This document shows positions 1 to 64,000 of a stretch of 64,000 nt of DNA, piece by piece. The notes beneath the pieces were generated by a model. The model did no database searches. It saw only the letters and a list, made by a program, of their open reading frames with translations, and was not told the DNA's origin. This DNA is from Simiduia agarivorans SA1 = DSM 21679 (lineage in GTDB: Bacteria; Pseudomonadota; Gammaproteobacteria; Pseudomonadales; Cellvibrionaceae), in the NCBI RefSeq assembly GCF_000305785.2, contig NC_018868.3, forward strand, positions 1,350,001 to 1,414,000, in the 5' to 3' direction. The translations under genes and the position numbers were made by a program. Position 1 is the stretch's first letter. Every line of letters starts with the position of its first letter.

Positions 1-281
1 TCAACTCCGCCAATCGCTATACCATGGTGGACTTGGGCAGCTTCCCCGGGTTATTCCATGGCAACTGCAGCACCATCGTGGTTGAAATTTACCGCGTGGA
101 TGAAGACACGCTGGCAAAGCTGGACATACTCGAAGGCCACCCGGAACACTACCAACGCCACCCGCAAACCATCGAAGGCTTTGGCGAAGCTTGGCTCTAC
201 CTCATGCCCGAGGGCTATTTGGATACAACCAAAGTGCCACAGGTGAGTGGCGGCGATTGGCGGGCATACCGCAACGCTTAA
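1..281 (+). CDS. gamma-glutamylcyclotransferase-like (AIG2/GGCT fold) protein, 3' end
   Basis: The 5' end lies outside the window; the frame is open from base 3. About 93 residues remain. They show the family's typical C-terminal half: a hydrophobic strand with GxFPG, a VVEIYRVDE strand, the LDxLEGHPxxY segment that follows the substrate pocket, and a closing Trp-Leu-Tyr strand. Family members cyclise gamma-glutamyl amino acids or act on related gamma-glutamylamines. The substrate of this one cannot be told from the fragment. The next gene starts about 290 bp downstream, so there is no operon link. Confidence 0.8.
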   Translation, partial: NSANRYTMVDLGSFPGLFHGNCSTIVVEIYRVDEDTLAKLDILEGHPEHYQRHPQTIEGFGEAWLYLMPEGYLDTTKVPQVSGGDWRAYRNA

Positions 282-405
282 CTAACGCATCACGAATGCA
301 CATCGCGCACTGCGTAAACGCCCATCGCAGGGTATTCTGGCTGCAGCTTTTTGCACCTATGTGTAATAAAAAACCGGCATTTTTTACAGTCAACATCCGC
401 TCACA

Positions 406-432
406 GTGCACCCAAAACACCTTACGGTGCAC
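406..432. promoter_or_regulatory. 7-bp inverted repeat upstream of the RND efflux genes
   Basis: GTGCACC (406-412) and GGTGCAC (426-432) form an exact inverted repeat with a 13-nt spacer, about 140 bp before the adaptor start. It could be an operator or a short hairpin. Nothing else is recognisable in the stretch 282-573. Confidence 0.3.
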
Positions 433-573
433 ATCAAAAACGCCGTCGTTTGGCAAATGAGTCGGCCAGACTGTAAACCTGCGACCTACTGACACTTTCT
501 GACATTATCCTGTGCGACAATGCCTCATTGCCGGCCACGCAAGCGCCGGCGTTTTTCGTGCTGGGGAGAGGTT

Positions 574-1698
574 ATGCACAAGACGCTCAAAGGAGTGATG
601 ATCGGTGGCGCATTGGCGCTGGGGGTTGCAGCGCTGTTGATCGGGACCAAGATGGCCCAGTTCGGCGCTATGGGCGAAGCAATGGCACAAATGGTGATGC
701 CACCGACGCCGGTTAACAGTTACACCGCTGAGCAAATGGAATGGCAGCCGCGCTTATCGGCGGTGGGTTCCGTGGCACCGGTGCAGGGTACCGAAGTCAC
801 TGCCGAAATTGAGGGTACCATCCGCGAGATTCTGTTCACTCCCGGCGCGCAGGTGCAGGCTGGCACTCCGCTGGTACAACTGGACGACAGTCTGGAACAA
901 GCCTCGCTACGGGAGGCCGAAGCGGCGGCCGAGCTGGCACAACTGGCGCTGCGGCGCGCGGGCGAGCTTGCCAGAACCAAAAGCATTTCCCAACTGGAAC
1001 TGGATAACGCCAACAGCAATGTGCGCCAAACCCAGGCCCGGCTCGATTACGTGCGCGCACTTATTGCCAAAAAACGCATCAGCGCACCCTTTGCCGGCCA
1101 GCTCGGCATTAAACAAGTGAGCGTGGGCCAATTCATCAACAAAGGCCAGGCAGTGGTATCGCTGCAGGCGCTGGCGCAAGTGTACGTGGAATTTTCCATT
1201 CCACAACGCCAGTTGGCACAGGTAAACCCGGGCCTGATTGTGCAGGTGGTCAGCGATGCACACCCCGACCAGTTATTTGAAGGCAAGGTACTGGCGGTAA
1301 GCCCGGCAGTCGATACCAGTACCCGCAACCTGCGCGTACAAGCCTTGCTGGACAATAACGATGGCAAGCTGCGGCCGGGTATGTATGTGAGCGTGAGTCT
1401 GCAATTGGCGCGCACGGAACCGGTGTTGTTTATTCCCATCTCGGCGGTATTGCACAGTGCCTATGGCGACGCCGTATTGGTGATTGAGGCTGGAGAAGGC
1501 GACAGCCTCATTACCCGTCAGGCGGCCGTGCGCCTGGGACTGCAGCAAGGCGATTTTGTACAGGTACTGGAAGGCCTGAACGCCGGTGATGAAATTGTCT
1601 CTACCGGTAGCTTCAAATTGGCCCCGGGTATGCCGGTGGTGATTGACAATACGCTGGCGCCAACCTTTTCACTTGATCCTCGCCCCAACAACAGCTGA
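574..1698 (+). CDS. RND efflux periplasmic adaptor (membrane fusion protein)
   Basis: This 374-residue protein links an inner-membrane RND pump to an outer-membrane channel. An N-terminal hydrophobic helix (about residues 8-25) anchors it. It is followed by a biotinyl-lipoyl-like hairpin beginning near SAVGSVAPVQGTEV, an alpha-helical coiled coil rich in Ala, Glu and Leu, the second lipoyl half (ISAPFAGQLGI) and beta-barrel / membrane-proximal domains, all in HlyD/AcrA family order. I chose ATG 574 because GGGGAGAG (563-570) is a good ribosome site just before it; an in-frame ATG at 520 has no such site. The stop is directly followed by the pump gene. No outer-membrane factor gene lies alongside, so a TolC-like protein is presumably encoded elsewhere. 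Confidence 0.93.
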   Translation: MHKTLKGVMIGGALALGVAALLIGTKMAQFGAMGEAMAQMVMPPTPVNSYTAEQMEWQPRLSAVGSVAPVQGTEVTAEIEGTIREILFTPGAQVQAGTPLVQLDDSLEQASLREAEAAAELAQLALRRAGELARTKSISQLELDNANSNVRQTQARLDYVRALIAKKRISAPFAGQLGIKQVSVGQFINKGQAVVSLQALAQVYVEFSIPQRQLAQVNPGLIVQVVSDAHPDQLFEGKVLAVSPAVDTSTRNLRVQALLDNNDGKLRPGMYVSVSLQLARTEPVLFIPISAVLHSAYGDAVLVIEAGEGDSLITRQAAVRLGLQQGDFVQVLEGLNAGDEIVSTGSFKLAPGMPVVIDNTLAPTFSLDPRPNNS

Positions 1699-1707
1699 GT
1701 GCCCACC

Positions 1708-4700
1708 ATGAAATCCTTTACCGATTTATTCGTCAGGCGCCCGGTGCTGGCATTGGTGGTGAGCATCGTCATCATTATTGCCGGCATGCAGTCATGGAAT
1801 TCACTCTCGGTGCGCCAATACCCGCAGAGCGAAAACGCCTCCGTTACCGTGGCCACCGTTTACGTGGGTGCCAGTGCGGAGGTGGTGCGCGGGTTTGTCA
1901 CCACCGCCATCGAGCGCGCTATTGCCTCGGCCGACGGCATTGATTACATCGAATCCAAAAGCCTGCTGGGCCTGTCGTTGGTGACCGCGCGTCTGAAGCT
2001 GAACTACGACGCCACCAAAGCGCTGGCCGACATCACCGCCAAGGTCAACCAGGTGCGCAACGAATTGCCCGCTGGTTCCGAACTGCCCAGCATCAGCGTG
2101 CAGTCGGCCGATTCGGAATTTGCCGCCGCCTACCTGAGCTTCAGCTCGGACACCATGTCGCAAAGCGAAATCACCGATTACCTGGTGCGCGTGGTACAGC
2201 CGCGTTTGTCAGCAGTAACCGGCGTTCAACGGGCCGATATTTTTGGTGCGCGCACCTTTGCCATGCGTGTCTGGCTCAAACCCGATCAGATGGCGGCACT
2301 GAAAATTTCGCCGCAGCAGGTGCGCACCGCACTGGCCGTCAATAATTTTCTGGCGCCAGTGGGCAGCACCAAAGGCCAGTATGTGCAGGTGAACCTGACC
2401 GCCAATACCGACCTGCGCACGGTAGAACAATTCCGCCAGTTGGTGGTGCATCAGGAAAACGACACCGTCATCCGCCTGGCCGACGTGGCCGATGTGGAAC
2501 TGGGCGCAGAGGATTACGACACCAACGTCAGCTTCAATGGCGAAACCGCCGTGTTCATGGGCATATTCCCCTTACCCAGCGCCAACACCATCGAGGTGGT
2601 GAGCCGCATGCGGGAAAGCCTCGCGGGTTTGCAAAAAGATTTACCGCCGGGGCTTAAAGCCGAGGTGGGCTACGATGCCTCGGAATACATCAGCAACGCC
2701 ATTGATGAAGTAGTCAGCACCCTGTCGGAAACCCTGTTGATTGTGGTGGTGGTGATCTTTCTGTTCCTCGGCTCTGCGCGCTCGGTTTTGGTGCCGGTGG
2801 TGGCCATTCCGGTGTCGCTGATCGGCTCGATTTTTCTGATGCAATTGTTCGGCTTCACCCTCAACCTGCTCACGCTGCTGGCGATTGTGCTTTCGGTGGG
2901 CTTGGTGGTGGACGACGCCATTGTGATGGTGGAAAACGTCGAGCGCCACATCCGCGAAGGCAAAACGCCTACGCACGCCGCACTGATCGGCGCGCGCGAA
3001 CTGGCCGGCCCGGTAATTGCCATGACCATCACCCTCGCGGCCGTGTATACGCCCATTGGACTGCAGGGTGGTTTAACCGGCGCCCTGTTCCGCGAATTTG
3101 CGCTCACCCTCGCCGGTGCAGTAACGATTTCCGGCATTGTTGCACTCACCCTTTCGCCCATGATGAGCGCCAAACTGCTGCAAAGCGCCGAGCAGGAAGA
3201 ACGCGGTTTTACCGGCAAAGTGAACCATGCGTTTGATCGCCTGCGCGACAACTACAGCGGCTGGCTCGCCGCCAGCCTGCGCCGGCGCCCAATGATTTAC
3301 ACCGTCTGGGCCTTGCTGGGTTTACTGACCATTCCCATGTATATGTTCTCGGCCAAAGAGCTGGCGCCGGTGGAAGACCAGGGCTTTATGTTTGGTATTG
3401 TGAACAATGCGGCCAATGCGTCAGCAGACCAGAAAGCCCACTTCGGCAAAGCCACAGAACAAATCATGCTGAACACGCCCGAACGCGATCTGGTGTTCCA
3501 GATACTGCTGTCGCCTTCCGACCCGTTTGCGGCAGCAATGGGCGTGGGTGGCTTCAGCGGCATGGTGGTAAAACCCTGGAACGAGCGCGAGCGCTCGATC
3601 AACGAGATCGTCATGGACGTGCAAAACCAACTCAACGGCATTACCGGCCTGCAGGTATTTGCCGCCCAGCCGCCCGCCCTGCCCGGGGGCAGTAACTTTC
3701 CGGTGGAATTTGTCATTACCTCCACCGACAGCCCCGAACGGATGCTGGAATACGCCTATAAAATGCAAGCCAAAGCGATGGAAAGCGGCATCTTTTTCTT
3801 CCCGCCCGATATCGACCTCAAGTACGACCAGCCGCAGAGTGAAGTGGTGATCGACCTGGAGAAAGTTGCCGCGCTAGGGCTCACCAATGCCCAGGTGGGG
3901 GCGGATTTGAGTGCGGCGCTGGGCGGCAACTACGTCAATCGCTTCAGCATGGATGGCCGCGCGTACAAGGTGATTCCGCAGGTGGCCCGCAGCGAGCGCC
4001 TGAACCCGGACCAACTGCAGGATTTGTTCATTACCGGCCCCGGCGGCCAGATGATTCCGCTTTCCGCCATTGCCCGCATTGAAGATTCTACCGTGCCGCG
4101 TTCGCTCAACCGCTTTCAGCAACTGAACGCGGTCAAACTCTCCGGCATGACGGCACAAACTGATGCCGGCCTGAAAGTACTGGAACAGGCGGCCGCCGAG
4201 GTTTTACCGGCCGGCTACACCTATAACTACACTGGCGAATCACGCCAGCTGCGCACCGAAGGCGGTAAATTCCTGCCCGCCTTGGGGCTGGCCATTGTGA
4301 TGATTTTTCTGGTGCTGGCGGTGCAGTTCAACTCCTTCCGCGACCCCTTGGTGATTCTGTTCGGCTCGGTGCCGCTCGCCATGTTTGGTGCGCTGATATT
4401 CACCGTACTGAAAATGCCGGACCCGAACATGCCCTTTTTCACTCAGGGCTGGACCACCACCCTGAACATTTATGCGCAGGTGGGGCTCGTAACGCTGGTG
4501 GGATTAATTGCCAAAAACGGCATATTAATTGTGGAATTCGCCAACCAGTTGCAGGTACAAGGCAAAGCCAAACTGGAAGCCATACAGGAAGCCGCCCAAA
4601 CCCGGCTGCGCCCCGTACTCATGACCTCCATCGCCACCATCGCCGGCCACTTCCCGCTGGTACTGGTCGACGGCCCCGGCGCCGCCGCCCGCAACTCCAT

Positions 4701-4839
4701 CGGCCTGGTACTCGTGGGTGGCATGGCCGTAGGCACCCTGTTCACCTTGTTTGTGGTGCCTTCGCTGTATATGTTGATTGCCAAGCAGCATGAACGGGAA
4801 CCGGTGGAGCAAGAGGCATTGCAACCGCAAGAAGCCTGA
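1708..4839 (+). CDS. RND (HAE1 family) multidrug efflux pump permease
   Basis: This inner-membrane proton/drug antiporter of about 1043 residues has the full family length. It begins with FVRRPVLALV and TM1, followed by the large periplasmic porter domain. The TM4 proton-relay motif GLVVDDAIVMVEN keeps both aspartates. A second half repeats the fold and ends with TM segments around LVGLIAKNGILIVEFAN, typical of AcrB/MexB-like pumps. A GTG at 1699 directly abutting the adaptor stop would add three residues; I prefer ATG 1708 because family members start close to this point. Neither start has a strong ribosome site, which suggests translational coupling to the adaptor. The substrate cannot be predicted. 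A strong terminator follows. Confidence 0.94.
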   Translation: MKSFTDLFVRRPVLALVVSIVIIIAGMQSWNSLSVRQYPQSENASVTVATVYVGASAEVVRGFVTTAIERAIASADGIDYIESKSLLGLSLVTARLKLNYDATKALADITAKVNQVRNELPAGSELPSISVQSADSEFAAAYLSFSSDTMSQSEITDYLVRVVQPRLSAVTGVQRADIFGARTFAMRVWLKPDQMAALKISPQQVRTALAVNNFLAPVGSTKGQYVQVNLTANTDLRTVEQFRQLVVHQENDTVIRLADVADVELGAEDYDTNVSFNGETAVFMGIFPLPSANTIEVVSRMRESLAGLQKDLPPGLKAEVGYDASEYISNAIDEVVSTLSETLLIVVVVIFLFLGSARSVLVPVVAIPVSLIGSIFLMQLFGFTLNLLTLLAIVLSVGLVVDDAIVMVENVERHIREGKTPTHAALIGARELAGPVIAMTITLAAVYTPIGLQGGLTGALFREFALTLAGAVTISGIVALTLSPMMSAKLLQSAEQEERGFTGKVNHAFDRLRDNYSGWLAASLRRRPMIYTVWALLGLLTIPMYMFSAKELAPVEDQGFMFGIVNNAANASADQKAHFGKATEQIMLNTPERDLVFQILLSPSDPFAAAMGVGGFSGMVVKPWNERERSINEIVMDVQNQLNGITGLQVFAAQPPALPGGSNFPVEFVITSTDSPERMLEYAYKMQAKAMESGIFFFPPDIDLKYDQPQSEVVIDLEKVAALGLTNAQVGADLSAALGGNYVNRFSMDGRAYKVIPQVARSERLNPDQLQDLFITGPGGQMIPLSAIARIEDSTVPRSLNRFQQLNAVKLSGMTAQTDAGLKVLEQAAAEVLPAGYTYNYTGESRQLRTEGGKFLPALGLAIVMIFLVLAVQFNSFRDPLVILFGSVPLAMFGALIFTVLKMPDPNMPFFTQGWTTTLNIYAQVGLVTLVGLIAKNGILIVEFANQLQVQGKAKLEAIQEAAQTRLRPVLMTSIATIAGHFPLVLVDGPGAAARNSIGLVLVGGMAVGTLFTLFVVPSLYMLIAKQHEREPVEQEALQPQEA

Positions 4840-4854
4840 ACACCCTCACCGCCC

Positions 4855-4888
4855 ATAAACAAACGCCCCGCAAGGGGCGTTTGTTTAT
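4855..4888 (+). terminator. hairpin terminator after the RND operon
   Basis: A perfect 15-bp stem (4855-4869 with 4874-4888) closes on a GCAA loop, 15 nt after the pump stop. The distal arm is T-rich (GTTTGTTTAT). No long T run follows the stem, but its symmetry lets it stop transcription from both sides. Confidence 0.7.
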
Positions 4889-4915
4889 GCAACATCAATC
4901 AACAATCCAATCACC

Positions 4916-4946
4916 GTAGGGTGTAATAAGCGCAGCGCATTACACC
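4916..4946 (+). repeat. GTAG-headed REP-like palindrome, copy 1
   Basis: The element begins with GTAG and continues with GGTGTAAT...ATTACACC (4920-4927 with 4939-4946). A GTAG head before an imperfect palindrome is the known layout of REP sequences mobilised by RAYT (TnpA-REP) transposases. The rest of 4947-5133 shows no gene. Confidence 0.75.
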
Positions 4947-5133
4947 AAAAAGCCGTTATCACTCCACACACAAAATATAAAGGGGGTCGATGAAGCAATC
5001 GGAACAGCTAATGCCATCATCGCACAGCACGTCTCAGAGGTTTCTGAATTTTCGTACGATAACGTTGTTGGTTATGGGATTTCCAAATTTTAGTGCATTT
5101 AATATCGGCTGAATTCACTGCATTCGACGCAAG

Positions 5134-6240
5134 CTAGGTGTAAGGCGCAATGTGATTGTCATCTTGGGTCATGAGGTTAAGCAGCTTGGGGTGCACAAAG
5201 AGCTTTTCGCGCCCGGCTTGTAGCTCTGCCAGTACGCCAATGTCGCACAGACTTTTCAGGTAGCTGGAGGCGGTTTGGCGCTTAGCGATGTCTTTATCCA
5301 CCAAATTGCCAATGCGGCAATAGGGTTGCTCGAAAATAGTTTGCAACAGCTCATGGCTGTAGAGCTTGGGCAGGCTTGCCTGCACATAGTGGCTGGTGAG
5401 CTCCATGAGCGCGCGCACGGCGGCAATTTTGGCGGTGGTCCAGCGGGCGGTTTGTTCCACCGCTTTTAACATGTACAGCAACCAACGTTGCCAATCGCCC
5501 TCACGGGTGACGGCCTGCAGGCCTTGGTAGTAGCCGGGCTTGTTGCGCAGTATATAATGGCTTAAATACAGGATGGGCAAGTTGAGCAGGCCCGCCTGAA
5601 TCAGGTACAGAATATTCACAATGCGCCCAGTGCGGCCGTTGCCATCGGCAAAGGGGTGAATGGCCTCGAATTGGTAGTGGGCCACGGCCATTTTAATGAG
5701 CGGGTCAAGCTCGTCTTCGGCATTGAGAAATTGCTCCCAATTGGCCAGCAACTCGCGCAGGGTGGGTTCGCCCACGGGCGGCGTGTATATAGTTTCGCCG
5801 GTAGCCGGGTTACCCAGGGTGGTCCCGGCGCCGGTGCGCAGGCCCATGTGGGTACCTTTGATGGTGCTGCAAATCTCTATGGCGGTGTTGGTGCACAGGG
5901 GCCGCGTGGCCAATTGTTGAAAACCAGCAAAGAGCGCGGTGCGGTAGCGCAGGGCCTCTTTGGTGGTGTGATCGGCGGCGGCCTCTTCTTGGGCATATCG
6001 GAACAGCTGATCTGAAGTGGTGACGATATTCTCGATTTCCGAGCTGTCTTTGGCCTCCAACAGCGGCAAGAGGTTAATCAGCAGGTTCTGATTGGGCAGC
6101 AACTCACCGGCTTGCTTGAGTTCGGCCAAGGCGGCGCGGGCGGGTATACAGGCCTTGAGCACGGCGGTGGTTTCGAGCTGATCAAGCGGTGGCGCGAGCC
6201 GTGGGAGCGCGTTGTAGGGGGTATCGGCCTGCCAGGACAT
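5134..6240 (-). CDS. Fic-domain protein (probable AMP transferase)
   Basis: Fic enzymes transfer AMP, or sometimes other groups, to hydroxyls on target proteins. The 368-residue protein has an N-terminal Fic_N-like helical region, a GTxxGxPATG flap segment (about 140-147) and the catalytic motif HPFADGNGRTGR (195-206), with the His, the Asp-Gly-Asn-Gly anion hole and the Arg intact. SSEIEN (66-71) sits where class II Fic proteins carry their inhibitory (S/T)xxxE helix, so the enzyme is probably self-inhibited. A helical, winged-helix-like C-terminus follows. The upstream region carries repeated TCGACAT boxes that may be its own operator. It stands alone, flanked by REP-like elements. Confidence 0.9.
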   Translation of the reverse strand: MSWQADTPYNALPRLAPPLDQLETTAVLKACIPARAALAELKQAGELLPNQNLLINLLPLLEAKDSSEIENIVTTSDQLFRYAQEEAAADHTTKEALRYRTALFAGFQQLATRPLCTNTAIEICSTIKGTHMGLRTGAGTTLGNPATGETIYTPPVGEPTLRELLANWEQFLNAEDELDPLIKMAVAHYQFEAIHPFADGNGRTGRIVNILYLIQAGLLNLPILYLSHYILRNKPGYYQGLQAVTREGDWQRWLLYMLKAVEQTARWTTAKIAAVRALMELTSHYVQASLPKLYSHELLQTIFEQPYCRIGNLVDKDIAKRQTASSYLKSLCDIGVLAELQAGREKLFVHPKLLNLMTQDDNHIAPYT

Positions 6241-6260
6241 GTTTAAATTTCGCTATTTTT

Positions 6261-6340
6261 TCGACATGTTTCAAGATTATGTCGATGGGATCGACATGTC
6301 AACGGAATATGTTTATAAAAACTAATTTTATCGACACGTT
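6261..6340 (-). promoter_or_regulatory. operator-like array upstream of the Fic gene
   Basis: TCGACA(T/C)GT occurs at 6261, 6291 and 6331. The middle copy is half of an exact inverted repeat: ATGTCGAT (6279-6286), GGG, ATCGACAT (6290-6297). The array starts 20 bp upstream of the Fic start codon, where a repressor would act. The binding protein is unknown; autoregulation by the Fic protein's C-terminal region is one possibility. Confidence 0.5.
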
Positions 6341-6458
6341 GTTGAGTTGCGTTGATAAAACCGCCTTTTTTAACCCTATTGCCCCCCCCTCCTTTGGCGA
6401 GCATATCGGGGCTACCCCAGGCAGATCAGCGTTGCACCAACCCGCAAAAAACCATCCC

Positions 6459-6489
6459 GTAGGGTGTAATAAGCGCAGCGCATTACACC
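6459..6489 (+). repeat. GTAG-headed REP-like palindrome, copy 2
   Basis: Its 31 bases are identical to copy 1 at 4916, in the same orientation, and it lies just past the stop of the small membrane protein gene. Confidence 0.75.
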
Positions 6490-6508
6490 ACCAAGCCAAC
6501 AAACACCA

Positions 6509-7105
6509 TCAATCCAAAAACCGCTCCCCCGCCTCATACGCCTCAAGCATCTCCATCGCTTTAGCGCGAACTTCCTGCGCAGTAACATCCCGACCACCAT
6601 CAGGCAAAGCCTGCAACCAATCCATCAATGGCCGACGAATTACCCCGGTTTGTTCAATGCAATATTCTGGTGACCGCACCCACACCTGAGGCCTGAAATT
6701 GGCTGGCGATGTATACCAAAAGCAGTAAGAGTAACCCTCTTCCTTGAGCCGGCTTTCAATCATATAACCCATAGGCAACCGAACCAGAATAGCCACAACG
6801 CCAATGCCAACAGCTAAATTGAACGTGTTCGTGTAAAGTCTACCCTTATCTTTACCAACTAATCTCAGAACCAGACAAAAGGCCAAAAGAATAAACACCG
6901 GGCTTGCAATGGCCATTGGCAATGCCCAACTGGAGGCATATACCGCTATCGCATATTGCTCAAACAGCTGAAAATTGTTTAGGAAATTACCTAAACCGAG
7001 CATTAATATAACGCCGGCAATAGCAACCATAATTATTGCAAGAAAGATAAACTTCGCTTTTTCGGAAGTGCTATGTGACGTTACAACCTGCATAGAGCCG
7101 CTCAT
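6509..7105 (-). CDS. membrane protein of unknown function, three TM segments
   Basis: About 198 residues. Three hydrophobic segments lie in the first 115 residues (around FIFLAIIMVAIAGVILML, a second near ALPMAIASPVFILLAFCLVL and a third near LAVGIGVVAILV). A charged soluble tail follows with two cysteines (YSYCFWYTS and PEYCIEQ). The layout recalls DUF1240-type membrane proteins, but I cannot confirm that. The start ATG (7105-7103) overlaps the TGA of the upstream small gene, so the two are probably translated together. Base composition is lower in GC than the flanking core genes. Confidence 0.6.
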   Translation of the reverse strand: MSGSMQVVTSHSTSEKAKFIFLAIIMVAIAGVILMLGLGNFLNNFQLFEQYAIAVYASSWALPMAIASPVFILLAFCLVLRLVGKDKGRLYTNTFNLAVGIGVVAILVRLPMGYMIESRLKEEGYSYCFWYTSPANFRPQVWVRSPEYCIEQTGVIRRPLMDWLQALPDGGRDVTAQEVRAKAMEMLEAYEAGERFLD

Positions 7106-7275
7106 CAAAACATTCTGCCACCAAAATAAGGGACGCCAAAAAGCCTATGCATAAACCCGACTGGGTCTTCATCCGCATAATTCAGGCCTTTCCTGACTTC
7201 TGATTTCAGCTCATTGAGTCTTTCAGACAATAGGTGTTCAGCATCAACCAAATCGCTCATTAGCCATTTTATCAT
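7105..7275 (-). CDS. small acidic helical protein of unknown function
   Basis: The open frame runs up to 7377, but its first 20 or so codons are the REP-like element at 7320-7350 and are unlikely to be the real N-terminus. A start at 7275 (MIKWLMSD) gives 56 residues with a predicted helix (LLSERLNELKSEVRKG) and the end FGVPYFGG. TGATG overlap with the downstream membrane protein suggests an operon. It could also be the surviving C-terminus of a larger gene cut by the repeat. Confidence 0.4.
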   Translation of the reverse strand: MIKWLMSDLVDAEHLLSERLNELKSEVRKGLNYADEDPVGFMHRLFGVPYFGGRMF

Positions 7276-7319
7276 CTCAGCAACCCACTCAATAAACCCG
7301 GTACTCCGACCACCCCACT

Positions 7320-7350
7320 GTAGGGTGTAATAAGCACTGCGCATTACACC
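7320..7350 (+). repeat. GTAG-headed REP-like palindrome, copy 3
   Basis: This copy has the same GGTGTAAT/ATTACACC stem and head as copies 1 and 2, with a slightly different loop (AAGCACTGCGC instead of AAGCGCAGCGC). Confidence 0.75.
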
Positions 7351-7467
7351 GCAAAAGGCCATTACCCCTCCACACACAAAAGATAAAACGCATGTACTAA
7401 GTACAATTCAAAAAATAAACAACTTCGGTAGATCCTGATATATTCGCATCTTTACAAGGAGGTATAT

Positions 7468-7896
7468 ATGAACTTAACACGCGCCGAAGCCAAGATAACC
7501 ATCGCCAAATTCATCGAACTGGCCTACTCCACGGACAAAGGACTGACCAAAAATATTTTCACCAAATAAGGCAGCGCCAAACTCACAGTTGATGACCAAG
7601 GTCAGGTAACCCTTAGCGGATCTGCAGGCCACCTGACCTTCAGCGGCAGCCCTGTTCTGGACAAAATTGGTGCAAAAATAAAGCGAGTTTCTGTAAATTT
7701 CAATAACATGGATAGCATGAGAGTCGGCTACACTGCCACCTTCAGCCTTGAGATCATCAGCGTTATTGTTTCCGGAAATTTCGATCTGGAAAAACTGATT
7801 ACCTCATGTTCTGGATTACTCTGCAAAGCCGCCAGAGCACTTAAAGGAAGACATCAGGCTTATGACGCCGAGCTACAGCAGATTATGGGGCACTGA
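7468..7896 (+). pseudogene. unknown gene interrupted by an in-frame TAA
   Basis: A strong ribosome site (AAGGAGG, 7456-7462) precedes ATG 7468. The frame codes MNLTRAEAKITI...NIFTK (33 residues), meets TAA at 7567-7569 and then stays open in the same frame to TGA 7894-7896. The part after the stop looks coding: LTVDDQGQVTLSGSAG, a beta-rich middle and a helical end (YDAELQQIMGH). Without the stop the product would be 142 residues. The next gene's ATG directly follows the final TGA, which fits an operon that was once intact. Either the gene is dead by one nonsense change (GAA, CAA or AAA to TAA), or the stop is read through, or the downstream part is reinitiated at ATG 7708. The family is not recognised. 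Confidence 0.6.
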
Positions 7897-8337
7897 ATGA
7901 AAACATTGACATTATTTGCGATTCTGACCTTTCTCATTTCTTGCACAACAGCCAGCAACAATAGTGCCTCTCCGTTACTGGCTTACAACCAGTACGAGAC
8001 CACCTTAAACCAAGCAAATGTTGCTTCAAAGGCAAGCACTTATTTTGCACACTCGCTACTGGATGGGAAGGACTTAATGGACCCAGGCATTCAGAGCCAA
8101 CTCCTGTTTAAAGATTATATGGCGCGTCGGGAAGGTAACACCATCCAATCAACCAGAAATGAAGAAGTCTGCCTGACGGTGAACGGCTACGACAAGGACA
8201 ACCTCCCAATCACTTTTCACCTTGGATACGCCCTTGAGAACTCGATCTGGAAAATAAACGGAATTGAGGTTAAGTTTCTAGAATCCACCGAGGAATTTGA
8301 AAGCCAGGCGAAATGCCCACAAAAAACTAACGTTTGA
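7897..8337 (+). CDS. small lipoprotein of unknown function
   Basis: The 146-residue product has a lipoprotein signal (MKTLTLFAILTFLISC, Cys 16), so it is probably anchored to a membrane on the periplasmic side. The mature part has one later cysteine pair (EEVCLTVNG and QAKCPQ) and a beta-rich stretch. The ATG directly abuts the TGA of the interrupted gene upstream, so the two are coupled. I recognise no family. Confidence 0.65.
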   Translation: MKTLTLFAILTFLISCTTASNNSASPLLAYNQYETTLNQANVASKASTYFAHSLLDGKDLMDPGIQSQLLFKDYMARREGNTIQSTRNEEVCLTVNGYDKDNLPITFHLGYALENSIWKINGIEVKFLESTEEFESQAKCPQKTNV

Positions 8338-8429
8338 CGTATTCAAGACTTGGCGCCCCTCAAGATACAACTCAGCTCCGAGCTCACTGATTAACACACC
8401 ATCATAACCGCTCATAAATCCTCCTTGAT

Positions 8430-8981
8430 CTACTTAATCCCTTTTACAGATGAAACAACACGCTCTAAAATAGGTTGAACCTCCAGCTCATCCTCTTCGG
8501 CAATCGCAACCACAAGAAAAATCGGCTCATCATCTAGCGAAACATCCACCGAAATAACCCGGGTATTCATGGCGCCCAAAAATTCCGCAGTCAACCTGTA
8601 TTCCAAAGCGGCTCGACCAACCACGTCATAGGCGGCTTTACTGACGACTTTGGCGGTATTACCAGGATCTTTTAAAAATGAACTTTCGATGTACGCATCG
8701 GTAAATTGCTTATGCCCGACACGATCGCTGTAGTAGAAAGTAGCGTATGAAAATTCGCCAAACTCAAAAACGATTTCTCGACCAACGTTTAATGAAAACG
8801 CCTGATCTCTTTGAAAACGCCAAGAGCTGGGATGCTCAATCGAAAAGCCATCATTGCTATACGTAACAAACCCATCATTGCTCGAGCAGTCAAGTGACAG
8901 GGCTATAGCGCAGAATGCGAAAAACAAATAGTAAAATCGATGAAGGGGGTTGCTAGAATCCATTCGCAAATCGGTCTCCAT
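8430..8981 (-). CDS. exported protein of unknown function, PsbP/DUF1795-like fold possible
   Basis: A hydrophobic segment (FYYLFFAFCAIALSL) ends at a cysteine (LDC) that resembles a lipobox, though Asp just before the Cys is unusual. The mature part starts with YSNDGFSIEHPSSWRF. That pattern of a short strand followed by a 'P..W' turn is shared by PsbP/Mog1-like and DUF1795 proteins, followed by alternating strands. 183 residues; a second possible start lies at 8963. It points away from its neighbours and has no obvious partner. Confidence 0.55.
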   Translation of the reverse strand: METDLRMDSSNPLHRFYYLFFAFCAIALSLDCSSNDGFVTYSNDGFSIEHPSSWRFQRDQAFSLNVGREIVFEFGEFSYATFYYSDRVGHKQFTDAYIESSFLKDPGNTAKVVSKAAYDVVGRAALEYRLTAEFLGAMNTRVISVDVSLDDEPIFLVVAIAEEDELEVQPILERVVSSVKGIK

Positions 8982-9252
8982 GGGGGTATAACCGAGTGGC
9001 CAATTCTATGCTATCGGCAATAATTAGCCTACAAACGAAAACCTAAGTAATACCATGGAACAGCTTTAAGTACGGGTGCTAAGGGGCCGGCGAAAAATGC
9101 TTCTCACTTGTCGCCGTCCCTTTTTATTGAGTCCTCGCCAAAAGCTATCAATCTTACCACTCAGAAATCCGGCCTATGCTCAACATCCCTGTTCTGCGGT
9201 AAAATCCGGGCCGCAAGTCAATCATTGCGCAACGTAAAAAGGATGTTTCTAC

Positions 9253-9864
9253 ATGCAGATTGAATACCAAGCAGTAGATGAGCTGGACTTCAGACTAGGG
9301 CTGATTGAATTACTCTCGGCCTACGGCAAAATCGATCAAAAAACAAACAGCCTGATAAATCGGGTGGTGGCCGAAACCAAGCTGCGAGCCATGCAAGACG
9401 CGCTCAAGCTATATGTAGAGGAAGGCCAGCGCATGACCCAATGCGAATTGATGCAAGAGAAGCATTCTTCGGGTCGGATTGGTGGCCATATGGAAACGTC
9501 CGGCTATGATAAACCTGCCGACCATTTCCACGCACATGCCATCGTTAGCGGTGGCCATAAACGCGCGTACGCCGCCCGCGAAATTCTCGCTCAATTCAAT
9601 ATCAGAATCGATGAACCTGCTAACGGACTTTGGCTACCAAATTACAAGAAAAATCTCCATCTAAGCCCGATATTTGATTGTGCACATGGTAATATACACA
9701 ACAAAATCTATTACCTGAATATTACGGCTTGTCTAGAACAAGCAATGAGTCAACAGCACGCGAGAGAAATCCTGCGGCGAGTGGCACAGGGGATAGTCAG
9801 TGGCCGGCTCCCCATTCACCGGCAATTAAGAGCTCGAGAGATCATGGAGTTTGCAAATGGCTGA
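9253..9864 (+). CDS. AHH-type HNH/EndoVII-superfamily nuclease, candidate toxin
   Basis: 203 residues. The C-terminal half follows the AHH nuclease pattern seen at the ends of polymorphic toxins: a histidine cluster (HFHAHAIV, H91/H93/H95, a variant of the usual AHHIVP), then AAREIL, then NGLWLP (124-129), then HGNIHNKIYY (145-154) with two more histidines. The N-terminal 80 residues are helical and contain no delivery domain (no PAAR, RHS, VENN or signal peptide). An in-frame TAA at 9235-9237 shows that the gene does not extend upstream. Two immunity-like genes follow, the first overlapping by 8 nt. It may be a detached toxin module, an effector carried by a separate delivery protein, or a domesticated nuclease. 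The substrate (DNA or RNA) is not known. Confidence 0.7.
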   Translation: MQIEYQAVDELDFRLGLIELLSAYGKIDQKTNSLINRVVAETKLRAMQDALKLYVEEGQRMTQCELMQEKHSSGRIGGHMETSGYDKPADHFHAHAIVSGGHKRAYAAREILAQFNIRIDEPANGLWLPNYKKNLHLSPIFDCAHGNIHNKIYYLNITACLEQAMSQQHAREILRRVAQGIVSGRLPIHRQLRAREIMEFANG

Positions 9865-10399
9865 AACTAAAAAAATCTACTCCATACAAGCCAATTACGA
9901 CGGCTATAAAAGCTTCGTACTCTCTAATGATGAAACCACGCTACGCTGCAAGGGCAAACCGCTGAATTGGTCAGAACCCCAACCGATAGAAACTGATGAA
10001 GAGGATGTTGGCGTACCAGAAGCCGATATCAGCCTGCTCAATATTGGTTCAATTGTCATCAACGAAAACATAAAGAAAGAATACTTCGACGTTTATCAAG
10101 ACTACTGCGAATTCCTGCCGCTAGACAATGATGGCAAACGGTATTTTGCTGTCAACGTTATCAATGTATTAGACTGTCTGGATATGAATAAAAGCAGGTT
10201 CAATAAACATGGCGGCATTATCGACCCTGTATTTGATCTCGCAAAAATCCCTGACAATGCGATTTTCAAAATAAAGGAAGACAATTACACCAACATCTAC
10301 TGCACTGAAGCTGTTGCTAGCAAGATATCCGATGCTCGATTGACTGGCGCCATGATTGAGGCTTTTGATACCAATGATCGGCCATATCAGAATCATTAA
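9857..10399 (+). CDS. Imm11/DUF1629-like immunity candidate 1
   Basis: 180 residues starting inside the end of the nuclease gene (8-nt overlap), the usual arrangement of a toxin and its immunity protein. Recognisable DUF1629 (Imm11) traits are the central YCEFLPL followed by a strand with VNVINVLDCLD, then IFKI, then a late YCTEAVASKI segment before the end. The protein is acidic and has no signal peptide, so it is cytoplasmic. Its likely job is to bind and block the AHH nuclease. The family call rests on motif order only. Confidence 0.65.
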   Translation: MAETKKIYSIQANYDGYKSFVLSNDETTLRCKGKPLNWSEPQPIETDEEDVGVPEADISLLNIGSIVINENIKKEYFDVYQDYCEFLPLDNDGKRYFAVNVINVLDCLDMNKSRFNKHGGIIDPVFDLAKIPDNAIFKIKEDNYTNIYCTEAVASKISDARLTGAMIEAFDTNDRPYQNH

Positions 10400-10484
10400 C
10401 ACTTAGCGCGAAGCCAAGTAATTCCGACTTAACGCATGAGCTTTTTAGTTTTATTTAATAAAGGCAACGCGTGTTAAAACCAAC

Positions 10485-11039
10485 ATGGCAATCTATAAAC
10501 TTCGCTACCGCTTCAAAAGCTACCTCTCTATCAATGTTTCCAATCAGGAAATGCGAGACAAACTGGGCAAACCGCTTTACCCGCGCGGAGAATCGGTAGC
10601 CGATATCTGGAAGCCACTGCAAGCCAGCCTCATCAATACCTTTGACGAAACCAGCCAAAGCAAAAAACCCGACATTGCCGATTGGGAAACCAATATGGTA
10701 CTAAGCCCCAATGCGTATGAGGCTCTATCCACAATGCTTTCGCCTTATGGGGAATTTTTACCGCTGAAGATTGAGGGCGAAACCTGGCACCTATACAACA
10801 CTACCAGCATCTATGATGACATTGACCTGAATGCCAGCTCGCAGCAACTCATGGATGGCATGGTCATGGCTGTTGTTGCGCTACAATTTGATGAAGAAAA
10901 ATTGGGGCCAGCGCCGGTGTTCAGATCCAACTTTGATGGGCGAATGGCAGTTTATTGTAAGGAAGCGTTTAAGCTAGCGGTTCAAGCGCAAGATTCTGAG
11001 GCATTGTTGTTTAGGGAAAATCTTACTTCACCGATGTAA
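10485..11039 (+). CDS. Imm11/DUF1629-like immunity candidate 2
   Basis: 184 residues, 85 nt after the first immunity candidate. It keeps the same order of segments: YGEFLPLKIEGETWHLYN in the middle, VFRS, and YCKEAFKLAV before a C-terminal LLFRENL. It therefore looks like a diverged copy of gene 9857-10399 rather than an unrelated protein. Two immunity paralogues after one toxin often mean that one protects against a relative's variant toxin. Confidence 0.6.
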   Translation: MAIYKLRYRFKSYLSINVSNQEMRDKLGKPLYPRGESVADIWKPLQASLINTFDETSQSKKPDIADWETNMVLSPNAYEALSTMLSPYGEFLPLKIEGETWHLYNTTSIYDDIDLNASSQQLMDGMVMAVVALQFDEEKLGPAPVFRSNFDGRMAVYCKEAFKLAVQAQDSEALLFRENLTSPM

Positions 11040-11291
11040 CTCTCTTGCGACCAGGCGGCGCGCCGACGATCCAGAATAGGGATTACTTCGGCCTTTCTTA
11101 GGTATTATCGAGCCTAGTTATCTACCTAGAATCCGGAATCCTTAATCAAAATACAAGTTGACTCATCTAAGCTACAACAATATTGAAATAAGTACACCGT
11201 CCCCGTAATCCCCGAAATCCGGAATCCACCAATTCCATCTACCATTCGGAGCAAAAATTAGGCGTTTTTCGAAAACACATAGCGCTAATTT

Positions 11292-11856
11292 CTACACCAA
11301 CCTTTCTGGAAATTTCAGATAATTTGATGTATTTAATGATAATCGCAATGAACTATAGCCGGAAATTATTCTGTGACCAACCCATCTAGAATCAACAATC
11401 TGCGCCTGATTAGGGAAATTACAAAGCAACAAACGCCCTTTGAAATTTACCCATTCTTTTGGCTTGAGCAAGAAAGCACCATATGCATGAATAGACCTCC
11501 CAGAGTCATAAAAACTTTAGGGTGGATGAGACCGAAGATGTTAGCATTTTTTCTGCGACTTTTTTAGCTTCCAACAGCTCGCTCGCCGAACAATCAAAAT
11601 CGATCATAGGAATATGGAACGTCTTTCCATCAATATATATCTTGGAATGCACAGCCAACTCTTCGTTGGGCGATAGCCTTGACAACATCTCCATTAGCCA
11701 GTCTTCCGAAATGCTATCCAAAGCAACAGAGAAGACGCTACGTTCATCTAACAGACTCTGAGGCCTGTACACATAGCGACTAAATTCAAGAACAACACCC
11801 CTTGAAGAAGGCAATACTTCCAACAAAAAAGATAGGGGATGCCTTAAGTAATTCAT
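11292..11856 (-). pseudogene. frameshifted AEP (primase-polymerase) superfamily small protein
   Basis: A first segment (11856 to 11506) codes 116 residues and stops within AAG TTT TTA TGA. One base further on, the +1 frame is open to TAG at 11292-11294 and reads FYDSGRSIHAYGAF...IVDSRWVGHRI...GYSSLRLSLN. If one T of the T5 run (about 11510-11514) is removed, a continuous 187-residue protein results. It then carries the three AEP motifs in order: hDhD (MIDFD, D86/D88), SxH (RSIH, S121/H123) and hD (IVD, D155). AEP proteins include primases and gap-filling polymerases. The start overlaps the dGTPase stop by 4 nt, so this is the last gene of the restriction operon. The shift may be a real mutation, an assembly error in the T run or, less likely, programmed. 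Confidence 0.7.
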
Positions 11857-13226
11857 ATTGTTTCTACACTTATTCCATGCAGCAATCGATAAACTTTCAG
11901 TGAAAAGTCATCTGTCATACCACAAACGTAATCAATCACCAAACGAACTCGATGATACCACTCATTTTGACCATCCATTTTAACCGCATACCGATATTGA
12001 TCGACCAAACTGTTTGGCAGCTTTGAAAACATTCGACGACATAAATCTGGCCCTTTAGATTGCTCGACAAGCCGAGAAAACTGACACTCAGAAAGCTCCA
12101 ATAGTACAGAAAATTTCTCGAGAAGCCCGTGAACTATATTATATCCAGCAATTTCAATATCTTCTGCCTCCGGTGAACGATACAAATTTTCCTTGCAGAA
12201 ATCTCCAATTATCTTTAAAACCTTTTCTTCATCACTACCTGCGAGCAGCGACTTTTTTACAACATTCTCTTCATCCAAGATTTTATAAAAGGCTCCAGCC
12301 GCACTACCAACAAGCGAGTTGATCATTGAAGTACGAAATGATACGAAGGGCGAGGTAACACCTCCCTTTAAAGCCGACTCTGCCATTTTTCTATATTCGG
12401 CTATATTTTCATCTGCAAATCGACTCTCAAATTGCTCCAAAACACTACGTTCATCAACAATTTTTTTCTCAATTCCATCTTCTATATCACTTAGACTATA
12501 AGCAATATCATCGGCAGCCTCCATAAGGTAAACAAGCTTATTTCGTTCACCCCATACTAACCCCTCCTCTCTCCAAACACTCTTAATCGCGTCAAGCTCA
12601 GTCTGAAAAACGCCAATCTTAGAATACTGCTGCATGCAATCTGAGGAGGATTTTGGGTATTTTAAAATGGCGCCCAACAAACTATAGGTTAGATTAAATC
12701 CGTAATTGCCAGGCAACCCCTGAAGACTAACACATATCCTTACACCTTGAGGGTTACCATCAAAATTTACGAAATCCAAATAGTGCCCTGAGGCTGCATC
12801 TAACTGACCTCCATTAGTTGCAATGGCATATAATTTCTTGGCATTAGATTTAAACCAATTTTGTATTGCCTTTTCGCCCAAATGCCCAAATGGAGGATTA
12901 CCGATGTCATGCAATAAACAAGCAGTCTCCACAATAGTCTCTATTTCGAGGCACTGTTCTGCGAACTCATTTCTCTGATCGACTAATGCTTTCTCTCGCA
13001 CTTTTTGAACAATATATCTGCCAACATGAGACACCTCCATAGAATGCGTAAGCCGACTTCGCACTGCAGCATTGCTTTCGAGAGAAAACACCTGAGCCTT
13101 TCTCTGCAGCCGTCTTAGCGGGGCAGAAAATAACACCCTTCCTCGGTCACTCTCGATTTCCTGGCGGCTAGAACGGCTTAGCAAGCTTGTAGAGGGCCGC
13201 AGACGCTTCACATTTACCAACTTCAT
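11853..13226 (-). CDS. dgt: deoxyguanosinetriphosphate triphosphohydrolase (dGTPase, HD superfamily)
   Basis: dGTPases split dGTP, and often other dNTPs, to the nucleoside and tripolyphosphate. The 457-residue protein has the HD metal site: H61 in SRLTHSMEV, H106-D107 in CLLHDIGNPPFGH, and a late Asp in LMEAADDIAYS. It matches the Dgt family in length and motif order. dGTPases of this family are known phage defence factors that drain the dNTP pool. Here the gene starts only 9 nt after hsdR on the same strand, so it is almost certainly co-transcribed with the type I restriction genes, and it overlaps the AEP-like gene by 4 nt. GC content is visibly lower than in hsdR and hsdM, which suggests a separate origin. 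Confidence 0.88.
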   Translation of the reverse strand: MKLVNVKRLRPSTSLLSRSSRQEIESDRGRVLFSAPLRRLQRKAQVFSLESNAAVRSRLTHSMEVSHVGRYIVQKVREKALVDQRNEFAEQCLEIETIVETACLLHDIGNPPFGHLGEKAIQNWFKSNAKKLYAIATNGGQLDAASGHYLDFVNFDGNPQGVRICVSLQGLPGNYGFNLTYSLLGAILKYPKSSSDCMQQYSKIGVFQTELDAIKSVWREEGLVWGERNKLVYLMEAADDIAYSLSDIEDGIEKKIVDERSVLEQFESRFADENIAEYRKMAESALKGGVTSPFVSFRTSMINSLVGSAAGAFYKILDEENVVKKSLLAGSDEEKVLKIIGDFCKENLYRSPEAEDIEIAGYNIVHGLLEKFSVLLELSECQFSRLVEQSKGPDLCRRMFSKLPNSLVDQYRYAVKMDGQNEWYHRVRLVIDYVCGMTDDFSLKVYRLLHGISVETI

Positions 13227-13235
13227 AACAACCCC

Positions 13236-16200
13236 TCAATAATGTCCTTTGATATATTCATATGCTTTATTAAAAAGCTCTTTGTCCTTACCCAAGCCAA
13301 ACTGTGCCAAAGTTACCAGTAGTGCCTTCTGGATTTCGCGCGGACCGCTATTGGAGTTTTGCCAGCCTTCAAAGCGGGTGGCTTTAACGATCTTGTCGAT
13401 CTGGTCTACAACATCACCGATTAGCTTCGGCGTGGTTTCTGGGCGAGTTTCCAGGAAGAGTTTGGTTAAGGCCTGCTTGTTGTCTTCTTCGGTAACGACA
13501 TGCTCGCCGGTTTCGCGCTCGGCTTGTACGGTATCTTTTGCTGCATCTAACAGGCCTTTTAACCAGTCGATAGCTTTGATGACACCGGCTTCGTAGTCTT
13601 GGCGTAATTTCTCAAGGCGTTCGCCAAGCTCGACAAACTTCGGATCGGTGTGACCACGCAGGCGGCCCATCAAGTCAATTTCGAGGCGCTTCGCGCGCTG
13701 CTCTTGTTCTTTATCCGTTAGAGTAAAAATGGCGTGCTCATCCATGATCAGCTCGTCGATATCATCGCGGATGCGATTGATGTCGGTATGCTCGTGGATC
13801 ATCTTGATAGTTTCAGGGCCGAGCGCGGCCCACACCAGAGCACCGGTCTGGCCTACCGGGCGTACCGACTCATAAATCTGCGCCAGCCATTTATAATCAT
13901 TTCTGAACGGACTTAAGAATGGATCTGGATTGATAGCTGACCATAGCTTGGATAGCACGCCGAAGCTCGCGGCAAACTCATCGCGCTTTTCATTGGTCGG
14001 CAAGCACTCTTGAGCTGCCATTATCCCTTCGAAGCCTTCTAGCGTGCGGTCCACACTGGGGAAGAAGTCCAGGCATTTTTTCAACTGGGCGGGCAACAAC
14101 TCTTTAAAGGCTTCAATGCCTTCCACCACGCCATCAATCTCTTCCGGGTTGTAGGCCAGCGCGGTGCGCAGGTTTTCAAACACGCCAAGGTAATCAATGA
14201 TGAGGCCCATGTCTTTGCGAACATCGTCCGTTTCGTACAAGCGGTTGGTGCGGCACATAGCCTGCAGCAAGGTATGGTCGCGCAGCGGCTTATCTAAGTA
14301 CATGCAGTAGCAGATCGGGGCGTCAAATCCGGTGAGTAACTTGGCGGTTACGATAATGAGTTGTAACGGGTGTTTTGGGTCTTTGAAGCACTCGATCAGG
14401 TCCTTTTGCACCTGATCTTCGGCATCAATATGCTGCCAGCGCTCAAAATCCGCTTGCTGAATCGGCAATTCCAACTCGTCATGCCACTTGCGCCAATCCT
14501 TGTTGACCTTATCTTTCTTGTCGCCTTCCAGCGCCTTCACGGGTGCCTGGTCCACGTTCATCACCACTTCAACGGCATCAAAGCCGAGCTTTTCACCCAG
14601 TAAGTAGTACATCTGCACGCAGGCATCGCGGTCGTACACCACCACCATGCCCTTCATTTTTTTCGGCTTGACGTGGCTGGTAAAGTGTTCGGCAATATCG
14701 GCGCTGACTGCAGCCATTCGCTTAGGCGCTTTGAGCATCACCGCTAATTTGCCCGCGCGTTTTGATAGTGCTGCCTTTTCCTCTTCGTCCAGGTTGTTTT
14801 CCTGGGCAAGCTGCTCAAACTCCTGGTTGATAGCATCACGGTCTACTCGCAGCTCCGCCAAACGTGGCTCGAACTTTACCGGGTTAGTGGCACCATCGCG
14901 GATTGACTGCTTGTAGCTGTAGCGATTCATGTAGCGACCGGGGTCTTCCTCGGCGCCGAATAGCTTGAAGGTATTGCGGTCGATACCGGAAATCGGTGTA
15001 CCGGTTAAACCATAGAAGTGAGCTTTGGGAAGGGCCCAGCGCATTTTCTCGCCCAAGCCACCTTCCTGTGTGCGGTGGGCTTCGTCCACCAACACAATAA
15101 TGTTGTCGCGGCTGTTAAGGCCATTAGGGTTTTTATCGTCTATCTCGACATCTTTAAACTTAAAGATGGTGGTAATCAAAATGCCACGGCTGTCTTGTTC
15201 TATATGTTCGCCAAGCTTTCTGCAGCTTTGTACTTTAATGAGGTTTTTAACATCCGCACCGCCAAAGGTCTCGTTGATTTGGCTGTCCAGGTCGCGGCGA
15301 TCTACAACTATCAATACGGTGGGGTTTTTCAGGTCATTGTCTGCACGCAGCATTTTGGCGGCGTAGAGCATTAATAACGATTTACCCGAGCCTTGGAAAT
15401 GCCAGATCAGGCCTTTTTTCGGGTAGCCTTTGCGCACACGCTCTACAATTTGCTTGGCCGCTTCAAACTGTGGGTAACGCGGCAGAATTTTAATGCGCTT
15501 GGGTGGCGTGTTCTTACCGGTTTTAACCGTTGAAAACAACGCGAAAGATTCCAGCAGCTGCAATAAGGTTTGCGGGTTTAACAAGCCCTCACAGCTATCC
15601 AAAACCGATGCCAAGCCGGGCAAAATGTCATCGCGCAGGTCGGTATTGTGCCAAGGGCCCCAATCTTTTACCCGGGCGTTAATGGCACCATATGCGAAAG
15701 TTTTTCCTTCACTAGCAAAACACAGCAGGTTTGACACAAAGTAGGGTTCAACGTTCTTCCAGTAGTGCTTTTTGCCACCCATGAAATCGGCGGCGCCGTC
15801 TTGCCAGGTCACACTGGGGCGGGTGGCGGTTTTCACTTCGCCCACCACCAAGGGAATACCGTTCACATAGAGCACAATATCAAAATAGACTTCAGTCGCC
15901 GCGATATAGTGCACCTGTTGAGACACCACAAAGTGGTTGTTGTCGATGTTGTCGAAATCAATCAGGTTAATGGTGATGTGGTCGCCATTCTCACCAAAGG
16001 GTAAGGTCTTTTCGGCCATCAACCATTCATGAAAATTTTCATTGGCTTTCACCAGGCCTGTATGACGCGCTTCCAGCACCACGCCACGCAGCTTGTAAAT
16101 CACTTCATCGGCATAATCCGGCTGCTTAGCAATATCGGGGTTTAACGAACACAACGCGTCTTTCAGCCATTCATCGACGAAGATATCCTGCGCTTGTTTG

Positions 16201-16298
16201 GGCAGGCTCTCACCGTGGCAGTACGTCCACTTCACCCCGCTTAAACCTTTCAAACGGTCGATAATTCCATTTTCTGTGACGGTTTGTTCGTTAAACAT
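13236..16298 (-). CDS. hsdR: type I restriction enzyme, R subunit
   Basis: Motor and nuclease subunit that translocates and cuts unmethylated DNA in complex with HsdM and HsdS. In 1020 residues the order is: a PD-(D/E)xK nuclease (D140, then E154-V-K156 in VVGEVK), a superfamily 2 helicase core with Walker A QGSGKS (302-307), DEAH (405-408) and GLTGTPI, a second RecA lobe with LLTGFDAP, and a helical C-terminus that docks on the methyltransferase. All key residues are present, so the enzyme looks active. It follows hsdS by one base and precedes the dGTPase. Confidence 0.96.
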   Translation of the reverse strand: MFNEQTVTENGIIDRLKGLSGVKWTYCHGESLPKQAQDIFVDEWLKDALCSLNPDIAKQPDYADEVIYKLRGVVLEARHTGLVKANENFHEWLMAEKTLPFGENGDHITINLIDFDNIDNNHFVVSQQVHYIAATEVYFDIVLYVNGIPLVVGEVKTATRPSVTWQDGAADFMGGKKHYWKNVEPYFVSNLLCFASEGKTFAYGAINARVKDWGPWHNTDLRDDILPGLASVLDSCEGLLNPQTLLQLLESFALFSTVKTGKNTPPKRIKILPRYPQFEAAKQIVERVRKGYPKKGLIWHFQGSGKSLLMLYAAKMLRADNDLKNPTVLIVVDRRDLDSQINETFGGADVKNLIKVQSCRKLGEHIEQDSRGILITTIFKFKDVEIDDKNPNGLNSRDNIIVLVDEAHRTQEGGLGEKMRWALPKAHFYGLTGTPISGIDRNTFKLFGAEEDPGRYMNRYSYKQSIRDGATNPVKFEPRLAELRVDRDAINQEFEQLAQENNLDEEEKAALSKRAGKLAVMLKAPKRMAAVSADIAEHFTSHVKPKKMKGMVVVYDRDACVQMYYLLGEKLGFDAVEVVMNVDQAPVKALEGDKKDKVNKDWRKWHDELELPIQQADFERWQHIDAEDQVQKDLIECFKDPKHPLQLIIVTAKLLTGFDAPICYCMYLDKPLRDHTLLQAMCRTNRLYETDDVRKDMGLIIDYLGVFENLRTALAYNPEEIDGVVEGIEAFKELLPAQLKKCLDFFPSVDRTLEGFEGIMAAQECLPTNEKRDEFAASFGVLSKLWSAINPDPFLSPFRNDYKWLAQIYESVRPVGQTGALVWAALGPETIKMIHEHTDINRIRDDIDELIMDEHAIFTLTDKEQEQRAKRLEIDLMGRLRGHTDPKFVELGERLEKLRQDYEAGVIKAIDWLKGLLDAAKDTVQAERETGEHVVTEEDNKQALTKLFLETRPETTPKLIGDVVDQIDKIVKATRFEGWQNSNSGPREIQKALLVTLAQFGLGKDKELFNKAYEYIKGHY

Positions 16299-16299
16299 A

Positions 16300-17460
16300 T
16301 TAAAAAACCAATTTGCTTAGTATTTTTCTTCTCAGCTCAAAAGGGATCTGTAGCTTTTGGTTTAAGACATCCAGCTGATAATCAATTTGACTTAACAACC
16401 GGAAAACTCGATCTTGCTCAAATTCCGATGGGATAAAAAATGAATACGCGCCCAAATCATCCCTATTAATTTTGGGGAACCCACTTCTCATAGATACCCC
16501 TTCAGCATATCTATGAAAGTGTTCTGTTTGCAGTAAGTAAAATAAATAGTCTGTCGCAAGGCCATTACAACCCTTAATTGGATATACATCAGCACTGCAA
16601 ACACCTTCAAATCTTGGGAAACAGACTTTTCTCAAATTTGGGCGAATTTTGCTGTATAGAACGTGTTCAGGGCCAAAAAGGTACTTCCCACTCGAGATAC
16701 AATCTTTTTCAGCACTCTGGAAACCCAATAGCCGCCCTGTGCCTTTCTCAATATTATCAGGGGCTATATGGCTCATCTCCTTATATGGAGATACGGTAGG
16801 ATCAACTTGACCACTCTGAATTTCCATATGGTTTTTTAGCTTTACAAGACGAGCGCCATCGGACTTAAGAGTCTCCGGGGCAAAGAGCTTAGCGATCAAT
16901 ACCCTTTTAAGTTCTTGAACAGAGGAAAAGACTTGTAACGCCTTTGAGTAAACTTCCTCATTTTTATCCAAGATGGACAGGTAATTTTTTTGTTTATGTA
17001 CATCCAAGCACTTAAATGTAAAACAGCCGATATCTTTCCAATTAATATAAGGATTGGTTGAACCTTTAGACACAGATATAGAATGCTGCGTAAATTTTTC
17101 CGAAAGCATTAAATACTTTAGAAGGCCAGGTTCAAAATTTTCGTTCTTCTTCGGTTCAATTACAAATGTAGTGTTTGCGGTAATTCCGTCAAAATTAGCC
17201 TCTGCGACCTTCCTTAAATAAGTACGTCTTGAACCATACAGAATTTGTCCCTTTCTAAATATGCGGTGAAATGCCGGCCCGACATAATCATTCCCAAAAA
17301 TACCCCATCTGGAGATGTTCAAACAGTCAGTGTCCATGTGCCCCCCTTCAACATACCTCTCGAAGGGATTGTCTTCTCGATCAACCGATTCTTTACACTG
17401 TTTAGCAACTTCACTAAACCTAAGCGTAACCGCATTGCCAGTATTTTTATCTGCTAACAT
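16300..17460 (-). CDS. hsdS: type I restriction-modification specificity subunit
   Basis: HsdS sets the two-part DNA target. 386 residues form the usual tandem layout: TRD1 (about 1-150), a helical spacer with VQELKRVLIAKLFAP (about 180-195), TRD2 (about 205-345) and a second helical region ending ELRRKILSKLVF. The two repeats are needed to hold two HsdM. GC content is lower than in hsdM and hsdR, as is common for exchangeable hsdS genes. A 64-nt gap separates it from hsdM2. The recognition sequence cannot be read from the protein. Confidence 0.92.
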   Translation of the reverse strand: MLADKNTGNAVTLRFSEVAKQCKESVDREDNPFERYVEGGHMDTDCLNISRWGIFGNDYVGPAFHRIFRKGQILYGSRRTYLRKVAEANFDGITANTTFVIEPKKNENFEPGLLKYLMLSEKFTQHSISVSKGSTNPYINWKDIGCFTFKCLDVHKQKNYLSILDKNEEVYSKALQVFSSVQELKRVLIAKLFAPETLKSDGARLVKLKNHMEIQSGQVDPTVSPYKEMSHIAPDNIEKGTGRLLGFQSAEKDCISSGKYLFGPEHVLYSKIRPNLRKVCFPRFEGVCSADVYPIKGCNGLATDYLFYLLQTEHFHRYAEGVSMRSGFPKINRDDLGAYSFFIPSEFEQDRVFRLLSQIDYQLDVLNQKLQIPFELRRKILSKLVF

Positions 17461-17524
17461 AGGCCCCTATTCCTTATCGGTTAATTTTAGATAATTCATA
17501 TCAGATAAGGCTGCACATAAATTT

Positions 17525-18952
17525 TTAAAATTCTTTCACTTGAACTCTATTCACATTCCAAGCCTCTATAACATGTTCAATATCATGCACTTCACCATTG
17601 TTTTGTGCCTGCACATAGAGCGGAATCGAAAGGTTGTAGAGATTCTCTTTGATGGTTTCGATATCTACCAAAGCGGTAATGTCGCTTTGCTTTTCTGGCG
17701 AAAAGAAAGCCTTGCACAACACGGCTAAATCCTCATCCGATAAGCGGCTGTGGGCGCGCTCGCGGGTAACGTGCTCCACACCGTTGATAAACAGCACTTT
17801 GTTTTTACGATCGGCGGGTTTATTGCAGTTGAGCACCACCACGCAGGATTCCATCGGCGAGTTGTAAAACAAGTTTGGCCCAAGGCCAATCACTGCCTCG
17901 ATAATGTCCGACTCAATCACTTGTTTACGGATGCTTTGCTCGGAATCACGGAACAACACGCCGTGTGGCCAGAGCATGGCGGCGCGGCCAGTATCCGGTT
18001 TTAAGCTTTTGATGATATGGGTGTAAAACGCATAGTCTGCGCAGCCTTGCGGCGGTACGCCGTAGAGGTTGCGGCCATAAGGGTCGGCGGCAAACTTATC
18101 GCGGTTCCATTTTTTGATGGAGTAAGGCGGGTTAGCGAAAATCACATCAAACTGCTTGAGCTGGTCGTGTTCAATAAACTTGGGTTCCGCCAAGGTATCG
18201 CCGCGCAGCACATCGAACTCTTCAATGTCGTGCAGGAACATATTCATTCGTGCAATCGCCGAAGTGAGCAGGTTCACTTCTTGCCCATAGAGATGCACTG
18301 ATCTCCATTCTTTGCCCTGAGAGCGTAAATCCATTACCGCATTTAGCAACATGCCACCGGTGCCGCAGGTGGGGTCATAAGCGGTTTCACCGGGCTTTAA
18401 GCCCATAATGCGCGTCATCAGATGCACGACTGTACGGTTGGTATAAAACTCAGCAGCAGTATGGCCGGAGTCGTCGGCAAATTTTTTGATTAGGTATTCG
18501 TAAGCCTCTCCCAGATCATCCTGAGCGACCGATTTAATCCCTAGCGGAATTTTACTGAAGTGCTCAATCAGATCAGATAGCAGGTGATCAGGTAAACGTT
18601 CTTTGTTGGTCCACTGGGCATCACCAAACACGCCATGTAAGCGCGGGTTGTTGGCTTCAATTAAACGCAGTGCGTTTTGAATGGCCTCACCAATGTTTTT
18701 GCTGGTGTGGCGCACCTTCTCCCAACGGGCTTCTTTTGGGATGTCAAAACGGTGAAACATGGGCATGGCTGCGTATTCGGCATCGCCTTCATGGATCTCC
18801 AATGCTTCGGTGTATTCTTCCAAATACACATCCGACAGGCGCTTATAAAACAGCAGCGGGAAGATGTACTGCTTGTAGTCTGAGGCGTCGATTTGGCCGC
18901 GCAAAAACTCGGCTGCACCCCAGAGGAGGTTTTCTAAGTCTGCTTTTTTCAT
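17525..18952 (-). CDS. hsdM: type I restriction-modification DNA methyltransferase subunit, second copy
   Basis: N6-adenine methyltransferase subunit, 475 residues. An N-terminal HsdM_N helical domain (IDASDYKQYIFPLLFYKR) is followed by the SAM-binding motif DPTCGTGGM (193-201) and the catalytic NPPY (274-277), so it looks active. It starts 4 nt before the end of a second HsdM gene and shares blocks with it throughout (SDYKxYIFPxLFxKR, NPxLHGxFGDAxWTNKxRL, EFYTxRT), so the two are clear but diverged paralogues. A normal type I locus has a single hsdM. Confidence 0.94.
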   Translation of the reverse strand: MKKADLENLLWGAAEFLRGQIDASDYKQYIFPLLFYKRLSDVYLEEYTEALEIHEGDAEYAAMPMFHRFDIPKEARWEKVRHTSKNIGEAIQNALRLIEANNPRLHGVFGDAQWTNKERLPDHLLSDLIEHFSKIPLGIKSVAQDDLGEAYEYLIKKFADDSGHTAAEFYTNRTVVHLMTRIMGLKPGETAYDPTCGTGGMLLNAVMDLRSQGKEWRSVHLYGQEVNLLTSAIARMNMFLHDIEEFDVLRGDTLAEPKFIEHDQLKQFDVIFANPPYSIKKWNRDKFAADPYGRNLYGVPPQGCADYAFYTHIIKSLKPDTGRAAMLWPHGVLFRDSEQSIRKQVIESDIIEAVIGLGPNLFYNSPMESCVVVLNCNKPADRKNKVLFINGVEHVTRERAHSRLSDEDLAVLCKAFFSPEKQSDITALVDIETIKENLYNLSIPLYVQAQNNGEVHDIEHVIEAWNVNRVQVKEF

Positions 18953-20448
18953 ATTTCAAAACCCTCTTTGATCAGCAGGGCTTCCAATTCGTTTTCGGCT
19001 TGTTCCAAAGCGGTGAGCTTTTGCTGAAAATCCCTTAATGCGTCTTCTACCGAGATAGTTTCTTCTTCCAGTGGCTTTTGCACATAGCGCGCAATGTTCA
19101 GGTTAAAGTCGTTTTCTTCGATTTCACTGATCGGCACCCAGCGAGCAACGCCTTCAATTTTGGCTGCTTTAGGGCCCTGTTTAACCTGGCTTTGGTAGAT
19201 GCCATAGATTTCATCTGCCTGATCATTGGTCAGGGTGTTTTGTGCGCGGCCTTTGGTGAAGATTTCTTCGGCGTTGATGATTAACACATGATCTTTATGG
19301 AGCTTCGGACGTGACTTTCGTAGCACGAGAATGCTGGCTGGAATGCCGGTACCATAAAAGAGGTTTGATGCTACACCGATAATGGCTTCGATGCGGTTTT
19401 CCTGCAGAAGCTTGGTACGGATTGCGCCTTCAGCACCACCACGGAACAGCACGCCATGAGGCAAGACCACAGCCATTCGGCCGCTATCGTTAAGCGACGC
19501 GAACATGTGTTGCACCCAGGCAAAATCGCCGTTGGTTTTGGGTGCCAAACCATACTGTTTGCGACCATAAGGATCTGCCGACCAGAGATCATAGCCCCAT
19601 TCTTTAAGGCTGAACGGCGGGTTGGCGATCACACAATCAAAGGTTTCAAGGCGATCACTGACCAGAAACTTAGGGTCACGCAGTGTGTCGCCACGCACAA
19701 TGTCAAAGTCTTCCTGCCCATGGAGAAACAGGTTCATGCGGGCAATGGCCTCGGTGGTTAGGTTCTTCTCCTGGCCTTTGATTTTTAGCAAGCGCGGATC
19801 ACCGCCGTTTTCTTTAACGTGGTGGATGGTTTCCAGTAGCATGCCGCCGGTACCGCATGCCGGGTCGTAAACGCTTTCACCCGCTTTAGGATCAAGAATG
19901 TTCACCATTAGGCGAACGATGGTGCGCGGGGTATAGAATTCCCCAGCCTTTTTGTTGGCCTTATCAGCAAAGCGTTTAATCAGGTATTCGTATGCGCGCC
20001 CCATGTCGTCGTCACGCACGCTGGCGACACCGAGGTTTACTTTGTTGAAATGATTGAGCAGTGTGCTCAATAGTTCATCTGACAAGCGATCTTTATTGGT
20101 CCAGCTGGCATCGCCAAATATGCCGTGTAGCTTTGGGTTTGCTAATTCGATGCCTCGGAACGCATCTTTTAACGCTTGACCGACATCTTTGGTGCGGTTG
20201 AATACATGACTCCAGTGGCAGTTTTCAGGAATCTGAATCCGGTGAAACATGTCGCCCTTGGCAAGCTCTTCATCACCCACCTGCGCCAAGGCCTGCTCAA
20301 ATTCCTCGTCATATACATCGCATATCCGTTTAAAAAACAGGATCGGGAAGATGTAGGTTTTATAGTCAGAGGCGTCTATGGGGCCTGTAATGATATGGGC
20401 GGCGTGCCATAGATGGGCTTCTAGGTCTTTTAGGTTTATTAATGTCAT
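18949..20448 (-). CDS. hsdM: type I restriction-modification DNA methyltransferase subunit, first copy
   Basis: 499 residues with DPACGTGGM (195-203) and NPPF (276-279), both intact, and the HsdM_N domain starting SDYKTYIFPILFFKR. It is the first gene of the operon; the order is hsdM1-hsdM2-hsdS-hsdR-dgt-AEP. The C-terminal helical tail (QQKLTALEQAENELEALLIK) resembles the region that contacts HsdS. Both HsdM may pair with the single HsdS as a heterodimer, or one may be a regulatory or alternative-specificity subunit. A 9-bp inverted repeat lies just upstream. Confidence 0.94.
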   Translation of the reverse strand: MTLINLKDLEAHLWHAAHIITGPIDASDYKTYIFPILFFKRICDVYDEEFEQALAQVGDEELAKGDMFHRIQIPENCHWSHVFNRTKDVGQALKDAFRGIELANPKLHGIFGDASWTNKDRLSDELLSTLLNHFNKVNLGVASVRDDDMGRAYEYLIKRFADKANKKAGEFYTPRTIVRLMVNILDPKAGESVYDPACGTGGMLLETIHHVKENGGDPRLLKIKGQEKNLTTEAIARMNLFLHGQEDFDIVRGDTLRDPKFLVSDRLETFDCVIANPPFSLKEWGYDLWSADPYGRKQYGLAPKTNGDFAWVQHMFASLNDSGRMAVVLPHGVLFRGGAEGAIRTKLLQENRIEAIIGVASNLFYGTGIPASILVLRKSRPKLHKDHVLIINAEEIFTKGRAQNTLTNDQADEIYGIYQSQVKQGPKAAKIEGVARWVPISEIEENDFNLNIARYVQKPLEEETISVEDALRDFQQKLTALEQAENELEALLIKEGFEI

Positions 20449-20472
20449 GCGTAATTTGTCTCTGATACCGAT

Positions 20473-20503
20473 TGGGCTTAGGCTTGATGCTTGTCTAAGC
20501 CCA
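20473..20503 (-). promoter_or_regulatory. inverted repeat upstream of the restriction operon
   Basis: TGGGCTTAG (20473-20481) and CTAAGCCCA (20495-20503) are exact inverted copies 13 nt apart, ending about 25 bp before the hsdM1 start. The position suits an operator. No controller (C) protein gene is visible nearby. Confidence 0.4.
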
Positions 20504-20595
20504 TGATTTTGCTGGCCAATCTTATCACTTGACTGGGGCGATCGGTGCTTTCTGCTTAACTCGTGACACTGGTCAAATAACGATCAGCTCACTAA

Positions 20596-21012
20596 TCAAT
20601 CCCAATACTTCGCCTTTTCCGCCACCACCCACCGCACACCCCCACGCGGATCAACCCCCTCCTCCGCATACCGCGGAATCACATGCACATGCAGGTGCAT
20701 GACCGTTTGGCCGGCGGCGGGGCCGTCGTTGATGCCGAGGTTGTAGCCGGCGGGTTGGTATTGGGCGTCTAATTCGGTTTTGGCTTCATCCACCAGCGCG
20801 AGCATGGCGTGGCGTTCTTCTTCGGTGGCATCGAAAAAGGACGCGATGTGGCGTTTGGGGATGATGAGGCTGTGGCCTTGGGTTACCGGGTAGCCGTCGT
20901 CCATTAAAAAGGCGTGTTTATTTTGTGCGCGGATGCGGGTGGGCGCTTCTGCTTGCAGGGTGCAGAAGGGGCAGGTGTTTGAAGCTGGTGTTGTGTTGTG
21001 GGTTGGGGTCAT
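20596..21012 (-). CDS. HIT family hydrolase
   Basis: The 138-residue protein carries the histidine triad MHLHVHVIPR, which hydrolyses or transfers nucleotides through a His-AMP intermediate. An N-terminal CPFC pair may bind zinc. The segment GYPVTQGHSLIIPKRH is typical of Hint/HIT proteins. I chose ATG 21012 because AAAGGAC precedes it and the 13 extra residues of the longer frame are not family-like. No operon partner is seen. Confidence 0.9.
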   Translation of the reverse strand: MTPTHNTTPASNTCPFCTLQAEAPTRIRAQNKHAFLMDDGYPVTQGHSLIIPKRHIASFFDATEEERHAMLALVDEAKTELDAQYQPAGYNLGINDGPAAGQTVMHLHVHVIPRYAEEGVDPRGGVRWVVAEKAKYWD

Positions 21013-21170
21013 GCGTTGTCCTTTAATACCTTCCTGCACTTCCGCGCCCAAGTTCCGTGGGCTTTGGAAAGTTACCTCATTTAATACATTTGTACCAGAT
21101 CAAAAAACCCATCTGCTGGTATCTGGCGCGCCATTCAACGGCGTTGCGTTGAAGGTTGTTCAGAATGTGT

Positions 21171-21335
21171 TCACTCAACTGGGCGTTGCGGTTTGCGGGC
21201 GGAATCGCGCCAGAGGTCTTTGGTGATATCCCATTGAACCGGGCCCGTTTTGAGGGGGCCGGCTTTACGTGATTTCACGAGGCTTTTTGCGGTAAGCGGT
21301 TGAAAGTTACGCGGCAAATTTGGGCGGTTTGGCAT
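21171..21335 (-). CDS. possible 54-residue basic protein, unknown
   Basis: An open frame from ATG 21335 to TGA 21171 codes a Pro-, Lys- and Arg-rich peptide (MPNRPNLPRNFQPLTAKSL, ending PQRPVE) with a Trp in QWDITKDLW. The amino acid mix is more protein-like than noise, and the surrounding 500 bp has no other coding frame. There is no clear ribosome site, so this is only a candidate. Confidence 0.3.
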   Translation of the reverse strand: MPNRPNLPRNFQPLTAKSLVKSRKAGPLKTGPVQWDITKDLWRDSARKPQRPVE

Positions 21336-21690
21336 GTTGCTGGTCCGGTATTGGGTTAGCGCTAGGACCGCAGTGCATTAGAGGGAGTTCAGGGATTATG
21401 GCAGGAGTGTGAAGGAATCTTGATGTAGCGCAGGGTTTGGGAAATTAGTGGAGTCTGACTTTGACACTTGGCGCCATCGGCTGGGTCAAAGCACCATCGA
21501 ATCAATAGTAACAAAGGGGCTGACCCGAGCTTGCACCCGCTGGGCACCCTGCCCGGTCCGTCACCCTATACAGCTTAGTCGTGCGGCTGTGCGGGGTGGA
21601 TCATGCTTTTGCCCGGAAACCAACAATGCCTTTGGGCATTTGCAGGCTGCTGAATAGTCCCGGCGGCGGATCAGATGATTGTTTGCATCT
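21336..21690. other. intergenic stretch without a recognised gene
   Basis: About 355 bp between the small candidate ORF and the operator pair of the HTH/NTase module. I see no gene, RNA or clear palindrome. Around 21537-21577 a C-rich run ending TCACCCTA resembles the end of the GTAG-headed elements but lacks a proper stem. Confidence 0.5.
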
Positions 21691-21697
21691 TGTAATT

Positions 21698-21731
21698 ACC
21701 AATACTTGGTATATATTTACCAATACTTGGT
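21698..21731 (+). promoter_or_regulatory. tandem palindromic operators of the HTH/NTase module
   Basis: ACCAATACTTGGT occurs twice, at 21698-21710 and 21719-21731. Each copy is itself a palindrome (ACCAA-TAC-TTGGT). Start-to-start distance is 21 bp, two helical turns, so two dimers would bind the same face. The second copy ends 17 bp before the regulator ATG at 21749, which has no clear ribosome site. This is the layout expected of an autorepressed antitoxin or regulator. Confidence 0.65.
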
Positions 21732-21748
21732 AAATATGGATTTTCCCG

Positions 21749-22108
21749 ATGTTCGCCCTTAAAGGCGTGCTGCGCGCCGATACGCAGGAAAAGATACTGA
21801 TATATCTGCTGACCCGGGAATCGGGTTACGGCTCGGAGATTGCTGCGTTTTATAGCGTCGCCGTTAATCCCGTGCAAAAGCAATTGGCGCGTCTGGAATC
21901 CGATGGTGTGGTGGTGAGTCATCTGGTGGGCAAGGTGAGAGTGTTTCAGCTTAACCCCCGTTACCCTTTCTTAGAGCCACTGAAGTTGCTGCTCAAGGCG
22001 GCCCTGAATGCCTACCCGCCTGCACTCAGCCAGGCATTGCTGATTAAGAGAACCCGGCCAAGACAGGCGGGCAAACCATTGGTGGCGGCAAGGACAACTG
22101 AAGAATAA
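21749..22108 (+). CDS. winged-helix DNA-binding protein, candidate antitoxin/repressor
   Basis: 119 residues. An ArsR/MarR-like winged helix fills the first 75 residues: helices around TQEKILIYLL, SGYGSEIAAF and the recognition helix VNPVQKQLARLESDGVV, then a wing (VGKVRVFQLNP). A basic tail follows. It lies 9 nt before a nucleotidyltransferase gene, a pairing known from toxin-antitoxin modules of the AbiE/MNT kind, and directly behind two identical palindromes it probably binds. Confidence 0.75.
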   Translation: MFALKGVLRADTQEKILIYLLTRESGYGSEIAAFYSVAVNPVQKQLARLESDGVVVSHLVGKVRVFQLNPRYPFLEPLKLLLKAALNAYPPALSQALLIKRTRPRQAGKPLVAARTTEE

Positions 22109-22117
22109 GGCCGGTTC

Positions 22118-22717
22118 ATGACCAACTTTAGGGACATTTCCATTACCGAATTGGCCGGCATTGTTGCAGAGCATCTGGCGGAATGCGGCATTGAGGTGGT
22201 ATTGGTTGGCGGACTGGCGGTAGAGATCTATACGGAAAACCTTTACCTGACCAAAGACATCGATATGGTGAACACCAACTATCAACCCACCGCCAAGTTA
22301 CACGCCGCGATGGAGCTACTTGGTTTTTACAAGCAAGGCCGGGTATACGTTAACGATTCAACGGCGATATGTGTTGAGTTTCCGTCTGCGCCGCTGTCTG
22401 TTGGTGATGAGCTGGTGAAGTCCACGACGAAAGTTCTTGTCAACGGCAGGCACATTCCCATCCTGACAATTCAGGACATCGTGAAAGACCGGCTGTCTGC
22501 ATTTATCCATTGGAGAGACAATCAATCGCTGGTGCAGGCCACTGCGCTGCTAATCAAAAACCAACTCTCCCCTGAAAAATTCAAAGCATTTTTTGATCGG
22601 GAAGGCGGCAACTATGCCTTGCTTCTCAAACTGCATCGGGTATCGGCTGAACACCAATACCAGACCATGAAAGAAATAGAACAGGCATTGTCAGAAATAC
22701 TTATTAAGCAACTCTGA
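22118..22717 (+). CDS. nucleotidyltransferase-fold protein, candidate toxin partner
   Basis: 199 residues. The Pol-beta-like core is visible: VVLVGGLAVEIYT (the GG motif) followed by TKDIDMV with the metal-binding Asp pair (DxD), then a strand with a third acidic residue near AICVEFPSA. The family resembles AbiEii/DUF6036-type NTases, which modify tRNA or proteins when acting as toxins. The gene is coupled to the winged-helix gene upstream. It could alternatively be a non-toxic kanamycin-nucleotidyltransferase-like enzyme; the regulator pairing favours a toxin. Confidence 0.7.
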   Translation: MTNFRDISITELAGIVAEHLAECGIEVVLVGGLAVEIYTENLYLTKDIDMVNTNYQPTAKLHAAMELLGFYKQGRVYVNDSTAICVEFPSAPLSVGDELVKSTTKVLVNGRHIPILTIQDIVKDRLSAFIHWRDNQSLVQATALLIKNQLSPEKFKAFFDREGGNYALLLKLHRVSAEHQYQTMKEIEQALSEILIKQL

Positions 22718-22812
22718 TTCTTCAACGAGCCTCAATAACGGCCGCTCTTCGGGCGCGCGTTAGTGTTAGCAGGCACCCCGATTCCTCTGAATGTCATTTG
22801 GCAGTAAGCCAC

Positions 22813-22842
22813 GGTGGGTTTGGCTACGCCAACCCACCCTAC
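22813..22842 (-). repeat. GTAG-headed REP-like palindrome, copy 4
   Basis: On the minus strand: GTAG, then GGTGGGTT...AACCCACC. The head is the same as in copies 1-3 but the stem sequence differs, with paired changes on both arms. It lies just after the stop of the FAD oxidase gene. Confidence 0.65.
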
Positions 22843-22854
22843 GGGCCTGTTCTG

Positions 22855-24153
22855 TTATCCGAAAATCGCTTCTTTGGCCAGGTAGTAACTCATCCCCGCC
22901 CCCAGCGCGAGGTTGGAGAGAGTGCGGCCGAACGGCAGGCGCCAATGATGCACTTTGGCGAGGATGTCGAAATTCTCCCGCTCGCCAGCGATGGCGTCGG
23001 CCAGTACTTTGCCCGCCATGTGGGTGGGCGCTAGGCCGTGGCCGGAGTAGCCCTGGGCGTAGAAGATGTTGTTGTCGATGACGCCGAACTGGGGAATGCG
23101 GTTCATGCTGATGCCGATCTTGCCGCCCCAGGCAAATTCCACGTTTACGCCTTCCAGCTCCGGGAATATTTTCAGCATGTTGGGCGTGAGCGCGGCGCGG
23201 ATGTCTTTGGCTTCCTGGCCGAAGTAGTTGCACAGGCCGCCGAACAGCAGGCGCTTGTCGGCCGAGAGGCGGTAGTAGTCGAGCGCGATGCGCATGTCGT
23301 ACACGCCCATGTCGGCGGGCATGAGGGCACGGGCGCGGGCTTCGCCCAGTGGTTCGGTGGCCATCACGTAGCTGGGCGCGGGAATCACCATGCCATCAAG
23401 TTTATCCACCAGGCCGAACATGTAGGCGTTGCCGGCCATGACCAGGTGGCGCGCGGTGATGCTGCCCTGCTCGGTTACCACGCGCGGTTTATCGCCGCGC
23501 ACAATGCGCTGCACGGGTGAATGCTCGTAAATGTGCGCACCCAGTTTTTGGGCCGCCTGCGCTTCACCTACACAGAGTTTGAGCGGGTGTACGTGGCCGT
23601 GGCCCATGTTCACCAGCCCACCCAGGTAAACACCGGTGTTCACAAACTGGCTGACTTCATCTTTGCCCACCAGTTGCAGGGATTTCTGGTAGCCGTTGGC
23701 TTCCATTTGCTGTTTGTATTCCTGCAGCTGGCGTAGGTGTTTGTCCGACAGCGCGGCGGTGAAGTGGCCCCATTTGAGGTCGCAGTCGATCTGGTATTTT
23801 TCCACCCGCTCGCGAATGATTTCCACGCAGTCCACGCCCATTTGCCAGACTTTGCGATAGGCCTCATCGCCTTGGCTGTTGCGCACCCGCCAGGTGCCGT
23901 CGCCCATGTTGCCGGTAATCTGCCCGCCATTGCGGCCACTGGCGCCCCAGCCAATGCGGTTGGCTTCCACCAGTGCCACGCTGTAGCCCCGCTCCACCAG
24001 ATGCAGCGCCGTGGATACGCCGGTAAAGCCGCCGCCTACGATGCACACATCCACGGTTTTATCGCCGGTAAGCGCGGGAAAGGCCGGCCGGTTTTCAAAG
24101 GAATGGGCGTAGTAGCTGTGGGTGTGTTCTGCTTTGGTGATGTCACTGCACAT
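22855..24153 (-). CDS. puuB: FAD-dependent amine oxidase, gamma-glutamylputrescine oxidase-like
   Basis: DAO-family flavoenzyme of 432 residues. The Rossmann motif DVCIVGGGFTGVSTALHL binds FAD. It is followed by GWGASGRNGGQI, typical of the PuuB/OrdL group, and by YSGHGLAPTHMAGK near the C-terminus. PuuB oxidises gamma-glutamylputrescine during putrescine breakdown. No puuA, puuC or puuD gene lies beside it, so the substrate is uncertain. I chose ATG 24153 because CGGAGG precedes it; the longer frame adds nine unlikely residues. Confidence 0.82.
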   Translation of the reverse strand: MCSDITKAEHTHSYYAHSFENRPAFPALTGDKTVDVCIVGGGFTGVSTALHLVERGYSVALVEANRIGWGASGRNGGQITGNMGDGTWRVRNSQGDEAYRKVWQMGVDCVEIIRERVEKYQIDCDLKWGHFTAALSDKHLRQLQEYKQQMEANGYQKSLQLVGKDEVSQFVNTGVYLGGLVNMGHGHVHPLKLCVGEAQAAQKLGAHIYEHSPVQRIVRGDKPRVVTEQGSITARHLVMAGNAYMFGLVDKLDGMVIPAPSYVMATEPLGEARARALMPADMGVYDMRIALDYYRLSADKRLLFGGLCNYFGQEAKDIRAALTPNMLKIFPELEGVNVEFAWGGKIGISMNRIPQFGVIDNNIFYAQGYSGHGLAPTHMAGKVLADAIAGERENFDILAKVHHWRLPFGRTLSNLALGAGMSYYLAKEAIFG

Positions 24154-24261
24154 GGCAACCTCCGGGTAACGAATGGGCAAACTTTAGCCAGATGAGGATT
24201 CCAGCGCCATACACTGATCAGGGCATGGTGTCGGGGGCTATGCAGGGCTTAGGCGGGTAGT

Positions 24262-24299
24262 ACCAAGGGGTCTGGCCCGACCGGGTCTGGCCCCTTGGT
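24262..24299. repeat. ACCAAGGGG palindrome, copy A
   Basis: ACCAAGGGG (24262-24270) pairs with CCCCTTGGT (24291-24299). The core holds GTCTGGCCC and GGGTCTGG. The same outer arms and TCTGG core recur at 61291-61313. The rest of 24154-24532 shows no gene. Confidence 0.6.
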
Positions 24300-24532
24300 A
24301 AACGAGACCCCTTGATAAGCGCACTACTGTACCTATTGCTGGAGTCGACAAATATGTACTGAGTAAAATCCCCGGCCGCAGTCACCAAAGTCTGAAAACC
24401 TGAGGCTTTGCCGACATAGGCTGAAGGGTTTTGGGATACCCTCCAGACCTACAACTACCCTGCTCAGCGATCTGATTTCAACGGCACAAGTAGCGAGCCA
24501 TTGTGAAAGATATTTCATACGGAGATCGGTAA

Positions 24533-24850
24533 ATGCTTAATTACAGTGGAAGTGATGCGCATGCCCGCGAGATTGCCCTGCACTATGCCAACACCTTAAA
24601 AACCGACACATTACTGATGGCAATCATAGCGGGCAAAGCGCCTGTCACCTGCGCAAAGGAAGCGACATTGCTTGCTGAGTTCTACTGGCAAATGCTCGAC
24701 TTATCCGCCTCGGATGAAAAACACGGTGTCGCGGTATTGGGTGAAGTACACAACGAGCACTGGATGCAGCGCTTACTCAATATTATCGGCGGATACCTTG
24801 AACAGAACGGTTATGCAGATGAGTGGGAGACGGTCTGCGACCGGTACTGA
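24533..24850 (+). CDS. helical protein of unknown function, possibly truncated by TGA
   Basis: 105 residues after a GGAG ribosome site. The protein is helical and acidic (AREIALHYANTL, FYWQMLDL, WMQRLLNIIGGYLEQNG) without a signal peptide. After the TGA (24848-24850) the same frame continues SNEEKAELRALRIEVLA to TAA at 24902-24904, which looks coding. One TGG-to-TGA change would explain a shortened end. The family is not recognised. Confidence 0.5.
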   Translation: MLNYSGSDAHAREIALHYANTLKTDTLLMAIIAGKAPVTCAKEATLLAEFYWQMLDLSASDEKHGVAVLGEVHNEHWMQRLLNIIGGYLEQNGYADEWETVCDRY

Positions 24851-24925
24851 TCCAACGAAGAAAAAGCCGAATTACGGGCCCTTCGCATTGAAGTATTGGC
24901 ATAAAATTCCTTAATCCCTCCACAT

Positions 24926-24949
24926 AAAAAAGGGGCAACGAACGTTGCC
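24926..24949 (-). terminator. intrinsic terminator of the subtilase gene
   Basis: GGCAACG (24934-24940) pairs with CGTTGCC (24943-24949). Read on the minus strand, the stem is followed by CC and then TTTTTT. It lies 25 nt after the protease stop codon. Confidence 0.75.
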
Positions 24950-24974
24950 TTTGATCCAATCAACTAGCTGTCTG

Positions 24975-26819
24975 TCAGTTCGCTTCCAGCCGCAAGGTCA
25001 CGTTGGACGAGGTGGAGTAGCCACGTACATCCAGGTGCCAGGTGCCGCCTGCGGGGTTGTTGAAGGTACAGGTTTCGTTGTTGCCCCAACGGTAAGGCCT
25101 GCAGTCGTAGGCGCTGGTGGTTGAAGGGGCGCCGTAGCGTACGTACAGGTCTGCATCGCCACTGCCGCCGGAGATGGACACTTTCAGCTGGCTGTAGCCG
25201 GCGGGCAGGCTGTAAGTGTAGCGCGCCCAGCTGCCGCTGTTGACGTTAACGGTGTCAATCACGGTGTTCACCGGCGTAGGCCCGGTGGACGTGGAATAGC
25301 TGCCGGTGAGCGAAACGCCACTGAACGAGCTGTAGGCTTTCACCCGCACATGGTAGGTGCCGGGGCCCTGAGTCATGGTGCAGGTTTCGTTGTTGCCACC
25401 GGCGTAGGGCCGGCAGTCGTAGGTGGAGTCTGTGGGTGCGGCACCGTAGCGCACGTACAGGTCGGCATCACCGCTACCACCGCTCATCTGGAAGGTGGGG
25501 CTGCCGGAACCGGCGGGCACTTCCATGGTGTAGGTGATGTCGTTGCCGGTGGTGGCGCTCAGGCCGGTGACCGGTACCCCATTCTCCAGGGTGTCTCCGC
25601 CGGGTGGTGGCGGTGGTGGCGGGGTGCTATCCAGCAGCGAATAGGCCAACAGATTGGGCGAGCCCTGCACGTCGCTCACCGCGCCGGTGGTGGCCGCGCC
25701 TTCAATGCCGGCCTCTACCTGGGCGGGCGTGGCGTTGGGGTTAGCTTGCAGATACAGCGCTGCAACACCAGCCACGTGCGGGCTGGCCATGGAGGTGCCG
25801 CTCATGGTGGTGCTGCCGCCCGATTGGGAGGTGGAAGTAATGCTGGAACCCGGAGCGAAAATATCCACGCAGGAGCCGTAGTTAGAGAAGTACGAACGGG
25901 CATCGCCCTGCGCGGTGGAACCTACAGTAATCGCACTGGGCGCACGCGCCGGGGAGTAGTTACAGGCATTGGCGTTGTCGTTACCGGCGGCAACCACGGT
26001 GGTGACACCGGCGGCAACCAGGTTGGCCACGGCATTATCCACCGCACTGGAGGCGCCGCCGCCTAAGCTCATGTTGGCCACGGCGGGCTTCACATGGTTG
26101 GCCGCGACCCAATCGATACCGGCAATCACGCCGGAGTTGGTGCCGCTGCCGCTACAGTTGAGTACGCGCACGCCCACCACAGTGGCGCCTTTGGCCACGC
26201 CCCAGGTGTTACTGGCAACGGTACCGGCCACGTGGGTACCGTGACCCTGACAGTCGGAGCTGTTGCCGTCGTTATCAATAAAGTCCCAACCGTTTTGTAC
26301 GCGGCCGCCGAAATCGGAATGGGCGTTAACACCGGTATCAATTACGTAGGCGCGTACACCGGCACCGGTGGCGTTGTAGTTGTATTTGGTGTCGAGCGAG
26401 GACGATCGCTGATCAATGCGGTCCAGGCCCCAGGTGGCATTGTTCTGGGTCGCGTTGATCGACACCACCTGATCCTGTTCAACAATTTCCACCAGCGGGT
26501 GATTGGCTAAACGCTGCGCCGCTTTGGCGCTCATGCGCATCACCGCACCTTGCACCGCCGCGCTGAAATGGCGATCGGCGGTGGCGCCGTGGGCTTTGGC
26601 CAGCTCGCTGACTTTGGATTCCACCAGCGTGCGCATTTGCGAAGCCGCGACCATCTGGCCGGGTGGTACCAGGCTGTTGGCTTTGAAGACCACAATGTAT
26701 TGATCTTCTACGGCATTTTCCGCGGCGGCGGCGATGAATTGCCCGGCCTGGGCGCTCGCGCAAGCGGCAACGCCCACGGCAAAGGCCAGTGGTTTTAATG
26801 CATTGAGAGTTTTTTTCAC
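24975..26819 (-). CDS. secreted subtilisin-like serine protease with two PPC domains
   Basis: 614 residues from GTG 26819, chosen because GAGGAAC precedes it and the next residues ([18 protein letters not shown]) form a signal peptide. An inhibitor-I9 propeptide (about 38-120) is followed by an S8 catalytic domain with D161 (VIDTGVN), H193 (GHGTHVAG), oxyanion N280 (AAGND) and S343 ([11 protein letters not shown]). A Pro-rich linker (PPPPPPGG) leads to two PPC domains, each with [13 protein letters not shown] and a DCRPYxxGNNETC block. PPC domains are usually removed after secretion. Role: extracellular protein degradation. The triad is complete. Confidence 0.95.
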
Positions 26820-27306
26820 GATTGTTCCTCGTATTATTCTCAGCCACGTGTGTGACACTTTATTGGTGAGCATTCATTCGATGACAAACAGCATCTGAAC
26901 TGCATACATCTCAGAGGTATCGAAGAAATGAGACACGCTCCGCAATCGGGAGGCATGCCGGACCAATGCTAGAAGATGGCGCTGGGATTGGTGCGCAAGT
27001 ATTAATCAATTCATTTGGCATTGATGAACAGTTGTTGCGCGGGATGATTTAAGTGCCTGAATCTGTTGGCGTTTGGGTCGGTGCGGATGACGTGCTTTTC
27101 AGTGATTTCTGGCAGAGTGCGGATTCAAATCCACACTTAGGTATTGGGAAGAGCGTACCGAAAGGTTAGGAAAAAAGGAAAAAAATGGGGTGGATGGGCG
27201 CGCGGGATTGAAGGCAGCGCAACGATTTTTTGTGTGATGTTTTTGGTGCCGTGGGCGTGGGTTGGGGTGCCAGGTTTTGGGTTGGTGTTTTAGGGAAGGA
27301 ATTGGT
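26820..27306. other. intergenic stretch upstream of the subtilase
   Basis: About 490 bp that must hold the protease promoter. I find no gene or RNA here; open frames are short and low in coding character. Confidence 0.5.
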
Positions 27307-27337
27307 GGTGGATTGCGCTTTGCTTAATCCACCCTAC
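27307..27337 (-). repeat. GTAG-headed REP-like palindrome, copy 5
   Basis: On the minus strand: GTAG, then GGTGGATTAAGCAAAGCGCAATCCACC. The loop (AAGCAAAGCGC) is nearly that of copies 1-2, while the stem bases differ in a paired way. Confidence 0.7.
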
Positions 27338-27387
27338 CGGGTTGGGTGTGACAAGAGGTGGTATCAGGGTGTTCTTGGGGAGAGGAA

Positions 27388-27405
27388 TGGTCGGTGTGAG
27401 AGGAT
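27388..27405 (-). repeat. 18-bp copy of the tRNA-Pro 3' end
   Basis: TGGTCGGTGTGAGAGGAT is identical to 27567-27584, the CCA end, acceptor strand and part of the T arm of the tRNA gene, in the same orientation and 179 bp away. Short repeats of a tRNA 3' end are typical attachment-site remnants. A third, degenerate match (GGAGGTTC...CTCACACC) lies inverted at 27484-27507. Confidence 0.65.
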
Positions 27406-27409
27406 GGCC

Positions 27410-27436
27410 TGACGGGCGTCCTGCCCGTCACCCTAC
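27410..27436 (-). repeat. GTAG-headed REP-like palindrome, copy 6
   Basis: On the minus strand: GTAGGG, then TGACGGGC, AGGAC, GCCCGTCA. It directly follows the tRNA-derived repeat. Confidence 0.6.
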
Positions 27437-27566
27437 GGGCGCTGGCGCGGGCGCCATTGTTCCCGACAATGGCTCGAACCTGCGGAGGTTCTCACCCGCT
27501 CACACCTGACGTGCCTTTTGGTGATAAAGAAACGGACTGGAATTTTGCGAGTTTCTGGAGGGGGGT

Positions 27567-27643
<77 letters not shown>

Positions 27644-27796
27644 ATGTCTGAGCCCGCGTATTGTAATCAGATTTTTACGTTGTGCAATGCGCCGCCTCTA
27701 CGCGCGGGCGGAGGGGTGGGATGACTGGGGTTAAACCGGCAAATCCGGGCTCAGCTGCTACATTTATCAGGTAGTGTTTAATCATCAGGTTTTACT

Positions 27797-29059
27797 ATGG
27801 TCTGGCTATTTGCGCGTGGAAGCGCCGCCCGGGCACGGAAGGTGCGGTGCCTGCTGGCCATTTTCCTGCTTGGGCCGTGGGCTGTGGCCTGGGCCAGCGA
27901 GTCCCCTGCCCCCATTCATATCTATCTGGATGCCGACCGCACCCATAATCAGGCCTCGGCTATCGCCATTGAGCGGGGGCTGCAGGTGGCGCTGGATGAA
28001 GCGGATAATCAGGTGCAGGGCCGGCCGGTGGCGCTGGTTACCACCGACCACCGGGGCAACAGCCTGCGCGCCAAGCGCAATATGGAGCAGGCCTTTAACG
28101 ACCCTTCAACGCTGCTGGTGATGGCCGGCATGCACTCCCCGCCGTTGATCAAGTACCGCGATTACATCAATGAACAGCAAATGCTGACGCTGGTGCCCTG
28201 GGCGGCCGGTGGGCCGATCACCCGTTACAGCAAAGGCGAGAACTGGATTTTCCGGTTATCGGTAGACGACACCAAGGCCGGCCAACGGCTGGCCGCGTAT
28301 GCACTGACAGACAAACACTGCAAACACCCTCACCTGCTTCTGGAGCGCACGCCCTGGGGTGCCTCTAACCAGAAGAGCCTCACTGCAGCATTCCAGGGCA
28401 AGCTGCCCATCGAGCCGCCCACCAGCTGGTTTAACTGGGAAGTCAGCGAAGAATCTGCGCGCATCATGTTGCGCAGTATTGTGAACAGCCAGGCAGATTG
28501 CCTGATTTTTGTGGGCAACGCGCGCGATGGAATCACGATCATGAATGCCGCCCACTCGCTGGCGCAATGGCGCACTATCCCGGTGATCAGCCACTGGGGA
28601 ATAACCGGCGCCGACTTCAGCAAACGGGTACCGCACGCCACGCGCGAGGCGTTGGATCTGAGTTTTCTGCAAACCTGTTTCTCGTTCAATGCGCCCGATC
28701 TGCCGGCGCGTGCACAAAAAGTATTGAACCTGGCCAGCACCCGCTACCCGGGTATCCGCTCAGGCAAAGATATTCAGGCGCCGGCGGGTTTTATTCACGC
28801 CTACGATCTCGGCCGCCTGCTGCTTACTGCGCTGAACCGAATCTCTCTTGGCGACGACATGCCCACCAACCGGGCAGCCTTGCGGCGCGCGCTGGAAAAT
28901 CTGCCGACACCGGTGGAAGGCTTGGTCAAAACCTATCAACGTCCGTTTGCCCCCTTCAGCCACAAAGCACCAGACGCACATGAAGCGCTGGGCCTGGACG
29001 ATTTATGCATGGCCCGATACACCGCTGACAACAGCATAGAGTTACTGGCCAGCCCATGA
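27797..29059 (+). CDS. periplasmic ligand-binding protein (Leu/Ile/Val-binding fold), probable sensor partner
   Basis: 420 residues with an N-terminal signal peptide (cleavage near AWASES). It has the type I periplasmic binding fold: [13 protein letters not shown] strand, [33 protein letters not shown] and an IFVGNARDG second lobe. No ABC transporter genes adjoin; instead its stop overlaps the ATG of a hybrid sensor kinase by 4 nt. It therefore most likely presents a ligand to that kinase. The ligand is unknown. Confidence 0.8.
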
Positions 29060-32000
29060 GCAATCCGCCCACGGCACAGGATGCCTCACCGCACCGTATT
29101 GTCTGGCTGTTTCTGGCCATGCTGGGCGTTGCCTTTCTCGCAGCATTGATTGTGAGTATCTGGCTGGTGGGGCAAAGCGTGAGTCAGTCGGTTCAGTTGC
29201 TGCAAAACACCACCAACCAGACCGAGGTGACGCTCACCACGAATCAATTGGATCTGTACATTGCCGATCGGACCCAGGCGCTGCGCGATATAGCCAATTA
29301 CCCGGTGGTAAAAAATGCGGTCATGGAAACCGGCCTGGGCCTGGCCGACCTGAATGACTTTATTGACGATTTGCGGATTCTGGGCGAACGGGAAGAACTG
29401 GCTTTACTGAACCTGGCCGCCGAACCCATTTATCAGCGTAAACCCGCCATCCAGACCTTTACTGAATCCGCCGCCTGGTTCCAGCGACTGATGGCAGGCG
29501 GCACCAGCCATGAAATCAACCTGATTGCGCGCGACGGCAAATCCTTTATCCAGATTGCGGTACCGGTCGAATTATCCGGCTACCCAGAGGGCGTGTTGGT
29601 GAGCCAGATCGGGCTGGATCTGAATCAGCTGTTTGGCAATGCCATCGGCGCCGACAAGCGGGGCCTGGTACTGGAAAAGGCAGATGTCCGCCTGCAATCG
29701 GCACACAATATTCCGCCCGATCAGGCCGTCGTCTTTGAACAGCAGGTGGGCAATACCGGCCTTAACCTGCGCTATCTGGTGGATACCAGCGAACTGCAGG
29801 CCAGCCAGACCTCGATTCTGATCACCATTATGGTGAGCGTTGTGATCAGCCTGCTCGCCACGTTTGGCATCATCAGTGTGATTGGCAAGCGCACCTTGCT
29901 CACGCCTTACCAGCGCCTGCAGGCGTCACAAACCAGCCTGAAAAACGCCAAGGAAGAAGCCGAGCGCAACGCCATTCTGGCACGCAGTTCGGAGGCGGCC
30001 CTGCTCATCGAAAGACGTGCACTGCAGCAAGCCAGAATCGATGCGGAAGAAGCCAACCGGGCAAAAAGCGAATTTCTGGCCAGCATGAGCCACGAAATCC
30101 GCACCCCCATGAACGGCGTACTGGGCATGCTTACCCATGTGCAGCGCAGCAACCTGGATAAAACCCAGGCTCACCAACTGGCACTGGCCCGCACCAGTGC
30201 GGAATCCCTGCTCACCATCATCAACGATATTCTGGACTTTTCCAAAATCGATGCGCGCAAACTGGAATTGGAATCCCTCGATTTCTGTCCACTCAAGCTA
30301 TTGGGTGATGTGGCAGAAAGCATGGGCGAACGCTGCGCGGAAAAAAATCTGGAGCTGATACTGGATTTTCGCGAGCTGCCGGCGGTTTTTGTGAAAGGCG
30401 ATCCATCCCGGCTGCGCCAGATTGTGATTAATCTGTTGGCCAATGCGATCAAATTCACCCAACAAGGTGAAATTATTTTACGCGCATCGCTGAAAGAAAA
30501 CGCCGATCATTTTTTGCTCGGTCTCGATGTTGAAGACACTGGCATCGGCATCGATGCCAAGCAACTCGCCCACCTGTTTCAACCCTTTACCCAGGCCGAC
30601 AGTTCCACCACCCGCCGCTATGGTGGTACGGGTCTCGGGCTCACTATCTGCAAACACCTGTGCGAGCTGATGGGTGGCGATGTCAGTGTTGAAAGCGTGG
30701 TAGGTGAAGGCTCGCGTTTTCACGCTCACATCCAACTCCTGCATTCCGAGCGCCAGCGTATTCCGGTGCCCGATATCCGCCAGTCTGCCATCCGGATTCT
30801 GGTGGTGGATGACAACGCCACCAATGGCAGTATCGTGGCCGATCAACTGAAGCGCTGGGGTGCCGACACGGCACTGGCCGGCAGCGGTGAACAAGCGCTG
30901 ATTCAACTTAATCACGCGGTCAGGGACGCGCCTTTTGATCTCGCCATTATCGACCTGTCCATGCCCGACATGGATGGCCGGGCACTGGCCAAAGCGATCC
31001 GCGCCACACCGTCCCTGGCAAATCTGAAACTGGTGCTGATGACATCTTTCAGCCAATACGGTGAGGCGCGCGAATACGCCGCGTTGGGTTTTCACGCCTA
31101 TTTCCCAAAGCCGGTCACCACGGAAGACCTGTACAAAGCCATCGCGGTGCTGATGGACGATACCCACATGCCCGAACCGCTGGTGACCCAACACTACCTG
31201 CGCGAACTGAACGGTGCCCAGGCCAATCCGACCAACCTCAAAGGCACGCAAGTGTTGGTGGTGGAAGACAATGTGATCAATCAGGAAGTGGTGCAAATGC
31301 TGCTGGAAGACGCCGGCATTGTGTGCACGTTTGCCAACCATGGGCAGGACGCCATCGATCAACTGAAACAAGCCGGCAGTGCCGCGCCGCAGGTAATACT
31401 GATGGATTGCCAGATGCCGGTGATGGATGGCTTTGAAGCAACCCGCGCCATCCGTCGCGGCGACGCCGGCGACGCCTTTAAAACCCTGCCCATCATCGCC
31501 ATGACCGCCAATGCCATGCAGGGCGATCGCGAACGTTGCCTGGCGGCCGGCATGTCCGACTACCTGAGCAAGCCAATCGACCCGGACCTGGTGATGTTAA
31601 CGCTGACCAAATGGGTAACGCCCGAGCGCGCGCCTAAGAGCACCGACGCTGCACCGCTGCCTGACTCCGACACTTCAACCGCCGGTACACCTGCGCCTGC
31701 CATTGCCAACGATGCACCGGCCTGGGATAAAGCCAGCGCACTCAAACGCGTGCGCGGCAAACGCCACTTACTCAATAAATTAATTCAGTTGTTTGTGGAC
31801 GATATCCACAACCGGGTGGCCGCCATTGCCGATGCCACGGCGCAATCCGACGCTGAAGCCCTGCGGCATGCATCGCATGCCCTGAAAGGGATCGCCGGTA
31901 ATCTGGGCCTGATGCAATTGTTTGAAACCTGCAAAATCATTGAATACAGCGCAGATGATTTCCGTTTTGTGCAGGCACAACTGGCCCATTTGCACGAGCA

Positions 32001-32070
32001 GGTAAATACCTGTCTTGTGCTGCTGGAACAGGAACAGGCAGATTTCAAAAGCGAGCAGGCGGCGTCCTGA
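29056..32070 (+). CDS. hybrid sensor histidine kinase with two receivers and Hpt
   Basis: 1004 residues. TM1 (about 15-38), a periplasmic Cache-like sensor (about 40-250) and TM2 (about 253-275) are followed by a coiled coil and HisKA with H346 ([10 protein letters not shown]). Then come HATPase_c (N box LLANAIKF, G boxes DTGIGI and GGTGLGL), receiver 1 with D633, receiver 2 with D784, and a C-terminal Hpt domain with H941 (HALKG). The layout resembles BarA/ArcB-type phosphorelays. No output regulator lies beside it, so the phosphoryl group goes to a distant response regulator. It is coupled to the binding-protein gene upstream. Confidence 0.95.
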
Positions 32071-32079
32071 GTCCGCCCG

Positions 32080-33342
32080 TTACGCGAGCGAACCGAGCGG
32101 ATTGTTTACATTTTCCGGCGGCCGGGTAAACCACTGGGGCCCCTGCTCAGTCATGTAAATACAATCTTCCAGACGCACGCCGAAGTCGCCCGGCAAGTAG
32201 ATACCGGGCTCGTTGGAAAAGCACATACCCGGCGCCAACGGCGTGGTTTCTCCGCGCACAAAGTTCACCGGCTCGTGACCTTCCATGCCGATGCCGTGAC
32301 CGGTGCGGTGGGAAAGCCCCGGCAATTGGTAATCGGGACCGAAACCTTCCTTCTGATAAAACGCGCGCACGGCATCATCCACCTTGCCTGCAGGCACGCC
32401 GATTTTCGCCGCTTCAAACGCGACGTTCTGCCCCTGTCGCACCAGATTCCAGATGCGGGTTTGTTCCGCATTGGGCTCGCCGAATACGAAGGTGCGGGAA
32501 ATATCCGATTGGTAACCTTCCACGGCACAACCGCAATCCATCAGCACTATCTGGCCGGGTTTGATTTCCTGGGGCTGATCGGTGCCGTGCGGATAGGCAC
32601 TGGCTTCGCCAAACAAGGCCATGGTCCACACGCCGCTGCCACCGAGTGCGGTCTGGGCATTGCGCATCAGTGTGTTGACATCGGCGGGCGTCATGCCGGC
32701 TTGCAATTGACGATAGACTTCGCCGTAGGCACGGAGGGTAATTTCGTTGGCCTTTTTCATCAGCGCGATTTCGGTCGGACTTTTTATCATGCGACAACCC
32801 CGGGTGATGGGATCGGCCGACACCAGTTTCATTTTGGGCGCAGCGGCTCGCAGCCCGTCGGCCACAAACCAACGCACGCTCGCCTCCAGCCCGAGCTTGC
32901 CGGCTTTGATGTCGCGGTCTGCCAGCAACTGGGCCACGCGCTTAAACGGGCTTTCGTGTTCGTGCCAGGTGCGCACGTCGTCACCAAAGGTCATGGATTC
33001 GCGCACGCTGGGCTCTTCAAAAAACGGGGTAATCACGCCGATCTCGCCCTTGCGCGGAATCACCACACAGGTCAGCCGTTCGCTGCGCCACCATTTGATG
33101 CCGGTGAAATACAGCATGGCGGGGCCGGGCTCCAGCAGAATGGCATCGATCTTGTGCCAGTTCATCAACGCCTGCGCCCGCGCCACCCGCGCCTCGCGCT
33201 CGCGCACGGATATCGGATCTATGTCGCCGGTTATGGGCGTGAGTGCGGGGGTTACTGTGGCGTCGGCACTGCGCCCCGGGGTGGCCAGCGTCGCTGCCGC
33301 CATCAGGGCCGAGCCTTTAAGGAGTTGACGTTTGGTAATCAT
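32080..33342 (-). CDS. M24 family metallopeptidase (Xaa-Pro aminopeptidase-like), exported
   Basis: 420 residues. The N-terminus MITKRQLLKGSALMAAATLA looks like a twin-arginine-type signal with Lys-Arg in place of Arg-Arg. A creatinase/prolidase N-terminal domain is followed by the pita-bread domain with metal ligands: Asp in LMDCGCAVEG, Asp in SDISRTF, His in HRTGHGIGMEGHE, Glu in SNEPGIY and Glu in RLEDCIYM. It probably removes residues before proline or acts on creatine-like amides in the periplasm. It converges with the sensor kinase gene, 10 bp apart. Confidence 0.88.
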   Translation of the reverse strand: MITKRQLLKGSALMAAATLATPGRSADATVTPALTPITGDIDPISVREREARVARAQALMNWHKIDAILLEPGPAMLYFTGIKWWRSERLTCVVIPRKGEIGVITPFFEEPSVRESMTFGDDVRTWHEHESPFKRVAQLLADRDIKAGKLGLEASVRWFVADGLRAAAPKMKLVSADPITRGCRMIKSPTEIALMKKANEITLRAYGEVYRQLQAGMTPADVNTLMRNAQTALGGSGVWTMALFGEASAYPHGTDQPQEIKPGQIVLMDCGCAVEGYQSDISRTFVFGEPNAEQTRIWNLVRQGQNVAFEAAKIGVPAGKVDDAVRAFYQKEGFGPDYQLPGLSHRTGHGIGMEGHEPVNFVRGETTPLAPGMCFSNEPGIYLPGDFGVRLEDCIYMTEQGPQWFTRPPENVNNPLGSLA

Positions 33343-33468
33343 GCCGCATTCCTCTGTGGCGTTTTATGTTGTCGTGATTGCGCCTATTGTGGACCGCGGG
33401 CCGGTAAATTTCCCGACCGGGTTCGCACTAACTGGCAACAGCTGTTGAATGGACGAACACGCGCGCCG

Positions 33469-34428
33469 TTACCGCTGCCGGAATTGCGCCGGGGTCATGT
33501 TGCGCCAGCGCTTGAAGGCTTTGACAAAGCCGCGTTCGTCGCTGAAGCCGAGCCGGGCGGCAACGTCCATGACGTGCTCGCCGGCGTCCAGCCATTGCGC
33601 GGCCAGTGCATCGCGCACCTGATCCTGCAACAGTTTAAAACTCACGCCCTGTTCGGCCAGCTTGCGGTTCAGATGGCGGCCGCTCATGTGGATTTTTTCG
33701 GCAATGTCTTCTTTGCTGGCCGCGGGTTCCGCGCGGATAAGGTCCGCCACCTGGCGGGAAAACCCGGAGGCCGTGAGCGCGCCCAGGGCTTCATCGGCCA
33801 GCACCCGCATGCGCGCGTGTACCTGGGCGTTGGCCTGCACAATCGGCAGCGCCAGCTGGTCCACATCAAACACCAGCACATCGGCAATTTCATTCCAGCT
33901 GATGGGGCATTGCAACAGTGTAATGGCAGCGTCCGGGTCGGGCGGTGCGGCGTGGGCGAAGGCGATACGGCTGGGCTGGAATTTGCCGCCGGTTAACCAG
34001 CGGGTGGTGGCCAGGACCGAGGCCATTACCGCCGACACACGCTGTTCCCGCACTGTTTCATAGTGGGGCGCGTAAATGATGGTGCACTCACCGCCGCGGC
34101 GGGTTTCGCTGAAGTCGCCGCCCTCGCCCACAATGCGGTGGTAATCCATGAGCGCCTCCAGGGCATCGCCCAGAGTCTCGCAACTCATGAGCAGGAAACC
34201 CACCACATCCAGATGCCCGGGTTGGACGTTGAGCCCCGCCCGCAACCCGAACAAGGGGTCTTCGGCATAGCGCTCACAGGCCAACCAGACCTCATCCAGC
34301 AGCGCCAGCGGCAGCCGCTCCTCGGCCGCTTCCAGCCGCGCCTGCAGGGGCGCCGGCAAGGTCCGCCCGAGCTCGGCCATGGTCTGCACGATGGCGCGGG
34401 AGAAGTGGCTGGTCACGGTTAATGCCAT
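33469..34428 (-). CDS. AraC family transcriptional regulator
   Basis: 319 residues. The N-terminal part is the Arabinose_bd-type ligand domain (ALLDEVWLACERYAEDPLFGLRAG). The C-terminus is the double helix-turn-helix (KEDIAEKIHMSGRHLNRKL and VMDVAARLGFSDERGFVKAFKRW, ending TPAQFR). It is divergent from the monooxygenase operon and separated by about 155 bp that contain a short inverted repeat, so it probably activates that operon. Confidence 0.9.
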   Translation of the reverse strand: MALTVTSHFSRAIVQTMAELGRTLPAPLQARLEAAEERLPLALLDEVWLACERYAEDPLFGLRAGLNVQPGHLDVVGFLLMSCETLGDALEALMDYHRIVGEGGDFSETRRGGECTIIYAPHYETVREQRVSAVMASVLATTRWLTGGKFQPSRIAFAHAAPPDPDAAITLLQCPISWNEIADVLVFDVDQLALPIVQANAQVHARMRVLADEALGALTASGFSRQVADLIRAEPAASKEDIAEKIHMSGRHLNRKLAEQGVSFKLLQDQVRDALAAQWLDAGEHVMDVAARLGFSDERGFVKAFKRWRNMTPAQFRQR

Positions 34429-34535
34429 GGTTTGAGTTCCTGGTTCCTAAGAGTCCTGAAAAGACCCAAGCTGTCCCGAATGGGCCTAGGGAAAAACCCC
34501 GATTTGCCTAACATAGGTACACGCACTAATACTTT

Positions 34536-34551
34536 GTGAGTAAACGCTCAC
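34536..34551. promoter_or_regulatory. GTGAG/CTCAC inverted repeat between the AraC gene and its operon
   Basis: GTGAG (34536-34540), TAAACG, CTCAC (34547-34551), 32 bp before the monooxygenase ATG. It overlaps an alternative upstream GTG start, which makes that start less likely. It is a candidate regulator site. Confidence 0.35.
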
Positions 34552-34583
34552 GGAATCCGGCCATAATAACAGCAAACGAACCT

Positions 34584-35936
34584 ATGACTGATCAATACGC
34601 ACTTATCGGCGCCGGCCCCATGGGGCTGTGCAGCGCCCGCCAATTAAAACAGTATGGCATTCCCTTTGTGGGCTTTGAGCTGCACAGCGATGTGGGTGGC
34701 CTGTGGGACATTCACAACCCCCACTCCACCATGTATGAAACCGCGCACCTGATCAGCTCCAAGCACATGACGGAATTCACCGATTTTCCCATGGACGAAT
34801 CGGTTGCCACCTACCCTAAGCACGACCAGCTGGGGCAGTATTTCCGCGATTACGCCAAGGCTTTTGATCTCTACCGTCATTACGAATTCAACACCCGGGT
34901 GGTGCAGGCCGAACCCAACGAAAAAGGCTGGCTGATCACCACAGAGCACGAGGGCGTGTCGCAAACGCGCCAGTTCAAAGGCCTGCTGATTGCCAATGGC
35001 ACCCTGCATAAGCCCAACCACGTGGCATTGCCGGGCGTTTTCCAGGGTGAACTCATGCACGCCTCTGAATACAAGCGGCCGGAACAGCTCAAGGGTAAAC
35101 GCGTGCTGATCCAGGGCTGTGGCAATTCGGCCTGCGACATTGCGGTGGACGCAGTACACGCGGCCGCCAGCGTGGATATGAGTGTACGCCGCGGCTATTA
35201 CTTTCTGCCCAAATTCATCAAAGGTCGCCCCTCCGATACCCTGGGCGGTTTTATCAAACTGCCGCGCCGGGTCAAACAAGCGGTGGACGCGTTTATTATC
35301 CGGCTGATCATGGGCAAGCCCAGCGACTACGGCCTGCCCGATCCGGATTACCGCATGTATGAATCGCACCCGGTGATCAATTCACTGATATTGCATCACC
35401 TGGGTCACGGGGATATTCACGCGCGCGGGGATATTGCCCAGGTATCCGGCAAGCAGGTGACCTTTGCCGACGGCACCACGGCCGAATACGACCTGATACT
35501 GCAAGCCACCGGTTACAAGCTCGACTACCCTTTCATCGATCGCAAATGGCTGAACTGGCAAGGCATGGCGCCCTCCTTGTATCTGAATGTGTTTCATCCG
35601 CAGTTCGACAACCTGTTCATGATGGGCATGGTGGAAGCCACCGGGCTCGGCTGGCAAGGCCGCGACGAGCAGGCTGAGCTGGTGGCATTGGCGATCCGGC
35701 AACAGCAGCACCAGTCCGCCTCGGCCAGGCGCCTGCGCGCCACCGTCGAACAGCAGGCGCAGCAGCGCGCCGACGGTGGCTTCAATTATCTGGAACTGGA
35801 GCGCATGGCCTACTACGTGGACAAAACCACTTACCGCAATGCGGTGGCAACCCACTGCAAACAACTGAAGCAGGATTGGCCCGGCGATCTGCCGCGGGTT
35901 GCACCGGCACTCACCGAAAAACTCGCCGGCTGCTGA
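34584..35936 (+). CDS. flavin-containing monooxygenase
   Basis: 450 residues. FAD motif GAGPMGLCSARQL at the start, the FMO fingerprint region FQGELMHASEYKRP, and the NADPH Rossmann motif GCGNSACD. Such enzymes oxidise N or S atoms or insert oxygen next to ketones (Baeyer-Villiger type). I prefer ATG 34584 because the glycine-rich FAD motif normally starts within ten residues of the N-terminus. It is the first gene of an operon with a BASS transporter, an epimerase, an SDR and a TauE-like exporter, which suggests catabolism of an imported organic acid or steroid-like compound (inference). Confidence 0.87.
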   Translation: MTDQYALIGAGPMGLCSARQLKQYGIPFVGFELHSDVGGLWDIHNPHSTMYETAHLISSKHMTEFTDFPMDESVATYPKHDQLGQYFRDYAKAFDLYRHYEFNTRVVQAEPNEKGWLITTEHEGVSQTRQFKGLLIANGTLHKPNHVALPGVFQGELMHASEYKRPEQLKGKRVLIQGCGNSACDIAVDAVHAAASVDMSVRRGYYFLPKFIKGRPSDTLGGFIKLPRRVKQAVDAFIIRLIMGKPSDYGLPDPDYRMYESHPVINSLILHHLGHGDIHARGDIAQVSGKQVTFADGTTAEYDLILQATGYKLDYPFIDRKWLNWQGMAPSLYLNVFHPQFDNLFMMGMVEATGLGWQGRDEQAELVALAIRQQQHQSASARRLRATVEQQAQQRADGGFNYLELERMAYYVDKTTYRNAVATHCKQLKQDWPGDLPRVAPALTEKLAGC

Positions 35937-35942
35937 TCACCC

Positions 35943-36833
35943 ATGATGACCGAAGTGAGTTTTTCTTCCGGCCAGCTGGTGTTGTTGAACGCGATTCTGG
36001 CGCTGATGATTTTTGGCGTTTCGCTGGGGCTTAAGCCCGGCGACTTTGCCCGCATCCTCAAAGCGCCTAAAGCCCCCATCACCGGCCTGGCCGCGCAATT
36101 TATTTTATTGCCGGCGTTTACCAGTCTCGGCATCTGGTGGCTGGCCCCCGACCCGGCCATTGCTCTGGGTATGCTGCTGGTGGCGGCCTGCCCGGGCGGC
36201 AACTTTTCCAACATCATGACCTGGATTGCACGCGGCGATGTGGCCGTGAGCGTGAGCATGACTGCTGTGTCGAGTCTGGCCGCCGTGGTGCTGACACCGT
36301 TTAACTTTGCGTTTTATGCCAGCCTCAACCCGGTGACCCAACCACTGGTGTCCAGCATTGCCATCGATCCCTGGCAGATGATTAGCCTGTTCGTGCTGGT
36401 ACTGATTATTCCGTTGGCATTGGGCATGCTGGTGGGCGCGCGCTTTCCGCGCTGGGTCGACAAAACCGAAGCGCCCTTCCGCATTATTTCAATGCTGATT
36501 CTGTTCGTGTTTGTGGGCATTGCCTTGTGGCAAAACCTGGATGCCATCGCCCTGGTGCTGGGGCCGGTGATACTCTGGGTGATTGTCCACAACGCCTTTG
36601 CATTGGGTGTGGGCAACCTGAGCGCCCGCCTGCTCAAGCTACGCCCGTCCGAACAGCGCGCCATTACCCTGGAAGTGGGCATACAGAATTCCGCCCTGGG
36701 GTTGGCCATCCTGTTTACCTTTTTTGCCGATCAACGCGCGATGATTCTGGTGGCCGGTTTCTGGGGCATCTGGCATCTCGTCACAGGCACCAGCCTGGCC
36801 TATTTCTGGAGTCGCCGCGCGCCGGCGGAGTGA
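35943..36833 (+). CDS. bile acid:sodium symporter family (BASS) transporter
   Basis: 296 residues with about nine hydrophobic segments. The family signature is visible in GVSLGLKPGDF and AACPGGNFSNIMTWIARGD, which holds the conserved Gly and Asn of the sodium/substrate site. BASS proteins import organic anions such as bile acids, pyruvate or pantoate. It starts 6 nt after the monooxygenase and ends 2 nt before the epimerase. A second ATG follows directly at 35946. Confidence 0.88.
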   Translation: MMTEVSFSSGQLVLLNAILALMIFGVSLGLKPGDFARILKAPKAPITGLAAQFILLPAFTSLGIWWLAPDPAIALGMLLVAACPGGNFSNIMTWIARGDVAVSVSMTAVSSLAAVVLTPFNFAFYASLNPVTQPLVSSIAIDPWQMISLFVLVLIIPLALGMLVGARFPRWVDKTEAPFRIISMLILFVFVGIALWQNLDAIALVLGPVILWVIVHNAFALGVGNLSARLLKLRPSEQRAITLEVGIQNSALGLAILFTFFADQRAMILVAGFWGIWHLVTGTSLAYFWSRRAPAE

Positions 36834-36835
36834 AC

Positions 36836-37789
36836 ATGACTGCAAACACCAAAAAAATTCTCATCACCGGCGCGGCCGGCTACATCGGTTTTCAATTGGG
36901 TGAACGCCTGTGCCGCGAATACGCCGTGGTGGGTGTGGATATCCGTTCGCGCAACGATGCCCACTTCCACATTGAAACCATGGACATCCGCTCACACCGG
37001 TTGGCCCAGTTTATTGCAGACGAAAACGTCACCCACGTGATTCACCTGGCATCGGTTGTCGAGCCTTCGCGCGATGTGAGCCGCGATTACGATATCGATG
37101 TGAACGGCACCCGCAATCTGCTTGAAGCCTGTGTGAAAAACAACGTGCGCCACCTCACGGTCACCAGCAGCGGCGCGGCCTATGGCTATCACGCCGACAA
37201 CCCGGCCTGGCTCAAAGAGTCTGATCCGCTGCGCGGGAACGACGAGTTTTCCTACGCCGCCCACAAACGCATCGTGGAGACCATGCTCGCGCGCTATCGC
37301 GAACACTACCCGGCCATGCAACAGCTGATATTCCGCCCGGGCACGGTGCTGGGTGCCAACACCAACAACATGATCACCCAACTGTTCAATGGCCGGCGCT
37401 TGCTGACGATTTCAGGCTCCGATTCACCGTTTGTGTTTATCTGGGATCAGGACGTAGTGGGCGCCATTGAACAAGGCCTGCGCGAGGATAAAACCGGCAT
37501 CTACAACCTGGCCGGCGATGGCGCTTTGAGCATGCGCGATATTGCCGCGCTGATCAACAAACCGGTAATGAATCTGCCTGCGGGCCTGCTGCGTTGGCTG
37601 TTGCGGATTGGCAAGCTTTTGAAACTGACCCGCTACGGACCGGACCAGATCAATTTTTTGCGGTATCGCCCGGTATTGAGTAACCAGGCATTGAAGGATT
37701 CCTTTGGCTACCGCCTGAACAAAACCTCGCGCGAAACTTTCGAGTTCTTTCTCGCCCACCGCTCAACCGATACAGGCAATCCCTCATGA
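36836..37789 (+). CDS. NAD-dependent epimerase/dehydratase
   Basis: 317 residues, extended SDR. ITGAAGYIGFQLGE binds NAD, VIHLASVVEPS follows, SSGAAYG supplies the Ser, and YAAHKR gives the catalytic Tyr-x-x-x-Lys. The substrate is uncertain; members of this group act on sugar nucleotides or, as 3-beta-hydroxysteroid dehydrogenases, on sterols. It overlaps the next SDR gene by 4 nt. Confidence 0.88.
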   Translation: MTANTKKILITGAAGYIGFQLGERLCREYAVVGVDIRSRNDAHFHIETMDIRSHRLAQFIADENVTHVIHLASVVEPSRDVSRDYDIDVNGTRNLLEACVKNNVRHLTVTSSGAAYGYHADNPAWLKESDPLRGNDEFSYAAHKRIVETMLARYREHYPAMQQLIFRPGTVLGANTNNMITQLFNGRRLLTISGSDSPFVFIWDQDVVGAIEQGLREDKTGIYNLAGDGALSMRDIAALINKPVMNLPAGLLRWLLRIGKLLKLTRYGPDQINFLRYRPVLSNQALKDSFGYRLNKTSRETFEFFLAHRSTDTGNPS

Positions 37790-38589
37790 ACCGCCCGGTT
37801 GCTTTGGTTACCGGTGCCGCCAGCGGCCTGGGCTGGGCGCTGTGTCAGCAATTGATCAAGGCCGGCTATGCACTCGCCCTGGTGGACAGGGATGAAGCCG
37901 GCCTGCAACAAAAAGCCGCGTTGGTTCCGCCAGCGCAATGCGCGCTGACCGCCGCCCTGGATCTCACCGACCGGGATGCACTGGACGCGTTGGCGATCAA
38001 ACTGCGCGCGCTGCAGCGACTGGATTGTCTGGTGAATAACGCCGGCATTACCCACCGTTCGCTGGCAGAAAAAACCCAGCCGGAGGTGATTGCGAAAGTC
38101 ATGGCGGTGAATTACCAGGCGCCGGTAGAACTGACGCTCTTGTGCCTGCCATTGTTAAAAGCCAGCCACGGCCAGATTGTGAATATCAGTTCCATGGCGG
38201 GCTGGATGCCGGTGCTGGGCCGCGCCGGTTACTGCGCCGCCAAAAGCGCCATGCACCAGTACTTTGAAGTGTTGCGCGCCGAAATCATGGACGATGGCGT
38301 GAACGTACTGATGGTGTACCCGAGCTTTCTGGATACCGCCATTGAAAAAAATGCCCTGGACGAAGACGGCAAACCCAACGCGCGGGCGCGCTCAACCATC
38401 GGCAGCATGCGCTCGGCCGACTGGATGGCCGAGAGAATTGCCACCGCCATTTTGTTCCGGGAGGAACGGCTGTTTCCCGACCGCTTCACGTTTTTTGCCA
38501 GTGTGCTGTACAAAATTTGCCCCCGTTTCTTTATTCACAACATGCGCAAAAAGTTTGCGGTGGAATTGAACGCCAAGGATGCTGGGTAG
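37786..38589 (+). CDS. short-chain dehydrogenase/reductase
   Basis: 267 residues. TGAASGLGWALC cofactor motif, NNAGIT, catalytic Ser in ISSMAG and Tyr-x-x-x-Lys in GYCAAKSA, all intact. The C-terminal extension after residue 190 (FFASVLYKICPRFF) is hydrophobic and could touch the membrane, as in lipid-acting SDRs. ATGA coupling with the epimerase shows one operon. Confidence 0.88.
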   Translation: MNRPVALVTGAASGLGWALCQQLIKAGYALALVDRDEAGLQQKAALVPPAQCALTAALDLTDRDALDALAIKLRALQRLDCLVNNAGITHRSLAEKTQPEVIAKVMAVNYQAPVELTLLCLPLLKASHGQIVNISSMAGWMPVLGRAGYCAAKSAMHQYFEVLRAEIMDDGVNVLMVYPSFLDTAIEKNALDEDGKPNARARSTIGSMRSADWMAERIATAILFREERLFPDRFTFFASVLYKICPRFFIHNMRKKFAVELNAKDAG

Positions 38590-38646
38590 ATAGACGTCTC
38601 TTTGTGACTGACTCCTGTAGTCGCACCGACAATTGGAAAATTTATT

Positions 38647-39378
38647 TTGAACTGGACACTGATCGGGCTGTTTATTCTAATCAGCTACACCCTCGAAGCC
38701 ATCACCGGCTTTGGCTCCATTGTGATTGCCCTGTCCCTGGGTGCCCTGATCCTGCCGATGGATCAATTGCTGCCGGTGCTGGTACCGCTGAATATTTTCA
38801 TGTCGGGCTTTCTGGTGGTAAAACACCGCCAGCACATACTCTGGCCCCTGTTGCTGAAAATCATCGCGCCCCTGATGGTGCTGGGCACTATTGCCGGCGC
38901 CTGGCTGCGGCCGGCGCTGGCGGGAGGATTGCTGGCGGTATTGTTCGCTGTGGTTATCGCCGTGTTCGGCGCGCGTGAATTGTATCGCAGCTTTGGCGCA
39001 AACCCGGTGCAAGCCCATCCCCGTTGGCTGAATCAATTACTGATGGCCGGCGCCGGCCTGACCCATGGCCTGTTTGCCTCCGGCGGCCCCCTGCTGGTGT
39101 TTGCCCTGGCCGGTACTCACGCCAATAAGAGCCAGATGCGGGCTACCCTGTTGGCGGTGTGGTTTTCCCTCAACTGCCTGCTCACCCTGCTGTTTTTGCT
39201 GGACGGACAACTGCTACCAGTATTGCCCAAAATCCTCATGTTTCTGCCCCTGCTGTTGGTGGGCGTCTGGTTGGGCGAAAAGCTGCACCACGCGCTGTCG
39301 GATCTCGCCTTCCGGCGGCTGATCTACAGCATCCTGCTGACCACGGGGCTGCTACTGTTGCTGCGTGCCTTGCTGTGA
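38647..39378 (+). CDS. TauE/SafE family membrane exporter
   Basis: 243 residues, seven to eight TM segments. The family repeats are seen as EAITGFGSIVIALSLGALILP and the second-half AGAGLTHGLFASGGPLLVFAL. TauE/SafE proteins export sulfite, sulfoacetate or related organic anions. The only start that gives a full first TM segment is TTG 38647; ATG would remove it. It is the last gene of the monooxygenase operon. An exporter for an anion or sulfur compound would fit removal of a by-product. Confidence 0.8.
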   Translation: MNWTLIGLFILISYTLEAITGFGSIVIALSLGALILPMDQLLPVLVPLNIFMSGFLVVKHRQHILWPLLLKIIAPLMVLGTIAGAWLRPALAGGLLAVLFAVVIAVFGARELYRSFGANPVQAHPRWLNQLLMAGAGLTHGLFASGGPLLVFALAGTHANKSQMRATLLAVWFSLNCLLTLLFLLDGQLLPVLPKILMFLPLLLVGVWLGEKLHHALSDLAFRRLIYSILLTTGLLLLLRALL

Positions 39379-39412
39379 GGCATTTGGGCGGATTTTGCAC
39401 CAATATTCAGCA

Positions 39413-39441
39413 GCGCCCGACGGCCATAACGGGCCGGGCGC
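39413..39441 (+). terminator. GC-rich hairpin after the TauE-like gene
   Basis: GCGCCCG-A-CGGCC, ATAAC, GGGCCGGGCGC forms a stem with one small bulge 34 nt after the stop. There is no T run, so it is a weak candidate. Confidence 0.35.
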
Positions 39442-39582
39442 GCAATAATTAGCAAAAAAAGTCACCGATAGCACCAGCTTCTTGCACAAATGCCAGCCCG
39501 GTATGCACCAGCGCCTTGAGGGCCAAATTGGTATAGCGATTGCAAAGTATCCTGGCAATAAGAGCTTGCTGAAGTTATTGCC

Positions 39583-40392
39583 ATGAATGCAAACGCCCGC
39601 ACCGAACGCACCCTGCCCGCCCAGGCCACCCATCAGGACCCGGGGTTAGCCCTGTTTGCCGAACTGATTGGCCTGCTGCAGATGCACCGGGGCGCGAGCC
39701 TGGCCGCCTTGGGGGGGCTGGAGAATTTCCACCAACAGGCCACAGCCCTGCACCCGCAAATCGATACGCTGCTCGCCAAAGTCGCTTACCAGGCCATTCA
39801 GACAGACCCGGCCCAGTGGCAACTGATCACCGGCGAATGGGAAAATACCCGTCGGCACTGGCGTCAGGATTCGGCGCTGGCGAATTTCGAAATCCATAAT
39901 TTCCTGATCGAACAGTGCCACCGCCTGCTCTGGCAATATGTGGAAAGCCGCCCCCAACTGGGCCAAAGTGAAGCCGACGAATTCCTGTTCCGCGATGTGC
40001 CATTGCACGTGGAAGGACTGGGCCAATTGCGCGGGTTGGCGAGCTACTGCCTGACCCAGACACCCGACGCTGCCGAATACCAGCAGTGCCTGCCGCGCGT
40101 GGCTCAACTCAGTAAACAATCCCACTCCTCGCTGGTGGAAACCCAACGGGTGTTGATTCGCATGGCCAACCAATTGCAGAAAGCCAGCAGCCAGTACCCC
40201 AGCTTATTGCCGACACTCCAGGCCCGGGTGAAACTCACCGGCCAGTTTCTGCAAATGGTGCAGACGCAACTGGATGCCAAAACCGACGCGAAACCCCAAC
40301 CCGAAAAATTATTCCAGATTGGTACCCTGGCGATTGAGGCAAATCAGAAAGTGTGGACCTTGCTGGCGCAAAAACGTTTACTGGCCGCCTGA
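39583..40392 (+). CDS. NIT (nitrate/nitrite-sensing) domain protein
   Basis: 269 residues, all helical, without signal peptide or TM. The segment LLQMHRGASLAALGG matches the helix of NIT domains (HRG followed by a small-residue run) that bind nitrate or nitrite in NasR. NasR also has a C-terminal ANTAR RNA-binding domain; none is visible here, so this protein would sense but not itself bind RNA. It ends inside the 3' end of the PP2C/kinase gene (15-nt convergent overlap). Neighbouring nitrate genes support a sensing role. Confidence 0.68.
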   Translation: MNANARTERTLPAQATHQDPGLALFAELIGLLQMHRGASLAALGGLENFHQQATALHPQIDTLLAKVAYQAIQTDPAQWQLITGEWENTRRHWRQDSALANFEIHNFLIEQCHRLLWQYVESRPQLGQSEADEFLFRDVPLHVEGLGQLRGLASYCLTQTPDAAEYQQCLPRVAQLSKQSHSSLVETQRVLIRMANQLQKASSQYPSLLPTLQARVKLTGQFLQMVQTQLDAKTDAKPQPEKLFQIGTLAIEANQKVWTLLAQKRLLAA

Positions 40393-42147
40393 TCCCGACA
40401 CCCAAATCCATTGGGCGATCAACAAGAGTGTCAACAACGCACTCAACCCCTTCCAGAATACCAGCGGATTACGTTCGATCAGCGGTGCGCTTTCGTGTTG
40501 TGACACCAGCGCACTGTTTGGCTTAGACAGATCTGCCAGTAATTCCGAATACGCCGCATAACGACCCTGAGGCCGGGCATTCAAGGCTTTCTTCAAAGCC
40601 AGATCCATCCATAAGGGAATGTCTTTTCTGACGGTGCGAATGCTGATGTAGCGCCAGGCATCGAAACTGCCGGGTGGATCGCGTTGCATATTGGGCAAGT
40701 GAAACGGCAATTTTCCGCACAGCATTTCGTAGGCAATCACCGCCAGCGAAAACAGATCCGAGCGATCGCTGCCCGGATCGCCCAACAGGTATTCCGGCGC
40801 GATGTAATCGACCGACCCCACCGGCACCTCTTCGAGCAAAGGCGAGGCAATTTCACCCAGGCCGGCAACATACACAGTACCAAAATCAATAATCACCGGC
40901 CGGCCACGCGGGTTGATAATGATATTTTCCGGCTTAAGATCCCGGTGAATCATGCTCAATCGCTGAAAGGCTCTCAGTGCATGCACTATTTTATCCAACA
41001 GTTCGCGCACCACGTTCAGATCCGGATTCGGATTATCGTAAATCCACTGGCGGAGGGTAATGCCCTCCACGTATTCGCACACATGGTATAGAAAAGGGCT
41101 GTCGTTGGGGCGCGGTAGTATTTTCATGACCCCGGGGTGATTGATGCGCGAGCCAACCCACTGTTCCCGGACAAATCCTTCCAGATATTGCGGGTCGTCT
41201 TTAAAGTTTTCAGACGGCGCTTTCAACACCTGCTGCTTGCCGGTGTTGCGGTCGCGCACGCGATAGAGGTGTGAACGGGTACCGGAATGCAGCACATCGA
41301 TCACTTCAAAATGATCCAGCTTATTGCCTTCGGACAATACCGGCGGAATCACCAGCTGGCTGAGACTGCGATGGACCTCATCGATTTCCGCCAGTGGCAG
41401 TTCGTCCACGCGCACGAGCAAGCAGGTGATATTGTCATCGCTGCCCCGCGCCAGCGCGAGTTCAGCCAACTGTTTGGCAGCTTGCTCCAGATCTTCCGAC
41501 GCGACCAGGGTTTCGCTCAACAGCTTGTCCGGAATCCATTCATGAATACCATCGGTGCTGAGTAGAAATACGTCGCCCGGTTGCACTTCTTCGGTCTGGT
41601 AATCCACCTCGAGGCGCGAATCCATCCCCAGCGCACGGGTGAGAAAGGTTTTTTCTCCGCCCTGTTGATGCACGTGATCGCGCGTCAGCTGTTCGATATG
41701 ACCCGCGCGGTGCAGATAGATACGGCTGTCACCGGCATGAAAAATATGGGCGGTGTTGGATTTGATCAGCAAGGCACTGAAGGTGGTGACCAACCCGTCG
41801 TGCCGGGCACTGGCTTGTTGGCCGTGGTGATACAACCAAGAATTGAGTGAAGACAACACCCTTGCTGCGGCAGTTTTTACCGGCCAGGTGTCTGGGGTGG
41901 ACAGGTAATCTTCAATAAACAGGGTGACGCAGGTTGAACTGGCTTGCTGGGCGTTTTCGCTGCAACTGACACCATCGGCAATACACGCTACGCCACCTTT
42001 CAGTGTGCGGGCACTGCCCTGGGGTAACAGGGCCGCAAACGCATCCTGGTTTTCCGGCTTGAGACCGGCGCTGGTGTAGCCACCAAAGCTCAGCTGGAGT
42101 TCTTTTTTCCCCACGACCACCTCTGCGATGGATTCCCGTGCATTCAT
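40378..42147 (-). CDS. PP2C phosphatase - Ser/Thr kinase fusion with C-terminal membrane anchor
   Basis: 589 residues. The PP2C phosphatase domain comes first (NQDAFAALLPQG, CIADGVS, FHAGDSRIYLH, LSTDGIHEW, SDDNITCLLVRVDE). A protein kinase domain follows (VLKAPSENF Lys, HRDLKPENI catalytic loop, DFGTV, VGSVDYIAPEYL) and then one TM helix at the end (FWKGLSALLTLLLIAQWIW). ATG 42147 is preferred over a TTG 16 codons earlier. Pseudomonads have the same gene between the assimilatory nitrate transporter and nirB, so a role in controlling nitrate uptake is likely. Confidence 0.9.
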   Translation of the reverse strand: MNARESIAEVVVGKKELQLSFGGYTSAGLKPENQDAFAALLPQGSARTLKGGVACIADGVSCSENAQQASSTCVTLFIEDYLSTPDTWPVKTAAARVLSSLNSWLYHHGQQASARHDGLVTTFSALLIKSNTAHIFHAGDSRIYLHRAGHIEQLTRDHVHQQGGEKTFLTRALGMDSRLEVDYQTEEVQPGDVFLLSTDGIHEWIPDKLLSETLVASEDLEQAAKQLAELALARGSDDNITCLLVRVDELPLAEIDEVHRSLSQLVIPPVLSEGNKLDHFEVIDVLHSGTRSHLYRVRDRNTGKQQVLKAPSENFKDDPQYLEGFVREQWVGSRINHPGVMKILPRPNDSPFLYHVCEYVEGITLRQWIYDNPNPDLNVVRELLDKIVHALRAFQRLSMIHRDLKPENIIINPRGRPVIIDFGTVYVAGLGEIASPLLEEVPVGSVDYIAPEYLLGDPGSDRSDLFSLAVIAYEMLCGKLPFHLPNMQRDPPGSFDAWRYISIRTVRKDIPLWMDLALKKALNARPQGRYAAYSELLADLSKPNSALVSQHESAPLIERNPLVFWKGLSALLTLLLIAQWIWVSGSGGQ

Positions 42148-42250
42148 ACCCGTTCCCAGAAAAGCGGATGTGCGAAGCAGGTTACCGATGCGCAACCTGC
42201 TTCGCAGCTTAAACCACCCTGTTGCATAGACACAATGCGCAACAGGTGTG

Positions 42251-43720
42251 TTACGACACGGTAATCAATTCAACCGAGCCATCTTCGCGGACTTCTGCAA
42301 TGTGGCCTTCCGGCTCTTCCATAAACAGCAGTGTGACAAAGCCCAGCACCGCAGTGCCTGCAATCACAAAGAAGAACGTGGAATAGTCCACCAGACTCAA
42401 CACGGTCAGGTAAACCACTGCACCCACGTTACCGTAAGCGCCGGTCATGCCAGCAATCTGGCCGGTCAGACGGCGCTTGATCAGAGGCACAACCGCGAAA
42501 ACTGCGCCCTCGCCCGCCTGTACAAAGAAAGAACAGGCCATGGCGGCAATGACTGCCATCACCAGCGGCCAGCTGGAATCCACCATTCCCATGACCGCAT
42601 AGCCAACAGCCAGGCCGGCGGTGAGGATCAACAAGGTGGATTTGCGGCCAAAGCGATCGGAAATCCAACCGCCGCCCGGGCGCGACATCAGGTTCATAAA
42701 GGCGTAAGCCGATGCCACCATGCCCGCCATCACCGGGGTCAGTTCAAAGGTGTCGGCAAAGAACAGGGGCAACATGGAGACCACCGCCAGCTCGGAGCCA
42801 AAGGTCGCGAAGTACAATACATTCAGTACCGCCACCTGCTTGAACTTGTAACGATGCATTTCCGGCACCGGCTCTTTGAAGATATTTTTATTGACCTTCC
42901 AGACATGGGACAGCTCGTACAGGAACAGCAGGACCAGGCCCACGTAGCAGCCCAGGGAAACCGTTTCGCTCAGCATGCTCACACCCGCCGGCGACAACTT
43001 CCAGGTCAGCAATGCCAATGCGGCGTACATGGGCACTTTCATAATCACCAGGAAGAAGAAGTCGCCTTTACTGGTCACTTCCATGGCGCCCAGATTTTTC
43101 GGGCGGAAGTAGGTGGAGCCTTTGGGCGTATCGCTGACGTTGGCGTAGTAAACGAATGAAAACAACAGGCTCATCACGCCGGTGAGGCCGATGGCATAAC
43201 GCCAGCCGTCGTCACCGCCAAAAAGCACCGCCAGGGTCGGCAGCGTAAACGCTGCTGCAGCGGAACCAAAATTACCCCAACCGCCGTAAATGCCTTCCGC
43301 GGTACCCAGCTCATTGGCGGGGAACCATTCGCTCACCATGCGGATACCAATCACAAAGCCGGCACCGATAAAGCCGAGCGCAAAACGGGCAATGGCCGCC
43401 TGCACAAAGGTGTCGGCCAGCGCAAACATGAAGCAGGGAATGGAACACAGCGCCAACAACCCGGAATAAACCACACGGGGGCCGTATTTGTCGGTCAGCA
43501 TACCAATGATCACCCGCGCCGGAATGGTGAGCGCTACGTTCAGAATCAGCAGCGTCTTGATTTCAGACGGCTCCAGCCCCAAAGACGCCGCAACTGCTTG
43601 CAACAAAGGCGCAAAGTTAAACCACACCACGAAGGTAATGAAAAATGCCATCCAGCTCAGGTGCAGAATTTTCATCTTGCCTGTGAAGGAGAACAGGTTA
43701 AAGGACTTGGCCGTGCTCAT
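42251..43720 (-). CDS. nitrate/nitrite transporter, MFS (NarK/NasA type)
   Basis: 489 residues, 12 TM segments. The NarK/NasA (NNP) family motif appears as [19 protein letters not shown], with the Arg that binds nitrate, and a second-half [16 protein letters not shown]. It imports nitrate for the cytoplasmic reductase. It lies downstream of nirD but behind a strong terminator and about 480 bp of leader, so it has its own promoter. It is followed by the kinase/phosphatase gene. Naming differs between groups (nasA, nrtP, narK), so no symbol is given. Confidence 0.93.
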
Positions 43721-43925
43721 GTCTTATCCCTGAAGAGTAGTGAATAAAAAGGGTATAAATTTATCTGAGGGGATATGAGCAAAGGTCATGCCTACTTTTT
43801 AACAGTTCGAGGCTTTTTGCATTTTGGGTGCGAAAGTCGCTTAAATCCGCGGAATTCTGGCCCCCGGCACCGGGCACACTCCCCAGCATGGGGATTCGCG
43901 CGCAAAGATAAGGCAGACGCCCGAT

Positions 43926-43941
43926 CATTTTTGCACCCTTC
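43926..43941 (-). promoter_or_regulatory. shared leader motif, copy upstream of the nitrate transporter
   Basis: CATTTTTGCACCCTTC on the plus strand matches 48202-48217 at 14 of 16 bases. The plus-strand TGCACCCTTCTGG (43932-43944) resembles half of an NtrC site (TGCAC-N5-TGG). Both copies lie upstream of minus-strand nitrate genes in the same orientation. Confidence 0.35.
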
Positions 43942-43962
43942 TGGCCCAAAGCGCACCAGTGA

Positions 43963-44037
43963 GGGGCGCCCGGCGTAGGGGCGCCCAACATAGGGGCGAC
44001 CGGCATAGGGGCGCGCGCGATAGGATCGCCCGATGTA
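43963..44037. repeat. five 15-bp tandem repeats in the transporter leader
   Basis: The units begin GGGGCG (the last GGATCG) and end GTA or ATA: 43963, 43978, 43993, 44008 and 44023. The fifth is the most diverged. The array is upstream of the nitrate transporter, with no gene of its own. Open frames across it code a five-residue repeat only because 15 is a multiple of three. Confidence 0.75.
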
Positions 44038-44060
44038 GGTGTGAGAAACGCCAACCAGTA

Positions 44061-44138
44061 AAACAAAAAAAGCAGACGCAGGTTGTTTTGCCGGCAACTC
44101 GCACGCGGGGAGCTGCTGGCAAAACAACCTTTGTCTGC
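44061..44138 (-). terminator. long intrinsic terminator of the cobA-nirBD operon
   Basis: On the minus strand a 29-nt arm (44138-44110) pairs with 44100-44072 over all but a few bases around a 9-nt loop, followed at once by TTTTTTTGTTTT. It starts 63 nt after the nirD stop. Confidence 0.85.
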
Positions 44139-44200
44139 CAAAGGTGCAAAAAGAAACGATTAAAACAGTGTGGTCTGATCCTCAGACCGGTTAACAAATA

Positions 44201-44524
44201 TCAGGCAGCAACTTCCACCTGACCATCCACCTCGCGTACCGCATAAACCGGTACCGAGATATCCTCTTCCAGGCATTTGCCCGTCGCCAATTCAAAATGC
44301 TGCTTGTACAGCGGCGAGGCTACCACCAGCGCATCGCCAATTGAGCCCTGAATCCCGCGCGACAAAATATTGGCCTTGCCAATGGGGTCGTAGTTATCCA
44401 GGGCATACAAGGTTTTGTCTTTCAGGGTCCGGAAAATCGCCACCTGTTTGCCCGCTACCAGGGCGCATACACCAGTGCCGGGCACAACATCGGCTGAACG
44501 ACACACTTTTTGCCAATTGCTCAT
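44201..44524 (-). CDS. nirD: assimilatory nitrite reductase (NADH) small subunit
   Basis: 107 residues, Rieske-like fold (WQKVCRSADVVPGTGVCALVAGKQVAIF, LYALDNYDPIGKANILSRG, FELATGKCLE). NirD proteins lack the Rieske Cys/His ligands and serve as a structural partner of NirB; here too no CxH pair is visible. ATG 44524 has GGAG before it, so the first four residues of the longer frame are not used. The gene lies 48 nt after nirB. Confidence 0.93.
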   Translation of the reverse strand: MSNWQKVCRSADVVPGTGVCALVAGKQVAIFRTLKDKTLYALDNYDPIGKANILSRGIQGSIGDALVVASPLYKQHFELATGKCLEEDISVPVYAVREVDGQVEVAA

Positions 44525-44572
44525 AGTTTTCTCCATACGGGTGGCATTACCACCCGCTTTGATCAGGGGTTA

Positions 44573-47119
44573 TCAGGCCAGCGCCGGTTCTTCTTCCAGT
44601 TCCACCGAAGGGATGCGTTCTTCGTCGGTGGCCGGTCGGATTTGCTCGCGCTCTACCACGTACACGAGATTGTCGTCGCGCGCGCTGTCGTTAATGAAAT
44701 GGCTGAAGCGCTTGAGTTTTTCCGGGTTTTCAATGGTGGTTTTCCACTCGCACTGATAGTTACCGATATTGTGGGCCATTTCGGCTTCCAGCTCGGCACC
44801 CAGACCCAGCGAATCCTGGATAATCACTTTTTTCAGATAATCCAGCCCGCCTTCCAGATTCTCCAACCACACGCTGGTGCGCTGCAGGCGATCGGCGGTG
44901 CGGATGTAGAACATCAGGAAACGGTCCACGTACTTGATCAGGGTGTCTGTATCCAGATCGGTGGCAAACAGGTCTGCGTGACGCGGGCGCATACCGCCGT
45001 TACCGCACACGTACAGATTCCAGCCTTTTTCGGTGGCGATGATGCCCACGTCTTTACACTGAGCTTCCGCACACTCACGGGTACAACCGGATACTGCAAA
45101 CTTGAGTTTGTGCGGCGAACGCAGGCCCTTGTAGCGGTTTTCAATGTCGATGGCGAGGCCGACGGAATCATCCACACCGTAGCGACACCAGGTGGAACCC
45201 ACGCAGGATTTCACGGTGCGCACGCTCTTGCCGTAGGCATGACCGGTTTCAAAACCGGCATCCACCAGTTTGCGCCAGATAACCGGTAAATCATTCAGTT
45301 GCGCACCGAACAAATCCACGCGCTGGCCACCGGTGATTTTGGTGTAGAGGTTGAACTCTTTCGCCACCTGACCCAGTACAATCAGTTTATCGGGTGTGAT
45401 TTCACCGCCGGCCACGCGCGGTACAACGGAATAGGTGCCGTCTTTCTGCAGGTTGCCCAGGTACAGATCGTTGGTGTCCTGCAGGCCCATATGGGCATCT
45501 TCCAGAATATAGTCGTTCCAGAACGACGCAAGAATAGAGCCCACCGCCGGCTTACAGATATCGCAGCCATGACCACTGCCGTGACTTTCCAGTAATGCTT
45601 CGAAGGTCTTGATCTTTTTCACGCGCACAATATCGGCCAGCTCTTTGCGCGAGTAGGCAAAGTGTTCGCAGATATCGTTTTTCACTTCCACGCCCAGCTT
45701 TGTGAGCTCGGAGTCCATTACCTGCTTGACCAGCGCCGCACAGCCACCGCAGGCGGTGGAGGCTTTGGTGACGTTTTTGATATCGCCAATGGTGTGTGCG
45801 CCGTCCTGTACCGCGCAGCAAATAGCACCTTTGGACACGTCCATGCAGGAACAGATCTGGGCGCTGTCGGGCAGTGCATCCACACCCATGACCGCGCCGG
45901 CGCCATCCACGGAGGGCAGGATCAACGCATTGGGATCCTCGGGCAAATCCATTTCGTTAACACACAACTGCTGCAGGGTACCGTAGGCTTCGGCATCACC
46001 CACCAGCACCGCGCCCAGTAATCGGGTGTTATCACCGGAGACAATGATGCGTTTGTACACTTCATCCACATCGTTGCTGTAGGTGTAACTTTTGCTGCCC
46101 GGTGTGTTGCCGTGGGCATCGCCCACCGAGGCCACATCCACACCCAACAGCTTCAGCTTGGTACTCATGTCGGCGCCGGTAAATTCTTCCGTGCCACCTT
46201 GAATCTGGCTGAAGGCTACCTTGGCCATGTGATAACCGGGCGCGACCAGACCGTAAATCTTGTTATCCCACAGGGCACATTCACCGATGGCGTAGACATC
46301 TTTTTTCGAGGTCTGGCACTGGTTATTGATGACAATGCCGCCACGCTGACCCAGCTCCAGGCCGCACTTGCGCGCCAGCTCATCCTGGGGACGGATACCG
46401 GCCGAGAACAGAATCATATCGGTTTCAAGGAAGCTGCCATCGGCAAAGTTCATGCGGTAGCGGCATTCTTCGCCTGCCACAATTTCGGTTGTGGCTTTCT
46501 GGGTATGCACTTTCACGCCCAGGTTTTCAATTTTGTGGCGCAGCAGTTTGCCGCCACCTTCATCCAACTGTACCGCCATCAGACGCGGGGCAAATTCCAC
46601 CACGTGGGTTTCGAGGCCCGCTTGCTTGAGTGCATTGGCCGCCTCCAGACCCAGCAGGCCACCGCCCACAACCACGCCCACTTTGCTCTGGCTGGCAGAG
46701 CTGGTGATGGCTTCCAGATCTTCAATGGTGCGGTACACCAGACAATGGGGCTGATCGTTGCCGGGAATGGGTGGCACAAACGGATAGGAACCGGTGGCCA
46801 GCACCAGCTTGTCATAGGCTTCGCGCCGGCCGCTGGCGGTAATCACTTCTTTGTTGTCGAAGTCCAGATCCACCACTTTGTCTTTCAGTACATACTGAAC
46901 CTTGTTGTCCTGGTAGTAACCCTCAGTGGTCAACGCCAGGTCTTCGGCCGTTGAGCCGGAAAAGTATTTCGACAACTGTACGCGGTCGTAAGCCAGGCGA
47001 GGCTCTTCGGAGAAGGTAATCACCTGGTAATTGTCTGCGTGCTCGGAAGTGACCACATTATCAATGAATTTGTGGCCCACCATGCCGTTTCCGACAACCA
47101 CAATGCGCTGTTTACTCAT
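44573..47119 (-). CDS. nirB: assimilatory nitrite reductase (NADH) large subunit
   Basis: Reduces nitrite to ammonium with NADH in the cytoplasm. 848 residues: an FAD/NAD(H) oxidoreductase domain (VVVGNGMVGHKF, GVVVGGGLLGLEAANAL), a BFD-like [2Fe-2S] domain (CSCMDVSKG and CGGCAALV), a ferredoxin-like half-domain and the siroheme/[4Fe-4S] domain with CVGSTWC (CX5C) and CTREC (CX3C). All cofactor ligands are present and the length is normal. It starts 14 nt after cobA, which supplies its siroheme precursor, and is followed by nirD. Confidence 0.97.
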   Translation of the reverse strand: MSKQRIVVVGNGMVGHKFIDNVVTSEHADNYQVITFSEEPRLAYDRVQLSKYFSGSTAEDLALTTEGYYQDNKVQYVLKDKVVDLDFDNKEVITASGRREAYDKLVLATGSYPFVPPIPGNDQPHCLVYRTIEDLEAITSSASQSKVGVVVGGGLLGLEAANALKQAGLETHVVEFAPRLMAVQLDEGGGKLLRHKIENLGVKVHTQKATTEIVAGEECRYRMNFADGSFLETDMILFSAGIRPQDELARKCGLELGQRGGIVINNQCQTSKKDVYAIGECALWDNKIYGLVAPGYHMAKVAFSQIQGGTEEFTGADMSTKLKLLGVDVASVGDAHGNTPGSKSYTYSNDVDEVYKRIIVSGDNTRLLGAVLVGDAEAYGTLQQLCVNEMDLPEDPNALILPSVDGAGAVMGVDALPDSAQICSCMDVSKGAICCAVQDGAHTIGDIKNVTKASTACGGCAALVKQVMDSELTKLGVEVKNDICEHFAYSRKELADIVRVKKIKTFEALLESHGSGHGCDICKPAVGSILASFWNDYILEDAHMGLQDTNDLYLGNLQKDGTYSVVPRVAGGEITPDKLIVLGQVAKEFNLYTKITGGQRVDLFGAQLNDLPVIWRKLVDAGFETGHAYGKSVRTVKSCVGSTWCRYGVDDSVGLAIDIENRYKGLRSPHKLKFAVSGCTRECAEAQCKDVGIIATEKGWNLYVCGNGGMRPRHADLFATDLDTDTLIKYVDRFLMFYIRTADRLQRTSVWLENLEGGLDYLKKVIIQDSLGLGAELEAEMAHNIGNYQCEWKTTIENPEKLKRFSHFINDSARDDNLVYVVEREQIRPATDEERIPSVELEEEPALA

Positions 47120-47133
47120 ACCGCTTCCTCAAG

Positions 47134-48012
47134 TCAGGCTGACAGTTTGTTCTTACTTTGTTCAAAGGGAGAGGCCACTTCGGCATAGCGGGCGTTCGCC
47201 TGCCCTGCCGCGTCCGCCTCAAACCACGCGAGCTGGTCGCGCAGGGAAACCACATCACCCACCACAATCAACGCGGGTGATTCAATCTGATGCTCGGCCA
47301 CCAATGCACCAAGCTGAGCAAGGTCACCGGTGACCACGCGCTGGGACGCCGAGCAACCGCGTTCAATAAGCGCCACCGGCTTTTCCGCTGCCATGCCGGC
47401 GGCAAGCAATTCGTTCTGAATGCGCTGGGCTGAACCCAGGCCCATGTAAAACACCAGCGTGTGGCCACTGTGCGCCAACGCCTCCCAATTGGTGTGCAAT
47501 TCCTTTTCGCCGTGGGCGGTGACAAAGCTCACACCCTGGGTCAGACCGCGATGGGTCAGCGGGATACCGGCATAAGCGGTTGCACCCGCACCGCTGGTGA
47601 TACCAGGCACAACATCCACGGAAATGCCGGCTTTTTTCAGTTCCAGCATTTCTTCACCGCCGCGGCCGAACACAAACGCGTCTCCGCCTTTCAGGCGGCA
47701 CACGTGCAGCCCCAGATTGGCGGTTTCCACCAACAGACGGTTGAGTTCATCCTGAGGAATCGAGTGGCGATCTTTGGCCTTGCCCACGTAGATTGCCGGT
47801 GTGTTGCGGGGGAAGAGCGCGCGGATGTCTTCGCTGACGAGGCGGTCATAAAAAATGATGTCGGCAGCGTTCAGACACTTCACTGCTTTCAGTGTAAGCA
47901 GCTCCGCATCGCCAGGGCCTGCCCCTACCAACGACACATGGCCAATGGCACGACTGACCCGCGGCTTGATGCCGGCAAGGAACTGAATGCGATGGCTTGG
48001 GCTGGCTTTCAT
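47134..48012 (-). CDS. cobA: uroporphyrinogen-III C-methyltransferase
   Basis: Methylates uroporphyrinogen III twice with SAM to give precorrin-2 on the way to siroheme. 292 residues: VSLVGAGPGDAELLTLKA at the start, YDRLVSEDI, VCRLKGGDAFVFGRGGEE and the VVPGITSGAGATAYAGIPLTHR region, all typical of the SUMT family. ATG 48012 is preferred because GGAG lies before it. First gene of the cobA-nirB-nirD operon, as in Pseudomonas nitrate clusters. It is the single-domain form without the CysG oxidase/chelatase part. Confidence 0.95.
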   Translation of the reverse strand: MKASPSHRIQFLAGIKPRVSRAIGHVSLVGAGPGDAELLTLKAVKCLNAADIIFYDRLVSEDIRALFPRNTPAIYVGKAKDRHSIPQDELNRLLVETANLGLHVCRLKGGDAFVFGRGGEEMLELKKAGISVDVVPGITSGAGATAYAGIPLTHRGLTQGVSFVTAHGEKELHTNWEALAHSGHTLVFYMGLGSAQRIQNELLAAGMAAEKPVALIERGCSASQRVVTGDLAQLGALVAEHQIESPALIVVGDVVSLRDQLAWFEADAAGQANARYAEVASPFEQSKNKLSA

Positions 48013-48201
48013 GGCTGACTCCGTGGGCATCAATGGCGATACCGGTTTGCTTTCGAGCCAGTAAGAGCAAGGACAATGCCAAAACGTTTTTTTTAATCAG
48101 ATTTTCTTTGCAACAGAAAGCAGGCGGCGTTTTTTGCGGGCCCTATATAGAAGCAACACCGAAAAACGACGCGCGGAGCACCATAAGTGCCCAGTGCGCA
48201 C

Positions 48202-48217
48202 CATTTGAGCACCCTTC
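48202..48217 (-). promoter_or_regulatory. shared leader motif, copy upstream of cobA
   Basis: CATTTGAGCACCCTTC, 14 of 16 bases identical to 43926-43941 and in the same orientation. A related TGCGCCCTTTTGGTTCGCA follows at 48231-48249. The 48013-48537 gap is full of TGCGCAC-like words and holds the divergent control region of cobA-nirBD and the nitrate reductase operon. Confidence 0.35.
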
Positions 48218-48331
48218 GCGCCAGACTCCGTGCGCCCTTTTGGTTCGCACAGCACCACGAGTGAACACACCAGAATTCGCGCACGCACCATAGAAAATCA
48301 CTGCGCACTCTTTTGATGCGGATGCACTGGG

Positions 48332-48357
48332 AAAGCAGCCCCTTTTTGGGCTGTTTT
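48332..48357 (+). other. hairpin with short T run upstream of the nitrate reductase promoter
   Basis: CAGCCC (48336-48341), a CTTTTT loop, GGGCTG (48348-48353), then TTTT. It has the form of a weak plus-strand terminator but lies about 90 bp upstream of the sigma-54-like promoter, so it cannot attenuate that transcript. It might insulate the reductase genes from upstream transcription. Confidence 0.4.
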
Positions 48358-48446
48358 CCGGTGGCTTGCACAGAATTGCATCACGCGTCCCGCTCTACAG
48401 CCGGTTCGGCTGCCCGGAAAACCGACCGAACAAGGCAAATTTCAAG

Positions 48447-48463
48447 TTGGCTCGGTATTTGCC
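48447..48463 (+). promoter_or_regulatory. sigma-54 (RpoN) type promoter of the nitrate reductase operon
   Basis: TTGGCTCG-GTAT-TTGCC matches the consensus YTGGCACG-N4-TTGCW: the -24 GG and -12 GC are in place with the exact spacing; one A is T and the last W is C. Transcription would begin near 48475, leaving a leader of about 63 nt. Sigma-54 control fits nitrogen-regulated nitrate assimilation. Confidence 0.6.
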
Positions 48464-48484
48464 TTTACGGTAGACAGAGATGAA

Positions 48485-48506
48485 AACTACTCCCTTTTGA
48501 GTAGTT
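48485..48506 (+). other. hairpin in the nitrate reductase 5' leader
   Basis: AACTACTC (48485-48492) pairs exactly with GAGTAGTT (48499-48506) around a six-base loop CCTTTT. It ends about 30 nt before the start codon and would sit near the 5' end of the predicted mRNA, where it could affect stability or translation. Confidence 0.5.
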
Positions 48507-48537
48507 GGGGTGCACACAGAGAGTCACAGGAATTCAC

Positions 48538-50787
48538 ATGATTTTCGGTCGTAAAAAGCGCAAACCCATTTCCATTCCCGCCAAGCCGGTTAAAGAATGG
48601 AAATACACTACCTGCAACTATTGCTCAACCGGTTGCTCCATTGAACTGGGGCTCAATAGCGAAGGCAAAGTCATTACCAGCCGAGGCCATGCCGGTGCCG
48701 ATGTGAACCGGGGCAAGCTGTGCATCAAAGGTTTGCTGGAGCACGATCTGTTTCACTCCCCCGGCCGAGGCACGGTGCCACTGGCGCGGGAAAAGGCACA
48801 CCTGCCGTTCGCCCCCACCAGCTGGGATGCCGCCCTGGACACCACCGCAGCCAAGATTAAAGAAATTCAGGAAAAATACGGGCGCGACAGTTTTGCCATT
48901 GTGTCTACCGGTCAATTATTAACCGAAGAATTTTACGCACTGGGAAAACTGGTGCGCGGCCAGATTGGCACCAACAACTACGATGGCAACACCACCCTGT
49001 GCATGGCCTCTGCCGTATCCGGTTACAAGCGTTCATTCGGTTCAGACGGCCCGCCCGGGTGCTACGACGACTTTGAACACACAGGTTGTTTAATGGCATT
49101 CGGCTCCAACCTGCCCGAACAGCACCCGATCATCTACTGGCGCCTTAAAGAAGCACGCGAGAAGCGCCATTTCCCGATGATTGTGGTAGACCCACGTGTC
49201 ACCATGCTGGCTCAGTTTGCCGACATTCACCTGCCCATCACGCCCGGCACCGATACGGTGCTGATCAATGCCATGATGCACGTGATATTCAAGGAAGGCC
49301 TGGCTGACGACGACTACATTGCCAAACACACCAAGGGCATCGACGATCTGAAGCAACTGGTGCTGGAAAAATACGACCCCAAACACGCGCAACACATTTG
49401 CGGCATCGACGAAGACCGTATCCGTCACGTGGCGCGGGTGTACGCCAAGGCCAGCTCGGCCATGAGCATCTGGACCATGGGCATCAACCAGTCCACTCAC
49501 GGTTCGGATGGGGTGTGCAACATCAATAACCTGAACCTGATTACCGGCAATATCGGCAAGCCCGGTGGCACCAGCTTGTCGATTACCGGCCAGTGCAACG
49601 CCATGGGCACGCGTGAGTGGTCTTCCTGCTCAGGCCTGCCCGGCTACCGCTATCTGGAAAAACCCAAAGACCGCAAGCATATCGCCGATTTCTGGGGCAT
49701 TGATGAGTCTTTCTTTCCGCCCGCGCGTGGGCTCGCGCAAACGGATATTTTTCCCGCCATTGAATCCGGTCAGATCAAAGGTCTGTGGCTCGTCGCTACC
49801 AACCCCATGACTTCCATGCCCAACCAGCCGCGCATCCGCAGGGCCATGGAGAAGCTGGAATTCCTGGTGGTGCAGGATGTGTATCAGGATGTGGAAACCA
49901 ACCAGTTTTCGCACGTGTACTTTCCCGCTGCGGTCTGGGCCGAAAAAGAAGGTTGCCACACCAATACCGAGCGCCGGGTCAACCTCACGCGCAATGTATT
50001 GCCGGCCTACGCAGATTCCAAGCCGGACTTCTGGATTTTCAAGGAAATGTCCAAGCGCTTTGAAGACCGCAACAAACTGCATTTCCCGCAATCTGCCGAA
50101 GAGGCCTTTAACGAGATGCGCGAGCTGTCCAAAGGTGAAGGCCGCACGCTGGATATTTCCGGCATGACCTGGGATCGCATTGAAGCCGCGCGCGGCATCC
50201 AATGGCCCTACACCGAAGCCGACGCCGCCCGCGATGAAGAAAAACTCGGCAAGGTGATTGCGTTTGACCAGAAGCAGCGGGTGGATTTCCTCGGCAACCG
50301 GCGCCTCTATACCGACGGTGTTTTTCAGACCGAGGATGGACGCGCCAATCTGATTTGCGTGGATTTTGTTAACAACAACGAATGCCCCGATGACGATTAC
50401 CCTTTCTGGCTCAACTCGGGCCGGGTGGTGGAGCACTTTCACACCCGTACCCGCACCGGAAAAATCGGCAACTGCAACAAGTTCAGCCCCACGCCCTACA
50501 TGGAGATGAACCCGGATGCGGCAGCCGAACTCGGCATTGAACACGGCAGCTATGTGCGGTTGGTGAGCCGGCGCGGCGATGCGGTGGTGATGGTGCAAAC
50601 CACCCACCGGGTAGGACGCGACATGCTGTTTATTCCATTCCACTTCCACGATTGCGTGAACCGACTGACCCTGGGTTTATTGGACCCCTACTCGCGCCAA
50701 CCGGCGTTTAAGCAAAATGCCGTGCGGGTAGAGAAAGTGGATCAGAAGGAAGCGGCGCAGCTGAATCTGGAGCGGCGCAAGTTTTAA
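48538..50787 (+). CDS. nasA: assimilatory nitrate reductase, molybdopterin catalytic subunit
   Basis: Reduces nitrate to nitrite in the cytoplasm. 749 residues. N-terminal [4Fe-4S] ligands C26, C29, C33 and C62; Mo-ligand candidate C155 in NTTLCMASAV; bis-MGD binding motifs such as GINQSTHGSDGVCNINNLNLITGNIGKPG, and a C-terminal dinucleotide-binding domain (WLNSGRVVEHFHTRTRTG). No Tat signal, so it is cytoplasmic like NasA/NarB and unlike Nap. ATG 48538 follows CACAGG. The usual C-terminal [2Fe-2S] extension of Klebsiella NasA is missing, so electrons must come through a partner, most simply the DmsBC-like fusion encoded next. Formate dehydrogenase-like function is less likely given the nirBD/transporter context. 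Confidence 0.88.
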   Translation: MIFGRKKRKPISIPAKPVKEWKYTTCNYCSTGCSIELGLNSEGKVITSRGHAGADVNRGKLCIKGLLEHDLFHSPGRGTVPLAREKAHLPFAPTSWDAALDTTAAKIKEIQEKYGRDSFAIVSTGQLLTEEFYALGKLVRGQIGTNNYDGNTTLCMASAVSGYKRSFGSDGPPGCYDDFEHTGCLMAFGSNLPEQHPIIYWRLKEAREKRHFPMIVVDPRVTMLAQFADIHLPITPGTDTVLINAMMHVIFKEGLADDDYIAKHTKGIDDLKQLVLEKYDPKHAQHICGIDEDRIRHVARVYAKASSAMSIWTMGINQSTHGSDGVCNINNLNLITGNIGKPGGTSLSITGQCNAMGTREWSSCSGLPGYRYLEKPKDRKHIADFWGIDESFFPPARGLAQTDIFPAIESGQIKGLWLVATNPMTSMPNQPRIRRAMEKLEFLVVQDVYQDVETNQFSHVYFPAAVWAEKEGCHTNTERRVNLTRNVLPAYADSKPDFWIFKEMSKRFEDRNKLHFPQSAEEAFNEMRELSKGEGRTLDISGMTWDRIEAARGIQWPYTEADAARDEEKLGKVIAFDQKQRVDFLGNRRLYTDGVFQTEDGRANLICVDFVNNNECPDDDYPFWLNSGRVVEHFHTRTRTGKIGNCNKFSPTPYMEMNPDAAAELGIEHGSYVRLVSRRGDAVVMVQTTHRVGRDMLFIPFHFHDCVNRLTLGLLDPYSRQPAFKQNAVRVEKVDQKEAAQLNLERRKF

Positions 50788-50953
50788 CTGGGTGCGGGGC
50801 GGGCTCCGGGTATGGCTAATGGGCACGCATGAATTCATCCCTGAAGCTCCGCGCAGGCGTCCTGCCTGCGAGGGCCCAACCGCCATACCCGAAGCCCGCC
50901 AGCAAAGTCCGGCGGATGACGAAAAAGACGAAACACCTTAGCGAGACAGTTTG

Positions 50954-52972
50954 ATGACCAGCAAAGACAACCAGTACGAGAAATTTCCGGGAAGCGATCT
51001 TCCCGGCAGCGACCTGCCGGGCACTGCGTCTAAGCCAGCCACAGGTGAACAAAAGTCCGGCAATGCCGGCGCCATGATCTGGGAAATCCGCACCGAAGAG
51101 CAGCCCTACGCGTTTTTGTCTGACAAAAAGATCGACGAAAAGAACCGCTACGGCCAACTGATCGACCTGATCGATCTTACCGAGCACAAGTTGCCGGTGG
51201 GGCGTTCGCTGCACATTAATGAAAACCCGGCGGTGGGCACCAACCCAAACCGCAATAAGCAGCACGGCTTCTTTTTTACCGCCGATAATTGCATTGGCTG
51301 TCACGCCTGTGAAGCGGCCTGTTCGGAGAAAAATGAAAACCCGGCGCACCTGGCGTTCCGCTCGGTGGGTTATGTGGAAGGCGGCAGCTACCCCGACTAC
51401 AAGCGCATGAATATTTCCATGGCCTGCAACCACTGCGACAACCCCGTGTGCCTGAAAGGCTGCCCGACCCGCGCCTACACCAAGCACGTGGAATACGGTG
51501 CGGTATTGCAAGACCCGGAAACCTGCTTCGGTTGTGGCTATTGCACCTGGGTCTGCCCCTACAACGCGCCGCAACTGGACCCCATCAAAGGCCAGGTATC
51601 CAAGTGCAACATGTGCGTGGACCGCCTGGAAGTGGGTCTGAAGCCCGCGTGTGTGTCTGCCTGCGTGGGCAACGCGCTCGACTTTGGCGTGATCGAAAAC
51701 ATTCCGGAAAACCGCGAACAAGCGCTGACCGAAATTCCCGGCTTCCCCACTCCCGAAATTACCCACCCGAACGTACGCTTCCAGCAGATTACCCGTCTGC
51801 CCGATGAAATGAAGCGTACCGATTCCATGCCGCTGAAATACCACAAAGATGAGAACGGCCGCTATAAACCCGCCATCGATCAGAAAAAAGGTGTGCAAAA
51901 GCATTGGAACCTTGCGCGTTTGAGCTCGCGCGAAAATCCGCTGGTGCTGTTTACTTTGTGTTCGCAAGCGGCCATTGGCGCCTTTGGCCTGAGCTTTCTG
52001 GGTGCCGAGTTGGGTGTTGAACAGCTGGCTGCCTTCCGCGACTCTGCGCTCTACGCACCGCTCGCGATCCTGAGCTTTTTGCTGGTGGGTTTTGGCTTGT
52101 TCATGTCCACCATGCACCTGGGCAAGCCGCACCGTTTTTATCGCGGCTTCAACAACCTGCGCCACTCACCCGTGTGCCGGGAGGGCCTGGGCATTGCCCT
52201 GTTCATGGGTGGTTTGGGCATGCACATTCTGTTCAGTCTGCCGGCGAACAGCATTTTTCAGGGCCTGTATCAGTGGGCCTTTGGCAGTGAGGTGAGCACA
52301 TTGATCAGCGCGCCCACTGCCGCCTCATGGGCTGCCGGTTTCGGTTACTTTGCGATTCCCGCAAGTCTTGTGGGCCTCTACTACATGAACAAGTGCTATC
52401 GCATTGAAGCCCGCCCGTTCTGGAATCACTGGCAGGTGGCAACGGCCTTCTTCGGCAACATGTTCTCGCTCGGCGGTCTGGTGGCAGGCCTGGTGATGGT
52501 GCCTACGCTGGCGCTTACCGATCAGGCTTACGACACTGCCCTGTTGATCTGTGGCAGCGCGATGGCGTTGGGTCTGGCCGCGGAAGGTATGGGTCATCTG
52601 GCGCACAGCAAGGCCATGGGTACTGCTGCGCACGAAGGCGGCGCCAGCTACTACATTCAATCCACCACCTTCGGTAAAACCTTCCTGTTGCGCAATGCGC
52701 TGCTGGGTCTGAATCTCGTGCTGGTGCTGAGTCTGCTCGCCGCGCTGGTGGTCTGGCAGCTGGCAGGTATTTACGCGCTGTTGGCGTGGACGCTGGCGGG
52801 GCTGTTGCTGGTGGGCACGTCGGTCATCGGCCGCGCCCTCTTCTATGTGCTGGTGGTACCTACTACCATGCCCGGCGCCTTCTTCTGGAAGAACAAAGGC
52901 TTCGAAGAACACGCCCGCGACATCGGCCTGGCCAACATGCCGCAGGTAGGTGTGGTACCGTTGACGCATTAA
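50954..52972 (+). CDS. DmsB-DmsC type fusion: four-cluster ferredoxin subunit plus quinol-oxidising membrane anchor
   Basis: 672 residues. After a 100-residue leader with a duplicated GSDLPG come 16 cysteines in four clusters (C113/116/119/123, C158/161/166/170, C191/194/197/201, C218/221/233/237), the pattern of DmsB/NrfC proteins. From about residue 320 on, eight TM segments match the DmsC (menaquinol-binding) anchor, with HLGKPHRFYRGFNNLRHSPV. In most bacteria these are two proteins. No Tat or Sec signal precedes the Fe-S part, so the clusters face the cytoplasm. Being directly downstream of the nitrate reductase, it probably passes electrons from quinol to it. Confidence 0.85.
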   Translation: MTSKDNQYEKFPGSDLPGSDLPGTASKPATGEQKSGNAGAMIWEIRTEEQPYAFLSDKKIDEKNRYGQLIDLIDLTEHKLPVGRSLHINENPAVGTNPNRNKQHGFFFTADNCIGCHACEAACSEKNENPAHLAFRSVGYVEGGSYPDYKRMNISMACNHCDNPVCLKGCPTRAYTKHVEYGAVLQDPETCFGCGYCTWVCPYNAPQLDPIKGQVSKCNMCVDRLEVGLKPACVSACVGNALDFGVIENIPENREQALTEIPGFPTPEITHPNVRFQQITRLPDEMKRTDSMPLKYHKDENGRYKPAIDQKKGVQKHWNLARLSSRENPLVLFTLCSQAAIGAFGLSFLGAELGVEQLAAFRDSALYAPLAILSFLLVGFGLFMSTMHLGKPHRFYRGFNNLRHSPVCREGLGIALFMGGLGMHILFSLPANSIFQGLYQWAFGSEVSTLISAPTAASWAAGFGYFAIPASLVGLYYMNKCYRIEARPFWNHWQVATAFFGNMFSLGGLVAGLVMVPTLALTDQAYDTALLICGSAMALGLAAEGMGHLAHSKAMGTAAHEGGASYYIQSTTFGKTFLLRNALLGLNLVLVLSLLAALVVWQLAGIYALLAWTLAGLLLVGTSVIGRALFYVLVVPTTMPGAFFWKNKGFEEHARDIGLANMPQVGVVPLTH

Positions 52973-53021
52973 GAAGCTGGTTGCTCGTTTCCAGGAACTA
53001 GCGGCTAGAGGAACTGAATAG

Positions 53022-53393
53022 ATGACATTAGAAGAGCTACTAAACAAAACCTGCCTGATTGGCCTGTCCTATTTCGACCTCAACGGCGATGCCCTCAAGC
53101 AAACCCAACACGCGGGCAAAGTGATCAAGGTGGATGCAGAGATGGGCATTACCGTGCAGCTGCACAGCACCCTCACGCAAGAGACGCCCGAATTCATTCT
53201 GCCGCCCAATCTGGACGCCTGGTACAAGGCGCCTGCCGGCCACTACAAGCACGCTGCCAGTGGTGTAGACATCGAGAACCCCGACTTCCTGGTGACCTGG
53301 GACATCCACCGCACCCAGGAAACCCGATCCGACGGCCAGCACGAGTGGTGGGAATGGGCACCCAACCTGCAGGCGCCCTCGGTGGGCAGCTGA
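53022..53393 (+). CDS. conserved-looking cytoplasmic protein of unknown function in the nitrate operon
   Basis: 123 residues, no signal peptide. It has beta-rich segments (CLIGLSYFDLNGD, AGKVIKVDAEMGITVQL) and a Trp-rich end (TWDIHRT, HEWWEWAPNL). It starts 49 nt after the DmsBC-like gene on the same strand, so it is probably co-transcribed. A small beta-barrel binding or assembly role is possible; nothing in the sequence proves it. Confidence 0.65.
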   Translation: MTLEELLNKTCLIGLSYFDLNGDALKQTQHAGKVIKVDAEMGITVQLHSTLTQETPEFILPPNLDAWYKAPAGHYKHAASGVDIENPDFLVTWDIHRTQETRSDGQHEWWEWAPNLQAPSVGS

Positions 53394-53464
53394 GGAAACC
53401 TCTGCAGGGCTGGCACAGATAGCTTTATTGCCGATATGATGGGCAGGTCCTGCCACTGAGAACG

Positions 53465-53854
53465 ATGATGACCCGGCTAATTATACTGATCAGCCTGACA
53501 ATTGCCCTGCCCTGTCTGGCCTCAGACCGCTTTGATTCCATCGCGCGAAGCTTTCTTACCTATATCGCGCAAGAAAAATTCGAGCGCGCAGCGGGCATGG
53601 TAGATTACCGTGAACGCTATACATTCGATGCCCAACACCTTGAAGCCTTGTTTCCGGAAACCTTTGACGCTGCCGACTGCAAGGCCATTGCAGCAATCAA
53701 TAATCTGAAAGTCAGCGCCAAGATCACTCACGCTTATTATTCCTACTTGTGCAACTTCACCTCAGTACACATCACCATGGACGTCAAAACCAAAAAAATT
53801 CTTAACGTCACCGCTGATACCGATCTTATCAGCGGCGCCAGCGAAATGTACTAA
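53465..53854 (+). CDS. exported protein of unknown function
   Basis: 129 residues with a signal peptide ([20 protein letters not shown]). The mature part starts helical ([24 protein letters not shown]), resembles the small alpha+beta fold of accumulating 'DUF3887'-like proteins, and has two cysteines (ADCKAI, YLCNF). It ends 2 nt before moaA, so it is translated from the same message. A second ATG is at 53468. Confidence 0.6.
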
Positions 53855-53856
53855 CG

Positions 53857-54837
53857 ATGCTCGTTGATTCGTTTGGTCGCATCATCGACTATATCCGCCT
53901 GTCTGTAACCGACCGGTGCGATTTCCGCTGCGTCTATTGCATGGCCGAAGAAATGACCTTCATGCCACGCGAGCAGGTATTGAGCCTGGAAGAACTGGTG
54001 GCGGTGGGCCGCGCCTTTGTCGAACTGGGTGTAAAAAAGATCCGTATTACCGGTGGCGAACCCTTGGTTCGGCGCGGGGTGATGAAAGTCTTTGATGAGT
54101 TGGGACAGTTGCCGCTGGAGGAACTGACACTCACTACCAACGGTTCACAATTGCCGAAGTACGCCAGCGCTCTGCGCGCGGCAGGTGTTAAACGCATCAA
54201 TATCAGCCTTGATACGCTCGACCCGGAAAAATTCCATCAGCTCACCCGCACTGGCCAGTTATCCCAGGTGCTCGACGGCATCAAAGCCGCGCAGGATGCG
54301 GGTTTTGAACGCATCAAACTCAATGCCGTGATTCTGAAGAACCGCAATGCCGCCGAGGTGCCTGCCCTCACCCGGTTTGCGTTGGAGCAGGGACTGGACA
54401 TCAGCTTTATTGAAGAAATGCCACTGGGCAGCATTGTGGAACACAGCCGTGCACTGGAGTTCTGTTCCAGCGCAGAGTTGCGCGCGCTGCTGTCGCAGCA
54501 TTTTTCACTGGCGCCATTGGAAGACGAAACTGCGGGCCCTTCGCGTTATTGGCGTGCCGACCAATACGCCAGCCGTATTGGTTTTATTTCACCCCACTCA
54601 GAAAACTTCTGTGCCAGCTGTAACCGCGTACGGGTCAGCGCCGAGGGTAAACTGCTTCTGTGCCTGGGCAATGACCATGCAGCCGATTTGCGAGCGGTGC
54701 TTCGAGCTCACCCGGGTGATGACAAAATGCTGAAGATAGCGATAATGGACGCCATGCAACACAAACCCGAACGACACCATTTTAACCACTCAGACGAACC
54801 GCAAATAGTTCGGTTTATGAATACCACCGGGGGATAA
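53857..54837 (+). CDS. moaA: GTP 3',8-cyclase, molybdenum cofactor biosynthesis
   Basis: Radical SAM enzyme that makes the first intermediate of molybdopterin from GTP. 326 residues: N-terminal CX3CX2C (CDFRCVYC), GGEP ([11 protein letters not shown]), C-terminal second cluster CASC plus a later Cys in LLCLGND, and the conserved Gly-Gly tail. Length and motifs are complete. Co-location with the nitrate reductase fits its need for a molybdenum cofactor. The other moa genes are not in the window. Confidence 0.96.
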
Positions 54838-54843
54838 TCAGCA

Positions 54844-55155
54844 ATGCAATGGATGTTGACGCTGATTGGTATTGCCATGCTGTCCGGCTGCGCATCAATG
54901 GCGATGTATGAAAAACAACGTGGCGAACACTGCGGCGCCAACGCCGAATGCCGGGCCCAACAACGAAAGGAGCAAGAGACTGCCGGAGCGATTGAGTCAG
55001 CCATCATTATCGGCGCTACAGAAGCCGTAGTAGACGCAGTCTCCCAGAAAAAGGAACCCACCCCTCAAGCTGTCGATCCCGGCTACCAATGCCGAAATCC
55101 CGATGACGTCGTCATCTGCTCCGCCCTCGATGGCTGTTACTGCGCAGAAAAATAA
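54844..55155 (+). CDS. small lipoprotein
   Basis: 103 residues. Lipobox LSGC (Cys at 16), then a Gln/Glu-rich helix, a glycine-containing helix (ESAIIIGATEAVVDAV) and a Cys-rich end (YQCRNPDDVVICSALDGCYCAEK) with five cysteines. It starts 6 nt after moaA and is the last gene of the run. Function unknown. Confidence 0.65.
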   Translation: MQWMLTLIGIAMLSGCASMAMYEKQRGEHCGANAECRAQQRKEQETAGAIESAIIIGATEAVVDAVSQKKEPTPQAVDPGYQCRNPDDVVICSALDGCYCAEK

Positions 55156-55179
55156 ACCTGTAAACCTGGGTCTAAACCG

Positions 55180-55223
55180 GGGGTCAGACTCCCCCAAACT
55201 TTAGTTTGGGGGAGTCTGACCCC
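55180..55223. terminator. perfect 21-bp palindrome between convergent genes
   Basis: 55180-55200 pairs base for base with 55203-55223 around a TT centre. It lies between the lipoprotein gene and the oppositely oriented chitinase, so it can serve as a two-way terminator. Its outer GGGGTCAGACTCC resembles the GGGGTCTGG core of the palindromes at 24262 and 61291. Confidence 0.6.
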
Positions 55224-55230
55224 ACCTTGT

Positions 55231-56841
55231 TTACGGGAGGTTGTGAACGTGGGAGCCTACGGGGCCTGAAAAAATGCCGCCGTCGTGCATGTCCCAATTG
55301 ATGGACCAGGTCATGACGCCGTTGAAGGCCGGGTAGGCTTGTGACGGGGTCAGTGTCTGGCAATTGGCGCGCGCAGTGAGGCAATCCAGCGTTTTTTTGA
55401 TGTCGGCCGTGGAGGCAAACCCACTGGAGGCGGCGGTGGGACCGGACGGCAATGCCAGACCGATTTGTTCGGGGCGCAGGCCCTGAAAAAATCCGGCGTT
55501 GCCACGTTCGAGCGGGAAGCCTTCAATTAACATCAATGCAGACGACACCATCATGTCGACCGAACCCGCCGCATAAGCCTGGTCCCGATAAGGCGTGGCG
55601 AGTCCGCCGTTGTTGTAGAGCTGCACATGCAACAGATCCAGTTCGTTGCGCAGACCATCGATGAGCGGCAGGTAGGCACCCCAAATTCCTGAGTAAGCCA
55701 CATAGCCACCCTGCACGTAAGGGTGCTCCGGCGCCATGGACAAATACAGGTTGGGGAAACGCTGTTTCAGTTGTTTCACCGAGGTCACAAGGTTTTGTAC
55801 CACCGGCGCACCGTGCATCACCCCGGCACCCGATTCCAGATCGATATCGATGCCGTCAAAACCATACTCATCGATAATGGCCGCGGTTGAATTAACAAAA
55901 TTAGTGACATTTTCGCTGGTATTCAGCGTCACAGTGCCATTCTGACCACCAAACGACAGCACCACAATTTTGCCGGCAGCGCGCTTGGCTGCCACGTCGG
56001 CAATAAACTGCGCTTTGTTCAATCCGGGATCTAAATTAAACGCCACGCTGCCATTGCCGGCGTCGTCGGCAAAGGCCACCACAATCACATCCCATACGTC
56101 CGACACCTGGCTGATGCGATACAAACCAGAGCCGTTATCAAAGTTGTGCCAGTAGCCGACCAGTGCATGCGCAGGCAACTTGCCACTGTTACCGCCGGAC
56201 GATGATCCACTCGAGGACGAGCTGCCTGACGAACTGCCCGACGAAGAACCGCTGGAAGAAGAACCACCCGACGATGAGCTACCTGAGCTGCCACAGTCGC
56301 CCACCTGGGTCCAGGCATCCTGCCAATGTGCGCCGGTACCCGGGGCATAGGCCCAGGCGGCAGAGGATGAACACCAACCGGGAATATCGCAACGGAACTC
56401 TTTGTCTGCATTGCTGACCAGCGCGTTCAACGCGTAGGCCGTGCCAGCAACATATTGCGCCGAACTGCAATTGCCTGTGCCACCGGAAGAAGATGAACCA
56501 GAGGAAGAACCGCCCGAGGAAGAGCCTGAGGAGGTGCTGGAACCACCGGACGAGCTGCCAGAGGAACTGGTGCCGCCGGATGAACTACTGGACGAGGAAC
56601 TGCCATCGCAGGCGTGCTCGTAACGCCAGACATCCCAAGTGCCCGAATGGGTACTGGGATCTTCATTCTGGGTCCACCATTTTGCGCTGTAGGCATTCGC
56701 CTGATGTTGAATTTTTACGCCGCCCACGTAGGCTTGGCTGCTGTTCCAGCTGGCCAGCCCATCACAAGACTGGGCGACAGCCGCCACGGAAAGTAACGCG
56801 CCGGCCGCGACCAGCGCAACATGAATGATCGATCGTTTCAT
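55231..56841 (-). CDS. secreted GH18 chitinase with two chitin-binding modules
   Basis: 536 residues. Signal peptide (1-23), CBM5/12-like module (about 24-76, with AYSAKWWTQNEDP), Ser-rich linker, a second Cys-containing module (about 119-185, EFRCDIPGWCSS), another Ser/Gly linker and a GH18 barrel (about 220-536) with the catalytic DGIDIDLE. The last Asp and Glu are intact. It hydrolyses chitin outside the cell. Poly-Ser linkers are a habit of Cellvibrionaceae enzymes. ATG overlaps the stop of the upstream methyltransferase gene, with GAGGAAA as ribosome site. Confidence 0.94.
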   Translation of the reverse strand: MKRSIIHVALVAAGALLSVAAVAQSCDGLASWNSSQAYVGGVKIQHQANAYSAKWWTQNEDPSTHSGTWDVWRYEHACDGSSSSSSSSGGTSSSGSSSGGSSTSSGSSSGGSSSGSSSSGGTGNCSSAQYVAGTAYALNALVSNADKEFRCDIPGWCSSSAAWAYAPGTGAHWQDAWTQVGDCGSSGSSSSGGSSSSGSSSGSSSGSSSSSGSSSGGNSGKLPAHALVGYWHNFDNGSGLYRISQVSDVWDVIVVAFADDAGNGSVAFNLDPGLNKAQFIADVAAKRAAGKIVVLSFGGQNGTVTLNTSENVTNFVNSTAAIIDEYGFDGIDIDLESGAGVMHGAPVVQNLVTSVKQLKQRFPNLYLSMAPEHPYVQGGYVAYSGIWGAYLPLIDGLRNELDLLHVQLYNNGGLATPYRDQAYAAGSVDMMVSSALMLIEGFPLERGNAGFFQGLRPEQIGLALPSGPTAASSGFASTADIKKTLDCLTARANCQTLTPSQAYPAFNGVMTWSINWDMHDGGIFSGPVGSHVHNLP

Positions 56842-58139
56842 TGATTTTCCTCTGCGCCAGACACCGGTTTCATCGGCAACGCCAGCATGCGGGCGATCAG
56901 GTTTTTAAGCCGGGCCATGAGACCATGCTTGGCAATGAACAACATGTATTGCCGATACACCGGATCGCGCGACAAGTGCCGCTCTTCGGTTTTGGCGCGA
57001 ATAAAGTAAATGCCATTTAACAGCAACAGCATGCCGCATTGACGCACACTCTGTTCCAGGCTGACCGATACCATGAATGGCATGCTGATTAACCACCAGG
57101 ACAGATTTTTGCTGAGATAGGCAGGGTGTTTAGTCCACCGGAAAGGGCCATTGGTTAAAATGCCCCGGTGGGTGAGATTGGAAAAACGCAGGCCGAAAGC
57201 CATGCTGGCCCACACATAGATGCCAATGCAACACAGGATTGCACTGCCCCACAAGGTATAGGCCCAGGGCGTCGCCCAGAACCAGTAACCCCAGGCCGGC
57301 CCCTGATCGTATTGGATATAGGTGCCCGAGATCAGACTCCAGAACGGCTGGTAGCAAGCCAGCGCAACCGCCCAACCCAACAAACTGGGTTCGGTTGAAC
57401 GGATGTGAGAATCCAGCAAGCGCAAGGTAAAACTGTAACCCACGCAGACAATCAACAGATCAACGTAGTAAAGCACGTTGAACGCCGCATCAAACACCGA
57501 TTGAAAACTGCCATTGATGGCAGAAAAATCCGTATTGATCAGTTGGGTTAAATTGTTGCCAAGGTACACAAACATCAGCGGCAAAAAGAAACCTTTCACC
57601 GCCCAACCCAATAACAACTGGGTCAGTGCCTCGCACCAGGTTTCGCGCCCCAGCAACCAACGGCCAAACAGCCAGTAGCTGTCTTGCGGCTGTGTTTGCC
57701 AGCCGTCCACCCACCACACATAGGGCACAGCAAAGAGCAACCAATAGGGCAACACCTTGAAAAGTACCGTGTAAAACGGATCGTAAAACGTGCCCTGGTA
57801 TTCGGGTAATAGCCAATAGGTCAATGCCACGGCCGTGATACATCCGGCCAACGCCAACAGTTTTACTATCACGCGCTGAATCTTTGGCTGGAAACCCGAG
57901 CCGGTTAAACCCGCGCTTTCGCGCCGCCAGGGTTTCAGAAAAAGCGCTTCCAACCCTGCAATAGGCAAGGCCCAGGCCAAGCCCACCAACACGCAGGCCC
58001 AGGTCCGGCTGTCCAGTACATCCGGGTTAAAAACCAGCCAGGCGGAAGCCATTCCCGCGCACACCAGTCCGGTCAGATTAATGCCCATGTGGGTTGCAGA
58101 AGTGGGTGGGGCGTCTTGGTTTTGCGTGGATGCAGACAT
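56838..58139 (-). CDS. polytopic membrane protein with ICMT/PEMT-like methyltransferase end
   Basis: 433 residues, about ten TM segments. The C-terminal third matches isoprenylcysteine carboxyl methyltransferase-like enzymes: GPFRWTKHPAYLSKNLSWW, then RAKTEERHLSRDPVYRQY, with the His-Pro and Glu that bind SAM in the membrane. The N-terminal half is an added multi-TM domain of unknown role. Its stop overlaps the chitinase ATG. Target unknown; lipid methylation is as likely as protein methylation. Confidence 0.7.
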   Translation of the reverse strand: MSASTQNQDAPPTSATHMGINLTGLVCAGMASAWLVFNPDVLDSRTWACVLVGLAWALPIAGLEALFLKPWRRESAGLTGSGFQPKIQRVIVKLLALAGCITAVALTYWLLPEYQGTFYDPFYTVLFKVLPYWLLFAVPYVWWVDGWQTQPQDSYWLFGRWLLGRETWCEALTQLLLGWAVKGFFLPLMFVYLGNNLTQLINTDFSAINGSFQSVFDAAFNVLYYVDLLIVCVGYSFTLRLLDSHIRSTEPSLLGWAVALACYQPFWSLISGTYIQYDQGPAWGYWFWATPWAYTLWGSAILCCIGIYVWASMAFGLRFSNLTHRGILTNGPFRWTKHPAYLSKNLSWWLISMPFMVSVSLEQSVRQCGMLLLLNGIYFIRAKTEERHLSRDPVYRQYMLFIAKHGLMARLKNLIARMLALPMKPVSGAEENQ

Positions 58140-58151
58140 GGTGTTTCCCAG

Positions 58152-58178
58152 ATAAAACGGCCCCGTTAAGGGGCCGTT
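58152..58178 (-). terminator. intrinsic terminator of the larger chitinase gene
   Basis: AACGGCCCC (58156-58164) pairs with GGGGCCGTT (58170-58178); on the minus strand it runs into TTTTAT. It lies 12 nt after the stop of the chitinase at 58191. Confidence 0.85.
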
Positions 58179-58190
58179 GTTGCAACGATG

Positions 58191-59996
58191 TTATTGATTT
58201 GCCTTGATGGCATTTACCAATTCACCGTTGGTGGTATCACCACTCAACTCCCAGAAGAAAGCGCCGCCCAGGCCCTGACTTCTGATGTACTGCATCTTGC
58301 CAGCGATGGTGCTGGGCGTGTCGTAGCTCCACCAGTTGTTGCCGCAATGGGCGTAGGCTGTGCCGGCAATGGTGCCATTGGCGGGGCAGGTATTTTTCAG
58401 CACTTTGTAGTCTTCAATCCCTGCTTCATAGGTGCCAGTGGCCGCGCCGGTGGCGGAACCGCCGGGTGCCGATTGTGTCACACCAGTCCAACCGCGGCCG
58501 TAGAAGCCAATGCCCAACAGGATCTTGTCAGCCGATACACCTTTGCTCTTCAACACCTGGATGCCGTTGTCGGAACTGAAGCCTTCGATTGGCATACCCG
58601 GATAGTTATAGAGAGCGGAATGAGGCGCGGTGGGGCCGGTTTTATCCCAGGCACCGAAGAAGTCGTACGTCATCAGCATGTAGAAATCCACATACTGTGC
58701 CGCACCACCGTAATCGGCAGCATTGAGTTTGGCCGCGCCCGCACCGATGGCGCTGGTCACCAGTTTGTTACCAAACTTGTTGCGCAATGCACGCATCAGA
58801 TCAGAGTAACCGTAGAAGCCGGAATTATCGCAGGTAAGGCCGCATTCGTTCGGGTATTCCCAATCGATGTCGATGCCGTCAAACACGCCGTTCCAACGCG
58901 GGTCGAAGACCAGGTCGTAACAGGAGTTAGCAAAGGCTTCGGGATTCGCCGCCGCCTGGCCGAAACCGCCGGACCAGGTCCAACCACCGAAAGACCAGAT
59001 CACTTTCAGGTGCGGGTACTTGGCTTTCAGTTTGCGCAACTGATTAAACGAACCGCGCAACGAACCGGTATCCCAACTGTCTGCCACGCCATCCACACTT
59101 TCGCCGGCGTTGTAGAAACGGTCGTAATCGGCATAAGAATCACCAATCACACACTGACCATTCTGCACGTTGCCGAAGGCATAAAGAATGTGAGTCATTT
59201 TTGCAGCCGAACCGGAGGTATCGATATTTTTCACGTGATAGTTGCGGCCATACACGCCCCACTGGGCGAAATAACCAATCACTTTACCGCCGCCCGAACT
59301 GCTGGAACCGCCGGAAGAACTGGTGGAACCACCCGAGGAAGAACTGCCGGATGAGGTGCTGCCGCCGGAAGACGTGGAGCCTGACGAGGTGCTGCCGCCG
59401 GACGAGGTAGATCCGGATGACGTGCTACCGCCTGACGAGCCCGACGATGATGAACCGCCGGTGCAGCTGCCATCATTGCGCCATGGCCCCCACTCGCCGC
59501 CGGAGGCAGGGTTATCGCCCTGGGTCCACCACTTGGCGGTGTAGGCTGTGCCCAGGTACTGGACTTTGTCACCGCCGTTGTAGACCGCCGTGGCATTCCA
59601 CAGCGCCGGCGTGCTGCCGCAATCACCGGTGCCACCCGACGAGGTGCTGCCACCGGATGAACCGGACGAAGAACTGGTGGAACCACCGGAGCTGGTAGAG
59701 CCGCCCGAAGATGACGAGCTGGATGAACTGGATGAAGAGCCCGTGTCGCCATCGCAACTGCCCAGATCGGTCCAGGCATCACCGTTGGCCCAACCCACGC
59801 CGGGTTCGTAAGCGCCGCCCTGGGAGCACCAGCCGCCCACTTTGCATTCGAACGCGCGGGCGTTGTGTTTTACCAGCGCACCATTGGCGTAACTGGTGCC
59901 GGCACTATAGGCATTGAGGTTTGTGCAATCGTAGGCGTAGCTTGGGAGAGCAATGGCTCCCAACAGCAAGCCCGCCGTTATGGTTATTTTTTTCAT
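58191..59996 (-). CDS. secreted GH18 chitinase with two chitin-binding modules and long Ser/Gly linkers
   Basis: 601 residues. Signal peptide ending ALPSYA, a Cys-rich binding module (about 22-85, AFECKVGGWCSQ) like the second module of the neighbouring chitinase, a Ser-run linker, a CBM5/12 module (WNATAVYNGGDKV, AKWWTQGDNP), a roughly 60-residue SGGSTSSGST repeat linker, and the GH18 domain (about 236-601) with DGIDIDWEYP and a late WSYDTP strand. The two chitinases carry their binding modules in swapped order. ATG 59996 has GGAACGG before it. Paired palindromes lie upstream. Confidence 0.95.
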   Translation of the reverse strand: MKKITITAGLLLGAIALPSYAYDCTNLNAYSAGTSYANGALVKHNARAFECKVGGWCSQGGAYEPGVGWANGDAWTDLGSCDGDTGSSSSSSSSSSSGGSTSSGGSTSSSSGSSGGSTSSGGTGDCGSTPALWNATAVYNGGDKVQYLGTAYTAKWWTQGDNPASGGEWGPWRNDGSCTGGSSSSGSSGGSTSSGSTSSGGSTSSGSTSSGGSTSSGSSSSGGSTSSSGGSSSSGGGKVIGYFAQWGVYGRNYHVKNIDTSGSAAKMTHILYAFGNVQNGQCVIGDSYADYDRFYNAGESVDGVADSWDTGSLRGSFNQLRKLKAKYPHLKVIWSFGGWTWSGGFGQAAANPEAFANSCYDLVFDPRWNGVFDGIDIDWEYPNECGLTCDNSGFYGYSDLMRALRNKFGNKLVTSAIGAGAAKLNAADYGGAAQYVDFYMLMTYDFFGAWDKTGPTAPHSALYNYPGMPIEGFSSDNGIQVLKSKGVSADKILLGIGFYGRGWTGVTQSAPGGSATGAATGTYEAGIEDYKVLKNTCPANGTIAGTAYAHCGNNWWSYDTPSTIAGKMQYIRSQGLGGAFFWELSGDTTNGELVNAIKANQ

Positions 59997-60162
59997 GGCC
60001 GTTCCGTTGTGACTGAATTGAGAGTGGGCTTTCGCCCTGGCCACGCGGTTATTACCACCAAACCACCATAACGCGATGCCAGGGGTGACCCCCGGTTATG
60101 CCCGCGCCCGGGCTTGTGCAAGGTGCACGCTACTTCGCGTCGTCGTCCAGGCGCCTTGCTGG

Positions 60163-60202
60163 ACAACGTTGTCCAAAATTAGCGGGGCAAATACAACGTT
60201 GT
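60163..60202 (-). promoter_or_regulatory. two ACAACGTTGT palindromes upstream of the chitinase gene
   Basis: ACAACGTTGT at 60163-60172 (inside the perfect 14-bp GGACAACGTTGTCC) and again at 60193-60202, 30 bp apart. A CG-centred palindrome of this kind suits a LacI-family regulator of sugar or chitin use (inference). The 59997-60418 gap holds no gene. Confidence 0.55.
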
Positions 60203-60418
60203 CAATTGTTCAGAGGGCGCCACGCCAGCGAGGAGAGAGTCCGCCTAATTCGCCGAAATACCACCTAAATGACGTCATTAAGCGGTTAAATGACTATAAG
60301 TATCGTTGATTTTGGCGCCAGACCCGGCGTAAAAGAAAACCAAAATGTGACCTGGTCAGAGGTTGGTCAGGCGAATAAATCACGCCTGACCGGCATAAAA
60401 ATGGTACGACAGAACCAG

Positions 60419-61123
60419 TCAGAGCAGGCTCAATTGTCGGCTGACGGTATAACGCTGCAGACCGAAATGGCCATAGTTATAGGAATAGGTCGCCCTTTCA
60501 CCCGCAATCTGGCTGGAATGGACGCCGTAGATCAGGCAGCTACCGGTGGCACACACCACCTGATCCACCCAGCTTTTTATGGAGTAGACACGGCTGGCGA
60601 TGCGTTTTCCGTACAGCCAGTCAAGGAAGGGGCTGGACACTGACAGGCCATCGCGGCCACAGGTGGACGTCACCACCGCCGCAGGCCAGATGCCACAACT
60701 CATCAGGCCGCGGTAAGCGCCGGCAATACCGATAAACGCGTCGACTTTGTCCACGTGACCGGCCTTGATGATTTGCTGGGCCGCCAGAGTCACCCCCATG
60801 GAATGACCAATCACATCAATTTTTCCCGTACAGGAAGCGGTGATAGCCGCTTCGATCGCATTGCGTACCGGCGTTTCTTCTGCGCCGCTGTGATTGTTGC
60901 AGGCAGCGCAGGTGGAAGATCCCCAAATGGGCGTGAAAATCTGGCTGTTTGTGTAGCCTTGCCCTTTCAGGCCGTCAACCGTAGCGGCCCAATCGGCTGG
61001 CGACCCGGTATTGCCGTGCACCAACACCACATTATCTACGCAGGCAGAAAAGCTGGCCGGTGCGAACAGAACAAAAGAAAAAACCAAACTGAAGCGACCT
61101 AGCATCGCGGTAATATTTTTCAT
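60419..61123 (-). CDS. secreted lipase/esterase (Lipase_2-like alpha/beta hydrolase)
   Basis: 234 residues with a signal peptide (MKNITAMLGRFSLVFSFVLF, cleavage near SFSA). VVLVHGNTGSPADW holds the oxyanion region, GHSMG the nucleophile Ser and YGHFGL a probable catalytic His. Several cysteines suggest disulfides. ATG 61123 is chosen for AAGGAAC upstream. It probably acts on extracellular esters. Confidence 0.82.
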   Translation of the reverse strand: MKNITAMLGRFSLVFSFVLFAPASFSACVDNVVLVHGNTGSPADWAATVDGLKGQGYTNSQIFTPIWGSSTCAACNNHSGAEETPVRNAIEAAITASCTGKIDVIGHSMGVTLAAQQIIKAGHVDKVDAFIGIAGAYRGLMSCGIWPAAVVTSTCGRDGLSVSSPFLDWLYGKRIASRVYSIKSWVDQVVCATGSCLIYGVHSSQIAGERATYSYNYGHFGLQRYTVSRQLSLL

Positions 61124-61290
61124 TGCAGGGTTCCTTACGCGTGGACGAGCGTGGACACCATGCATTGCTGCAACCGCGTTCGTCAGTGTTGTTATTGTGT
61201 TGTACTGACGTTCTCAACGTTTGCAGGCTAGAAAAAATAACCGGCGCCGGCTATGCGACCTTGGTATGCACAAGGCTTCCCCACAAAAGC

Positions 61291-61313
61291 ACCAAGGGGT
61301 CTGGCCCCTTGGT
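61291..61313. repeat. ACCAAGGGG palindrome, copy B
   Basis: ACCAAGGGG (61291-61299), TCTGG, CCCCTTGGT (61305-61313), the same arms and core as at 24262. It starts 10 nt after the amidase stop and may double as its terminator, though no T run follows on the minus strand. Confidence 0.6.
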
Positions 61314-61322
61314 ATTTTCGGC

Positions 61323-62804
61323 TTAGAGCGGTGGGCGTTTATCGAACCAGGGCGCTTGTTGCTCCAACTGGTGGGCCAGTTGTAACAGGCGACCTTCATG
61401 GCCCATGGGCGCGGTGAACTGGCTGCCGAGCGGGAGGCCGGCTTCGGTCCAGTAGAGGGGTACCGACATGCCCGGCAAGCCGGTGACATTGCCCATCAGG
61501 GTAAACGCCATGCGCGACAGCACCCGTTCGGACAAGGTAAACAACAAGCCGGAGGCCATCAGCAAACGGCCCAGTGGCAGGAAGCGGCCGGCGCGCATCT
61601 GGAAGGCTTCAAAGGCCGACGGCGGAATCACACCGTGGGGTGCGGGTTCGCTGATCAGCGTGGGGGTCAACAACAGATCAAAGCGCTCGAAATAATTGCT
61701 CATGGCCATGCGCACGCCGTGCCAGCCTTCTTTGGCGGCCGCCACATCAACCGACCGGAACGAACGCCCAAGCATACCCATGGACAAGGTGCCCGCCTCC
61801 AATTCGCGCGCCGCTTGCGCGCCGAACTCGCGCCGGATCTGCTCGATTTTGTTGGCCACGTGCCCGCTGGTCACGGTGAGAAAATCGCGCCAGAGTTTAT
61901 CGGCATCAATCACCGGATCGGCTTCCACCAGATGGTGTCCGGCGGCTTCCAATAAACGCAGCGTGTGCTCCAACGCTTTTTTTGCATCCGGTGATACCTG
62001 TGCGGGAATCATCGGTTTAAGCGAATAACCGATGGTCAGGGGTTTCAACGGGCGCTGCATCTGGGCCAAGAAAGACTCAGTGGGCTTGGGTACCGGAAAC
62101 CCGGCCCCGGCTTCTGAGCCACACAAGGCATCGAGCATGGCGGCACTGTCGCGCACCGACAGCGTCAAGGGATGACCGGCAATGGCGCCATCCCATCCCT
62201 CCATTTCAAACGGGCCGGTGGGATTGCGCCCGCGCGAGGGTTTCAAACCAAACACCCCGCAGCAGGCGGCGGGAAAACGAATGGAGCCACCACCGTCATT
62301 GGCGCTGGCCATGGGCACAATGCGCGCGGCCACGGCGGCGGCCGATCCGCCACTGGAACCGCCGGTGGAGTAGCCGGCTTTCCACGGATTGTGCGCCGGA
62401 CCAAAGGCCGCGGGTTCAGTTGAAATCATCAAACCGAGTTCCGGCAAATTGGATTTGGCAAAAGGCACCAGGCCCGCCGCCAGATAACGGTCGGTAATCT
62501 CCGCATTGCGCGGCGGGTACCAGCGCACGGCGCGGGTGCCAAAACTGGTGGGCTGGCCTTCCAGATCATCAAGCAGGTCTTTCAGGATAAACGGCACGCC
62601 GGCAAAGGGCCCTTGCGGCAAACCGGCGCGGATGCGCGCGCGCGCGGCATCGTGGAATGCGTGAATCAGGCAATTGAGTGAAGGGTTGAGTTCCGCCGCC
62701 CGGGCAATGGCCAGGTCGAGCAACTCTTCAGGCTTCACCTGCCCCTGTCGCACCAGTTCGGCGAGGCCGGTGGCATCGTATTGGATATATTCAGAAAACT
62801 TCAC
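61323..62804 (-). CDS. amidase signature family enzyme
   Basis: 493 residues. The Ser-Ser-Lys triad is visible: Lys in FILKDLLDDL, cis-Ser within GGSSGGSAAAVAARIVP, and nucleophile Ser in DGGGSIRFPAACCGVFGLKPSRGR. Such enzymes cleave carboxamides. GatA is unlikely because gatC/gatB are absent and the C-terminal half is different. It starts a minus-strand gene pair with no clear operon partner. Confidence 0.9.
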   Translation of the reverse strand: MKFSEYIQYDATGLAELVRQGQVKPEELLDLAIARAAELNPSLNCLIHAFHDAARARIRAGLPQGPFAGVPFILKDLLDDLEGQPTSFGTRAVRWYPPRNAEITDRYLAAGLVPFAKSNLPELGLMISTEPAAFGPAHNPWKAGYSTGGSSGGSAAAVAARIVPMASANDGGGSIRFPAACCGVFGLKPSRGRNPTGPFEMEGWDGAIAGHPLTLSVRDSAAMLDALCGSEAGAGFPVPKPTESFLAQMQRPLKPLTIGYSLKPMIPAQVSPDAKKALEHTLRLLEAAGHHLVEADPVIDADKLWRDFLTVTSGHVANKIEQIRREFGAQAARELEAGTLSMGMLGRSFRSVDVAAAKEGWHGVRMAMSNYFERFDLLLTPTLISEPAPHGVIPPSAFEAFQMRAGRFLPLGRLLMASGLLFTLSERVLSRMAFTLMGNVTGLPGMSVPLYWTEAGLPLGSQFTAPMGHEGRLLQLAHQLEQQAPWFDKRPPL

Positions 62805-62861
62805 GGCGCGTCCTTATTGTTGTTATTCAGTTGCTTACTCTGTTTGCGTTACCCATCTTAC

Positions 62862-62893
62862 AAAAAAGCCCGCGTGAGTGACTACGCGGGCTT
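62862..62893 (-). terminator. intrinsic terminator of the SDR gene
   Basis: AAGCCCGCGT (62866-62875) pairs exactly with ACGCGGGCTT (62884-62893); on the minus strand the stem runs into TTTT and GTAAG. It lies about 20 nt after the SDR stop. Confidence 0.85.
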
Positions 62894-62912
62894 GTCGACA
62901 CCTTCGGGCGAA

Positions 62913-63731
62913 TCAGCTTTTTTTGCTCATGGCCGCGAATGCCGCCAGCGATTCACTCATGCTGCCGGCACCGTTCTGGGCCCAGCCGCCATCCACCGGC
63001 AGCACCACGCCACTGACGTAGCTGCCCAGATCAGATGCCAGGAACAAGCAGGCATTGCCGATGTCTTCCGGCTGCCCCATGCGCTTGAGCGGCACCGATT
63101 GCACACAGGCTTCGCGCATTTCCTCGGTGGGCGCCAGCCGTGCCATGCCTTCGGTATTATCGATGGGACCGGGCACAATCGAATTCACCCGCACGCCGTC
63201 AACGCCCCACTCCATCGCCAGGGTGCGGGTAATCATATCCACGCCCGCTTTGGCGGCACACACATGGCTTTGGGCCTGCATGGGAATAAACGCCTGCGGC
63301 GCAGATATATTGATGACCGTCGCACCCGGTTTTTTCAAATGCGGGTACACCGCCTGCATGACGTGGAAGGTGCCCATCAGGTCGATATCAATAACCGCTT
63401 TGAATGCATTGGCCGACATGCCCATGGCAGTGGCCGGGAAATTACCCGCCGCGCCCGATACCACCACATCCAGATCGCCAAAGGCCTGTTGCACAGAAGC
63501 AACGCCAGCCGCGATAGCATCCGGGTTGCGTACATCGGCAGCAAAGCCCATGGCGTCACTGCCCAGCGCTTTTAACGCCGTGACCGTGGCATCCACTTTG
63601 TCCTGCGAGCGACTGGCAACCGCCACACGGGCACCGTGGCGGGCAAACAGCTCTGCTACACCCCGGTTAATTCCGCTGGTGCCACCCACAACCAATACAT
63701 TTTTGCCGGCAAAATCCAGTGTGATTGTCAT
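62913..63731 (-). CDS. SDR family reductase lacking the usual catalytic Tyr
   Basis: 272 residues. Cofactor motif VVGGTSGINRGVAELFARHG and a conserved SGAAGNF region. At the catalytic site the sequence is QSHVCAAKAGVD: the Lys is kept but the usual Tyr four residues before it is Val/Cys. This is the pattern of 2,4-dienoyl-CoA reductases, where another Tyr acts. With an enoyl-CoA hydratase next to it, fatty-acid beta-oxidation is the likely role. It starts 18 nt downstream of that gene's stop and is probably co-transcribed with it. Confidence 0.8.
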   Translation of the reverse strand: MTITLDFAGKNVLVVGGTSGINRGVAELFARHGARVAVASRSQDKVDATVTALKALGSDAMGFAADVRNPDAIAAGVASVQQAFGDLDVVVSGAAGNFPATAMGMSANAFKAVIDIDLMGTFHVMQAVYPHLKKPGATVINISAPQAFIPMQAQSHVCAAKAGVDMITRTLAMEWGVDGVRVNSIVPGPIDNTEGMARLAPTEEMREACVQSVPLKRMGQPEDIGNACLFLASDLGSYVSGVVLPVDGGWAQNGAGSMSESLAAFAAMSKKS

Positions 63732-63749
63732 TGATAACTCCCTGCGCGA

Positions 63750-64000
63750 TCAGTTGAAAGAAGAAAAATCGGGTTTGCGCTTTTCAAAAAACGCGGTGGC
63801 CGCTTCCTTGAATTCACCGCCGGCAAGCAATTCTGCAAACAGGCCGAATTCGTTTTTCATCACCTGCTCAACGGTGTCCAATACCGGTGCCCTGAGCAAC
63901 GCTTTGGTTTTACGGACTGCCGCCGGCGGCTGGGCGGCTAAGCGCAGTGCCTGCGCACGGGCATGAGCGTGCACATTCGCTTCCACCGCATTGACAAAGC
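63750..64000 (-). CDS. enoyl-CoA hydratase/isomerase family protein, C-terminal part
   Basis: The gene enters the window at its right edge. The visible 82 residues start FVNAVEANVHAHAR and continue with LAAQPPAAVRKTKALLR, the helix that follows the crotonase core, then the C-terminal trimerisation helices (EFGLFAELLAGGEFKEAATAFFEKRKPDF). This end is typical of enoyl-CoA hydratases. The catalytic part lies outside, so the exact reaction is unknown. Confidence 0.88.
   Translation of the reverse strand, partial: FVNAVEANVHAHARAQALRLAAQPPAAVRKTKALLRAPVLDTVEQVMKNEFGLFAELLAGGEFKEAATAFFEKRKPDFSSFN

Follow-up and report, generated by a model that had tools for sequence, protein, structure and literature searches.

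A gene for a dGTP triphosphohydrolase (dgt) and a gene for a small protein of the archaeo-eukaryotic primase (AEP) family make up a conserved two-gene unit that is rare and patchy in its distribution. In the window, i.e., the whole 64,000-nt stretch of Simiduia agarivorans SA1 DNA analyzed here, this unit lies behind a type I restriction operon, and it is dgt plus AEP, not restriction plus primase, that recurs elsewhere. The two genes are co-inherited, the linked dGTPases keep their catalytic residues and appear, with moderate support, to form a group of their own, and a modeled relative of the AEP partner has an AEP fold with nucleotide-site residues that are near-invariant in the family. The explanation we favor, at about an even chance of being right, is a mobile, closely coupled two-gene module in which a dGTPase effector, Dgt, is followed by an AEP-fold regulator. 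Dgt would destroy dGTP and thereby serve in phage defense, and the AEP protein would set the dGTPase threshold through a nucleotide that it handles, in the manner of CloB and CloA in the Clover system (see below); that handling could be dNTP binding, or formation of a short 5′-triphosphorylated product of the primase kind.

Locus Organization and the Disrupted AEP Gene

The window's source genome (4.30 Mb, one contig) carries a six-gene minus-strand run, hsdM1-hsdM2-hsdS-hsdR-dgt-AEP, reading from position 20448 to 11292, in which neighboring genes are separated or overlap by at most 9 nt, except for a 64-nt gap ahead of hsdS. Type I restriction-modification is represented by all of its components together: hsdM1 (18949..20448, −) and hsdM2 (17525..18952, −), whose products are 47% identical, the specificity gene hsdS (16300..17460, −), and the restriction gene hsdR (13236..16298, −; TIGR00348 476.6 bits, cut-off 284.55). 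The two HsdM proteins scored 233.1 and 220.6, under the TIGR00497 cut-off of 242.75, and both passed Pfam N6_Mtase and HsdM_N. Both paralogs (17525–20448, −) are full-length and overlapping, with one hsdS and one hsdR between them, which suggests a heteromeric M1-M2-S type I methyltransferase. Nine nucleotides downstream of hsdR begins dgt (11853..13226, −), encoding a 457-aa dGTP triphosphohydrolase with intact catalytic residues, and the ATG of the AEP gene at 11856 sits in the dgt stop codon. This overlap is 4 nt long; an overlap with a dGTPase gene inside a type I operon is as the initial annotation described it. AEP and dgt have G+C contents of 0.404 and 0.415, well below the 0.536 and 0.570 of the flanks, as for acquired DNA. 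There were no Rfam matches in window positions 9000–21500 and no repeats of at least 25 nt in 8500–21500. Convergent with the operon lies what looks like a polymorphic toxin-immunity cluster (9253–11039, +), composed of an AHH-family nuclease gene (PF14412) and then two ORFs with matches to the immunity domain Imm11, the second of them below cut-off; a Fic protein of the SoFic type is encoded at 5134–6240 (−).

As assembled, the AEP gene is broken into two frames. The first (11506..11856, −; 116 aa plus stop), with a motif I of HIPMIDF, matches PF24387 positions 4–63 at 41.9 bits (cut-off 27) and runs from 11856 to 11506, stopping just beyond a T run at 11510–11514. The second (11292..11516, −) stays open for 74 codons, from 11516 to 11295 with its stop at 11294–11292, carries the motifs SGRSIHAY, IVDSRWVGH and SLRLS, and matches PF24387 positions 62–133 at 86.7 bits (E 3.3e-24, same cut-off). 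Two abutting frames match complementary halves of one family, and in a column-by-column comparison they together keep 41 of the 41 columns with a conservation of 90% or more across 145 relatives. The observation of a frame-disrupted AEP-family gene, proposed from the letters alone, is therefore confirmed, both its frameshift and, with each half above the family cut-off, its membership. The continuation had been called strongly coding, which overstates the case: it is real by homology, but its openness alone is modest evidence, since 92 of 20,000 shuffles also stayed open, and although codon usage ranks its frame above the other five, the score falls just below zero (−0.089 per codon vs. 0.026 for the first half), so that homology decides its coding status. 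Relatives run to 184–223 aa among the 120 listed of 761 found, none of which stops at 116 residues. Nor is the gene wholly hidden from gene callers, as had been expected, because the protein database already lists the 116-aa half, with a precomputed PF24387 match.

A programmed frameshift as a feature of the family was considered and rejected, the AEP gene being a single frame in 24 dgt-linked loci, in a plasmid locus of Pantoea (L033) and, judged by length, in the 120 listed proteins; this leaves room for a programmed frameshift private to the Simiduia genome. The window locus could alternatively be a copy in decay, or one sequenced wrongly, whose only function is that of the dGTPase, a reading we rate somewhat short of even. 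It is favored by the position of the break, next to a run of T in an assembly of one contig, and by the in-frame TAA that interrupts dgt in the Pantoea locus, which shows that loss occurs. The full set of conserved columns retained by the two halves speaks against it and points to a change of recent date or an error in sequencing rather than to prolonged decay; in either case this reading has no bearing on the family. With the AEP gene disrupted and dgt intact in the assembly, any regulation would be lost in the locus as it stands.

Fold and Active Site of the AEP Family

PF24387 bears the name “Archaeo-eukaryotic primase 1D-like.” The fold result rests on an intact relative, P0002, whose identity to the first of the two AEP frames in the window is 46%: its structure model (pLDDT 94.6) has the AEP primase catalytic fold, so that the suggested structural check came out positive, on a relative. 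Among the best-ranked structure matches of the model are RepB′ in complex with initiator DNA and polymerase domains of LigD. No sequence match linked the PF24387 family to solved AEPs, and identity to the RepB′ primase, the LigD polymerase domain, PriS and PrimPol (PDB) is 6%.

Residues D85, H122 and R170 are present in 145 of 145 relatives and D154 and S120 in 144 of 145. The SxH and hD motifs pointed out at the start (S120, H122, D154) accordingly hold across the family, and all of them are kept in the window. The hDhD form of motif I does not: the place of the second acid is filled by D or E in only two of 145 relatives, both with E and both distant copies without dgt (L029, L030), and the acid is absent in the other 143. 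The D found there in the window, the last letter of MIDFD, occurs in none of the 145, and its likeness to the AEP signature is a chance feature of the window copy. In AEPs three acids bind the metals, and the second acid of motif I, which belongs to these, is needed for two-metal catalysis; RepB′, LigD, PriS and PrimPol have two motif-I acids, whereas the PF24387 family nearly always has one. The family thus nearly always lacks one acid of the metal-binding trio found in active AEPs, and two-metal polymerization cannot be assumed for it. The remaining site is nevertheless too well conserved to be that of a dead scaffold.

Linkage of dgt and AEP

In 21 of 27 named-genome loci of relatives (L004–L024, the closer ones), dgt lies directly upstream of the AEP gene on the same strand; in one of these (L014) it is cut by the contig end. 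The count becomes 20 of 26 when L004 and L022 are taken once. Their sequences agree at 6849 of 6857 bases, so that one and the same stretch has been assigned to two metagenome genomes from different phyla, which also makes the taxonomic label of L004 doubtful. In the other six loci (L025–L030) there was no dgt in the stretch examined. Genome searches with PF24387, blind to dgt, returned three new loci above cut-off, all three with the pair, and the only plasmid match, on pSOD02 of Pantoea sp. SOD02, has it as well (1/1). In that plasmid locus (L033, 10394–12567) the AEP frame is intact beside the interrupted dgt; the Pantoea pair had no DNA match in E. coli genomes.

Across 23 pairs with mechanically called ORF starts, the two genes overlap by 4 nt in 16, 11 nt in three, 8 nt in two and 1 nt in one, with a 1-nt gap in the last. 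Tree distances of Dgt and AEP are correlated (r 0.62 over 22 pairs, a value reached in 0 of 2000 permutations), which is what a unit moving together should show. No Dgt-AEP fusion was seen, in that PF24387 was absent among the best 120 of 7444 Dgt matches, and no PADLOC model matched P0002 or the 116-aa half.

Distribution and Genomic Setting

PF24387 exceeded its cut-off in one of 144 genomes of the source organism's family and one of 369 of its class, in both cases the window's own genome, with no match in the other 143 and 368. Further genome sets gave 1/56, 3/398 and 2/175, the last with two more weak matches below cut-off that contain internal stops (L070, L071). Among the matches listed, and judged by eye, five of 16 genomes have a phage-type integrase no farther than about 12 kb from the pair, with 0.9 expected (P 0.002); the figure is four of 15 (P 0.011) when two alike Acinetobacter islands are counted as one. 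N6_Mtase genes near pairs showed no such enrichment (two of 16 genomes, the window's among them; P 0.19 when it is left out).

A phage origin of the family was rejected for want of any match in 50,697 phage records. Two contigs in the viral_contigs set carry an AEP gene, neither with dgt in the stretch examined. One is a 163-kb phage-like contig (L032, 601–1953) where the lone AEP 1D-like gene stands shortly before an ORF resembling the restriction-alleviation protein Lar and could be a counter-defense; on the other (L031, 8001–8573), which by eye looks like a giant virus of eukaryotes, the gene lies among repeat-rich genes.

We surveyed the setting of 15 pair loci, with some neighbors annotated in each. 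Restriction-type genes adjoin five of them: type I genes in L010, type I with a split hsdR in L004, an Eco57I-type methylase in L021, a ResIII helicase adjoining an S8 peptidase in L006, and Vsr, a C5-methylase and HSDR_N on the opposite strand in L074. The count is six with L013, whose ResIII helicase is perhaps restriction-type. The other nine or ten have no restriction-type gene among the scanned neighbors. Two have an integrase near the pair (L016, L073), in three dgt-AEP lies 34–51 nt behind ribonucleotide reductase genes (TSCPD in L005, NrdB in L008 and L009), and in four (L011, L012, L023, L072) the neighbors are not telling. Since the neighbors vary in this way, a restriction operon is one among several settings in which the pair occurs. 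Of the restriction-dGTPase-primase module envisaged initially, the dGTPase half stands as the conserved neighbor and type I restriction does not. In L004 (1599–4682) an intact dgt-AEP closely follows hsdR, which is broken into two frames, one with HSDR_N and one with the helicase, and in L073 (3101–6850) genes for an IrrE-type peptidase, a 5-hmdU DNA kinase helical-domain protein and MazG occur near dgt-AEP together with integrases.

The main rival to nucleotide-based control is DNA-end or ssDNA sensing, in which the AEP protein would act on DNA (single strands, primer ends, or broken ends from restriction or phage replication) and switch the dGTPase on there. We regard this as unlikely, though a serious possibility. 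The DNA-bound RepB′ and the LigD polymerase domains among the best-ranked folds of the model speak for it, as do the restriction-type genes beside the window's pair and five or six of the 15 others, and E. coli Dgt, the sister of the linked group (see below), has been reported to bind ssDNA. Against it, the family proteins are small (the 184–223 aa of the 120 listed), the three that were scanned contain only PF24387, and nine or ten of the 15 surveyed loci have no restriction-type gene among the scanned neighbors.

The pairs behind ribonucleotide reductase genes would suit a housekeeping pair that balances dNTPs, with AEP tuning dGTP hydrolysis to reductase output, outside of any defense. We consider such a role distinctly improbable, given how patchy the pair is among the genomes of the same family and class, the excess of integrases near it, and the presence of another Dgt in eight of 12 searched host genomes, where the pair's enzyme is therefore an extra one; the window's genome has one Dgt match. 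The favored module of dGTPase effector and AEP-fold regulator still has to accommodate these three loci, as well as the AEP relatives without dgt (L025–L030 and the two viral contigs), both of which we count against it.

Phylogeny and Residues of the Linked dGTPases

The catalytic residues H69, H117, D118, H126, E129 and D242 (CloA numbering) are kept in 23 of 23 linked Dgts, window included. In a tree with E. coli Dgt as reference, these 23 and five context-unknown Dgts formed one group (support 91/90), sister to E. coli Dgt plus L035, the joint group having 100/100. With CloA added, 21 linked rows formed one group (82/91), and CloA was placed with L049, L041 and L042 (100/100), away from the linked Dgts on the other side (100/99). 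These two trees followed a first one without E. coli Dgt and a quick one with 18 context-unknown rows; in the latter the “linked” label needed eight changes because those 18 rows lie among the linked ones.

Comparison With Known Systems

E. coli Dgt (NCBIfam NF003429) has the same catalytic residues as the window's group, has no AEP gene among its annotated neighbors, and is without the loop at CloA 174–179; the window Dgt scores 394.5 against NF003429, below the cut-off of 405. The stand-alone anti-phage dGTPase NF041026 likewise shares the dGTPase family and catalytic residues, with a score for the window Dgt of 202.6 against a cut-off of 400. From the “primase 1D-like” proteins of PF24387, the window copy differs in being frame-disrupted. 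We found no description of a dGTPase-AEP pair in the literature searched, and an earlier one may exist.

The closest known system is the anti-phage system Clover, which consists of the dGTPase CloA and the Pol-β NTase CloB. As set out in the main text of PMC12265719, where “primase” and “AEP” occur zero times, CloA is inactive until phage raises dTTP, CloB makes p3diT (pppTpT), which holds CloA back, and operons with inactive CloB are toxic; the same source attributes the dNTPase-NTase pair to Nicastro et al. (2023). That toxicity (PMC12265719) and the overlapping two-gene order would also suit a toxin-antitoxin-like pair, with Dgt as the toxin and AEP as its required antitoxin. We hold this to be improbable, as the pair is found half-lost in both directions, with Dgt intact and AEP broken in the window and the reverse in Pantoea, and a strict antitoxin would not allow the state of the window if its break is genuine. 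A genuine break would mean that this strain can do without AEP as an antitoxin; from a sequencing error no conclusion could be drawn. The same locus counts against the favored regulator, since an intact Dgt beside a broken AEP should be harmful if AEP only restrained Dgt.

Like Clover, dgt-AEP consists of two genes, for a dGTPase and an adjacent protein of a nucleotide-polymerizing fold, and the HD and HE catalytic residues of Clover are kept in the linked Dgts. The partner is Pol-β in Clover and an AEP fold here, the neighbors of the window dgt being HsdR and AEP, with no CloB. The linked Dgts are not orthologous to CloA but lie on a separate branch. Among the CloA contacts to p3diT, R34 is replaced by S and D37 by G, A or S in 23 of 23 linked Dgts, while R38 is kept in 23, N181 in 22 and R29 in the window only; of those to dTTP, D61 and K256 are replaced in all 23 and Y452 in 20, and R47 and T449 are kept in all 23. 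On the grounds of the separate branch and the mostly changed p3diT contacts, dgt-AEP is not Clover. E. coli Dgt matches the linked Dgts at the R34/D37-type places, and 12 of 12 other lone Dgts keep R29 and D37, so that these places neither mark nor exclude a nucleotide signal. Separately, the CloA-like dGTPase gene of L049 (573–2844) is overlapped by an NTP_transf_2 gene (21.6 bits, cut-off 21; mechanical ORF starts) and is for this reason likely a Clover locus.

By analogy with CloB, the AEP protein may regulate the dGTPase through a nucleotide, a proposition that we see as evenly poised; that it synthesizes a signal nucleotide is a more tentative idea, well short of even. Primases start by joining two nucleotides into a 5′-triphosphate dinucleotide. 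This product is the same class of molecule as p3diT, which suggests a parallel circuit for a primase-fold protein coupled to a dGTPase. For Clover, PMC12265719 explains how an anti-phage dNTPase spares its own cell. A second, separate group of dGTPases, coupled to a nucleotide-site partner of its own, would add an independent example on which the generality of nucleotide control over dNTP depletion could be tested, and PF24387 gains a genomic context that is strong and a role that can be tested. With chances that we would call balanced, dgt-AEP is a design parallel to Clover with a primase-fold regulator. It is possible, though on balance doubtful, that primase-fold proteins were recruited independently of Clover's Pol-β enzyme to make a short 5′-triphosphorylated deoxynucleotide that gates an anti-phage dGTPase; if so, two unrelated polymerase folds would have converged on one control circuit, here on a motif I with one acid.
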